From Anaerophilus nitritigenes (GTDB lineage Bacteria > Bacillota > Clostridia > Peptostreptococcales > Thermotaleaceae), in assembly GCF_004138215.1 (NCBI RefSeq), contig NZ_RYYS01000062.1, positions 1 through 35,584 of the forward strand: a stretch of DNA of 35,584 nt, given 5' to 3'. The notes beneath the pieces are model-generated. The model was not told where the DNA came from. It saw only the letters and a program-made list of their open reading frames with translations, and did not search any database. The position numbers and the translations under genes are program-made. Below are positions 1 to 35,584 of the stretch, piece by piece (the first letter of the stretch is position 1; each line of letters begins with the position of its first letter).

Positions 1-3
1 ACA

Positions 4-77
4 AGAAAACAAGGGACAATTAACAATAAATCTATATTAGAGAAAACAAGGGACAATTAACAATAAATCTATATTAG
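4..77. repeat. Two tandem copies of a 37-bp repeat upstream of the transposase
   Basis: Positions 4-40 and 41-77 are identical 37-bp units placed head to tail. Each contains GGGACAATTAA (13-23 and 50-60). The period breaks before position 4, so only two copies are visible, although the window edge is close. The motif reappears inverted with one mismatch at 1211-1221, on the other side of the transposase gene, which suggests the units mark the left side of the element. Confidence 0.9.
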
Positions 78-126
78 TGAATATTTCAATACATTAAAAA
101 GCATACTATTATAAAGGAGTGATAGT

Positions 127-1041
127 ATGCCGAGATGTGCACGAATAAAAAGTAATGACTCAATTTATCATATAATGGTAAGAAGTATAAGTGAAATAAA
201 GCTCTTTAAGGAAAGTGACGATAAAGATAAATATTTATTATTAATCAAGAAATATCAATACAAATATGGTTTTAAAGTATATGCTTATTGTTTGATGGAT
301 AATCATGGACATTTTATAATAGATGTAAATGGAGCAGATGTATCTAAAATAATGCATGGCATTAATTTTTGTTATGCACAATATTTTAACCAAAAATATA
401 AAAGACATGGACATGTATTTCAAGATAGATTTAAAAGTAAAATAATAAATTCTGATCAATATTTAATAACTTTATCTGCATATATACATAGTAATCCTAT
501 GGATATCAAAAAATACAAAGATAAACCGCAAAAGTATAAATATTCAACATTAAGATTATTTTTAGGTTTGAAAAATGATTCATATGATATAGTAGAGGAA
601 GAGTATATTATGAGTTTATTTAAAGGAGATATAAATAAGGCAAGAGGGATGTACTTGAAGTTTGTACTAGGATATAACAATGAAGCAATAGAAATAGAAG
701 CGGAATTTATAAATGAAGAAACAGAATATAGAAGTGAAAGAATAATACATGCAAGAGACTATACCCCTAAAGATATTGTCCATTATGTAACAGGATATAC
801 CAAGATTAATGAAAAAAAAGTATACATAAAGTATAATAGAGAAGCTACAGAAAGTAGAGCAATATGTGCTTTGTTTATGAAAAGATTTTGTGATTTTTCA
901 CATAAAGATATATGTAGAGTGATAGGAAATATTACTAGTTCAAGAGTGTCAATGTTATGCTCTATGGGAGTAGATATAATACTTAAAAATTCAAGATATA
1001 ATCGTATAATGGATGGTTTTATATGCAGTGAAGTAATATAA
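127..1041 (+). CDS. REP-associated tyrosine transposase (Y1/HUH family)
   Basis: This is a 304-residue single-strand DNA transposase of the IS200-like TnpA_REP (RAYT) group, which cuts hairpin-forming repeats through a covalent tyrosine link. The N-terminal half holds the HUH metal motif (H60-G-H62 in MDNHGHF), a second conserved stretch HGHVFQDRF (94-102), and the segment AYIHSNP, whose Y119 is the likely nucleophile. The C-terminal 100 residues look like an added helix-turn-helix (RAICALFMKRF...DICRVIG), common in clostridial members. AAAGGAG at 113-119 fixes the ATG at 127. The reading frame is intact. It is flanked by a 37-bp tandem repeat and by an AATGTCC array, with a short inverted end in common, so gene and repeats probably form one element or a domesticated repeat-processing pair. 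The family call is firm; mobility is inferred. Confidence 0.9.
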   Translation: MPRCARIKSNDSIYHIMVRSISEIKLFKESDDKDKYLLLIKKYQYKYGFKVYAYCLMDNHGHFIIDVNGADVSKIMHGINFCYAQYFNQKYKRHGHVFQDRFKSKIINSDQYLITLSAYIHSNPMDIKKYKDKPQKYKYSTLRLFLGLKNDSYDIVEEEYIMSLFKGDINKARGMYLKFVLGYNNEAIEIEAEFINEETEYRSERIIHARDYTPKDIVHYVTGYTKINEKKVYIKYNREATESRAICALFMKRFCDFSHKDICRVIGNITSSRVSMLCSMGVDIILKNSRYNRIMDGFICSEVI

Positions 1042-1067
1042 AAATTTAAAAAATCAAAGATTTATAG

Positions 1068-1092
1068 AATCTGGGCTGATACAGTGCAGATT
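1068..1092 (+). repeat. Imperfect hairpin downstream of the transposase gene
   Basis: AATCTG (1068-1073) pairs with CAGATT (1087-1092), and an inner CTG/CAG stem (1076-1078 with 1082-1084) sits beyond a 2x2 internal loop. Y1 transposases recognise imperfect hairpins of this general kind, so it may be a recognition structure. It is short and could be chance. Confidence 0.35.
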
Positions 1093-1148
1093 ATTTATTA
1101 TGTATAGATATATAGTAAATCAAAATTGAAGTAATGAATCTATCAAAT

Positions 1149-1187
1149 AAGTATATTTTTATTAGAAAGAATATACTTGTTTTTTTA
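1149..1187 (+). terminator. Intrinsic terminator after the transposase gene
   Basis: AAGTATAT (1149-1156) pairs perfectly with ATATACTT (1171-1178). The stem can extend inward through A-T and G-T pairs, and it is followed by a run of T (1180-1186). Confidence 0.75.
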
Positions 1188-1210
1188 TTATCCTAAAGAT
1201 AAAAATATTA

Positions 1211-1302
1211 TTAAATGTCCCTAATGTCCTAATGTCCTACAATGTCCAATGTCCTTCAATGTCCTAATGTTCTACTAATGTTCTAATGTTTTACCAATGT
1301 TC
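1211..1302. repeat. Short-repeat array: ten AATGTCC-type units
   Basis: Ten copies of AATGT(C/T)(C/T) start at 1214, 1223, 1231, 1241, 1248, 1258, 1266, 1277, 1285 and 1296, separated by 0-4 nt. The first six read AATGTCC and the last four drift to AATGTTC or AATGTTT. The array begins with TTAAATGTCCC (1211-1221), the inverted form of the left-side GGGACAATTAA with one mismatch. The remainder of the 365-nt gap (1042-1406) holds the hairpin and terminator listed separately, plus a TATAAT at 1364-1369 that may be the -10 box of the next operon; I see no good -35 box. Confidence 0.85.
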
Positions 1303-1406
1303 CCTTTTGATTAATATCTCGAAATTGATACTTTTTTTTAACCATTTCTTAAAAAATATATATTATAATAGGTGTTGGATTTTATATAGTTCTTTGGAGG
1401 TATTAG

Positions 1407-2294
1407 ATGGCTCGATTAAGAAAGAAAAAGAATAAAACTACATATAGAAAAATAAAATTTATTGTATGTATGATTTTGATTGCATTCATATGTATGATGA
1501 GTTTGTGGATAGAGAAATGTATTGCAGATAGCATTCCAAAAGAAAATAGTGTGATCCCTGAAGAAAAAAAGGATACTACTCAAAAAATGAAGAAAGAAGA
1601 GGACTTAAAAGAATATAAAAAAATAGATGAAGAGAAAAACTTACAGACAAATCATACAATAGAAATAAATAAGGAGAAAAAAGATGATATAAAAGAACAA
1701 ATAACAATAAATCATGAAAAACAGGGAAATAAAAAATACAACTATAAAGAAATTTTTTATCAAGATGTATTTATAGGAGATTCTATTACAAATGGCTTAT
1801 CCTTTTATCATTTATTAGATGATAAAAAAGTAATTGCAAATTTAGGAGATACTATTTCAAAAGCTTTGATGAAAATAGACAAAGTACTAATAATCAATCC
1901 ACAAAATATTTTTATATTATTTGGAGTTAATGATTTTAAATATTATAAAACAGAGGAAGAATTTATAAAATATTATGAACAACTGATTCATGAATTGAAG
2001 AATAAATTACCCAATACAAACATTTATGTTCAATCTATATTACCTGTATCTTCTAAATATGAACAAAAAAATACTTATGTTACAAATGAAAAAATAGAAA
2101 ATATGAATATACTTCTTATGAATATGAGTGAAGTAAATGATGTGACGTATATTCATATAGCAACTGTGATAGAAAATAGCAATGAAGATTTACATGAAGG
2201 AGATGGAATTCATTTTCGATATGCTTTTTATCCTGTATGGCTTAATTTTTTAATGGATTATACAAAGGAGGATTATAAAAATGAAAATATTTAA
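1407..2294 (+). CDS. Membrane-anchored SGNH/GDSL-type hydrolase
   Basis: This 295-residue protein has a basic N terminus, one membrane segment (about 17-37), a long lysine- and glutamate-rich linker (about 45-115) and a C-terminal SGNH hydrolase domain outside the cell. The four family blocks are visible: GDS at 124-126 (nucleophile S126), GVND at 173-176 (N175), and DGIH at 266-269 (D266 and H269 of the triad). Such enzymes remove or transfer acyl groups on sugars. It opens a four-gene cassette with a DUF4358 lipoprotein, an MBOAT acyltransferase and a DHHW protein, so an acetyl-ester role on a surface polysaccharide is likely. TTTGGAGG (1393-1400) places the start at ATG 1407. Its 3' end overlaps the next gene by 14 nt, which implies translational coupling. 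The substrate is unknown. Confidence 0.85.
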   Translation: MARLRKKKNKTTYRKIKFIVCMILIAFICMMSLWIEKCIADSIPKENSVIPEEKKDTTQKMKKEEDLKEYKKIDEEKNLQTNHTIEINKEKKDDIKEQITINHEKQGNKKYNYKEIFYQDVFIGDSITNGLSFYHLLDDKKVIANLGDTISKALMKIDKVLIINPQNIFILFGVNDFKYYKTEEEFIKYYEQLIHELKNKLPNTNIYVQSILPVSSKYEQKNTYVTNEKIENMNILLMNMSEVNDVTYIHIATVIENSNEDLHEGDGIHFRYAFYPVWLNFLMDYTKEDYKNENI

Positions 2295-2754
2295 AAATAG
2301 GGCATGTATGATGGTACTTGTTATATTTATTTTAGGAACTTTAGTAGGATGTGGGAAAGAAAAAGTGAAAGATGTATCTATTGAAGATCTAGATCAAAAG
2401 ATCAACCAAGAAGTGGAGTTAGTGGATATGGTAAAGGGTAATATAGAGCAATTAAAAACATTATACGATATAGAGAAAGAACAAATAGATTCATTTGTAC
2501 TTTATACAGCTTCTACCAATATTAAAGCTAATGAAATTGCTATATTAAAAATAAAAGATTCTAATGATATAGAAAAGATTCAAGAAAAACTTAAAAATAG
2601 AATAGAAAAACAATCTCAAAATTTTAAAGAGTATATTCCAGAAGAATATTTTTTAATAGAAAATCATGTTTTAAAAAATAATGGAGAATATATTGTTTTT
2701 ATCATATCACAAGATGCACAAAAAATAGAAGAAATCATTGATGGTTGTTTTTAG
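2281..2754 (+). CDS. DUF4358 lipoprotein
   Basis: This 157-residue lipoprotein has a signal peptide with the lipobox LVGC (C24 would be lipidated), followed by a charged domain that fits DUF4358. That domain is often found in Clostridia beside MBOAT/DHHW acetylation genes; its function is not known. AAAGGAGG at 2264-2271 lies inside the end of the SGNH gene and gives good spacing to ATG 2281. The overlap with the upstream gene and the short gap to the MBOAT gene place it in the same operon, where it may serve as an accessory factor on the outer face of the membrane. The domain name rests on overall pattern and context. Confidence 0.75.
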   Translation: MKIFKNRACMMVLVIFILGTLVGCGKEKVKDVSIEDLDQKINQEVELVDMVKGNIEQLKTLYDIEKEQIDSFVLYTASTNIKANEIAILKIKDSNDIEKIQEKLKNRIEKQSQNFKEYIPEEYFLIENHVLKNNGEYIVFIISQDAQKIEEIIDGCF

Positions 2755-2779
2755 AGAGAATGAATTGGAGGAATGAGGT

Positions 2780-4186
2780 TTGGTATTTAGTAGTTTAATA
2801 TTTATCTTTTTGTTTTTACCCTTTATGATTTTTATATATTATTTATCACCAAGGTTTCTTAGAAACCTTGTTTTACTTATAGGGAGTTTTGTATTTTATG
2901 CTTGGGGAGAACCTATTTATATACTCATTATGATTTTTTCTACTGTTTTTGATTATGTAAATGGTTTACTTATAGAAAAATATAAAAATCAAAAAATAGT
3001 TACCAAAAGTATAATACTTTTATCTATGACAGTTAATTTAGGAATTTTATGTTTTTTTAAATATTATGGTTTTATTATAGCAAATATAAATGTAATTTTT
3101 AATCTAAGTATGAAGAGTACACATCTTCCGTTGCCTATAGGAATATCATTTTATACATTTCAGACTATATCGTATGTTATAGATGTATATCGAGGAGAAG
3201 TTTGTGCACAAAAAAATATTATATCTTTTGGAACATATGTAGCGATGTTTCCCCAATTGGTAGCAGGACCTATTGTAAGATATAAAGATATTATAAAAGA
3301 GTTGTCCAACAGAAAAGAAAATATAAGATTATTTGGAGAAGGTATACAGCTTTTTATTATAGGATTATCTAAAAAAGTACTTCTTGCCAATAATATAGGT
3401 ATTCTTTGGAATAGCATAAAAGGGGTATCTCCTCACGAAATATCTGTTTTTTCTGCATGGACAGGCATTATTGCATTTACATTTCAAATTTATTTTGATT
3501 TTAGTGGATATTCAGATATGGCTATAGGGCTTGGAAAAATATTTGGATTTCATTTAACAAAAAACTTTAATTATCCATACACTTCTAAAAGTGTAACAGA
3601 ATTTTGGAGAAGATGGCATATTTCCTTAGGAACATGGTTTCGAGAGTATTTATATATTCCTCTTGGAGGAAATAGAGTTGGAAGAGGAACACAATACAAA
3701 AATTTACTTATTGTATGGTTTTTGACAGGATTATGGCATGGTGCAAGTTGGAATTTCATTATTTGGGGACTATACTTTGGCATGTTTGGAACTATAGAAA
3801 AAATATTTTTACTTAGGTGTCTGGAAAATAGATCTTCTTGGATTCGTCATATTTATACTATGATGGTTGTTACAATTGGATGGGTATTTTTTGAATTTGA
3901 GAGTATGTATCTAGCTATTGATTTTATCAAAACTATGTTTGGTTGGAATGTATCGGTATGGATGGATGAAAAGGGAGTTTATGATTTGTATACGAACCTT
4001 TTATTGTTTGTTCTTTTATTCATTTGTTCTACGCCTTTTCCTAAAAATATGATTTATAAATGGAGACAAAAATGTAGTGTAGTAAAAGATATCATTTTAT
4101 CTTTTGGAACTATAATTCTTTTAGTAATTTGTACCGCCTATTTAGTAAATGAAAGCTACAATCCATTTTTATATTTTAGATTTTAA
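2780..4186 (+). CDS. MBOAT-family O-acyltransferase (AlgI/DltB-like)
   Basis: This 468-residue multi-spanning membrane protein belongs to the MBOAT family. The AlgI branch passes acetyl groups across the membrane to extracellular polysaccharide. Typical features are the start MVFSSLIF, the block FQTISYVIDVYRGE, the FxFSGYSDMAIGLGK segment, FWRRWHISLGTWFREY, and GLWHGASWNF with the catalytic histidine H320. The start is TTG at 2780: GGAGG (2767-2771) lies 8 nt upstream, and the nearby ATG at 2773 is out of frame. It is flanked by a DUF4358 lipoprotein and a DHHW protein, the usual partner that completes acetyl transfer. The acceptor polysaccharide is not evident because no glycosyltransferases are nearby. 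Confidence 0.92.
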   Translation: MVFSSLIFIFLFLPFMIFIYYLSPRFLRNLVLLIGSFVFYAWGEPIYILIMIFSTVFDYVNGLLIEKYKNQKIVTKSIILLSMTVNLGILCFFKYYGFIIANINVIFNLSMKSTHLPLPIGISFYTFQTISYVIDVYRGEVCAQKNIISFGTYVAMFPQLVAGPIVRYKDIIKELSNRKENIRLFGEGIQLFIIGLSKKVLLANNIGILWNSIKGVSPHEISVFSAWTGIIAFTFQIYFDFSGYSDMAIGLGKIFGFHLTKNFNYPYTSKSVTEFWRRWHISLGTWFREYLYIPLGGNRVGRGTQYKNLLIVWFLTGLWHGASWNFIIWGLYFGMFGTIEKIFLLRCLENRSSWIRHIYTMMVVTIGWVFFEFESMYLAIDFIKTMFGWNVSVWMDEKGVYDLYTNLLLFVLLFICSTPFPKNMIYKWRQKCSVVKDIILSFGTIILLVICTAYLVNESYNPFLYFRF

Positions 4187-4199
4187 AAGAGGTGCTTAT

Positions 4200-5321
4200 A
4201 TGAATCAAAGTAATATTTATCAAAAGATGATCTCTATTCTTTTTTTAGGATACATAGGAATTATTTGTATATTAAACTATATAAGTTTAGATACAATTTT
4301 TTCAGAATCAGAAAATAGGATGCTACAACAAAAGCCATATTTTTCTTTTAAAAAAATAGTAGGTGGTCAATTTATTTCACAATATGAAAAATATTTTACA
4401 GATCAATTTATTGCAAGAGATTTTTGGATAGGAATTCGATCAGATACAGAAAGAATTATTGGAAAAAAAGAAAACAACAATGTTTATTTGGGAAAAGATG
4501 ATTATTTGATAGAGGCTTTTCATAAACCAAGTAAAGAAAATTTTAATCAAAAGATCAAAGAGTTTTATAAATTTGCTGATGCTACTCCTAATGTTCATAA
4601 ATATTTTTTATTAGTGCCTAATTCAGTTAGCATATTAAAAGATAAGCTTCCACCTTATGCACCCACTGATGACCAATTACTTTATATAGAAGAATTTAAA
4701 AAGAATATGCCTAAAAGTATAAAATTCTTAGATATATACAATATGTTATATAATAAAAAAGACGAATATATATTTTATAAAACAGATCATCACTGGACTA
4801 CAAAAGGAGCGTATTATGCTTATGAAAAAATTGCTAAGGATATGGGACTGATTCCTTACAAGAAAGAAGATTTTCAGATTCAAAAGGTTACAGATGAATT
4901 TTATGGATCTTTGTACTCAAAGAGCGGATTTAGACATGTACAACCAGATGATATTGAGCTATATATACCAAAACAAAAAATTAAGTATCAAGTAGAGTAT
5001 ATAGAGGAAAATAAAATAGATCATCTCTTTTATAATTTGGACAATCTTTATAAAAAAGATAAATATAAAGTGTTTTTTGATGGAAACCATCCACTTATGA
5101 AAATTTCTTCTGATCAAGATCAACAAAAAAAGCTATTGATTATCAAAGATTCTTATGCAAATAGCTTGATTCCTTTCTTAGCATTGCATTATAGTGAGAT
5201 ATATGTAGTAGATCCTAGATACTATAAAAAAAATTTACAGGAGTTAATCTACAAAAACCATATTGAAAATGTTTTAATTCTTTATAATGAAAATACATTT
5301 TTTCAAGATTCTATAGAATAA
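4200..5321 (+). CDS. DHHW family protein (AlgX/AlgJ-like O-acetylation partner)
   Basis: This 373-residue protein has an N-terminal signal anchor (about residues 8-30) and an extracellular SGNH-like domain. The family signature DHHW occurs at 196-199 (KTDHHWTTKG), and IKDSYANS carries the probable catalytic serine S318. These match the Asp-His and Ser blocks of AlgX/AlgJ-type acetyltransferases, which receive acetyl groups from an MBOAT partner. The start is ATG 4200, 13 nt after the MBOAT stop, with an AAAAGAGG-like site before it. An in-frame ATG at 4149 lies inside the MBOAT gene without a ribosome binding site and is not preferred. It is the last gene of the cassette; no clear terminator follows. 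Confidence 0.87.
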   Translation: MNQSNIYQKMISILFLGYIGIICILNYISLDTIFSESENRMLQQKPYFSFKKIVGGQFISQYEKYFTDQFIARDFWIGIRSDTERIIGKKENNNVYLGKDDYLIEAFHKPSKENFNQKIKEFYKFADATPNVHKYFLLVPNSVSILKDKLPPYAPTDDQLLYIEEFKKNMPKSIKFLDIYNMLYNKKDEYIFYKTDHHWTTKGAYYAYEKIAKDMGLIPYKKEDFQIQKVTDEFYGSLYSKSGFRHVQPDDIELYIPKQKIKYQVEYIEENKIDHLFYNLDNLYKKDKYKVFFDGNHPLMKISSDQDQQKKLLIIKDSYANSLIPFLALHYSEIYVVDPRYYKKNLQELIYKNHIENVLILYNENTFFQDSIE

Positions 5322-5387
5322 TGAGAAAAAACATATAAATTTTAAAAAAATAAAAAACAATATAATCGTTTTTTCTAGGAGGAAAAT

Positions 5388-6824
5388 ATGGATACTTTTA
5401 TAATAAACAAATTACAATCTATGAGAGCTGAAGATATTGTATCTTTTCATGTACCTGGACATAAAAATGGAAAAGCTTATGAAAAATATCATATAGAAGA
5501 TTTATTATCTATAGATGTAACAGAAATAGAAGGAACAGACAATCTTCATGAACCTACAGAAATTATAAAAAAAGCTCAAGATAAAGCCTCAAAATTTTTT
5601 GGATCAGAGCATACCTTTTTTCTTGTAAATGGTACATCTTGTGGAAATATTGCTGCTCTTATGGCAGTTGCAAATCCTAAGGATCAAGTAATTATTCCTA
5701 GAGATTGTCATAAATCTGTTATGAATGGGTTGATTCTTGGAGAGATTGACCCTATTTATATATGTCCACAAGTAGATGAAAAAAATAGATTACCAATGGG
5801 GGTTACTCATGAGGAAGTAAAAAATGCTATTATAAACAATCCACATATAAAAGCTGTTATTATTACTTATCCAAATTATTATGGTATTTGTTCAGATATA
5901 AGAAAAATAGCACAAATAGTTCATGAATATGACAAAATACTTATAGTAGATGAAGCTCATGGGTCTCATTTTATACTCAATGAAAAACTTCCAAGTAGTG
6001 CTCTACATGCAGGAGCAGATATAGTAATTCAAAGCACACATAAAACTTTATTTGGATTTACTCAAGCTTCTATGCTTCATGTAAAATCTAAAAGAGTAGA
6101 TATAGAAAGATTACGATTCATGTTAACGATGCATCAAAGTAGTAGTCCTTCTTATTTGTTAATGAGCTCACTAGATATGGCAAGAGCTATTGCACAAAAG
6201 GATGGAAAAATATTGATGAAGCAGCTTTTGAAAAATATAGACTGGTTTTCTAGTGAATTAAAAAATATAGATGGGGTAAAGATGATAGATGAAAATAAAG
6301 TAAGTCCATGGAAAAAAGATTTAACAAGACTTGTTATAAGCATGAATGAATTAGGAATTAGTGGAGGGAAGCTTGAAAATATTTTAAGAAATGAATATAA
6401 AATACAAATGGAAATGAGTGATATTCATTATATTGTAGGAGTATGCACCATTGGAAATAAAAAAGAAGATTTTTACAAGCTACTATATGCTATCAAAGAG
6501 ATCAAAGCAAAATATACAAGACATGATCAAGAAGAAAAAATTATTTTTAATTATTATGCATCTCCTAAAGTATGTATTCCTCCTAGAGAAGCAGTATTTT
6601 TATCAAAAAAGATTGTTTATATAAGGGATAGTATAGGAAAAGTAAGTGGGGAATATATTATTCCATATCCTCCAGGAATTCCTATTATTTGCCCAGGAGA
6701 AGAAATTACAAAGCAAATGATAGATCAAATCATGTATATGAAAAAAAATAAAATCAATATTATAGGTATGAAAGACGCCTCTTTACAAACTTTGAAAATA
6801 ATTGACAAAAAAGAAGGAAAATAG
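5388..6824 (+). CDS. Orn/Lys/Arg decarboxylase family PLP enzyme
   Basis: This 478-residue enzyme is a fold-I PLP amino acid decarboxylase (lysine, ornithine or arginine, giving cadaverine, putrescine or agmatine). Visible blocks are FHVPGHKNG near the N terminus, FLVNGTSCGN (cofactor phosphate region), IVDEAHGSHF (aspartate for the pyridine ring) and QSTHKTLFGFTQ with the Schiff-base lysine K219. The C-terminal block YPPGIPIICPGE is typical of the short Gram-positive SpeA/YaaO/Cad-type proteins. AGGAGG at 5377-5382 gives good spacing to ATG. Substrate cannot be told from sequence alone. The next gene is a chemoreceptor, not a polyamine gene. Confidence 0.9.
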   Translation: MDTFIINKLQSMRAEDIVSFHVPGHKNGKAYEKYHIEDLLSIDVTEIEGTDNLHEPTEIIKKAQDKASKFFGSEHTFFLVNGTSCGNIAALMAVANPKDQVIIPRDCHKSVMNGLILGEIDPIYICPQVDEKNRLPMGVTHEEVKNAIINNPHIKAVIITYPNYYGICSDIRKIAQIVHEYDKILIVDEAHGSHFILNEKLPSSALHAGADIVIQSTHKTLFGFTQASMLHVKSKRVDIERLRFMLTMHQSSSPSYLLMSSLDMARAIAQKDGKILMKQLLKNIDWFSSELKNIDGVKMIDENKVSPWKKDLTRLVISMNELGISGGKLENILRNEYKIQMEMSDIHYIVGVCTIGNKKEDFYKLLYAIKEIKAKYTRHDQEEKIIFNYYASPKVCIPPREAVFLSKKIVYIRDSIGKVSGEYIIPYPPGIPIICPGEEITKQMIDQIMYMKKNKINIIGMKDASLQTLKIIDKKEGK

Positions 6825-6895
6825 AGAATCTTGTAGAAATAATAAAAGGTATTCCTTTAGAAGAGCTACAATTAATTTTTTCAAATACACAATAA
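6806..6895 (+). pseudogene. Possible gene remnant (about 29 codons, no start)
   Basis: Just after the decarboxylase stop, one frame reads a protein-like tail (IENLVEIIKGIPLEEL...) ending in two stops at about 6890-6895. The frame opens only after a stop at 6803-6805, has no start codon and no ribosome binding site. The stretch resembles C-terminal helices of some enzymes such as the TatD group, but I cannot assign it. It may be the scar of a deleted gene, or chance. Confidence 0.2.
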
Positions 6896-6955
6896 TAAAA
6901 AAACAAACTATAGTTTAATCAGATAAAGCAAAAATTTTATCTAAAGGAGAAGTCA

Positions 6956-7060
6956 ATGGATAGGGATGGTGTAGGGTCTTATGAAAAAGTTAAAGCATCA
7001 ATTTATGGTTATTATATTATTAATTGTTGTGATACCCTTTGTAATTTCCAGTATTATTAA
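6956..7060 (+). CDS. Possible short upstream ORF overlapping the chemoreceptor start
   Basis: AAAGGAGA (6943-6950) is the best ribosome binding site in this gap and lies 5 nt before ATG 6956. That ATG opens a 34-codon frame ([13 protein letters not shown]...) that runs out of frame across the chemoreceptor ATG at 6981. A hairpin AGATAAA/TTTATCT (6921-6942) sits just upstream. It could be a leader peptide that couples or limits chemoreceptor translation. There is no independent sign that the peptide is made. Confidence 0.3.
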
Positions 7061-9059
7061 TTATTATTTTATTTCTACAAATTATAAAAAAGATATGGAA
7101 AAAAATAACCAATTTTTAGCACATTCTATTGCATCACAAGTAAATTTATTTATTGAAAAAGCGTATTCTATTACAGAAGATATAACAAATAACAGTCAGA
7201 TTAAAAAATTTGATCCAAGTGATCAAAAAGATGTGTTAGTGAATGTAGCTCAAAGAAACCCTTATTTTGATCTTTTGTATATACAAGGAACAGATGGAAT
7301 GCAAACAGCAAAAGATAAAGGAAATCTTGGAGATAGATCTAATAGATGGTGGTTTCAAGAGTTTATGCAAGAACAAAAGCCTTTTGTGAGTAAATCATAT
7401 TATTCAATAAATGGAAATATTCCTGTCACTTCTATATTTCTTCCAATTTATGATGAACAAAAAACTTTAAAAGGAATTATGGCTGCTGATGTAAAATTAG
7501 ACTATTTACAAGGACTAGTAGAGAAATTTAATCATCAAGAAAGTCAAAGTGCTTATATTATTGATAATGAAGGAGTCGTCATTGCTCATACAGATGAAAA
7601 GCAAGTACAGGAACAATATAATTATAAAAATTTTACAAAAACACTTTTGATGAGAGATTCAGATGGAAAGATCTTATTAGATGAAGAAGGAAATCCAAAA
7701 GAAGAAATCAAACCTATTGAAGTTCCTAAAGAGGTTCAAAAAATAGCACAAGAAGTATTAAAAGGACAATCAGGTGTTATAGAATACAAAGAAAATGATG
7801 GAAAAGAGGTAGTAAGCGCTTATACTAGTATAAAGCTGCCAGGAAATTCAGAACCTTGGGGAGTTCTTACTGTACAAAAAAAATCTGTGGCTATGAACTT
7901 TGTATCAGATGTTCAAAAGAAAAATTTATTTGGAGCTATGGGATTAATGATTTTAGCTGTAGGAATTGCTTATATAGTAGCACAAAGAATTACAAAGCCT
8001 ATTATCCATATGATGAAGCTTATGGATCGAGCTTCAAACGGAGAGTTAGGGGTAAGATGTGACATTCAATCTAAAAATGAAATAGGAAAACTAGGAGAAA
8101 GTTTTAACAAAATGTTAGAAGGTATGACAGCGCTTTTACACAAAGTTCAAGAGGTTTCTAGTGCAGTTAAAAAATCGTCTAACCTTTTATCAACTACTAC
8201 AGAAGAGTCAGCATCTGCTATAGAAGAGGTGGCAAGAACGATATCAGAGGTAGCAAATGGTGCAAATGATCAAGCAAGAGATGCAGAAACAGGAGTAATG
8301 GAAGTTTCTAATCTCTCACAAGAAATTGAAAAAGCTATAGAGAAAATACGAGAAAGTAAATCGCATGCAAATCAAATCTATAAAGCAAATTCTAAAGGCT
8401 TAGAAGTCATTCAAAATCTTGAGACAAAGACCATAGAGAGTAATGAAGTAAGAGGAGAAGTGATAAAGGTAGTAGAGGATTTAAGTGTAAAAGCAGATAG
8501 AATAGGAAATATTTTAGAAACGATCATGGATATTTCTGAGCAGACAAATCTTTTAGCACTTAATGCAGCCATAGAAGCGGCTCGCGCAGGAGAAGCAGGC
8601 AGAGGTTTTGCAGTGGTTGCAGAAGAAGTAAGAAAACTTGCAGAGAGTACAGGAGAATCTAGCAATCATGTAAAAGAGATTATTACAGATATTCAAAAGG
8701 ATGTAAAAATTGCTCAAACAACTATTCAAGGGTCAGAAAAGGTTGTAAAGGATCAAAATCAAGCTATTGAGCATACGCAAAAGACATTTCGTCACATTGC
8801 AAATACTATTTCTAGTATTGTAGAGAGAATTCATGAGATGGGACAAAATATGGAGGAAATTTCTTCTTCCAAAGAAAAAGTTATGGGAGTCATTGAGAAT
8901 GTATCTGCTGTATCACAAGAGACAGCTGCAGCATCTCAAGAGGTATCTGCATCTACTGAGGAGCAAGCAGCATCTATTCAAGAAATTAGTCATTTAGTAG
9001 AAGAAATGAATCAAATGATCAATGAATTAAATGAAAGTATGAATCAATTTAAGTTTTAA
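6981..9059 (+). CDS. Methyl-accepting chemotaxis protein with dCache sensor
   Basis: This 692-residue chemoreceptor has a first membrane helix (about 8-28), a double-Cache extracellular sensor domain (about 35-300, including NRWWFQEFM and a second PAS-like half), a second membrane helix (about 310-333), a HAMP domain, and a long cytoplasmic signalling coiled coil. The highly conserved hairpin tip that contacts CheA and CheW begins near residue 520 ([19 protein letters not shown]). No CheR-docking pentapeptide is seen at the C terminus. The ATG at 6981 has only a weak AGGG in front; a better site upstream serves a short overlapping frame. Ligand unknown; dCache domains often bind amino acids or other small molecules. 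Confidence 0.93.
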
Positions 9060-9091
9060 AATATTTAATTTAGTATCAATATAATAACTAT

Positions 9092-9133
9092 AAAGCATCT
9101 TTAGAAGAGCATGATTCTAAAGATGCTTTTTTG
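9092..9133 (+). terminator. Strong intrinsic terminator after the chemoreceptor gene
   Basis: A perfect 15-bp stem, 9092-9106 with 9115-9129, has an 8-nt loop and is followed by T residues to 9133. Confidence 0.92.
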
Positions 9134-9153
9134 TAGGTAGAATAGGGTGTCTA

Positions 9154-9183
9154 TTGTCATAAATGTAAATAAAGAATATATTA
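9154..9183 (+). promoter_or_regulatory. Candidate promoter for the SDR gene
   Basis: TTGTCA (9154-9159) and TATATT (9178-9183) are 18 nt apart, after the preceding terminator and before the reductase gene. A TATAAT at 9182-9187 overlaps but is too far from the -35. Confidence 0.4.
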
Positions 9184-9232
9184 TAATTTGTTAATATAAA
9201 TGGAATTTTACAAAAATAGAGGAGGGAGAGCT

Positions 9233-9973
9233 ATGCACGATATAAAGACAGTAGTCATTACGGGTGCTTCTAGAGGTATAGGAAAAGCAATGGCTCAGAT
9301 GTTTGCCCAAAAAGGATATAGTGTACTTATAAATTTTAATAAATCTGAAAAAGAAGCTAAAGATTTATATCATCATCTAAAAAATGAAGGATGTTCTGTA
9401 AAAATTTTCAAGGCAGATATATCTAAAAGAAATGAAGTAGATTCTATGATAGAATTTTGTGTTAAAGAATTTGGGACAATTGACGTTTTGATTAATAATG
9501 CAGGAATAAGCCAGGAAAAATTGTTTACAGATTTAACAGATGAAGATTGGGATCAAATGATGAATATCAATTTAAAAAGTGTTTTTTATTGTACACAAAA
9601 GGCTTTAAAATATATGATTTCTAAGAAAAAAGGAAAGATCATTAATATTTCTTCTATTTGGGGTATGATCGGTGGATCTTGTGAGGTTCATTATTCAGCA
9701 GCAAAAGCTGGAATAATAGGGCTTACAAAAGCATTGGCAAAAGAATTAGGGCCATCCAATATACAAATCAATTGTATTGCTCCTGGAGTGATTCAAACAG
9801 ATATGCTTAATCCTTATAATGAGAATGAATTAAAGGTTCTTATAGAGGATACTCCTTTAATGAGATTAGGACGCCCTTTTGATATTGCCAGTTGTGCATA
9901 TTTTTTAGCATCTGATCATGCAGATTTTATAACAGGTCAAATTATTAGCCCAAATGGGGGCTTTGTCATTTGA
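9233..9973 (+). CDS. ymfI: SDR-family reductase, probable EF-P 5-aminopentanone reductase (YmfI-like)
   Basis: This 246-residue protein is a classical short-chain dehydrogenase/reductase. It has the NAD(P)-binding motif TGASRGIG at the N terminus, NNAG, the serine in NISS, the active-site YSAAK (Y154, K158), and a C-terminal NGGFVI ending. The blocks SSIWGMIGGSCEVHYSAAKAG and KELGPSNIQ match the YmfI group, which reduces a 5-aminopentanone modification on translation factor EF-P, better than FabG. The start is ATG 9233, since AGGAGGG (9220-9226) precedes it; an in-frame ATG at 9200 lacks a site. It is monocistronic and no efp gene is in the window. General SDR membership is certain; the EF-P role is inferred. 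Confidence 0.75.
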   Translation: MHDIKTVVITGASRGIGKAMAQMFAQKGYSVLINFNKSEKEAKDLYHHLKNEGCSVKIFKADISKRNEVDSMIEFCVKEFGTIDVLINNAGISQEKLFTDLTDEDWDQMMNINLKSVFYCTQKALKYMISKKKGKIINISSIWGMIGGSCEVHYSAAKAGIIGLTKALAKELGPSNIQINCIAPGVIQTDMLNPYNENELKVLIEDTPLMRLGRPFDIASCAYFLASDHADFITGQIISPNGGFVI

Positions 9974-9980
9974 ATTTTTA

Positions 9981-10424
9981 CTATTTTATCTTTAAAATGA
10001 TATTTGTCATACTTGTAATATGATTATTTAAAATTTCTAAATCCTCCTCTTGAAGGGAGGAAATTTTTTTTTGTAAACTATTTTTTATTTTTTTTTCTTT
10101 ATTTTTTATAAATTGATGACCTTTATCTGTTAATTCAATGTTTATGATTCTTCTATCATTAGGATCATAGGATCTTTTAACTATATTTTTATCAATGAGT
10201 CTATCTATGATAGGTGTCATATTTGGTTTAGATATGATAAGGCTTTTAGCAATTTGAGAAATAGAAGAAGTACCATTATGTCTAAGATAGAGGATGACTT
10301 TAACATGAGATGGGGGGATTGTAAAGTTTTTCATCATTTCGTTGGGATCAATAATTTTAGTGTGTAAAGATAAAAATAAATCATATAGGTCTTGAGAGAT
10401 TTTGTTGAGTTTAATAGTATTCAT
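9981..10424 (-). CDS. MarR-family transcriptional regulator
   Basis: This 147-residue protein has the MarR winged-helix layout: helix-turn-helix around SISQIAKSLIISKPNMTPIIDRL, a DPNDRR wing (YDPNDRRIINIELTDKG), and dimerisation helices at both ends. It is transcribed divergently from a two-gene ABC exporter, the usual arrangement for a local repressor whose DNA binding is released by a toxic compound. AGGAGG precedes the start on the minus strand. Two palindromes in the shared promoter region are likely operators for both directions. The inducer is unknown. Confidence 0.9.
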   Translation of the reverse strand: MNTIKLNKISQDLYDLFLSLHTKIIDPNEMMKNFTIPPSHVKVILYLRHNGTSSISQIAKSLIISKPNMTPIIDRLIDKNIVKRSYDPNDRRIINIELTDKGHQFIKNKEKKIKNSLQKKISSLQEEDLEILNNHITSMTNIILKIK

Positions 10425-10452
10425 CTTGTCCTCCTTATATAAATTTATCTAT

Positions 10453-10481
10453 ATTATAATGCATATGCAATGATTATACAA
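10453..10481 (-). promoter_or_regulatory. marR promoter with embedded palindrome
   Basis: Read on the minus strand, TTGTAT (10476-10481) and TATAAT (10453-10458) are 17 nt apart. The perfect 10-bp palindrome TGCATATGCA (10460-10469) lies in the spacer, a good position for autorepression by the MarR protein. Confidence 0.65.
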
Positions 10482-10493
10482 TAAAAAAAGTTA

Positions 10494-10538
10494 TTGACAT
10501 ATAAAAATTATTTAAATATAATTGTTATGAAATCATAA
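10494..10538 (+). promoter_or_regulatory. Consensus promoter and candidate MarR operator for the ABC exporter
   Basis: TTGACA (10494-10499) and TATAAT (10517-10522) are exactly 17 nt apart. The palindrome TTATGA-AA-TCATAA (10525-10538) covers the expected transcription start. A repressor bound there would block initiation. The pairing with the marR product is inferred from position. Confidence 0.8.
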
Positions 10539-10597
10539 TTAAATAAATTTACATGAATAAATTTTGATAATAGAAATCAGAAAAAGAGGTGTATACA

Positions 10598-12787
10598 ATG
10601 CTAAAGCTCATAAAGTATCTTAAACCTTTTATTGTTTCAATTGTATTTATCATAGTTTTTTTGTTTGCACAAGCTATGTGTGATTTATCTCTTCCAGATT
10701 ATATGTCTAATATTGTGAATGTAGGAATTCAACAAGGAGGAGTAGAAAATGCTGTACCTAAAGTTATTCGCAAAAGCGAACTAGATAAGCTTACGTTTTT
10801 TATGAAGGAAGAGGATAAGAAAAAGGTGGAAAAATATTATATTCTTTTAAATAAAAAAAATATTTCCAAAGTTGAGCTTAATGATTATCTAAAAAAATAC
10901 CCAAAGCTTGAAGCAGAATCACTATATAAGATCAATACAAAGGATAAAAATATAATTGATGAATTAAATCATATATTTGGTAAACCTATATTTATTGTTA
11001 GTGGAATAAAAAGACAAGAATCCAGTAAAAACTTATTGATAAGTGATTCAAAAATGTCTAAAGAGCAGATTCATGAAATGCAAAAAAAGATATTTGAAAA
11101 ATTAGATGATATGCCTGATCGTATGGTTACCCAGTCAGCTACTACTTTTATTCACAAGGAATATGAGTATATAGGAATCAATACAAATAAGCTTCAATCT
11201 AATTATATATTGATTTCAGGAGCTAAGATGCTTGCTTTGGCACTACTTAGTATGGTTGCTACAGTAATTGTTGGACTTTTAGCTTCTAAAGTAGCAGCAG
11301 GACTTGGAAGAGATCTAAGAGGAATGGTATTTAGAAAGGTTACTAGTTTTTCTAATACAGAATTCGATCAATTTTCAACAGCTTCTTTAATTACAAGAAG
11401 CACAAATGATATTCAACAAGTACAAATGCTTATGGTAATGTTACTTAGGATGATCTTTTATGCACCTATTTTAGGAATAGGTGGAGTAATAAAGGTGCTT
11501 GGTACAGATACATCTATGGGATGGATTATAGCTGTAGCAGTAATGGCCATTCTTACATTGGTTGTTTTATTATTTGCATTTGCTATTCCTAAGTTTAAGC
11601 GTGTACAAAAGCTAGTAGATAAAATAAATTTAATTGTCCGTGAATCTTTGATAGGAATGCTCGTTATTCGTGCTTTTAATACTCAAAAATATGAAGAAGA
11701 GAAATTTGAAAAAGCAAATAAAGATTTAACAAATACAAATTTATTTGTAAGTCGTTTAATGACTCTTATGATGCCTATGATGATGCTTATTATGAATTGT
11801 ATTACGATTCTTATTGTATGGGTAGGTGCACATAAAATTGATACAGGTAATATGCAGGTAGGAGATATGATGGCTTTTATACAATATACTATGCAAATTA
11901 TTATGGCTTTTTTTATGATTTCTATGGTATCTATTATGTTACCTCGAGCTTCTGTATCTGCACAACGTATATGTGAAGTTTTAGATACAAAAGTGACGAT
12001 TGTGGATATAAAAGAACCAAATGAATTTAAAAATGATCATAAAGGGTCTGTAGAGTTTAAAAATGTCTGTTTTAGATATCCAGGGGCTAAGGAAGATGTC
12101 CTTTCAAACATTTCTTTTACTGCTAAGCCTGGTGAAACTACTGCTTTTATTGGAAGTACAGGTAGTGGTAAATCAACTTTAGTTCATTTGATTACAAGAT
12201 TTTATGATGTGACAAGTGGAGAAATAGCAATTGATGGAGTAGACATTAGAAATGTATCTCAAAAAAAATTAAGAGAAAAGATCGGCTATGTACCTCAAAA
12301 GGGAGTTTTATTTTCAGGGACTATTAAAAGTAATATTCAATATGGAAATAAAGATAGAACAGAAGATGAATTAATAAAAATATCAGAGATTGCACAAGCT
12401 ATGGAATTTATTAGTTCCAAGCCAAAGGGATTACAATCGGAAATCTCTCAAGGAGGAAGTAATGTTTCAGGAGGTCAAAAACAAAGGCTCTCTATTGCTC
12501 GTGCTCTTGCTAAAAAACCAAAGATCTTCATATTTGATGATAGTTTTTCAGCTCTTGATTTTAAGACAGAAAAATTACTTCGTAATGCATTAAAAAGTGA
12601 AATGGTAGATGGTACTGTTTTAATAGTTGCACAAAGAATTAGTACCATTATGAATGCAGATCAGATTATTGTATTAGATGAAGGAAAGATGGTAGGTCAA
12701 GGTACTCATAAGGAGCTTATGAAAAACTGTAAGGTATACAAACAAATTGCTCGATCACAACTTTCAAAGGAGGAACTATCATCATGA
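10598..12787 (+). CDS. ABC exporter half-transporter with degenerate ATP site
   Basis: This 729-residue protein has an exporter membrane domain followed by an ATPase domain. Membrane helix 1 is followed by an unusually long extracellular insert (about residues 45-195) before the second helix, as in other ~730-residue clostridial members. The ATPase domain has Walker A GSTGSGKST (519-527), signature VSGGQ (623-627) and Walker B ending IFDDSFSALD, where the catalytic glutamate is replaced by D648. That is the hallmark of the inactive site in heterodimeric exporters such as TM287/288 and BmrCD. ATG 10598 fits AAGAGG spacing; GTG 10589 touches the site itself. The stop overlaps the next start (ATGA). 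It probably exports drugs or other toxic molecules under MarR control. Confidence 0.9.
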   Translation: MLKLIKYLKPFIVSIVFIIVFLFAQAMCDLSLPDYMSNIVNVGIQQGGVENAVPKVIRKSELDKLTFFMKEEDKKKVEKYYILLNKKNISKVELNDYLKKYPKLEAESLYKINTKDKNIIDELNHIFGKPIFIVSGIKRQESSKNLLISDSKMSKEQIHEMQKKIFEKLDDMPDRMVTQSATTFIHKEYEYIGINTNKLQSNYILISGAKMLALALLSMVATVIVGLLASKVAAGLGRDLRGMVFRKVTSFSNTEFDQFSTASLITRSTNDIQQVQMLMVMLLRMIFYAPILGIGGVIKVLGTDTSMGWIIAVAVMAILTLVVLLFAFAIPKFKRVQKLVDKINLIVRESLIGMLVIRAFNTQKYEEEKFEKANKDLTNTNLFVSRLMTLMMPMMMLIMNCITILIVWVGAHKIDTGNMQVGDMMAFIQYTMQIIMAFFMISMVSIMLPRASVSAQRICEVLDTKVTIVDIKEPNEFKNDHKGSVEFKNVCFRYPGAKEDVLSNISFTAKPGETTAFIGSTGSGKSTLVHLITRFYDVTSGEIAIDGVDIRNVSQKKLREKIGYVPQKGVLFSGTIKSNIQYGNKDRTEDELIKISEIAQAMEFISSKPKGLQSEISQGGSNVSGGQKQRLSIARALAKKPKIFIFDDSFSALDFKTEKLLRNALKSEMVDGTVLIVAQRISTIMNADQIIVLDEGKMVGQGTHKELMKNCKVYKQIARSQLSKEELSS

Positions 12788-14631
12788 GTAATAAAAAGAT
12801 AGAGAATAAAAAGCCTGGAAGTTTTGGTGGAAATATGGGCAATATAGGAAAAGTTGAAAGAGCAAAAGATTTTAAGGGAACTATGAATAAATTAATCAAG
12901 TATCTAAAGCCCTACAATATATGGATGATTATTGTAATTATTTTTGCCATAGGAAGTGCAGCTTTTTCTATTATAGGTCCTAAAATTTTAGGAAAGGCTA
13001 CAACTAAAATTTTTGAAGGTTTAGTAAGTAAGATTATGGGAGTAGAAGGTGCTTTTATTGATTTTTCTTATATTAAAGATATACTTCTTGTGTTGTTAGG
13101 ACTATATATAGTGAGTGCTTTGTTTTCAATTATACAAGGCTATATTATATCAGGAGTTGCTCAAAAGGTATCCTATTATTTAAGAAAAGACATTTCAGAA
13201 AAAATAAATCGTATGCCTTTAAAATATTTTGATCAAAGGACTCATGGAGAAGTATTATCAAAGGTTACAAATGATGTAGATACAGTAAGCCAAACGCTAA
13301 ATCAAAGTATGTCACAGATGATTACATCCATTATTATAATCATTGGAGTACTGATTATGATGTTTTCTATCAGTTGGCAAATGACTATGGTAGCACTTTT
13401 AATACTTCCAGTATCCATGGCATTTATTATATTTGTGATAAAGAAATCTCAAAAATATTTTAAATCTCAACAAGAATTTTTAGGACATGTTAATGGACAT
13501 GTAGAAGAAATTTATGGAGGACATAATATAGTCAAAGCTTTTAATGGAGAAGAAGAGGCTATTGAAAAATTTGAAACAATAAATGAGACACTTTATCATT
13601 CAGCATGGAAATCTCAATTTTTATCTGGAATGATGATACCTATTATGACTTTTATTGGAAATATAGGGTATGTAGGTGTATCTATTTTGGGTGGATGGCT
13701 TGCTATTCAAAAAACTATTGAAGTTGGAGATATATTATCTTTTGTTCAATATATGAGAACTTTTACTCACCCTATAGGTCAAGTAGCACAAATTTCTAAT
13801 GTTTTGCAATCTACAGCAGCAGCAGCAGAGAGAGTATTTGAATTTTTGGAAGAACCAGAAGAAGCTTTAGAGCCAAAGAACCCAGTAAAGCTTAAAGAAA
13901 TAAAGGGAGAAGTTAATTTTTCTCATGTTCATTTTGGATATGATCAAGACAAGATTATTATCAATGATTTTTCAGCTTATATTAAACCAGGTCAAAAGGT
14001 AGCTATTGTAGGACCAACAGGTGCAGGAAAAACAACAATTGTAAAGTTACTTATGAATTTTTATGATATCAATAGTGGAGATATACTTATTGATGGATAT
14101 AATATAAGAGATTTTAAAAAATCAGATTTACGTAGTATGTTTGGAATGGTACTTCAGGATACATGGTTATTTAAGGGCTCTATTATGGAAAATATCCTCT
14201 ATGGAAGACTTAATGCTACAGATGAAGAAGTAATAAAAGCGGCAAAATTGGCTCATGTAGAAAGCTTTGTAAAGATGTTACAAAATGGATATAATATGCA
14301 GATCAATGAAGAAGCAAATAATTTATCAGGAGGACAAAAGCAGTTAATCACTATTGCACGTGCAATCCTTGCAGATCCTAAAATACTAATTCTTGATGAA
14401 GCTACAAGTTCAGTTGATACTCGTACTGAAATTTTTATACAACAGGCTATGAAAAATCTAATGAAAGATAGAACCAGCTTTATTATTGCTCATAGATTAT
14501 CTACCATACGTGATGCAGATTTGATTTTAGTGATGAAGGATGGGGATATTATAGAGCAAGGAAATAATGAAGAATTAATAAAGAAGGGTGGATTTTATGC
14601 AGAGCTTTACAATAGTCAGTTTGAACAATAG
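12784..14631 (+). CDS. ABC exporter half-transporter, catalytic partner
   Basis: This 615-residue protein is the second half of the heterodimeric exporter: a glycine-rich N-terminal tail, six membrane helices and an ATPase with Walker A GPTGAGKTT (410-418), signature LSGGQKQ, and Walker B ILILDEATSS with the intact catalytic E539. Together with the upstream protein it would form one competent and one degenerate ATP site. It starts within the ATGA overlap with the first gene and an AAAGGAGG lies just before, so the two are translationally coupled and made in equal amounts. A terminator follows directly. Confidence 0.92.
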   Translation: MSNKKIENKKPGSFGGNMGNIGKVERAKDFKGTMNKLIKYLKPYNIWMIIVIIFAIGSAAFSIIGPKILGKATTKIFEGLVSKIMGVEGAFIDFSYIKDILLVLLGLYIVSALFSIIQGYIISGVAQKVSYYLRKDISEKINRMPLKYFDQRTHGEVLSKVTNDVDTVSQTLNQSMSQMITSIIIIIGVLIMMFSISWQMTMVALLILPVSMAFIIFVIKKSQKYFKSQQEFLGHVNGHVEEIYGGHNIVKAFNGEEEAIEKFETINETLYHSAWKSQFLSGMMIPIMTFIGNIGYVGVSILGGWLAIQKTIEVGDILSFVQYMRTFTHPIGQVAQISNVLQSTAAAAERVFEFLEEPEEALEPKNPVKLKEIKGEVNFSHVHFGYDQDKIIINDFSAYIKPGQKVAIVGPTGAGKTTIVKLLMNFYDINSGDILIDGYNIRDFKKSDLRSMFGMVLQDTWLFKGSIMENILYGRLNATDEEVIKAAKLAHVESFVKMLQNGYNMQINEEANNLSGGQKQLITIARAILADPKILILDEATSSVDTRTEIFIQQAMKNLMKDRTSFIIAHRLSTIRDADLILVMKDGDIIEQGNNEELIKKGGFYAELYNSQFEQ

Positions 14632-14634
14632 TCT

Positions 14635-14668
14635 AAGGCATCCTTAGTATAGGATGCTTCTTTTTTTT
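14635..14668 (+). terminator. Intrinsic terminator after the ABC exporter operon
   Basis: AGGCATCCT pairs with AGGATGCTT (one G-T pair) around a short loop and is followed by eight T residues (about 14661-14668). Confidence 0.85.
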
Positions 14669-14722
14669 GAAAAATCTGATATAATAGAAACAAATTTTTT
14701 AAATTTTAGAAAGGAAGATTTC

Positions 14723-15244
14723 ATGACAACAGATGAAAGAAGAAAAGAGATTATCTCTATTTTAAAGAAGAATACAGAGCCTATTACAGGAACAGAGCTT
14801 TCAAAAAAATTTGGTGTCAGTAGACAAGTCATTGTACAAGACATTGCAGTAATTCGAGCAGAAGGATATAATATTTTGGCTACCTCTAATGGATACTTAA
14901 TTCCTACCATTGATGAGAAGAAAAGAAATATTCAAACCATTGTATGTTCTCATGATAGATATGATCAAATTGAAGAAGAGCTAACTATTATGGTAGATAT
15001 GGGAGCAAAGGTATTAGATGTCATTGTGGATCATCCTGTTTATGGAGAAATTAGAAGTTCTTTGATGATAGGATCAAGAATGGATATAGAAGATTTTATG
15101 GAGAAAGTAAAAAAAAGCAGTGCACAACCCTTGTCTGCTTTAACAGGGGGAGAACATATTCATACTATTGAAGTTCCTAATGATCGAGCTTATGAAAAAA
15201 TAATAAGAAAGTTAAAAGAAAAAGGATACTTTATAAACGAGTAA
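14723..15244 (+). CDS. niaR: NiaR-type NAD biosynthesis repressor (HTH + 3H domain)
   Basis: This 173-residue regulator has an N-terminal helix-turn-helix (TGTELSKKFGVSRQVIVQDIAVIRAEGY) and a C-terminal 3H domain named for three conserved histidine blocks, seen here as SHDRYDQI, VDHPVYGEI and GGEHIHTIE. Family members (NiaR/YrxA) bind nicotinic acid and repress NAD synthesis and niacin uptake genes. It sits just upstream of nadA-nadB-nadC, its expected targets. AAAGGAA at 14710-14716 selects ATG 14723; the frame is open further upstream to 14654, but that part overlaps the preceding terminator. Autoregulation is plausible. Confidence 0.9.
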   Translation: MTTDERRKEIISILKKNTEPITGTELSKKFGVSRQVIVQDIAVIRAEGYNILATSNGYLIPTIDEKKRNIQTIVCSHDRYDQIEEELTIMVDMGAKVLDVIVDHPVYGEIRSSLMIGSRMDIEDFMEKVKKSSAQPLSALTGGEHIHTIEVPNDRAYEKIIRKLKEKGYFINE

Positions 15245-15250
15245 TTTAGT

Positions 15251-15311
15251 ATATAACAAATTTTAAAACTTTACTTATTGTAAAAACACAAAAAATTTGT
15301 TATATTTTTTG
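15251..15311 (+). terminator. 14-bp perfect inverted repeat, probable niaR terminator or operator
   Basis: Positions 15251-15264 are the exact reverse complement of 15292-15305, with a 27-nt loop, and six T residues follow. It can act as a terminator for niaR. Its size and position between repressor and target operon also allow an operator or attenuator role. Confidence 0.6.
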
Positions 15312-15317
15312 TATGGC

Positions 15318-15335
15318 ATGTGACAAGACATGTGT
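15318..15335 (+). promoter_or_regulatory. Candidate NiaR operator upstream of nadA
   Basis: CATGTG occurs at 15318-15323 and 15329-15334, 11 bp apart, about one helical turn, within TGACAAGACATGTGT. This resembles the TGACA/TGTC-type NiaR sites I recall from Firmicutes, and the position just before nadA suits repression. The exact consensus is from memory. Confidence 0.5.
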
Positions 15336-15362
15336 AAAAACACAAAGAAGGGATTGAAAAAA

Positions 15363-16277
15363 GTGACTCAAAAGGAAATGATAGAAGAAATTCAAAAGTT
15401 AAAAAAGAAAAAAAAAGCAGTTATATTGGCTCATAATTATCAAAATCCAGAAATTCAAGATATAGCAGATATTGTAGGAGATTCTTTGAAATTAAGTGAA
15501 GAAGCAGCAAAAACAGATGCAGATTGTATTGTATTTTGTGGAGTACATTTTATGGCAGAAAGTGCAAAGATATTATCTCCTAATAAAAAAGTATTACTTC
15601 CTGTAAAAGATGCAGTATGTCCTATGGCAGATATGGTCAATAAAGATGATTTGATAAATTTTAAAAAAGAAAATCCAAATATTTCTATTGTCTGTTATGT
15701 AAATTCATCAGCAGAGGTAAAAGCACAAAGTGATGTATGTTGTACTTCCTCTAATGCATTAAAAGTTGTAGAAGGGTTAAAGGAAGATACTATATTGTTT
15801 GTTCCAGATATTAATTTAGGAAGCTATATTAAAAATAAATTGAGTCAAAAGAATATCATTTTATGGACAGGATATTGTATTACTCACCATAGAGTTAAAG
15901 GATCAGAAGTAGAGAAAGTAAAAAAGCTATATCCAAATACAAAGCTTTTGGTTCATCCTGAGTGTAATGAAGATGTAGTAAAAAAAGCAGATTTTGTAGG
16001 AAGTACTTCAGAGATTATTCATTATGCTTCTACTTGTGAAGATAAAGAGTTTATTATAGGAACAGAGATGGGGGTATTACATTCACTTAAAAATAAAAAT
16101 CCAGATAAAAAATTTTATTTATTATCTCCTAAACTTATATGTTCAAATATGAAAAAAACTACCTTAGAAGATGTATACAAAGCTCTTTATCATGAAAACA
16201 ATGAAATCCAGGTGGAAGAAGAAATGAGGAAAAAAGCTTTAAAATCTCTTAATAAAATGCTTGAATTAGGGAGATGA
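15363..16277 (+). CDS. nadA: Quinolinate synthase NadA
   Basis: This 304-residue enzyme condenses iminoaspartate with dihydroxyacetone phosphate to quinolinate in the cytoplasm, using a 4Fe-4S cluster. The three cluster cysteines fit C86 (AVCPMADM), C172 (TGYCITHHRV) and C260 (SPKLICSN). AHNYQNPEIQ, HPEC and GTEMGVLHSL are family blocks. The GTG at 15363 is chosen because AAGAAGGGA (about 15344-15352) precedes it at workable spacing; the in-frame TTG at 15354 is too close. It is the first gene of nadABC, with a NiaR-type site just upstream. Confidence 0.95.
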   Translation: MTQKEMIEEIQKLKKKKKAVILAHNYQNPEIQDIADIVGDSLKLSEEAAKTDADCIVFCGVHFMAESAKILSPNKKVLLPVKDAVCPMADMVNKDDLINFKKENPNISIVCYVNSSAEVKAQSDVCCTSSNALKVVEGLKEDTILFVPDINLGSYIKNKLSQKNIILWTGYCITHHRVKGSEVEKVKKLYPNTKLLVHPECNEDVVKKADFVGSTSEIIHYASTCEDKEFIIGTEMGVLHSLKNKNPDKKFYLLSPKLICSNMKKTTLEDVYKALYHENNEIQVEEEMRKKALKSLNKMLELGR

Positions 16278-16281
16278 AAAG

Positions 16282-17838
16282 ATGGATAGTGAAGTGCTTT
16301 ACAATATAAAGGAAGATCCTAAGAAAGAAATTTGTGATGTACTCATTTTAGGGACTGGAATTTCTGGACTTTATGCTTCTTTAAATATTGATCCAAAGTA
16401 TAAGGTTATCCTTATTTGTAAAAAAAGATTAGACCAAAATAACAGTTCTTTGGCTCAGGGAGGGATTGCAGCTTGTATAGATGAGAATGATGATTTTTAT
16501 TCTCATTATGAGGATACCTTAAGGGCAGGAGCTTACTATAACCGAGAGGCTACAACAAAAGCAATGATAAAAGAAGCTCCAAATCATATTGAGAAGCTTT
16601 TGGAGTATGGAGTTTTGTTTGATCGTGATGAATTAGGAAATCTTAAAGTAACAAAAGAAGGAGGTCATTCAAAGAGAAGAATTCTACATGTAAAGGATGC
16701 AACAGGAAAAGAAGTGATAAGAGCACTAGGAGAAGAAGTCAAAAAAAGAAAAAATATAAAAGTATATGAAAATACATTTGCGATAAAGCTTTTAACTTAT
16801 GAAAAAAAAGTATGTGGAGTATTGGCAATAAATAATAATAAAAACATTATTTATCAAAGCAAGGTAGTGATTTTGGCAACAGGAGGAGTAGGGCAGGTTT
16901 ATAAAAATACTACAAATCCAGATACTGCAACAGGTGATGGAATTGCCATGGCCCTAGGAGTAGGTGCTAATATAAAGGATATGGAATTTATTCAATTTCA
17001 TCCTACTGCACTATATGATAAAGATCACGGTCAAAAATTTTTAATATCAGAAGCTGTAAGAGGAGAAGGAGCTATTCTTAAAAATATAAAAGGGGAAGCT
17101 TTCATGAAAAAATATCATCCAATGAAGGATTTAGCCCCAAGAGATATTGTAGCAAGAAGTATTTTTATAGAAAAAGAAAAGACAAAAAAACCATATGTTT
17201 ATTTAGATATTACACACAAAAGTCCTGATTTTATCAAAAATAGATTTCCAACCATATATAATAGATGCTTAGAAAAAGGAATGGATATGACAAAGGAATA
17301 TATTCCTGTATGTCCTGTTGCTCATTATACTATGGGAGGAATAGATACAGATATAAATGGAAAAACAAATATAGATAGACTTTATGCTTGTGGAGAATGT
17401 GCTTGTAGTGGAGTTCATGGAGCCAATAGACTCGCTAGTAATTCTTTATTAGAAGGAATTGTATTTGCAAAAAGAGCAGTAGATCATATTCATAAAAATA
17501 TAGATTCTCTAGATTTATTGCCTATATCTATAGAAAGATATGGATATGTTATAAAAAGCAATATAGACATGAAAAAAATAAAAGAAAGAATAAAAGAAAT
17601 CATGGATGAGAAGGTATCTATTATAAGAAATGGACAAAATCTTTTTGATGCTTATAAAGAAATAGAAAAAATAGAAAATATGATAAAGGATAAAGTGTAT
17701 ATAATAGATGAATATGAATGTATGAATCTTTGCACCATAGCAAAGTTAATTATAGATGCTTCATTAAAAAGAACGAAAAGCATGGGAGCTCATTATAGAA
17801 CAGATGAGGAGAGAAAAACATGTATAATCAATTTTTAG
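16282..17838 (+). CDS. nadB: L-aspartate oxidase NadB
   Basis: This 518-residue flavoenzyme oxidises L-aspartate to iminoaspartate, the substrate of NadA. The FAD-binding GTGISG motif begins at residue 24. SSLAQGGIAA, EFIQFHPTAL, the active-site block HYTMGGIDTD, GECACSGVHGANRLASNSLLEG and a helical C-terminal domain all fit NadB rather than succinate dehydrogenase. AGGGAG lies 8 nt before the ATG, and only 4 nt separate it from nadA. The 3' end overlaps nadC by 19 nt. Confidence 0.95.
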   Translation: MDSEVLYNIKEDPKKEICDVLILGTGISGLYASLNIDPKYKVILICKKRLDQNNSSLAQGGIAACIDENDDFYSHYEDTLRAGAYYNREATTKAMIKEAPNHIEKLLEYGVLFDRDELGNLKVTKEGGHSKRRILHVKDATGKEVIRALGEEVKKRKNIKVYENTFAIKLLTYEKKVCGVLAINNNKNIIYQSKVVILATGGVGQVYKNTTNPDTATGDGIAMALGVGANIKDMEFIQFHPTALYDKDHGQKFLISEAVRGEGAILKNIKGEAFMKKYHPMKDLAPRDIVARSIFIEKEKTKKPYVYLDITHKSPDFIKNRFPTIYNRCLEKGMDMTKEYIPVCPVAHYTMGGIDTDINGKTNIDRLYACGECACSGVHGANRLASNSLLEGIVFAKRAVDHIHKNIDSLDLLPISIERYGYVIKSNIDMKKIKERIKEIMDEKVSIIRNGQNLFDAYKEIEKIENMIKDKVYIIDEYECMNLCTIAKLIIDASLKRTKSMGAHYRTDEERKTCIINF

Positions 17839-18677
17839 TAGAAGAAATTATTAAAAATGCACTCATAGAAGATATGAATGATAAAGATTTGACTACAGAG
17901 CTTTTAATAGATGATATTTTAAAATCTACAGCTTATATCATAGCAAAGGAAGATGGTGTTTTAGCTGGAATTTTAGTTGCAAAAGAAGTATTTAAAATAT
18001 TAGATCCTACTATTTCCTTTGATATTTTAAAAGAAGATGGAAGCATTATAAAAAAAGGAGAAAAAATTGCAAAGATCAAAGGAAAAACAAAAACTATTTT
18101 AAAAGGAGAAAGGACAGCTCTTAATTTACTTCAAAGAATGTCAGGAATTGCATCTTTAACGAATAAATATGTAAGTACTATCAAACAATATTCTACAAGA
18201 ATTGTAGATACAAGAAAAACTACTCCTAACTTAAGAATTTTAGAAAAATATGCAGTTTCTGTAGGAGGAGGATACAATCATAGATTCAATTTATCAGATG
18301 CAGTAATGATTAAGGATAATCATATTAAAGCTGTTGGAGGAATTAAAAAAGCTATTCAAAAGGCTAAAGAAAATATCCCCCATATAGTAAAAATAGAAAT
18401 AGAAGTTACATCCTTAGAAGAATTAAAAGAAGCACTAGAGGAAGGTGTAGATATTATCATGCTTGATAATATGGATATATCTACAATGGAGAAAGCTGTA
18501 AAAATAAATAACAAACAAGCTATACTTGAGGCTTCAGGAAATATTACAATAGAAAGAGTAAAAGAAATCGCAGCTATAGGAGTAGATATAATATCAGTAG
18601 GGGCTCTGACTCATTCTGTAAAGGCTATGGATCTGAGTTTATTATTTGTAGATGGAGGAGAAAAGATTGAAGAGTAG
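17820..18677 (+). CDS. nadC: Quinolinate phosphoribosyltransferase NadC
   Basis: This 285-residue enzyme (carboxylating nicotinate-nucleotide pyrophosphorylase) joins quinolinate and PRPP to give nicotinate mononucleotide, the third step of the operon. Family blocks are EDMNDKDLTTELL near the start, GERTALNLLQRMSGIA, VDTRKTTPNLR (phosphate-binding arginines), KDNHIKAVGG and IEVEVTSLEE-like strands, and ASGNI/ISVGALTHS at the end. The ATG lies inside nadB with GAGGAG before it. Length matches the family. The 3' end overlaps the EIIC-like gene. Confidence 0.95.
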   Translation: MYNQFLVEEIIKNALIEDMNDKDLTTELLIDDILKSTAYIIAKEDGVLAGILVAKEVFKILDPTISFDILKEDGSIIKKGEKIAKIKGKTKTILKGERTALNLLQRMSGIASLTNKYVSTIKQYSTRIVDTRKTTPNLRILEKYAVSVGGGYNHRFNLSDAVMIKDNHIKAVGGIKKAIQKAKENIPHIVKIEIEVTSLEELKEALEEGVDIIMLDNMDISTMEKAVKINNKQAILEASGNITIERVKEIAAIGVDIISVGALTHSVKAMDLSLLFVDGGEKIEE

Positions 18678-19698
18678 ATTTTCTTTTAGAGATTATATAA
18701 CAAATGCATTAAATGGAATGGCTTTAGGACTTTTTTCTTCTTTGATTATAGGCCTTATATTAAAGCAAATAGGAGAATATACAAATATTTCTTTTTTAGT
18801 AGATTTCGGAAGAATTGCTCAATTTTTAATGGGTCCTGCTATTGGTGCAGGAGTAGCGTTTAGCATAAAAGCACCTCCACTTGGAATATTTGCATCTATT
18901 GTAACAGGAGCTATAGGAGCAGGAACTGTTGTACCTATGGATACATCTTTTACCATTACTATAGGAGAACCTGTAGGGGCATTTATAGGATCATTAATAG
19001 GAGCTGAATTTGCTAAAATAGTATCAGGAAAAACAAAAATAGATATTGTGATCATTCCACTAGGAACCATATTGGTAGGGGGATGGGTAGGAGTGTTTAT
19101 AGGCCCTTTTATATCATCTTTTATGAAGGAATTAGGAGCAATGATCAATCATGCAACAGAGCTTCAACCTATTCCTATGGGGATATTAGTTGCAGTTTTA
19201 ATGGGAATGATTTTAACTCTTCCTATAAGCAGTGCAGCACTATCTATTTCTTTAGGACTTAGTGGACTAGCAGCGGGGGCTTCTGTAGTAGGGTGTGCAA
19301 CACAAATGATTGGATTTGCTGTTGCAAGCTACAAAGAAAATGGATTTGGAGGAGCAATTGCTCAAGGAATTGGAACATCTATGCTACAAGTCCCAAATAT
19401 CATTAGAAATCCTCTTATATGGATACCACCTACCCTAGCTAGTGCTATTTTAGGACCTATTGCTACTACTATTTTAAGAATGGAGAATAATAGTATAGGT
19501 GCTGGAATGGGAACAAGTGGATTGGTAGGGCAATTTGGAACCATGGCTGTTATGAAAGGAACAGAGCCTATGGAATGGATTGTAGGTAAAATTATAATCC
19601 TTCATTTTATTCTTCCTGCCATACTTACACTTATCATTTCTAATTATATGAGAAAAAAAGGATGGATTAATCTTGGTGATATGAAATTAAATCCATAG
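18667..19698 (+). CDS. EIIC-like membrane protein (PTS_EIIC_2 type) in the nad operon
   Basis: This glycine- and isoleucine-rich integral membrane protein of about 343 residues has roughly nine or ten membrane segments and matches the PTS_EIIC_2-type family, proteins related to sugar-permease EIIC but usually without EIIA/EIIB partners. No PTS partner is in the window. The start is TTG 18667: GGAGGAG (18654-18660) is 6 nt upstream, whereas the in-frame ATG at 18652 has no site. The gene overlaps the end of nadC, so it is co-translated with the NAD pathway. That context suggests transport of a pathway-related compound, such as a pyridine precursor or aspartate, but nothing in the sequence proves the substrate. 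Confidence 0.78.
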   Translation: MKSRFSFRDYITNALNGMALGLFSSLIIGLILKQIGEYTNISFLVDFGRIAQFLMGPAIGAGVAFSIKAPPLGIFASIVTGAIGAGTVVPMDTSFTITIGEPVGAFIGSLIGAEFAKIVSGKTKIDIVIIPLGTILVGGWVGVFIGPFISSFMKELGAMINHATELQPIPMGILVAVLMGMILTLPISSAALSISLGLSGLAAGASVVGCATQMIGFAVASYKENGFGGAIAQGIGTSMLQVPNIIRNPLIWIPPTLASAILGPIATTILRMENNSIGAGMGTSGLVGQFGTMAVMKGTEPMEWIVGKIIILHFILPAILTLIISNYMRKKGWINLGDMKLNP

Positions 19699-19713
19699 TT
19701 TGAAAAAAGTTCT

Positions 19714-19748
19714 GCTCGATAGTATAATGAGACTATCGAGCTTATTTT
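19714..19748 (+). terminator. Intrinsic terminator of the nad operon
   Basis: GCTCGATAGT (19714-19723) pairs perfectly with ACTATCGAGC (19732-19741); TTATTTTT follows. Confidence 0.92.
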
Positions 19749-19800
19749 TGTAAAAAATAGGGTATATTATATATAACCCATAAGTAAAGAGGTGAAATGT

Positions 19801-22530
19801 GTGAAAAAATCAGCAGGATGGTTATTAGGAGTATTGATGATTGGGGTGATCTTTTTATTAACTTCATTTGGAACGATCATTCACTTTGTTACAGATTATC
19901 AGTGGTTTTACGAAGTAGGATATACAAAAGTATTTTTAACAAAGCTTATGACACAATTTAAAATAGGGATTCCATTTTTTATTGTATTTACTCTTTTGAT
20001 TCATTTTTATCTATTATCTATTAAAAGGAGTTATAATAAAAAAATTCATACATCTTATGTAGGAATGAGTGAAAAGAAAATAAATAGAATAATTTTAGGA
20101 ATATCATCATTATTTTCTTTTTTTGCAACCCTAACAGTTAATAGTAGTTTATGGTTTGAAATTCTTAAGTTTTTAAATGGAACAAATTTTAATATAAAGG
20201 ACCCTATTTTTAATCATGATATAGGCTTTTATATGTTTAAGCTTCCATTGATCCAAAGAGTATATTATATGTCTATAAGTTTTATTATATTTTTAGGAAT
20301 TCTGACAGTGATTTTATATATGCTATTAGTCAGTGTAAAAAGACCCACATTATTTGATGTGAATCATGATATGCAGGACATTCCAAATAAAAGAATAGAT
20401 ACAGACAATTTAAAGCAGATCTTTCATATTGCTTTTAGACAGCTTGTTATTTTAGGAACTATTTTATTTGTTTTATTAGGATTAGGCTATGTATTAAAAA
20501 CTTATGATCTTTTGTATTCTCCTAGAGGAGTAGCATATGGAGCAAGTTTTACAGATGTGCATGTGACTTTGTGGGTATATAGAATACAAATTGTTTTAGC
20601 TATAGTCTCTGCCATATTATTTATATTAGGAGCAAAAGCTAAAAATATAAGATTGGCTCTTTCAGGACCCGTCATTATGATTGCAGTATCAATTTTAGGA
20701 AATATAGCAGCTTTAGGAGTGCAAAATTTTATTGTAGCTCCTGATGAAATCTCAAAAGAAAGAACATATCTTTCTTACAATATTGATTACACAAATAAAG
20801 CTTATGGGCTAGATGAAATAGAAAAAAAGAAGTTTGCAGCAGATCAAAATATTACAAAAGAAGATATTAAAAACAATCAAGAGACTATTAACAATATAAG
20901 AATTAATGATTATAGACCTACAAAACAATACTACAATCAAAGACAAGGGATTCGTCGTTACTATCAATTTAATGATGTAGATGTAGATCGGTACAATATA
21001 GACGGAAGATTGACTCAAGTATTTTTATCGCCAAGAGAAATAGATGAAACTAAAATAAGCGACCAATGGATTAACAGGCATCTAAAATATACTCATGGAT
21101 ATGGGGTAGCATTGTCTTCAGTTCATGATATTACAAATGAAGGACAGCCAGATTTATTAATAAAAGACATTCCTCCCCAATCTTTAGTAAAAGATTTACA
21201 AATTAAAAGACCTGAAATTTATTTTGGAGAGCTTACAAATAATTATGTGATTACAAATACAAAAGAAAAAGAATTTGATTATCCTAAGGGAGATCGGAAT
21301 GCAGAGACTTTTTATGAAGGGACTGCAGGAATCAGCCTTAAAGGACTGAATAAAATTTTATATGCCATAAAAGAAGGAAGCTTTAAAATACTCATATCAG
21401 GAAACATTACACAAGATAGTAAAATTTTACTTTATAGAAATATAGAAGAAAGAGCTAGAAAAATTGCACCTTTTATTTATTATGATGATGATCCTTATTT
21501 AGTCATAGAAAATGGAAAACTCTCTTGGATATTAGATGGATATACTTTAAGTGATAATTATCCTTATGCAAAACCTTTTGGAGAGGATAATACCAATTAT
21601 ATTAGAAATTCAGTAAAAGTAGTCATCGATGCATACAACGGAGACGTTACATATTATATATCTGATCCAAAGGACCCCGTGATTCAAACTATGGCAAAAA
21701 TATTTCCAAATTTATTTGTGAGTATGGATAAAATGCCAGAGGAAATCAAAAGTCATATAAGATATCCTCAAGCTTTATTTGATATACAAGCAGATGTTTA
21801 TAAAACTTATCATATGGATGATATAAATGTATTTTATCAACAAGAGGATCTATGGGATATTGCACATGAAATATATGATAGAGAAAAGCAACAAATGGAA
21901 TCTAACTATTCTATTATGAAACTTCCAGAAGAAGAAAAAGAGGAGTTTTTACTTACGATTCCATATACACCAAAAAATAAACCAAATTTAACAGCTCTTT
22001 TAATGGCTAGGAATGATGGAGAAAACTATGGTAAACTCATGATTTATACAATGCCAAAACAAAAAAATATTTATGGACCTATGCAGATTGAGTCTAAAAT
22101 TGATCAAGATACAAATATTTCTAAAGAATTTTCTTTATGGGGACAAAAAGGATCTACTTATATTCGTGGAAATGTAATGACTATCCCCATTGAAAATTCC
22201 CTAATATATGTAGAGACGATCTACTTAAAAGCAGATAATGAAAATAGCCTTCCTGAGGTGAAAAGAGTAGTGGTAGCTTATGGAGATAAAATTGCGTATG
22301 AAAATACACTAGAAGAAGCTTTGGAGAGTTTATTTGGAGTAGACGAAGATACTACACCTATAAAAGATAAAGAAGAGTCAGAAGCTATAATAGATACAAA
22401 AGGATTGATTATAAAAGCAAATGAATTATTTAGAAAATCAGAAGAATCACAAAGAAATGGAAATTGGGCAGAATATGGAAAATATATTGATGAATTAAAA
22501 GGGGTGCTAGAAAAATTAAATCAAATGTAA
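19801..22530 (+). CDS. UPF0182 family large membrane protein
   Basis: This 909-residue protein has seven membrane segments in its first ~320 residues and a long extracellular C-terminal part, the layout of UPF0182 (COG1615). Family-like blocks include VTDYQWFYEVGYTKVF, PIFNHDIGFYMFKLP, SYNIDYTNKAYGLD and PYAKPFGEDNTNYIRNSVKVVIDAYNG. The biochemical role is unknown. The start is GTG 19801, with AAAGAGG (19786-19792) 8 nt upstream; an in-frame GTG at 19792 overlaps the site. It is a single-gene unit, bounded by terminators. Confidence 0.93.
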   Translation: MKKSAGWLLGVLMIGVIFLLTSFGTIIHFVTDYQWFYEVGYTKVFLTKLMTQFKIGIPFFIVFTLLIHFYLLSIKRSYNKKIHTSYVGMSEKKINRIILGISSLFSFFATLTVNSSLWFEILKFLNGTNFNIKDPIFNHDIGFYMFKLPLIQRVYYMSISFIIFLGILTVILYMLLVSVKRPTLFDVNHDMQDIPNKRIDTDNLKQIFHIAFRQLVILGTILFVLLGLGYVLKTYDLLYSPRGVAYGASFTDVHVTLWVYRIQIVLAIVSAILFILGAKAKNIRLALSGPVIMIAVSILGNIAALGVQNFIVAPDEISKERTYLSYNIDYTNKAYGLDEIEKKKFAADQNITKEDIKNNQETINNIRINDYRPTKQYYNQRQGIRRYYQFNDVDVDRYNIDGRLTQVFLSPREIDETKISDQWINRHLKYTHGYGVALSSVHDITNEGQPDLLIKDIPPQSLVKDLQIKRPEIYFGELTNNYVITNTKEKEFDYPKGDRNAETFYEGTAGISLKGLNKILYAIKEGSFKILISGNITQDSKILLYRNIEERARKIAPFIYYDDDPYLVIENGKLSWILDGYTLSDNYPYAKPFGEDNTNYIRNSVKVVIDAYNGDVTYYISDPKDPVIQTMAKIFPNLFVSMDKMPEEIKSHIRYPQALFDIQADVYKTYHMDDINVFYQQEDLWDIAHEIYDREKQQMESNYSIMKLPEEEKEEFLLTIPYTPKNKPNLTALLMARNDGENYGKLMIYTMPKQKNIYGPMQIESKIDQDTNISKEFSLWGQKGSTYIRGNVMTIPIENSLIYVETIYLKADNENSLPEVKRVVVAYGDKIAYENTLEEALESLFGVDEDTTPIKDKEESEAIIDTKGLIIKANELFRKSEESQRNGNWAEYGKYIDELKGVLEKLNQM

Positions 22531-22556
22531 AAGGGAATCCATAGGATTCCCTTTTT
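22531..22556. terminator. Shared terminator between UPF0182 and M50 genes
   Basis: AAGGGAATCC (22531-22540) pairs with GGATTCCCTT (22544-22553) around a 3-nt loop. T residues follow on the + strand and a short T run follows on the minus strand, so it can serve both convergent genes. Confidence 0.88.
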
Positions 22557-22559
22557 ATA

Positions 22560-23177
22560 CTATATAAATAGAAAAATACTTAAAAGTTGTTGATATACAA
22601 TTCGAATGGGAGGCCCCATAATTTTATCGATCATATTGGTGATGATGAGTAGTGCTAAAATAAATCTTCCTTTTGAAGCAATTTCATAATAAATGGGTTT
22701 ATCCTTCATACCTAATATTCCAAATAAGATGTGAGATCCATCTAGAGGTGGGATAGGAAGAAGATTAAATACAAATAAAACTATATTGATCCATACTGTA
22801 TAATCAAAAACTTCCATAAAGGTATTGTAAAAGTTACCTAACAAGGTAGCAGGAATTATTTTCATAATAATAAGAAAAAATATTGCAATGCTTAAATTCA
22901 TTAAAGGACCAGCTAAAGATACTAAAATATCATCTCTTTGCGGATTTTTAAAATTATTTTCATTGATATGAACAGGTTTTGCCCATCCAAAACCAGCTAG
23001 AAGAATAAACAAAAATCCAAAAGGATCAATATGTACCCCTGGATTTAAAGAAAGTCTTCCTTCATGCTTTGGAGTATCATCTCCAAGCCAAACAGCTACT
23101 TGTGCATGAGCATACTCGTGAAAGGCAAATCCTATAATGATACCAGGAATAATTAAAAGTGTTTGTCTAATATCCAT
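22560..23177 (-). CDS. Site-2 protease family (M50) membrane metalloprotease
   Basis: This 205-residue membrane protein has the zinc motif HEYAH (H20, E21, H24) in the first membrane helix and a third ligand region PPLDG (D146) near the C terminus, separated by the LAGPLMN block. This is the compact M50 family type (YwhC/YdhM-like) without a PDZ domain. Members cut substrates inside the membrane; the substrate here is unknown. AAAGGAGGAA precedes the start on the minus strand. It faces a convergent UPF0182 gene and a divergent folate transporter gene. Confidence 0.92.
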   Translation of the reverse strand: MDIRQTLLIIPGIIIGFAFHEYAHAQVAVWLGDDTPKHEGRLSLNPGVHIDPFGFLFILLAGFGWAKPVHINENNFKNPQRDDILVSLAGPLMNLSIAIFFLIIMKIIPATLLGNFYNTFMEVFDYTVWINIVLFVFNLLPIPPLDGSHILFGILGMKDKPIYYEIASKGRFILALLIITNMIDKIMGPPIRIVYQQLLSIFLFI

Positions 23178-23300
23178 TCATTTCCTCCTTTATTGCACCA
23201 AAATATATGTATATTATATCAAAATATGAGATTGAAAAACACTTACTTATGAAAAAAAATATATATTGGCTAGAATCTATCAAAATACACATTTTGGGAG

Positions 23301-23329
23301 TTGAGAAATTTGTAAATATTATGTATAAT
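23301..23329 (+). promoter_or_regulatory. Promoter of the folT leader
   Basis: TTGAGA (23301-23306) and TATAAT (23324-23329) are 17 nt apart, with a TG just before the -10. The predicted start near 23336 lies about 20 nt before the riboswitch. Confidence 0.8.
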
Positions 23330-23353
23330 TAATTCGAAATATAAAATTGCAAT

Positions 23354-23460
23354 AAAGGCAGAGTAGGTATTTGTGCGTAAAGTGCTAAAAGAAAGGGAAG
23401 TTATCTTTTAGACGAAAGGCGTTATTAAGCTTGCGATACATATGCTGCATTCCGCTGCTG
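23354..23460 (+). promoter_or_regulatory. THF (tetrahydrofolate) riboswitch
   Basis: The leader contains the conserved THF aptamer elements in order: GGCAGAGTAGG (from 23357), GTGCGTAAAGTGC, AAGGGAAGTT, GACGAAAGG, and the closing GCATTCCGCTGCT (to about 23459), whose end pairs with the initial GGCAG. It precedes a FolT-like transporter, the classic target. Downstream, two exclusive pairings are possible: 23460-23468 with 23475-23485, or 23475-23484 with the ribosome binding site 23498-23507. This suggests translational control, with folate lowering expression. Confidence 0.9.
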
Positions 23461-23515
23461 CAAAAGGGTTTATTCCTTCTTTTGCCGGCATATTGCACAA
23501 AAGGAGGAGTAAAAG

Positions 23516-24037
23516 ATGAGAAAATCACAGAAGTTAGTGTATTTGAGTTTATTGGTAGCAATAGAAATTATACTAACCAGGTTTTTTGCTATTGAAACAC
23601 CTATTATTAGAATTGGGTTTGGTTTTTTACCTATAGCCATATGTGGAGCTATATTTGGACCAGTTTCAGCAGGATTAGCTGCAGCTGTAGCAGATATTTT
23701 CGGAATGATGATTTTTCCAAAAGGAGCTTATTTTCCAGGCTTTACTTTAAGTGCTTTTTTGGGAGGAATAATCTATGGAGTTTTTCTTTATAAAAAAGAA
23801 GTAAGCATTAAAAAAATAGGCATGGCGGTACTTTTGATTACATTATTGATTGATTTAGGCTTAAATACTTACTGGTTGAGTATGATTACAGGAAAAGCTG
23901 CACAAATTCTAATCATTCCAAGAATTAAAAAAAGTATTATTATGTTTCCCATCCATGTATATTTAATTTTTACATTATATAAATCTATTGATAAAGTAGG
24001 AATGTTTTTCCCAAAGTTGGGACATAAAATAAAATAA
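23516..24037 (+). CDS. folT: Folate ECF transporter S component FolT
   Basis: This 173-residue protein has about six membrane helices and is the substrate-binding S component of an ECF-type vitamin transporter. The N-terminal LVYLSLLVAIEIILTRFFAIETP and the RIGFGFLPIAICGAIFGP block with following AAVADIFGMMIFP and YFPGFTLSAFLGGIIYG are typical of FolT. It would bind folate and associate with a shared energising module (EcfA, EcfA', EcfT) encoded elsewhere. The THF riboswitch upstream strongly supports folate as substrate. AAAAGGAGGAG precedes ATG 23516. A strong terminator follows, so it is a single-gene unit. Confidence 0.92.
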   Translation: MRKSQKLVYLSLLVAIEIILTRFFAIETPIIRIGFGFLPIAICGAIFGPVSAGLAAAVADIFGMMIFPKGAYFPGFTLSAFLGGIIYGVFLYKKEVSIKKIGMAVLLITLLIDLGLNTYWLSMITGKAAQILIIPRIKKSIIMFPIHVYLIFTLYKSIDKVGMFFPKLGHKIK

Positions 24038-24043
24038 TATTTT

Positions 24044-24082
24044 AAAAAGATAAAAGACCTTTGTTAGGTCTTTTATCTTTTT
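24044..24082. terminator. Bidirectional terminator after folT
   Basis: A perfect 17-bp stem, 24044-24060 with 24066-24082, has a 5-nt loop. A runs on the left and T runs on the right let it end both folT and the convergent small gene. Confidence 0.93.
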
Positions 24083-24115
24083 GAATATGATTATATAAAA
24101 GGGATAGGATTATGG

Positions 24116-24307
24116 CTATCTATTTCTTAAGATTTTTAATTCTTCTAAAGACATATCATCTAAATGTCTTGCCATATGAGAAAATTCTCTACGGCTCATG
24201 AATCCTTTTTCGATCAAAATTTCTATAATACTAGCAATGGCTAAAGTATTTCTATAATCAATTTCTTTTAAATCACCAATTTGTGCGTATAAATCAATAT
24301 CGTACAT
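24116..24307 (-). CDS. Small hypothetical protein, 63 residues
   Basis: I do not recognise this protein. It is acidic at the N terminus and helical (TLAIASIIEILIEKG), then has a basic helical part (MSRREFSHMARHLDDM) and ends in LEELKILRNR. The pattern suggests a small soluble helical protein, perhaps a regulatory or partner protein. AGGGGGT lies 5 nt before the start on the minus strand, and its 3' side is closed by the bidirectional terminator after folT, both signs of a real gene. It is divergent from another unknown gene at 24454. Confidence 0.65.
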   Translation of the reverse strand: MYDIDLYAQIGDLKEIDYRNTLAIASIIEILIEKGFMSRREFSHMARHLDDMSLEELKILRNR

Positions 24308-24398
24308 GATATTACCCCCTTAGTTATTCTATAGTGATCATTATTAACTAAATGAAAGATAAATATACATGATTGAATGAAATTATATATTTAGCACG

Positions 24399-24441
24399 TA
24401 AATGAATTTTATGCATAATATAAAATAGAGTTATTCATTTA
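24399..24441 (+). repeat. 9-bp inverted repeat before the ribosome binding site of the 161-residue protein
   Basis: TAAATGAAT (24399-24407) is the reverse complement of ATTCATTTA (24433-24441), and the second arm touches the ribosome binding site AGGAGGAG (24441-24448). It could be an operator or a leader hairpin. Confidence 0.4.
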
Positions 24442-24453
24442 GGAGGAGAAACT

Positions 24454-24939
24454 ATGCAAAAGGAATATGAGCTAACGACAGGAATTTATTTTGTAAAGCT
24501 TATCAAGTATTTGTTTGAAGGATTGTTTGCTTATATCAAAAGAAATGATGAAAAGCTTGAAAAGATATATTATGAAATGATGGATTTACATATAGATTAT
24601 ATAGAAAAATACTATGAGGATGAAGAAAAAGAAGAGCAATTAAAAGAAAGTATCAAGGAGTTAATGAGTATTGTTTCTATAGTAGATGAAGAAGATGTAT
24701 TAAAAGTAGGAGGTAAAGAATATACAGGTTTAAAATTAAGAAAAAATATTGTACATGATTCATATATAGAACTTTGGCTTATAGAAAAAGAATTATATTT
24801 ATATATATTTAGAGGAAATGAAAGAAAAGAGGAAATGATTCCATTTTGTATCAATGATCCATATTTAATTAGGTTAAGTCAAGTATATGAATCTTTAAAA
24901 GAGAAAAGAATTCTTGGACGATTATCTTTTATGGGTTAA
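24454..24939 (+). CDS. Hypothetical protein, 161 residues
   Basis: I cannot assign this protein to a family. The N-terminal half is helical and very acidic (MMDLHIDYIEKYYEDEEKEEQLKESIKELMS is a likely coiled coil); the C-terminal half looks like beta strands (YIELWLIEKELYLYIFRG). There is no signal peptide or membrane segment, so it is probably cytoplasmic. AGGAGGAG gives ideal spacing to ATG 24454. It is followed by the serS T-box leader, which has its own promoter, so the two are separate units. Confidence 0.72.
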   Translation: MQKEYELTTGIYFVKLIKYLFEGLFAYIKRNDEKLEKIYYEMMDLHIDYIEKYYEDEEKEEQLKESIKELMSIVSIVDEEDVLKVGGKEYTGLKLRKNIVHDSYIELWLIEKELYLYIFRGNERKEEMIPFCINDPYLIRLSQVYESLKEKRILGRLSFMG

Positions 24940-24968
24940 AAAAGAGTAGGTATAAAAAGATAAATATA

Positions 24969-24997
24969 TTGAAATGATATATATAATATGTTAAAAT
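24969..24997 (+). promoter_or_regulatory. Promoter of the serS leader
   Basis: TTGAAA (24969-24974) and TAAAAT (24992-24997) are 17 nt apart, just before the T-box leader. Confidence 0.7.
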
Positions 24998-25014
24998 ATT
25001 TTAAACATGAGCAA

Positions 25015-25247
25015 AGACAATGAAGGGAAATAGTAAATGATATAGTTTCTTTAGAGAGTCGGTGGAAGGTGCAAACCGATGAAGCTTATGATTGAATCCA
25101 TCCCTAAGTCACAAACTGAACTAAAAGTAGGTTTTGTCGGGTGCGACCGTTATATCGCTATAAGGTGGACTGAAATATTCAGCCAACAAGGGTGGCAACG
25201 CGGAAGAATAACCTTTCGTCCCTATTTTTAGGGATGGAGGGTTTTTT
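25015..25247 (+). promoter_or_regulatory. T-box leader (tRNA-Ser responsive) with terminator
   Basis: The leader has the T-box elements in order: AGTAA bulge (from 25031), apical-loop GGTGCAAACCGAT (about 25069-25081), specifier loop GAATCCATCC with the serine codon TCC at 25097-25099, and the T-box AAGGGTGGCAACGCGG (25188-25203). Its TGGC can pair with the GCCA end of tRNA-Ser (discriminator G). The terminator stem 25210-25223 with 25230-25243 is followed by T residues. Uncharged tRNA-Ser would favour the antiterminator and serS expression. Confidence 0.95.
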
Positions 25248-25280
25248 ATATTTTTTTATAAAGTAGAAGGAGGAAATAAA

Positions 25281-26558
25281 ATGTTAGATATTAAAAGAAT
25301 TAGAACGAATTTAGATGAAGTGAAGGAATTGGTGGAAAGACGTGGGCATGGAGATTATGGAATTCATACAGTAGTGGAATTAGATGAAAAAAGAAGAGAA
25401 ATTCTTCAAGAAGTAGAACAAATGAAAAATAGACAAAATACAGTTTCTAAAGAAATTCCAAAACTTAAAAAAGAAGGTAAGGATGCATCAGGTGTTTTAG
25501 AAGAAATGAAAGAGTTATCTAACAAAATAAAAGAATTAGATGAAGAAGTAAAAAATATAGAAATACAAATCAAAGATATTCTTTTGGGAATTCCAAATAC
25601 ACCACATCCAAGTGTTCCTGTAGGAAATACAGATGAAGATAATTTAGAGGTAAAAAAATGGGGCGAGCCTACAACGTTTGATTTTGAACATAAAGCTCAT
25701 TGGGATATTGGTATAGATTTAGGAATATTAGATTTTGAAGCAGCAGCTAAAATTACGGGTACAAGATTTACTGTATACAAAGGATTAGGAGCAAGATTAG
25801 AAAGAGCTGTTGTAAACTTTATGCTAGACCTTCATACCACAGAGCATGGATTTACAGAAATACTACCACCATTTATGGTAAATAGAGACAGTATGACAGG
25901 AACTGGACAACTTCCAAAATTTGAAGAAGATATGTTTCATATTCCAAGTAAGGACTTTTTCTTGATTCCAACAGCAGAAGTTCCCGTAACAAATCTGTAT
26001 ATGAATGATATTTTAGAAGGAGAAAAACTTCCTGTTTACCATACAGCTTATACACCATGTTTTAGAAAAGAAGCAGGTTCAGCAGGAAGAGATACAAGAG
26101 GTTTAATTAGACAACATCAATTTAATAAAGTGGAACTTGTAAAATTTTCAAAGCCGGAAGAATCTTATCAAGAATTAGAATCACTACTTTTAGCAGCAGA
26201 AGAAATATTAAAAAGGCTAAATATTCCTTATAGAGTCGTAAAGCTTTGTACAGGAGATTTAGGTTTTAGTTCTGCTTGTACTTATGATATTGAAGTATGG
26301 ATGCCAAGCTATGGAAGATATTTAGAAATTTCTTCTTGTAGTAACTTTGAAGATTTTCAAGCAAGACGTTCAAATATAAGATTTAGACCAGAGTCAAAAG
26401 GAAAAGTTGAATATGTGCATACTTTAAATGGATCAGGACTCGCAGTAGGAAGAACGGTAGCTGCTATTTTGGAAAATTATCAACAAGAGGATGGATCTGT
26501 CATTATTCCAGATGCATTAAGAGGATATATGGGTGGAGTAGAAAAGCTTACAAAATAA
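25281..26558 (+). CDS. serS: Seryl-tRNA synthetase
   Basis: This 425-residue class II synthetase charges tRNA-Ser. The N-terminal antiparallel coiled coil that grips the tRNA spans about residues 30-100 ([14 protein letters not shown]...). The catalytic core follows, with motif 2 around [19 protein letters not shown], the motif-3 block [20 protein letters not shown], and [15 protein letters not shown]. Length is usual for the family. AGGAGG precedes ATG 25281. Expression is set by the serine T-box just upstream. Confidence 0.97.
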
Positions 26559-26582
26559 GAAGGCTTATAGCCTTCTTATTTT
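26552..26582. terminator. Bidirectional terminator after serS
   Basis: AAAATAAGAAGGCT (26552-26565) pairs perfectly with AGCCTTCTTATTTT (26569-26582) around a 3-nt loop. It overlaps the 3' ends of both serS and the convergent small gene. Confidence 0.9.
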
Positions 26583-26815
26583 GCACAAAACGCCACAATA
26601 TCTTTTCCTAGTATATAGATCATTGTACCATTTTGAAGAAGTACGAGGATATTGTTAAGATATGGAAATATAACTTTTCCTTCATGAATGTACCCATTTA
26701 CTGTAAATACTCGAATAGAAATTCCACGGTATTTTTCTTTGATTATTTTTATGATAGGTAGCTCATTATTTTGTATAAAGGGTGGATAAGAATTTTGAAT
26801 ATTAATGATATCCAT
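26576..26815 (-). CDS. Small beta-rich protein, 79 residues (paralogue of the next gene)
   Basis: I do not recognise a named family. The C-terminal 55 residues (IIKEKYRGISIRVFTVNGYIHEGKV...GKDIVAF) align with the neighbouring 60-residue protein across the whole of the latter: GI-I-VFT--G----G-V, LV-L--G and D-IVAF are shared. The alternating pattern suggests a small beta barrel, perhaps Sm-like, though that is a guess. AGAGGG precedes the start on the minus strand. The N-terminal 20 residues are unique to this copy. Confidence 0.65.
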   Translation of the reverse strand: MDIINIQNSYPPFIQNNELPIIKIIKEKYRGISIRVFTVNGYIHEGKVIFPYLNNILVLLQNGTMIYILGKDIVAFCAK

Positions 26816-26891
26816 TAAAAAAACCCTCTTTCAATGAGTATATAAAAGACGTATATGATCATCATATGTAAAAAGGGAAAAATTGCATACA

Positions 26892-26930
26892 AAAAAGTTT
26901 GGCATGAATTTGATTCATACCAAACTTTTT
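26892..26930 (-). terminator. Terminator between the two small paralogues
   Basis: An 18-bp stem (26892-26909 with 26913-26930, one mismatch) has a 3-nt loop. The T run on the minus strand ends the 60-residue gene, so the two small genes are probably separate transcripts. Confidence 0.85.
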
Positions 26931-26934
26931 ACAA

Positions 26935-27117
26935 TTATAAAGGTCTAAAAGCGACGATTTGATCTCCTGCAATGGTAGTTAAGATACCACCACTACTTAA
27001 AACAACCAAAGTATCTGATCCATCTGCAACGGAACCAGTAAAAGTAAATCCTCCTTCGGTAAAGACTTCAATATCTATACCTTGGAATTGAGTTTTTATA
27101 ATTTGTACAATAGTCAT
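26935..27117 (-). CDS. Small beta-rich protein, 60 residues
   Basis: This protein is glycine- and threonine-rich and shares the pattern QGIDIEVFTEGGFTFTGSV...LVVLSSGG...AGDQIVAF with the 79-residue neighbour. The short-strand pattern fits a five-stranded barrel. Function is unknown; such small proteins with a FTxxGFxFTGxV core occur in Clostridia. The start at 27117 is chosen because AAAGGAGG sits at good spacing before it, while an in-frame start 12 codons upstream would translate through that site. A leader hairpin (27142-27153 with 27174-27188, 3-nt bulge) lies upstream. The 325-nt divergent gap (27118-27442) otherwise holds only a TTGACG (27360-27365) of uncertain promoter value. Confidence 0.68.
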   Translation of the reverse strand: MTIVQIIKTQFQGIDIEVFTEGGFTFTGSVADGSDTLVVLSSGGILTTIAGDQIVAFRPL

Positions 27118-27442
27118 AAAAGAGCCTCCTTTTTTAGATATGATAAGAGACAAATTTTATATTTCATTTTAGGTTGTCCTCTCTTATCTCACTACATAGT
27201 ATGATTGTCCACTAAAAAGGTTCTTCTTTTTAAAAAATAAAAAACTATGAAAATATGAGAAAATTTTTATAATAAGGCTATATGTTTAAATTCATTTCTA
27301 AACATAGGAATAGAAAAAATATTGAAATTGGAATTTTATTTTTATATAAAATGATAAGCTTGACGTAATAAAGGTTTCATGAGACTATAAATTAGGAACT
27401 ATTTTTAATAATCAAAAAATTTCATATAAGGAGGAGTGGGAT

Positions 27443-28369
27443 ATGTATGGATCAGATAAAAGGGTGGATACAAAAAAAAGTTTACTAGCAGATTTTTCTT
27501 TATTTTTAGTAGCCATTATTTGGGGTGGAGGATTTATCTTCATGAAGGATAGTTTGCATATCTTAAAGCCCTTTTATATGAATGGTATTAGATTTACATT
27601 AGCTTTTGTGACAATGACGATAATATTTTGGAAAAGATTTATTAAAATTACAAAGAAGGATTTTATTTCTGGAACTATTGTAGGAATTTTTCTATTCTTG
27701 GCATTTATTATTCAAACAATAGGATTACAATATACAACTGCTAGTAAATCAGCATTTTTAACAGGAACAAATGTAGTGATTGTTCCATTTTTAGTATGGG
27801 GTATGACTAGAAGAATACCAAGCTGGCATGCTATGATCGGTGCATTTTTAACAGCTATAGGAATTGGACTTTTAACTCTTCAAGGAAGTTTACATATTGG
27901 AATTGGAGATAGTCTTACACTAATATGTGCAGTATTATTTGCAGTACATATTACTTTGGTAGGTCATTTTGCAGAGGATATGGATCCAATTACACTTGCT
28001 ATGATTCAAATAGGAGTAACAGGAGTATTTAGCTTGATAGGAGCATTTATATTTGAACCTGCACCTGTATTTGAAGGAAATCTTAGGGATATAACAATTG
28101 CAATTGGCTATATGACTTTTGTATCTACTATGGGAGCTTTACTCATTCAAAATGTTGCACAAAAGTATACGCCATCTACTCATGCAGCTATTATTTTATC
28201 CTTAGAAGCTGTATTTGGAACGATATTTGGAATAATTTTCTTAGGAGATCTATTAACTTCTAAGATGATCTTAGGATGCTTATTAATTTTTTGTGCAATT
28301 ATTATTACTGAAACAAAATTAAGCTTTATATTTACTCATAAAAAAGAAAATAATGAAACAATGAGATGA
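27443..28369 (+). CDS. EamA/DMT family transporter
   Basis: This 308-residue inner-membrane protein has ten predicted helices made of two EamA repeats (about 15-145 and 155-300). The first repeat carries AIIWGGGFIFMKDSL and the second YTPSTHAAIILSLEAVFGTIFGIIFLGD, both family signatures. Members move amino acids, nucleotides or other metabolites, usually as exporters. AAGGAGG gives good spacing to ATG 27443. Only 22 nt separate it from the malate/tartrate dehydrogenase gene, so the two probably form an operon. The transported compound is unknown. Confidence 0.9.
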   Translation: MYGSDKRVDTKKSLLADFSLFLVAIIWGGGFIFMKDSLHILKPFYMNGIRFTLAFVTMTIIFWKRFIKITKKDFISGTIVGIFLFLAFIIQTIGLQYTTASKSAFLTGTNVVIVPFLVWGMTRRIPSWHAMIGAFLTAIGIGLLTLQGSLHIGIGDSLTLICAVLFAVHITLVGHFAEDMDPITLAMIQIGVTGVFSLIGAFIFEPAPVFEGNLRDITIAIGYMTFVSTMGALLIQNVAQKYTPSTHAAIILSLEAVFGTIFGIIFLGDLLTSKMILGCLLIFCAIIITETKLSFIFTHKKENNETMR

Positions 28370-28391
28370 TGAAATACAAGGAGGAAAATTT

Positions 28392-29450
28392 ATGAAAAAA
28401 TACAATATTGCAGTAATACCAGGAGATGGAATTGGAATAGAAGTTATGAATGAAGGAATTAAGGTTTTAAATGCTCTTAAAAATATAGAGTTTACTTTTG
28501 ATTGGTATGATTGGGGATGTGAATATTATTTAAAAAACGGAAAAATGATGGATGATGATGGATTGGAAAAGTTAAAAAAATATGATGCCATTTTACTTGG
28601 AGCAGTGGGATTTCCAGGAGTTAAAGATCATATATCTCTTAGAGGACTTCTTTTAAAAATTAGACAGGGTTTTAATCAATATATCAACTTAAGACCTGTT
28701 AGGCTTTTAGATCAAAGAGATTGTCCACTTAAAAATAAGGTTGCTAAAGATATTGATATGGTATTTGTAAGAGAAAACACAGAAGGTGAATATGCAGGAG
28801 TAGGAGGAATACAACGGGAGGGAACAGATGATGAAGTAGCAATTCAAACAAGTATTTTTACCAAAAGAAATACTAAAAAACTAATGAAATATGCATTTGA
28901 ATTGGCAAAGAAAAGAGATAAATTTCATAAAGTAACAAGTGTAACAAAATCTAATGCTCTTAATTACAGCATGGTTTTTTGGGACAAAGTTTTTGAAGAA
29001 ACAGCAAAAGAGAATAAACGGATACAAACAGAATCTTTTCATGTAGATGCTACAGCTATGTATATGTTACAAAAACCAGAAAACTTTGATGTGATTGTTA
29101 CTTCTAATCTTTTTGGAGACATTCTTACAGATCTAGGAGCTTGCCTACAAGGCGGATTAGGCTTTGCAGCAGGTGCTAATATCAATCCAGAAAGAGAGTA
29201 TCCATCTATGTTTGAACCTGTTCATGGATCAGCTCCAGAGATTGCAGGAAAGAATCTTGCAAATCCTATAGCCATGATTTGGTCTGTAAAAATGATGCTT
29301 GATTTTTTAGGACATGAGGATTTAGGACATAAAGTAATGAAAGGAATTGAGAGAGCTTTAGAAAATAGAGAAAAACTAACTCCTGATTTAGGAGGTAAGG
29401 GTACTACATCACAAACAGGAGATATTATATGTGAATATATGAAAGGATAA
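28392..29450 (+). CDS. D-malate / tartrate dehydrogenase family (DmlA/TtuC-like)
   Basis: This 352-residue NAD-dependent beta-hydroxyacid oxidative decarboxylase belongs to the isocitrate/isopropylmalate dehydrogenase superfamily. The blocks WGCEYYLKNGKMM, LLGAVGFPGVKDHISLRGLLLKIRQGF, NLRPVRLL, RENTEGEYAGVGG, NLFGDILTDLGA and FEPVHGSAPEIAGK match the tartrate/D-malate branch (EC 1.1.1.83/1.1.1.93) rather than LeuB or Icd. It would turn D-malate to pyruvate or act on tartrate. AAGGAGG precedes ATG 28392. It is paired with an EamA transporter. Branch assignment is strong; the true substrate needs assay. Confidence 0.88.
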   Translation: MKKYNIAVIPGDGIGIEVMNEGIKVLNALKNIEFTFDWYDWGCEYYLKNGKMMDDDGLEKLKKYDAILLGAVGFPGVKDHISLRGLLLKIRQGFNQYINLRPVRLLDQRDCPLKNKVAKDIDMVFVRENTEGEYAGVGGIQREGTDDEVAIQTSIFTKRNTKKLMKYAFELAKKRDKFHKVTSVTKSNALNYSMVFWDKVFEETAKENKRIQTESFHVDATAMYMLQKPENFDVIVTSNLFGDILTDLGACLQGGLGFAAGANINPEREYPSMFEPVHGSAPEIAGKNLANPIAMIWSVKMMLDFLGHEDLGHKVMKGIERALENREKLTPDLGGKGTTSQTGDIICEYMKG

Positions 29451-29539
29451 TATCTAAGGTAGATGATTTTATGTTTACGTAATATTAGTAGATAGATATA
29501 ATAAATAGAACGATATAAAGACTATTTGGAGGTGAAAAG

Positions 29540-29962
29540 ATGAAACTAGATAGTATTGATGTAGCCAGAGCATCAGTTGAAATTGCTATTTCTTCTTCAA
29601 GAACTATGGAGGAAGAACAAATACAAAAGCTAAAGGAAAAAGGAATAAAAGGTGCAGCTGTAGATATAGGGGGAAACTTAATTCAGTCTATTCCTAAGAT
29701 TATTGAAAGAGCTATTATTGCATCTAGAAAAACAGGGGTTATAAAAGAGTCTCATGTGTATGATGGAGCTGTAGCAGGAGCAGCAAGAGAGGCAATCATG
29801 CAGGTTGCTATGAAGGCAAATGGACTCAATGTAGGAGGAAAGATCGGAATTGCAAGGAGCGGAGAACATTTAAGTGTATGTATTTTTATGAGTATAGGAC
29901 TACTTCATTTAAATGAAGTAGTTATGGGACTTGCACATCGTTCTGTACCAGAGCATATATAA
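29540..29962 (+). CDS. HutP-family RNA-binding regulator
   Basis: This 140-residue protein fits the HutP family. HutP of Bacillus is a hexamer that binds L-histidine and Mg2+ and then binds spaced UAG triplets in mRNA to control a terminator. The core IIERAIIASRKTGVIKE...GAAREAI, the GGKIGIARSG strand and the C-terminal GLLHLNEVVMGLAH follow the family. Aligned with my memory of B. subtilis HutP, H138 is kept (H123 here) but the metal ligands H73 and H77 fall on G76 and G80. Ligand choice may therefore differ. TTGGAGGTG precedes ATG 29540. No hut genes are nearby; instead a leader rich in UAG and an ABC importer follow, its likely targets. Five UAGs also lie before this gene (29460-29508), which may mean autoregulation. 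Confidence 0.85.
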   Translation: MKLDSIDVARASVEIAISSSRTMEEEQIQKLKEKGIKGAAVDIGGNLIQSIPKIIERAIIASRKTGVIKESHVYDGAVAGAAREAIMQVAMKANGLNVGGKIGIARSGEHLSVCIFMSIGLLHLNEVVMGLAHRSVPEHI

Positions 29963-29979
29963 ATATTTCAAAAATAGGA

Positions 29980-30008
29980 TTGACATTTATATAGGATTGA
30001 AATATAAT
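29980..30008 (+). promoter_or_regulatory. Perfect consensus promoter of the ABC importer leader
   Basis: TTGACA (29980-29985) and TATAAT (30003-30008) are 17 nt apart, an exact sigma-70/sigma-A consensus. Transcription should begin near 30014-30016, only a few nt before the first UAG. Such a strong promoter suits a gene whose output is set by the leader RNA. Confidence 0.92.
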
Positions 30009-30019
30009 ATGATAAAAAT

Positions 30020-30105
30020 TAGTAGGCAACTAGTAGGCAGTTTTGTAGAATGGTAGAAATGTAGTTTGAAAAAAGGTAGCTTAGGTAGAATGGTAGGGAG
30101 AATAG
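30020..30105 (+). promoter_or_regulatory. UAG-triplet array, probable HutP-family RNA target
   Basis: Twelve UAG triplets lie in 86 nt, starting at 30020, 30023, 30031, 30034, 30046, 30054, 30062, 30077, 30082, 30086, 30094 and 30103. Base composition would predict one or two. The commonest start-to-start gap is 8 nt. HutP binds UAG triplets separated by 4 nt (period 7), and TRAP binds (G/U)AG with 2-3 nt spacers, so this is similar in kind but different in spacing. The adjacent gene upstream encodes a HutP-family protein. The array ends 31 nt before a terminator. Binding is inferred. Confidence 0.75.
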
Positions 30106-30124
30106 AAGTCCTTTTAAAGGATTT
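30106..30124 (+). repeat. Small hairpin between the UAG array and the terminator
   Basis: AAGTCCTT can pair with AAGGATTT (one G-T pair) around a very short loop. It may act as a spacer or anti-antiterminator element in the leader. Confidence 0.4.
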
Positions 30125-30136
30125 ATTTGTGTATGC

Positions 30137-30163
30137 AAAAACTCTCTTACTGGGAGTTTTTTT
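30137..30163 (+). terminator. Leader (attenuator) terminator upstream of the ABC importer
   Basis: AAAAACTCTC (30137-30146) pairs with GGGAGTTTTT (30152-30161, one G-T pair) around a 5-nt loop, with T residues to 30163. It lies between the promoter and the importer genes, so it must be read through for expression. AGGGAG at 30095-30100, inside the UAG array, could pair with CTCTCT at 30142-30147 and break this stem. Confidence 0.85.
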
Positions 30164-30184
30164 ATTTTTAAAAATCAAAATAAT

Positions 30185-30206
30185 TAGGAGGATGGTAGTA
30201 TGGTAG
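30185..30206 (+). promoter_or_regulatory. Second UAG cluster over the ribosome binding site and start codon
   Basis: UAG occurs at 30185, 30196 and 30204, the last two 8 nt apart. The first overlaps the ribosome binding site AGGAGG (30186-30191) and the others flank ATG 30200. A protein bound here could block initiation, giving a second, translational control layer. Confidence 0.5.
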
Positions 30207-31189
30207 GGAAAAATTTATTTAAAAAAGTAGCACTATTTTTAGTAGGTGTAGTATTTTTGGTAGGATGTAGTGGACAAACAACTTCAGATAATCAAAAGGA
30301 AAAGATTCAAGTAGGTATTAGTCAAATTGTTGAACATCCAGCACTAGATGCAGCAAGACAAGGTTTTGAAGATGCTTTAGAAGAAGAGTTTTCAGAAAAG
30401 GTAAATATTGATTTTCAAAATGCTCAAGGAGATATTCCAACAGCCCAAGTTATTGCAAAAAACTTTGTATCACAAAAAAAAGATATGATATTTGCTATTG
30501 CAACACCAGCAGTACAAGCAGCTTTTAATGCTACAAAGGAAATTCCAATTGTAATGGCTGCAGTCACAGATCCTGTAAGAGCAGAATTAGTAAATTCTTT
30601 AGAAAAACCAGGAACAAATGTAACAGGAACTATTGATATGGCACCTATAGATCAACAGTTTCAATTATTAAAAACATTGATTCCTAATGCAAAGAAGGTA
30701 GGGATTTTATACAATACAAGTGAAATCAATTCAGAAATTCAAATGGAAATGGCAAAGAAGGAAGCGAACAAATTAGGATTAGAAGTCATTACATCAGGAG
30801 TTACGAATGTAAATGAAGTATCACAAGTATTAAGTAGCTTTTTAAAGGATGTTGATGTTTTATATACTCCTACAGATAACTTAGTAGCATCATCTATAAC
30901 ACTGATTACTTCAGAATGTACAAAAAAAGGGATTCCTGTAATAGGAGCAGAAGAAGCTCATGTAAAAGGTGGAGCTTTAGCAACAGAAGGAATCGATTAC
31001 TACAAATCAGGATTTGAAGCAGGAAAAATAGCTATAGAAATATTAAAAGGAAGAGATCCAAAGGATATAGCGATTAGCCTAGCAAAGGATAATCAATTGG
31101 TGATCAATATGGATGTCGCTAAAAAATTGAATATTCAAATACCAAAAGACTTACAAAATAAAGCACAAATTGTAGAAAGTGGTGAGTAA
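30200..31189 (+). CDS. TrpX-type ABC substrate-binding lipoprotein
   Basis: This 329-residue lipoprotein has a signal peptide with lipobox LVGC (C23) and an ABC_sub_bind domain (TrpX group). Blocks include VGISQIVEHPALDAARQGFEDAL, ATPAVQAAFNATKEIPIVMAAVTDPV, PGTNVTGTIDMAPIDQQF and GVDYY-like ATEGIDYYKSGFEAG. Characterised relatives capture aromatic amino acids such as tryptophan, tyrosine or phenylalanine. It is the first gene of a three-gene importer. AGGAGG lies 8 nt before ATG 30200. Expression appears to be controlled by the UAG-rich leader and terminator upstream. Substrate is inferred from family only; regulation by a HutP-type protein would also allow histidine. Confidence 0.88.
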   Translation: MVGKNLFKKVALFLVGVVFLVGCSGQTTSDNQKEKIQVGISQIVEHPALDAARQGFEDALEEEFSEKVNIDFQNAQGDIPTAQVIAKNFVSQKKDMIFAIATPAVQAAFNATKEIPIVMAAVTDPVRAELVNSLEKPGTNVTGTIDMAPIDQQFQLLKTLIPNAKKVGILYNTSEINSEIQMEMAKKEANKLGLEVITSGVTNVNEVSQVLSSFLKDVDVLYTPTDNLVASSITLITSECTKKGIPVIGAEEAHVKGGALATEGIDYYKSGFEAGKIAIEILKGRDPKDIAISLAKDNQLVINMDVAKKLNIQIPKDLQNKAQIVESGE

Positions 31190-31190
31190 T

Positions 31191-32096
31191 ATGGACTTTT
31201 GGATTAATATATTAGAACAAGGATTATTGTTTGGAATTATGGTATTAGGAGTATATATTACTTACAAAATACTAGATTTTCCAGATCTTTCGGTAGATGG
31301 GAGTTTTCCTCTTGGAGCGGCAGTAACAGCTGCTGCTCTTATCAAGGGGATACATCCTATTTTTGCTATTTTCTTATCATGTATAGCTGGAATGATGGCA
31401 GGCGCAGTGACTGGATACCTTCATGTAAAAATCAAAATAACAAATTTATTATCGGGTATTTTAGTAATGATTGGATTATATTCTATTAATTTAAGAATTA
31501 TGCAAAAAGCTAATGTTCCTCTTTTTAATCAAAAAACTATTTTTAGTATAGGGATACAACCTATTTGGATTATTTTATTATTTGCATTATTTATCAAAAT
31601 TTTATTAGATATTTTTCTAAAAACAAAGTTTGGATTTTTATTAAAAGCTACAGGAGATAATCCTCAATTGGTTACTTCTTTAGGGATAGATATAGGTTTT
31701 ACAAAGATAGTTGGGCTTATGCTGTCTAATGGACTTGTAGCTTTATCTGGATCATTAGCAGCCCAATATCAAGGGTTTTCAGATATAGGAATGGGTACAG
31801 GAATTGTTGTAATGGGGCTTGCATCCATTATATTTGGAGAAGCCGTTTTAAGAAAAGTTTCATTTATTCTTCCTACAACTATGGCTTTAGTAGGTTCTAT
31901 GCTTTATAAAATGAGTATGGCTTTTGCACTCAAATTGAGATTTCCAACTACAGATTTAAAATTGATTACTGCTGTGATTGTAGCATTAGCACTGGCATTA
32001 AATGAGAAAAAAATTGGAGCTTCTATTAAAAAAATATTTATAGTAGGAGGTGAGTGTCCTGTTACAAATACAAAATCTATCAAAAACATTTCATAA
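31191..32096 (+). CDS. ABC importer permease (TrpY-type)
   Basis: This permease of about 301 residues has eight or more membrane segments and belongs to the branched-chain-permease-like group that partners TrpX proteins. Visible blocks are VLGVYITYKILDFPDLSVDGSFPLGAAV near the N terminus and ATGDNPQLVTSLGID, the likely coupling region with the ATPase, followed by GLVALSGSLAAQYQGFSDIGMGTGIVV. ATG 31191 is preferred, with GGTGAG before it; GTG starts at 31179 and 31182 are too near or lack a site. It begins one nucleotide after the lipoprotein stop codon and is co-transcribed. Confidence 0.88.
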   Translation: MDFWINILEQGLLFGIMVLGVYITYKILDFPDLSVDGSFPLGAAVTAAALIKGIHPIFAIFLSCIAGMMAGAVTGYLHVKIKITNLLSGILVMIGLYSINLRIMQKANVPLFNQKTIFSIGIQPIWIILLFALFIKILLDIFLKTKFGFLLKATGDNPQLVTSLGIDIGFTKIVGLMLSNGLVALSGSLAAQYQGFSDIGMGTGIVVMGLASIIFGEAVLRKVSFILPTTMALVGSMLYKMSMAFALKLRFPTTDLKLITAVIVALALALNEKKIGASIKKIFIVGGECPVTNTKSIKNIS

Positions 32097-32853
32097 AGAT
32101 ACAGTGAATGAAAAAATAGTATTTGAAAAATTTTCATTGCAGGTAGAAAAAGGAGATTTTATTACGATTATAGGAAGTAATGGAGCGGGAAAATCTACTC
32201 TTTTAAATATGATATCTGGATCTATTCCTATGGATATGGGAAATATTCTTTTAAGAGAAAAAGACATTTCTAAGGAAGCAGAATATAAAAGAACAAAAAT
32301 GATAGGAAGAGTATTTCAGGATCCTACCATGGGAACATCTCCATCTATGACTATATTTGAAAATCTTTCTATGGCAGCTCATAAGGGTAAGAAATTTAAT
32401 TTAACTATGGGTATTTCTAAAAAAGATATTTCTCAATTTATAGACTTAGTAGGACAGCTTTCTTTAGGACTGGAGGAGCAGATGAATACTAAGGTAGGAT
32501 TGTTATCTGGAGGACAAAGGCAAGCATTAGCTCTTTTGATGTCTACGATTTCAAATCCTGATGTTCTTTTGTTAGATGAACATACAGCAGCTCTGGATCC
32601 AAGGACTTCTGAAAGAATTATAGAACTGACTCAAAAGATTGTAGAAGAAAAAAAAATTACAACTTTAATGGTAACTCATAATCTTCATCAAGCTATATCC
32701 ATAGGCAATAGATTGATTATGATGCACAAAGGAAATATTATATTAGATATAAAGGGACAACAAAAAAATGAATTAACTATAGAGAAGCTTTTAAATTGTT
32801 TTGAAACAGTTCAGAAGGACGATGTATTTAGTGATCGATTGCTATTTTCATAA
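32059..32853 (+). CDS. ABC importer ATPase (TrpZ-type), probable CTG start
   Basis: This ATPase of about 264 residues has Walker A GSNGAGKST (39-47), Q-loop in VFQDPTMGTSPSMT, signature LSGGQRQAL and Walker B DVLLLDEHTAALD, then MVTHN. It powers the importer with the upstream permease. The perfect ribosome binding site AGGAGG (32045-32050) is 8 nt before CTG 32059, which gives MLQIQNLSKTF, the start expected for the family. The only in-frame GTG, at 32050, overlaps the site itself, and GTG 32054 is out of frame. The coding start lies inside the end of the permease gene, so translation is coupled. The function is certain; the CTG start is inferred. Confidence 0.88.
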   Translation: MLQIQNLSKTFHKDTVNEKIVFEKFSLQVEKGDFITIIGSNGAGKSTLLNMISGSIPMDMGNILLREKDISKEAEYKRTKMIGRVFQDPTMGTSPSMTIFENLSMAAHKGKKFNLTMGISKKDISQFIDLVGQLSLGLEEQMNTKVGLLSGGQRQALALLMSTISNPDVLLLDEHTAALDPRTSERIIELTQKIVEEKKITTLMVTHNLHQAISIGNRLIMMHKGNIILDIKGQQKNELTIEKLLNCFETVQKDDVFSDRLLFS

Positions 32854-32854
32854 T

Positions 32855-32886
32855 AAAAAAATCAACCATATTGGTTGATTTTTTTA
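32855..32886. terminator. Bidirectional terminator between the importer and S1 genes
   Basis: AATCAACCA (32860-32868) pairs with TGGTTGATT (32872-32880), extended by A and T runs on either side. It serves both convergent units. Confidence 0.9.
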
Positions 32887-33270
32887 TTTATCGGATTGTT
32901 GCATCCAAGCTTTTAATTGATCTGCAAGAGGATTAAAAGCTTCTTTGTTTTCAGGATCTTGGTAGTTCATATTGTTTTTCTTTGGTTTTGGACGACGAGG
33001 ACGATTTTCTTGAGTAGCTTCTGGAGCAGGTTGTGTTTCACGAATAGAAAGTGAAATTTTTCCGGACGTTTCGTCTACAGAAAGTACTTTTACTTGTACT
33101 TCATCTCCAATAGAAAGAAATTCATTAATATCTTTCACAAATGCATGAGCTACTTGTGAAATATGAACCAATCCTTCTTTTCCTTCTTCAAGTGCTACAA
33201 AAGCACCAAAGGGTTTAATGGCAGTAACTTTGCCAGTAAGAATGTTTCCTGTTTGAATAGTATTTGACAT
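32884..33270 (-). CDS. S1 RNA-binding domain protein (YugI/GSP13-like)
   Basis: This 128-residue protein has one S1 domain at residues 5-75 ([33 protein letters not shown]...ISLSIRE), followed by a basic, proline-rich, disordered tail ([12 protein letters not shown]) and a short C-terminal helix ([13 protein letters not shown]). The layout resembles YugI/general stress protein 13, a ribosome-associated protein. The start at 33270 is preferred because AGGAG on the minus strand is 8 nt away; the GTG at 33276 is too near. It is a single gene convergent with the importer operon. Likely role is in translation or RNA handling. Confidence 0.87.
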
Positions 33271-33477
33271 AAGCACAACTCCTAATTCTTTTTTTCCTAT
33301 TTAGTATACCACAATGACGTAAAAAAACAAGGAAATGAGAAATTTGTTCTTTAATTTAAAAAGATATGAATATGGATTATCTATAAGAAAATAAGATCAA
33401 TACTAAAAGAATGTGGTATAATTTAGAAAAACAGATATATTTGTATAAGAATGAGCGTATAAGCATGAGAATTGTTT

Positions 33478-33506
33478 TTGACGAATAATTAGAGCAATTC
33501 TATAAT
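33478..33506 (+). promoter_or_regulatory. Promoter of the trkH leader
   Basis: TTGACG (33478-33483) and TATAAT (33501-33506) are 17 nt apart. The predicted start near 33513 lies about 12 nt before the riboswitch. Confidence 0.85.
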
Positions 33507-33524
33507 TAATAGTTAATAAATAAA

Positions 33525-33655
33525 ATAATGCTGAATTCTAAATAGAAGCGGGGGACCCTTTTTAGGGGGCGAATTCCATAAGGATAGGATAACTCTTTCA
33601 ATCCGAGCCCGACAGCTAACCTCGTAAGCATTGAAAGAGGAAACAACGGCATAGA
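33525..33655 (+). promoter_or_regulatory. c-di-AMP riboswitch (ydaO/yuaA class)
   Basis: The leader holds the class hallmarks in order: GCTGAATTCTAA (from 33530), AGCGGGGGACCC (from about 33547), GGGGGCGAATTCC, and CCGAGCCCGACAGCTAACCTCG with the closing GTAAGCATTGAAAGAGGAAAC. ATGCTG (33528-33533) pairs with CGGCAT (33647-33652) as P1. It precedes a potassium transporter, the main target of this class; c-di-AMP binding normally turns such genes off. P1 overlaps the first bases of the terminator stem. Confidence 0.95.
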
Positions 33656-33684
33656 AAACCATGGTTTCTTTATGCTTTTTTTTA
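33648..33684 (+). terminator. Riboswitch expression-platform terminator
   Basis: GCATAGAAAACC (33649-33660) pairs with GGTTTCTTTATGC (33663-33675) and is followed by a long T run. It lies between the c-di-AMP aptamer and trkH. Confidence 0.88.
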
Positions 33685-33716
33685 TTTTTGAAAATTTGAT
33701 AGTTGGTGGTGTATGA

Positions 33717-35072
33717 ATGAAAATGAGAAAGAAACATGACTTATTTCAATTAGATCCTAGTCAAATTCTAGTTTTAGGATTTTTGATTGTTATTATGATA
33801 GGAGCTATACTTTTAAATCTTCCTATCGCGTCTAGAAATGGACAAAGTGTAGGATTTATAAATGCTTTTTTTACAGCAACTTCAGCAGTATGTGTTACAG
33901 GTCTTGTAGTAGTAGATACTGGAACACATTGGACTGTTTTTGGACAAACTATTATTATACTTTTGATTCAAGTTGGCGGGTTAGGATTTATGACTATGGG
34001 TACTTTTATTGCATTTTTGTTTGGAAAAAAAATCACATTAAAAGAGCGTCTTGTGATGAAAGAGGCTTTAAGTCAATTTTCTATGTCTGGGATTGTTAGA
34101 TTTACAAAATATATTCTTATTACTACTTTTATCATTGAAAGTATAGGAGCTATTTTATTATCTTTTAAATTTATTCCTAGATTTGGATGGATCAAAGGAA
34201 TTGCATATGGAATTTTTCATGCTATTTCTGCATTTTGTAATGCAGGATTTGATCTAATAGGAAATTTTTCAAGCCTTACAGGATATGTAGATGATATTTT
34301 GGTCAATTTTGTAATATGTACTCTTATTATAGGTGGAGGACTTGGATATACTGTTATTCTTGAAATGATTACAAAAAAAAGATTTAGTAGATTTTCTCTT
34401 CATTCAAAAATGGTTTTATCCAGTACAATCATATTAATTGTAGTAGGAGTTGTTGCTATTTTTCTTTTAGAATATAATAATCCAGATACTTTAAAAAACC
34501 TAAGCTTTAAAGGGAAGTTCATTTCGTCTATGTTTCAGTCTGTCTCACCAAGAACTGCTGGATTTAATACATTACCTATAGACAAAATGACTATGGCATC
34601 TATATTTTTTATAATTCTTTTAATGTTTATAGGAGGATCTCCAGCAGGAACAGCAGGAGGAATTAAAACTACAACAGCAGGAGTGCTCATACTAACTATT
34701 ATTTCTGTTATTAAAGGAAAAGATGATACAGAAATTTTTAATAGACGTATTGCAAAAGAACTGATTAATAGAGCATTAGCAGTTATTGGAATTGCTATGA
34801 TGATAGTAATTATTATGACAATACTTCTTTCTATAACTGAGGTAGGTTTTGAATTTATTGAAATATTATTTGAAGTAGTTTCAGCATTTGGTACCGTAGG
34901 ACTGTCTATGGGAATTACTTCTAAGCTTACTCATATAGGAAAAATACTCATTGCCGTTACTATGTTTGCAGGTAGAGTAGGACCTCTCACCATTGCAGTA
35001 GCTTTAGCAAAAAAACAAAAGAAAGAAAAAGCATGCATCAGGTATCCAGAGGATAAAGTAATCGTAGGATAG
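33717..35072 (+). CDS. TrkH/KtrB-family potassium transporter
   Basis: This 451-residue membrane protein brings K+ into the cell. It shows the four pore loops of the Trk/Ktr family: TSAVCVTGLVVVDTG, ISAFCNAGFDLIG, SVSPRTAGFNTLPID and VSAFGTVGLSMGIT, each with the filter glycine. FVGRVGPLT-like FAGRVGPLTIAVAL at the end is also typical. Length fits KtrB. Its cytoplasmic regulator (KtrA/TrkA) usually lies next to it but is absent here, so it must be elsewhere. The ATG at 33717 has a weak GGTGGT before it. Control by c-di-AMP through the riboswitch fits the known link of that nucleotide to potassium. Confidence 0.95.
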   Translation: MKMRKKHDLFQLDPSQILVLGFLIVIMIGAILLNLPIASRNGQSVGFINAFFTATSAVCVTGLVVVDTGTHWTVFGQTIIILLIQVGGLGFMTMGTFIAFLFGKKITLKERLVMKEALSQFSMSGIVRFTKYILITTFIIESIGAILLSFKFIPRFGWIKGIAYGIFHAISAFCNAGFDLIGNFSSLTGYVDDILVNFVICTLIIGGGLGYTVILEMITKKRFSRFSLHSKMVLSSTIILIVVGVVAIFLLEYNNPDTLKNLSFKGKFISSMFQSVSPRTAGFNTLPIDKMTMASIFFIILLMFIGGSPAGTAGGIKTTTAGVLILTIISVIKGKDDTEIFNRRIAKELINRALAVIGIAMMIVIIMTILLSITEVGFEFIEILFEVVSAFGTVGLSMGITSKLTHIGKILIAVTMFAGRVGPLTIAVALAKKQKKEKACIRYPEDKVIVG

Positions 35073-35204
35073 ACGGTTGTATAATATATAAGATTTTGGA
35101 ATTATAAAATCAATGATGATTCAGATTTAATAGAACCATAAAGTTTATTCATATAACTATCATATTAATATATAAATAATCAAACAATATATAGTATATA
35201 AAGC

Positions 35205-35242
35205 ACATCTATCCACAAATTATTGTGGATAGATGTGGATAA
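35205..35242. promoter_or_regulatory. Cluster of DnaA-box-like 9-mers with a 14-bp hairpin
   Basis: The perfect inverted repeat 35205-35218/35223-35236 has a 4-nt loop and no T run after it. Each arm contains a one-mismatch DnaA box (CTATCCACA at 35209-35217, TGTGGATAG at 35224-35232). A perfect box TGTGGATAA (TTATCCACA on the minus strand) follows at 35234-35242. It lies in an AT-rich gap. It could titrate DnaA or place the next gene under DnaA control; chance is also possible. The rest of 35073-35360 shows no gene. Confidence 0.5.
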
Positions 35243-35364
35243 CTAATAAAAAATTTAAAAACATATTCCCTAATTATTACAAAAATATTAAAATGTATTC
35301 TGGTATACAAGAAGAAAGAAGAGGGGATAAAATAAAGAATAACCTATAGGGAATAAAATAGATA

Positions 35365-35394
35365 TTGACAAAAAATAATAATATATGATAAGAT
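35365..35394 (+). promoter_or_regulatory. Promoter of the pyr leader
   Basis: TTGACA (35365-35370) and TAAGAT (35389-35394) are 18 nt apart, with TG just before the -10 region. The start would be near 35401, upstream of the PyrR motif. Confidence 0.7.
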
Positions 35395-35411
35395 GAAATG
35401 AAAATAAATAA

Positions 35412-35450
35412 GGAGCCTTTAAATCGGTCCAGAGAGACTGAAAAGGATGT
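35412..35450 (+). promoter_or_regulatory. PyrR-binding loop (pyrimidine attenuator)
   Basis: TCGGTC (35424-35429) and GACTGA (35436-35441) form a stem around the hexaloop CAGAGA, and CCTTT (35416-35420) can pair with AAAGG (35442-35446) below it. This is the PyrR recognition hairpin (TCCAGAGAG core). UMP-bound PyrR would hold it and allow the terminator downstream to form. The controlled gene (pyrR, uraA or the pyr operon) lies beyond the window. Confidence 0.9.
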
Positions 35451-35496
35451 GAAAAGAAAAGATACACATATAGTGATATCTATTCTTAATGTAATC

Positions 35497-35528
35497 AAAA
35501 CCTTTTGTCTCTTGGCAAAAGGTTTTTT
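35497..35528 (+). terminator. Terminator of the pyr attenuator
   Basis: AAAACCTTTTG (35497-35507) pairs perfectly with CAAAAGGTTTT (35516-35526), followed by T residues to 35528. No coding start is seen in the remaining 56 nt. Confidence 0.9.
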
Positions 35529-35584
35529 GGCTCTATGTCAATAGTTGGGGTGGGATTGTTCATAATCCTGCTCCATTACTTTAT

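Follow-up and report, generated by a model that had tools for sequence, protein, structure and literature searches.

A HutP-family protein and UAG-repeat sites at a TrpX-type importer operon: a candidate regulator of aromatic amino acid uptake in Clostridia

The hutP-trpX locus of Anaerophilus nitritigenes

Contig NZ_RYYS01000062.1 of Anaerophilus nitritigenes (GCF_004138215.1) was analysed from position 1 to 35,584, and this whole stretch is called the window below. On its forward strand, a gene for a HutP-family protein of 140 amino acids (29540-29962) stands directly upstream of an ABC importer operon, which encodes a substrate-binding lipoprotein (SBP) of the TrpX/CD0873 family with the tyrosine-type pocket residues Glu and Tyr (30200-31189), an ABC permease (31179-32096; PF02653, BPD_transp_2) and an ABC ATPase (32050-32853; PF00005). 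Against the TrpX equivalog model the SBP reaches 322 bits, short of the 390-bit cut-off. A scan of ten ORFs between 24454 and 35072 brought up no hut enzyme, and the neighbours of hutP are a dehydrogenase gene and the importer operon.

Between hutP and trpX lie a sigma-70-type promoter (29980-30008), agreeing with TTGACA-17-TATAAT at 12 of 12 positions, and two clusters of UAG triplets, the first with seven (30020-30064, including UAGUAG and UAG-N5-UAG-N5-UAG) and the second with five (30077-30105); the UAGs of relatives are also clustered. They are followed by an intrinsic terminator at 30137-30161, the single one located in the intergenic region by the terminator finder against 0.2 expected. 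The original prediction, which had described a HutP-family gene, a perfect promoter, 12 UAG triplets in 86 nt, a terminator after this array and a TrpX-type importer downstream, is borne out in all these parts. In 2000 dinucleotide shuffles of the intergenic region, 12 UAGs in 86 nt never arose (mean 4.6, maximum 9), and 30020-30105 is the densest 90-nt UAG window on either strand. Another patch (9 UAGs in 90 nt) occurs on the minus strand at about 19379-19471, inside the ORF 18652-19698.

What the original prediction had overlooked is that the ribosome-binding site (RBS) and start codon of trpX are themselves built from UAG units. This site, TAGGAGGATGGTAGTATGGTAG (30185-30206), consists of two 8-nt UAG units, places three UAGs around the Shine-Dalgarno sequence and the start codon, and belongs to a second dense patch with 9 UAGs at 30185-30270.

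A T-box or another Rfam RNA was considered as the sensor in the leader and was dropped: T-box RF00230 gave no match in the trpX leader of the window, and no Rfam RNA was found at curated thresholds in that leader or in the loci of 12 relatives scanned. Elsewhere, the window holds further known RNA switches, namely the sole T-box at the curated threshold, upstream of serS (25011-25226), a THF riboswitch (23357-23459), a c-di-AMP riboswitch upstream of a TrkH potassium transporter gene (33519-33644) and a PyrR binding site (35412-35532).

The assignment of the HutP-family protein is firm, as PF09021 is matched along its full model length (E 1.1e-43, 149 bits, cut-off 25), compared with 111 bits for B. 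subtilis HutP. The best Foldseek matches of its AF2 model (mean pLDDT 91) are HutP chains (E 2.7e-9), and in the VIA comparison HutP fills the first six rows, with 1vea at Z 17.7 (rmsd 2.2, 128 residues, 23% identity) and the next row at Z 9.2. A PDB sequence search with clostridial HutP profiles did not reach Bacillus HutP, even at E 10. Among 141 aligned relatives, Gly44, Glu56, His72, Gly99-Gly100-Lys101, His110, His133 and Arg134 are invariant, and Gly45 and Arg106 are nearly so. In Bacillus, HutP is known as the antiterminator of a single histidine operon, and an HxxxH motif together with a later His forms its metal/histidine site; in helix 72-93 of the window protein the second His is absent, and alignments to Bacillus HutP disagree here. 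Divergent members of the family (88-93 bits) were also observed at L105 and in four other matches from GTDB family f45, three genomes of which (G095, G167 and G267) carry a divergent and an ordinary HutP.

Spacing of the UAGs and their co-occurrence with HutP

The spacing of the UAGs was assessed in 63 unique trpX leaders from which the RBS site had been taken out. UAG pairs at a distance of 8 nt are enriched 6.3-fold (162 observed vs 25.5), those at 16 and 24 nt 3.3-fold, those at 3 nt 3.9-fold and those at 30 nt 3.6-fold, with only 1.6-fold enrichment at 7 nt, which is the period of the Bacillus hut UAGs. The main gap of 8 nt claimed at the outset is correct as a period of 8, that is, as 5-nt spacers. 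Of 162 such spacers, 140 have G as their last nucleotide, and the commonest are AAUGG and UAUGG; the repeat unit is about NAUGGUAG.

Within the own GTDB family, HutP is present in 10 of 16 genomes, the window's genome counted. Nine of the 16 contain one RBS site each at no more than two mismatches; all nine have HutP, have the site at the best TrpX match and bear UAG clusters in the leader, and the tenth HutP-positive genome, where the RBS pattern has no match, is 76% complete. The array stays with the importer gene: in G392 and G402, where hutP and trpX are 1.7-1.9 kb apart, it remains beside trpX. Three of the genomes with an RBS site also encode TrpX paralogues (51-53% identity), and these showed no array in the 450 nt of upstream sequence covered.

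For a wider view, 391 genomes of the class Clostridia were sampled, 127 of which encode HutP. Perfect matches to the RBS pattern GGAGGANNGTAGNATGGTAG occur in 24 genomes, of which 23 have HutP, and matches with at most one mismatch in 35, of which 30 have HutP (kinship ignored in both counts); the reversed pattern, as read from the table, matches in 4 of the 391. The array pattern GTAGN4GTAGN4GTAG was found in 39 genomes, 29 of them HutP-positive, and after removal of six genomes with exact tandem repeats the proportion is 28 of 33, kinship again being ignored. The reversed array pattern, with 22 HutP-positive genomes among 69 (odds ratio 0.97), shows no association. HutP and UAG arrays are hence associated in Clostridia, as the 28 of 33 non-simple arrays against the base rate of 127 in 391 illustrate. 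Matches in two of the five HutP-negative genomes with non-simple arrays (G313 and G203) precede no recognised target, and in the other three (G039, G170 and G320) the array does precede one. A HutP profile search in these three and in G274, genomes that are 83-96% complete, gave no match and had no positive control. Conversely, 87 of the 127 HutP-positive genomes lack both a perfect RBS site and a non-simple array.

A scan of 84,980 species gave 97 stretches, of which 80, from 76 genomes, were listed. By their titles these genomes are all Bacillota or near, with the exception of one 'Bacteroidetes' MAG; Haloplasma we take to belong in or near Bacillota. HutP is present in 72 of the 76 genomes (kinship ignored): 53 loci in 52 genomes show it within 8 kb, and further search adds 20. 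The remaining four comprise three with chance-like targets and one genome of 1.7 Mb. On clustering of the listed matches, 62 of 81 sites are TrpX-like, 11 are SSF and 3 are NSS. Of 54 TrpX sites picked by a motif, 49 are preceded on the same strand by hutP at no more than 2.5 kb (median 255 bp); four of the other five have just 241-966 nt of upstream DNA available, and at the fifth (L226) hutP is more distant and on the opposite strand.

A test independent of the motif used 80 of the best 85 TrpX-like matches below the window's own, from 77 genomes, with five omitted without inspection (two from G340 and the second copies of G350, G314 and G205), and counted as an array at least two UAG-N5-UAG within up to 750 nt upstream. 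Arrays are present in 18 of 39 leaders from HutP-positive genomes vs none of 41 from HutP-negative genomes (p 1.8e-7, kinship ignored), and the reverse-strand control yielded 0.05 per leader in both groups alike. A simple T-box motif lies upstream of TrpX genes in 11 of 41 cases in HutP-negative genomes vs 5 of 39 in HutP-positive ones.

Gene order around hutP was read in neighbourhoods of up to 10 kb on either side, fetched for 40 of the 127 genomes, in 35 of which the hutP ORF was recognised. The layout of the window, here called type B (hutP, UAG array, terminator, UAG-containing RBS, trpXYZ), recurs at L089, L100 and L103; beyond the own family, the layout is seen in GTDB families f26, f36 and f46. 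In 27 of the 35, here called type A, a cytidylate kinase gene lies one or two genes downstream of hutP, and 11 of these have hutP, an AroH-type chorismate mutase gene and then directly the cytidylate kinase gene; the gene names are our own reading, except for CM_1 (Pfam). No adjacent UAG array was seen in type A neighbourhoods. Many hutP genes among L067-L106 lie in a conserved cluster that apparently has an FAD oxidoreductase and an RpiR-like regulator upstream and genes for AroH, cytidylate kinase, a PlsC-like protein and IspH-S1 downstream (names mostly our own), with no adjacent array. Autoregulation of hutP through UAGs at type A gene ends, which had seemed rich in them, was rejected as a candidate, given 91 UAGs vs 82.8 expected under synonymous reshuffling of 37 genes (1.10x). 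Outside the last 90 nt of these 37 genes, UAG is rarer than in synonymous reshuffles (143 vs 210).

Targets, ligand and sign of control

Sites that are unlinked to hutP precede a varied set of genes. TrpXYZ importers, matched to the window SBP, are represented by L141-L143, L146 and L165. DAHP synthase genes follow the sites at L113 (one mismatch, Pfam) and, by eye, at L112 (one mismatch) and L182, and DAHP synthase with prephenate dehydrogenase is found at L147 (the second gene partial and below cut-offs) and by eye at L287. The tryptophanase/tyrosine phenol-lyase family is represented by L139, with 566 bits on the subfamily model, and by eye by L293 in the HutP-negative G170. Symporters of the SSF and NSS types and a lactate-permease-like protein, of which one member each was scanned, are targets as well, as are a LysE-type exporter (L140), an HMGL-like protein (L137) and an acyl-CoA ligase (L153). 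For the lactate-permease-like, LysE, HMGL-like and acyl-CoA ligase targets the aromatic link is not obvious. At L138 the array is at an AroH-like gene immediately after hutP. UAG sites at the HMGL-like aldolase were seen in two HutP-positive genomes (L137 and L107), and this enzyme may serve aromatic metabolism. Taken together, the target genes suggest that the UAG sites form a trans-acting regulon of mostly aromatic amino acid genes.

These findings bear on two points raised at the outset. The proposal that the protein acts on the array and sets importer expression is well supported by conservation and by the co-occurrence of HutP and arrays; such action would not be merely local, since sites also occur unlinked to hutP. 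The case named as contradicting it, namely a protein that is kept while the adjacent array is lost, does occur. It can be explained by intervening DNA in G392 and G402, where the array has followed trpX, and in several other genomes by a distant hutP with sites at unlinked targets.

Tyrosine is a likelier candidate than histidine for the amino acid that is sensed, as judged from the importer pocket and from T-boxes on NSS targets. According to passages of the work on the C. difficile importer protein CD0873, Glu-263 contacts the tyrosine hydroxyl as a specificity residue, and Tyr-279 is a second specificity residue, replaced by Gln in the tryptophan-bound pneumococcal protein (PMC6816091). In a sequence search of the PDB, CD0873 is also what the window SBP matches best (308 bits, against 210 for pneumococcal 3lft), and in the alignment the window SBP has Glu and Tyr at the two specificity positions, with the same 16-residue separation that the CD0873 chain shows. 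This pair is E/Y in 68 of 92 unique SBP relatives, D/Y in 18, E/F in 2, and other or unaligned in 4. TrpX paralogues without arrays are likewise E/Y, so that the pocket residues bear on the importer and not on the array. Three of four NSS targets (L181, L230 and L290) have a T-box just before the UAG-containing RBS, two of these T-boxes scoring under the Rfam cut-off (86.7 and 82.2 bits against 93); all three show UAC at the specifier position in our own reading and are taken as tyrosine-specific. The fourth (L229) has no T-box directly before the gene. The NSS genes at L181, L230 and L290 could each be under two amino acid sensors.

The sign of control was approached by leader folding. When the RNA of the window ends before the 3' arm of the terminator, the predicted fold pairs AGGGAG at 30095-30100, which overlaps the UAG at 30094, with CUCUCU at 30142-30147 in the terminator 5' arm, the two strands of this possible antiterminator being separated by a hairpin (30106-30124). 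Comparable helices occur in other leaders: in 21 of 39 terminator-bearing leaders the terminator is preceded by UAG(G)GAGA, which faces UCUCC-type arms, and in others (e.g., L141 and L146) a UAG pairs with the arm via different sequences. Taken as a whole, the leader of the window has no excess stability over shuffles (z 0.54).

Of the 63 unique leaders, 24 have no terminator by a simple finder and may rely on the RBS site; L124, L223, L038 and L233 were set aside for a wrong hairpin. This left 35 leaders including L168 for the ensemble test, and 34 without L168, plus four unlinked ones, for the arm-pairing tests; the arm class 'GGAGA' takes in all leaders outside other classes, and UAG(G)GAGA is present in 20 of the 34 kept. 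In an equal-choice test on these 38 leaders, own arms pair at -9.24 kcal/mol vs -7.86 for arms of other classes (p 4e-5, kinship ignored), and shuffled own arms average -6.80 kcal/mol, with 35 of 38 leaders pairing better with the real arm. Two cases deviate: for the arms of f26, segments of other classes are equally good partners, and L165 prefers foreign arms to its own. A larger gap (-9.24 vs -6.21 kcal/mol) was discarded as biased, because the best UAG had been picked for the own arm alone. Ensemble pairing compared with shuffled arms shows a modest difference, with best-8 values of 5.55 vs 4.59 and 94% vs 79% at 3 or more. Given the possible helix between UAG and terminator arm and the UAG units within the RBS, we propose, with moderate support, that the bound protein represses, opposite to Bacillus hut: UAGs held in the protein would be kept from pairing with the arm, and the terminator would be favoured.

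A proposed mechanism and its alternatives

We propose that this HutP-family protein is an RNA-binding regulator of the uptake and metabolism of aromatic amino acids, most likely tyrosine. Loaded with the amino acid, it would bind UAGs every 8 nt (NAUGGUAG) both in the leader and at the RBS of trpX. In the unbound state, a UAG of the array and the sequence after it would pair with the terminator 5' arm as an antiterminator, and the importer would be transcribed; in the bound state this pairing would be blocked, the terminator would fold and transcription would stop, and occupation of the RBS site would add a block of translation initiation. In other Clostridia, where hutP lies elsewhere, the protein would act in trans on like sites at mostly aromatic genes. 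This scheme starts from the computed family, fold, conservation, spacing, co-occurrence and target genes; binding and ligand we infer, and so too the sign, for which support is moderate. We assign the full mechanism, with a tyrosine-type regulator, UAG binding, termination plus translational block and trans targets, a probability of roughly 0.65. A broader generalisation is tentative and, in our judgement, falls a little short of even odds: clostridial HutP might be a widespread tyrosine-sensing trans repressor acting via NAUGGUAG repeats at leaders and start codons, and the histidine antiterminator of Bacillus a specialised offshoot of an aromatic family whose members mainly repress.

The same protein and array could instead work as in hut, with histidine-loaded protein preventing termination and thereby switching the importer operon on. 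We regard such positive control as unlikely: the protein does share family and fold with Bacillus HutP, and the opposing antiterminator is only moderately supported, but the array lies clear of the terminator arms, one UAG falls in the possible antiterminator instead, and a UAG site over the RBS and start codon fits repression. Moreover, aromatic amino acid genes make up most of the recognised targets, and the second His of HxxxH is missing from helix 72-93 in the window protein, on an ambiguous alignment. It is rather improbable that a different RNA-binding protein reads the arrays and that HutP merely adjoins them. The four HutP-less genomes with plausible sites would agree with such a reader, and binding of the arrays by HutP is itself a prediction; against it, HutP co-occurs with the sites even where these are unlinked to hutP. 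TRAP, a candidate for this role, was ruled out for the family by the absence of its domain TrpBP (PF02081) from all 16 genomes in a search that detects it in B. subtilis, and repeated UAG/NAG triplets are the known RNA target of HutP (PMC7430163). Finally, the RBS consensus does contain the frame AUG GUA NNN UGG UAG (Met-Val-X-Trp-stop), and a short upstream ORF of this kind could sense tryptophan by ribosome stalling, the UAGs being its stops. This we hold to be very improbable: UAGs with the 8-nt spacing lie far upstream of the RBS, even where the gene has no such frame at its start, and a period of 8 is not divisible by three. In addition, the first AUG follows immediately on the Shine-Dalgarno sequence, and the importer pocket is of the tyrosine type.

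The proposed repressor can be compared with several systems. TRAP (MtrB) controls trp genes and trpP in Bacillus, where its binding favours termination and can block the RBS. Repeated NAG triplets, termination or RBS block and an aromatic amino acid are thus common to both, whereas the proteins are unrelated and the spacers are 5 nt here vs 2-3 nt in TRAP. The C. difficile CD0873 tyrosine importer is the best PDB match by sequence of the window SBP and has the same two specificity residues. Streptococcal trpXYZ is under a Trp T-box (PMC9382623) and is alike in that a leader controls a homologous importer by amino acid supply; there a T-box RNA senses tRNA, whereas our reading of the window involves a protein and a leader without an Rfam match.

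Passages of three papers (PMC7430163, PMC8934654, PMC12456014) present HutP as the Bacillus antiterminator of a single histidine operon; these passages, like those of PMC10415144, concern HutP of Bacillus or the hutP operator there. The B. subtilis HutP/hut attenuator and the window system are alike in Pfam family, fold and clustered UAG/NAG triplets in a leader with a terminator. Differences from hut are the sequence divergence, which keeps B. subtilis HutP out of reach of the clostridial profile, the 8-nt period, the RBS operator, the clostridial targets in uptake and aromatic metabolism, which would also be reached in trans, the predicted opposite sign (for hut, see PMC7430163) and probably another ligand. 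A search of titles and abstracts in the open-licence PMC literature returned no paper on HutP in Clostridia or with aromatic amino acids. Relative to Bacillus HutP, the target class, the 8-nt period, the RBS operator and the trans action thus appear to be new, and probably also the ligand and the opposite sign.

Roughly one in three of the sampled Clostridia (127 of 391) encode a member of the HutP family, and part of these genomes have a recognisable UAG operator at tyrosine or aromatic genes. This operator is short enough to be searched for in any genome. If the proposed mechanism is true, it would define a regulon open to testing, bring in a new class of ligand and perhaps show that the sign of control has reversed inside one protein family. 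Some Clostridia turn aromatic amino acids into signalling metabolites, and for these organisms such a regulon would be relevant.
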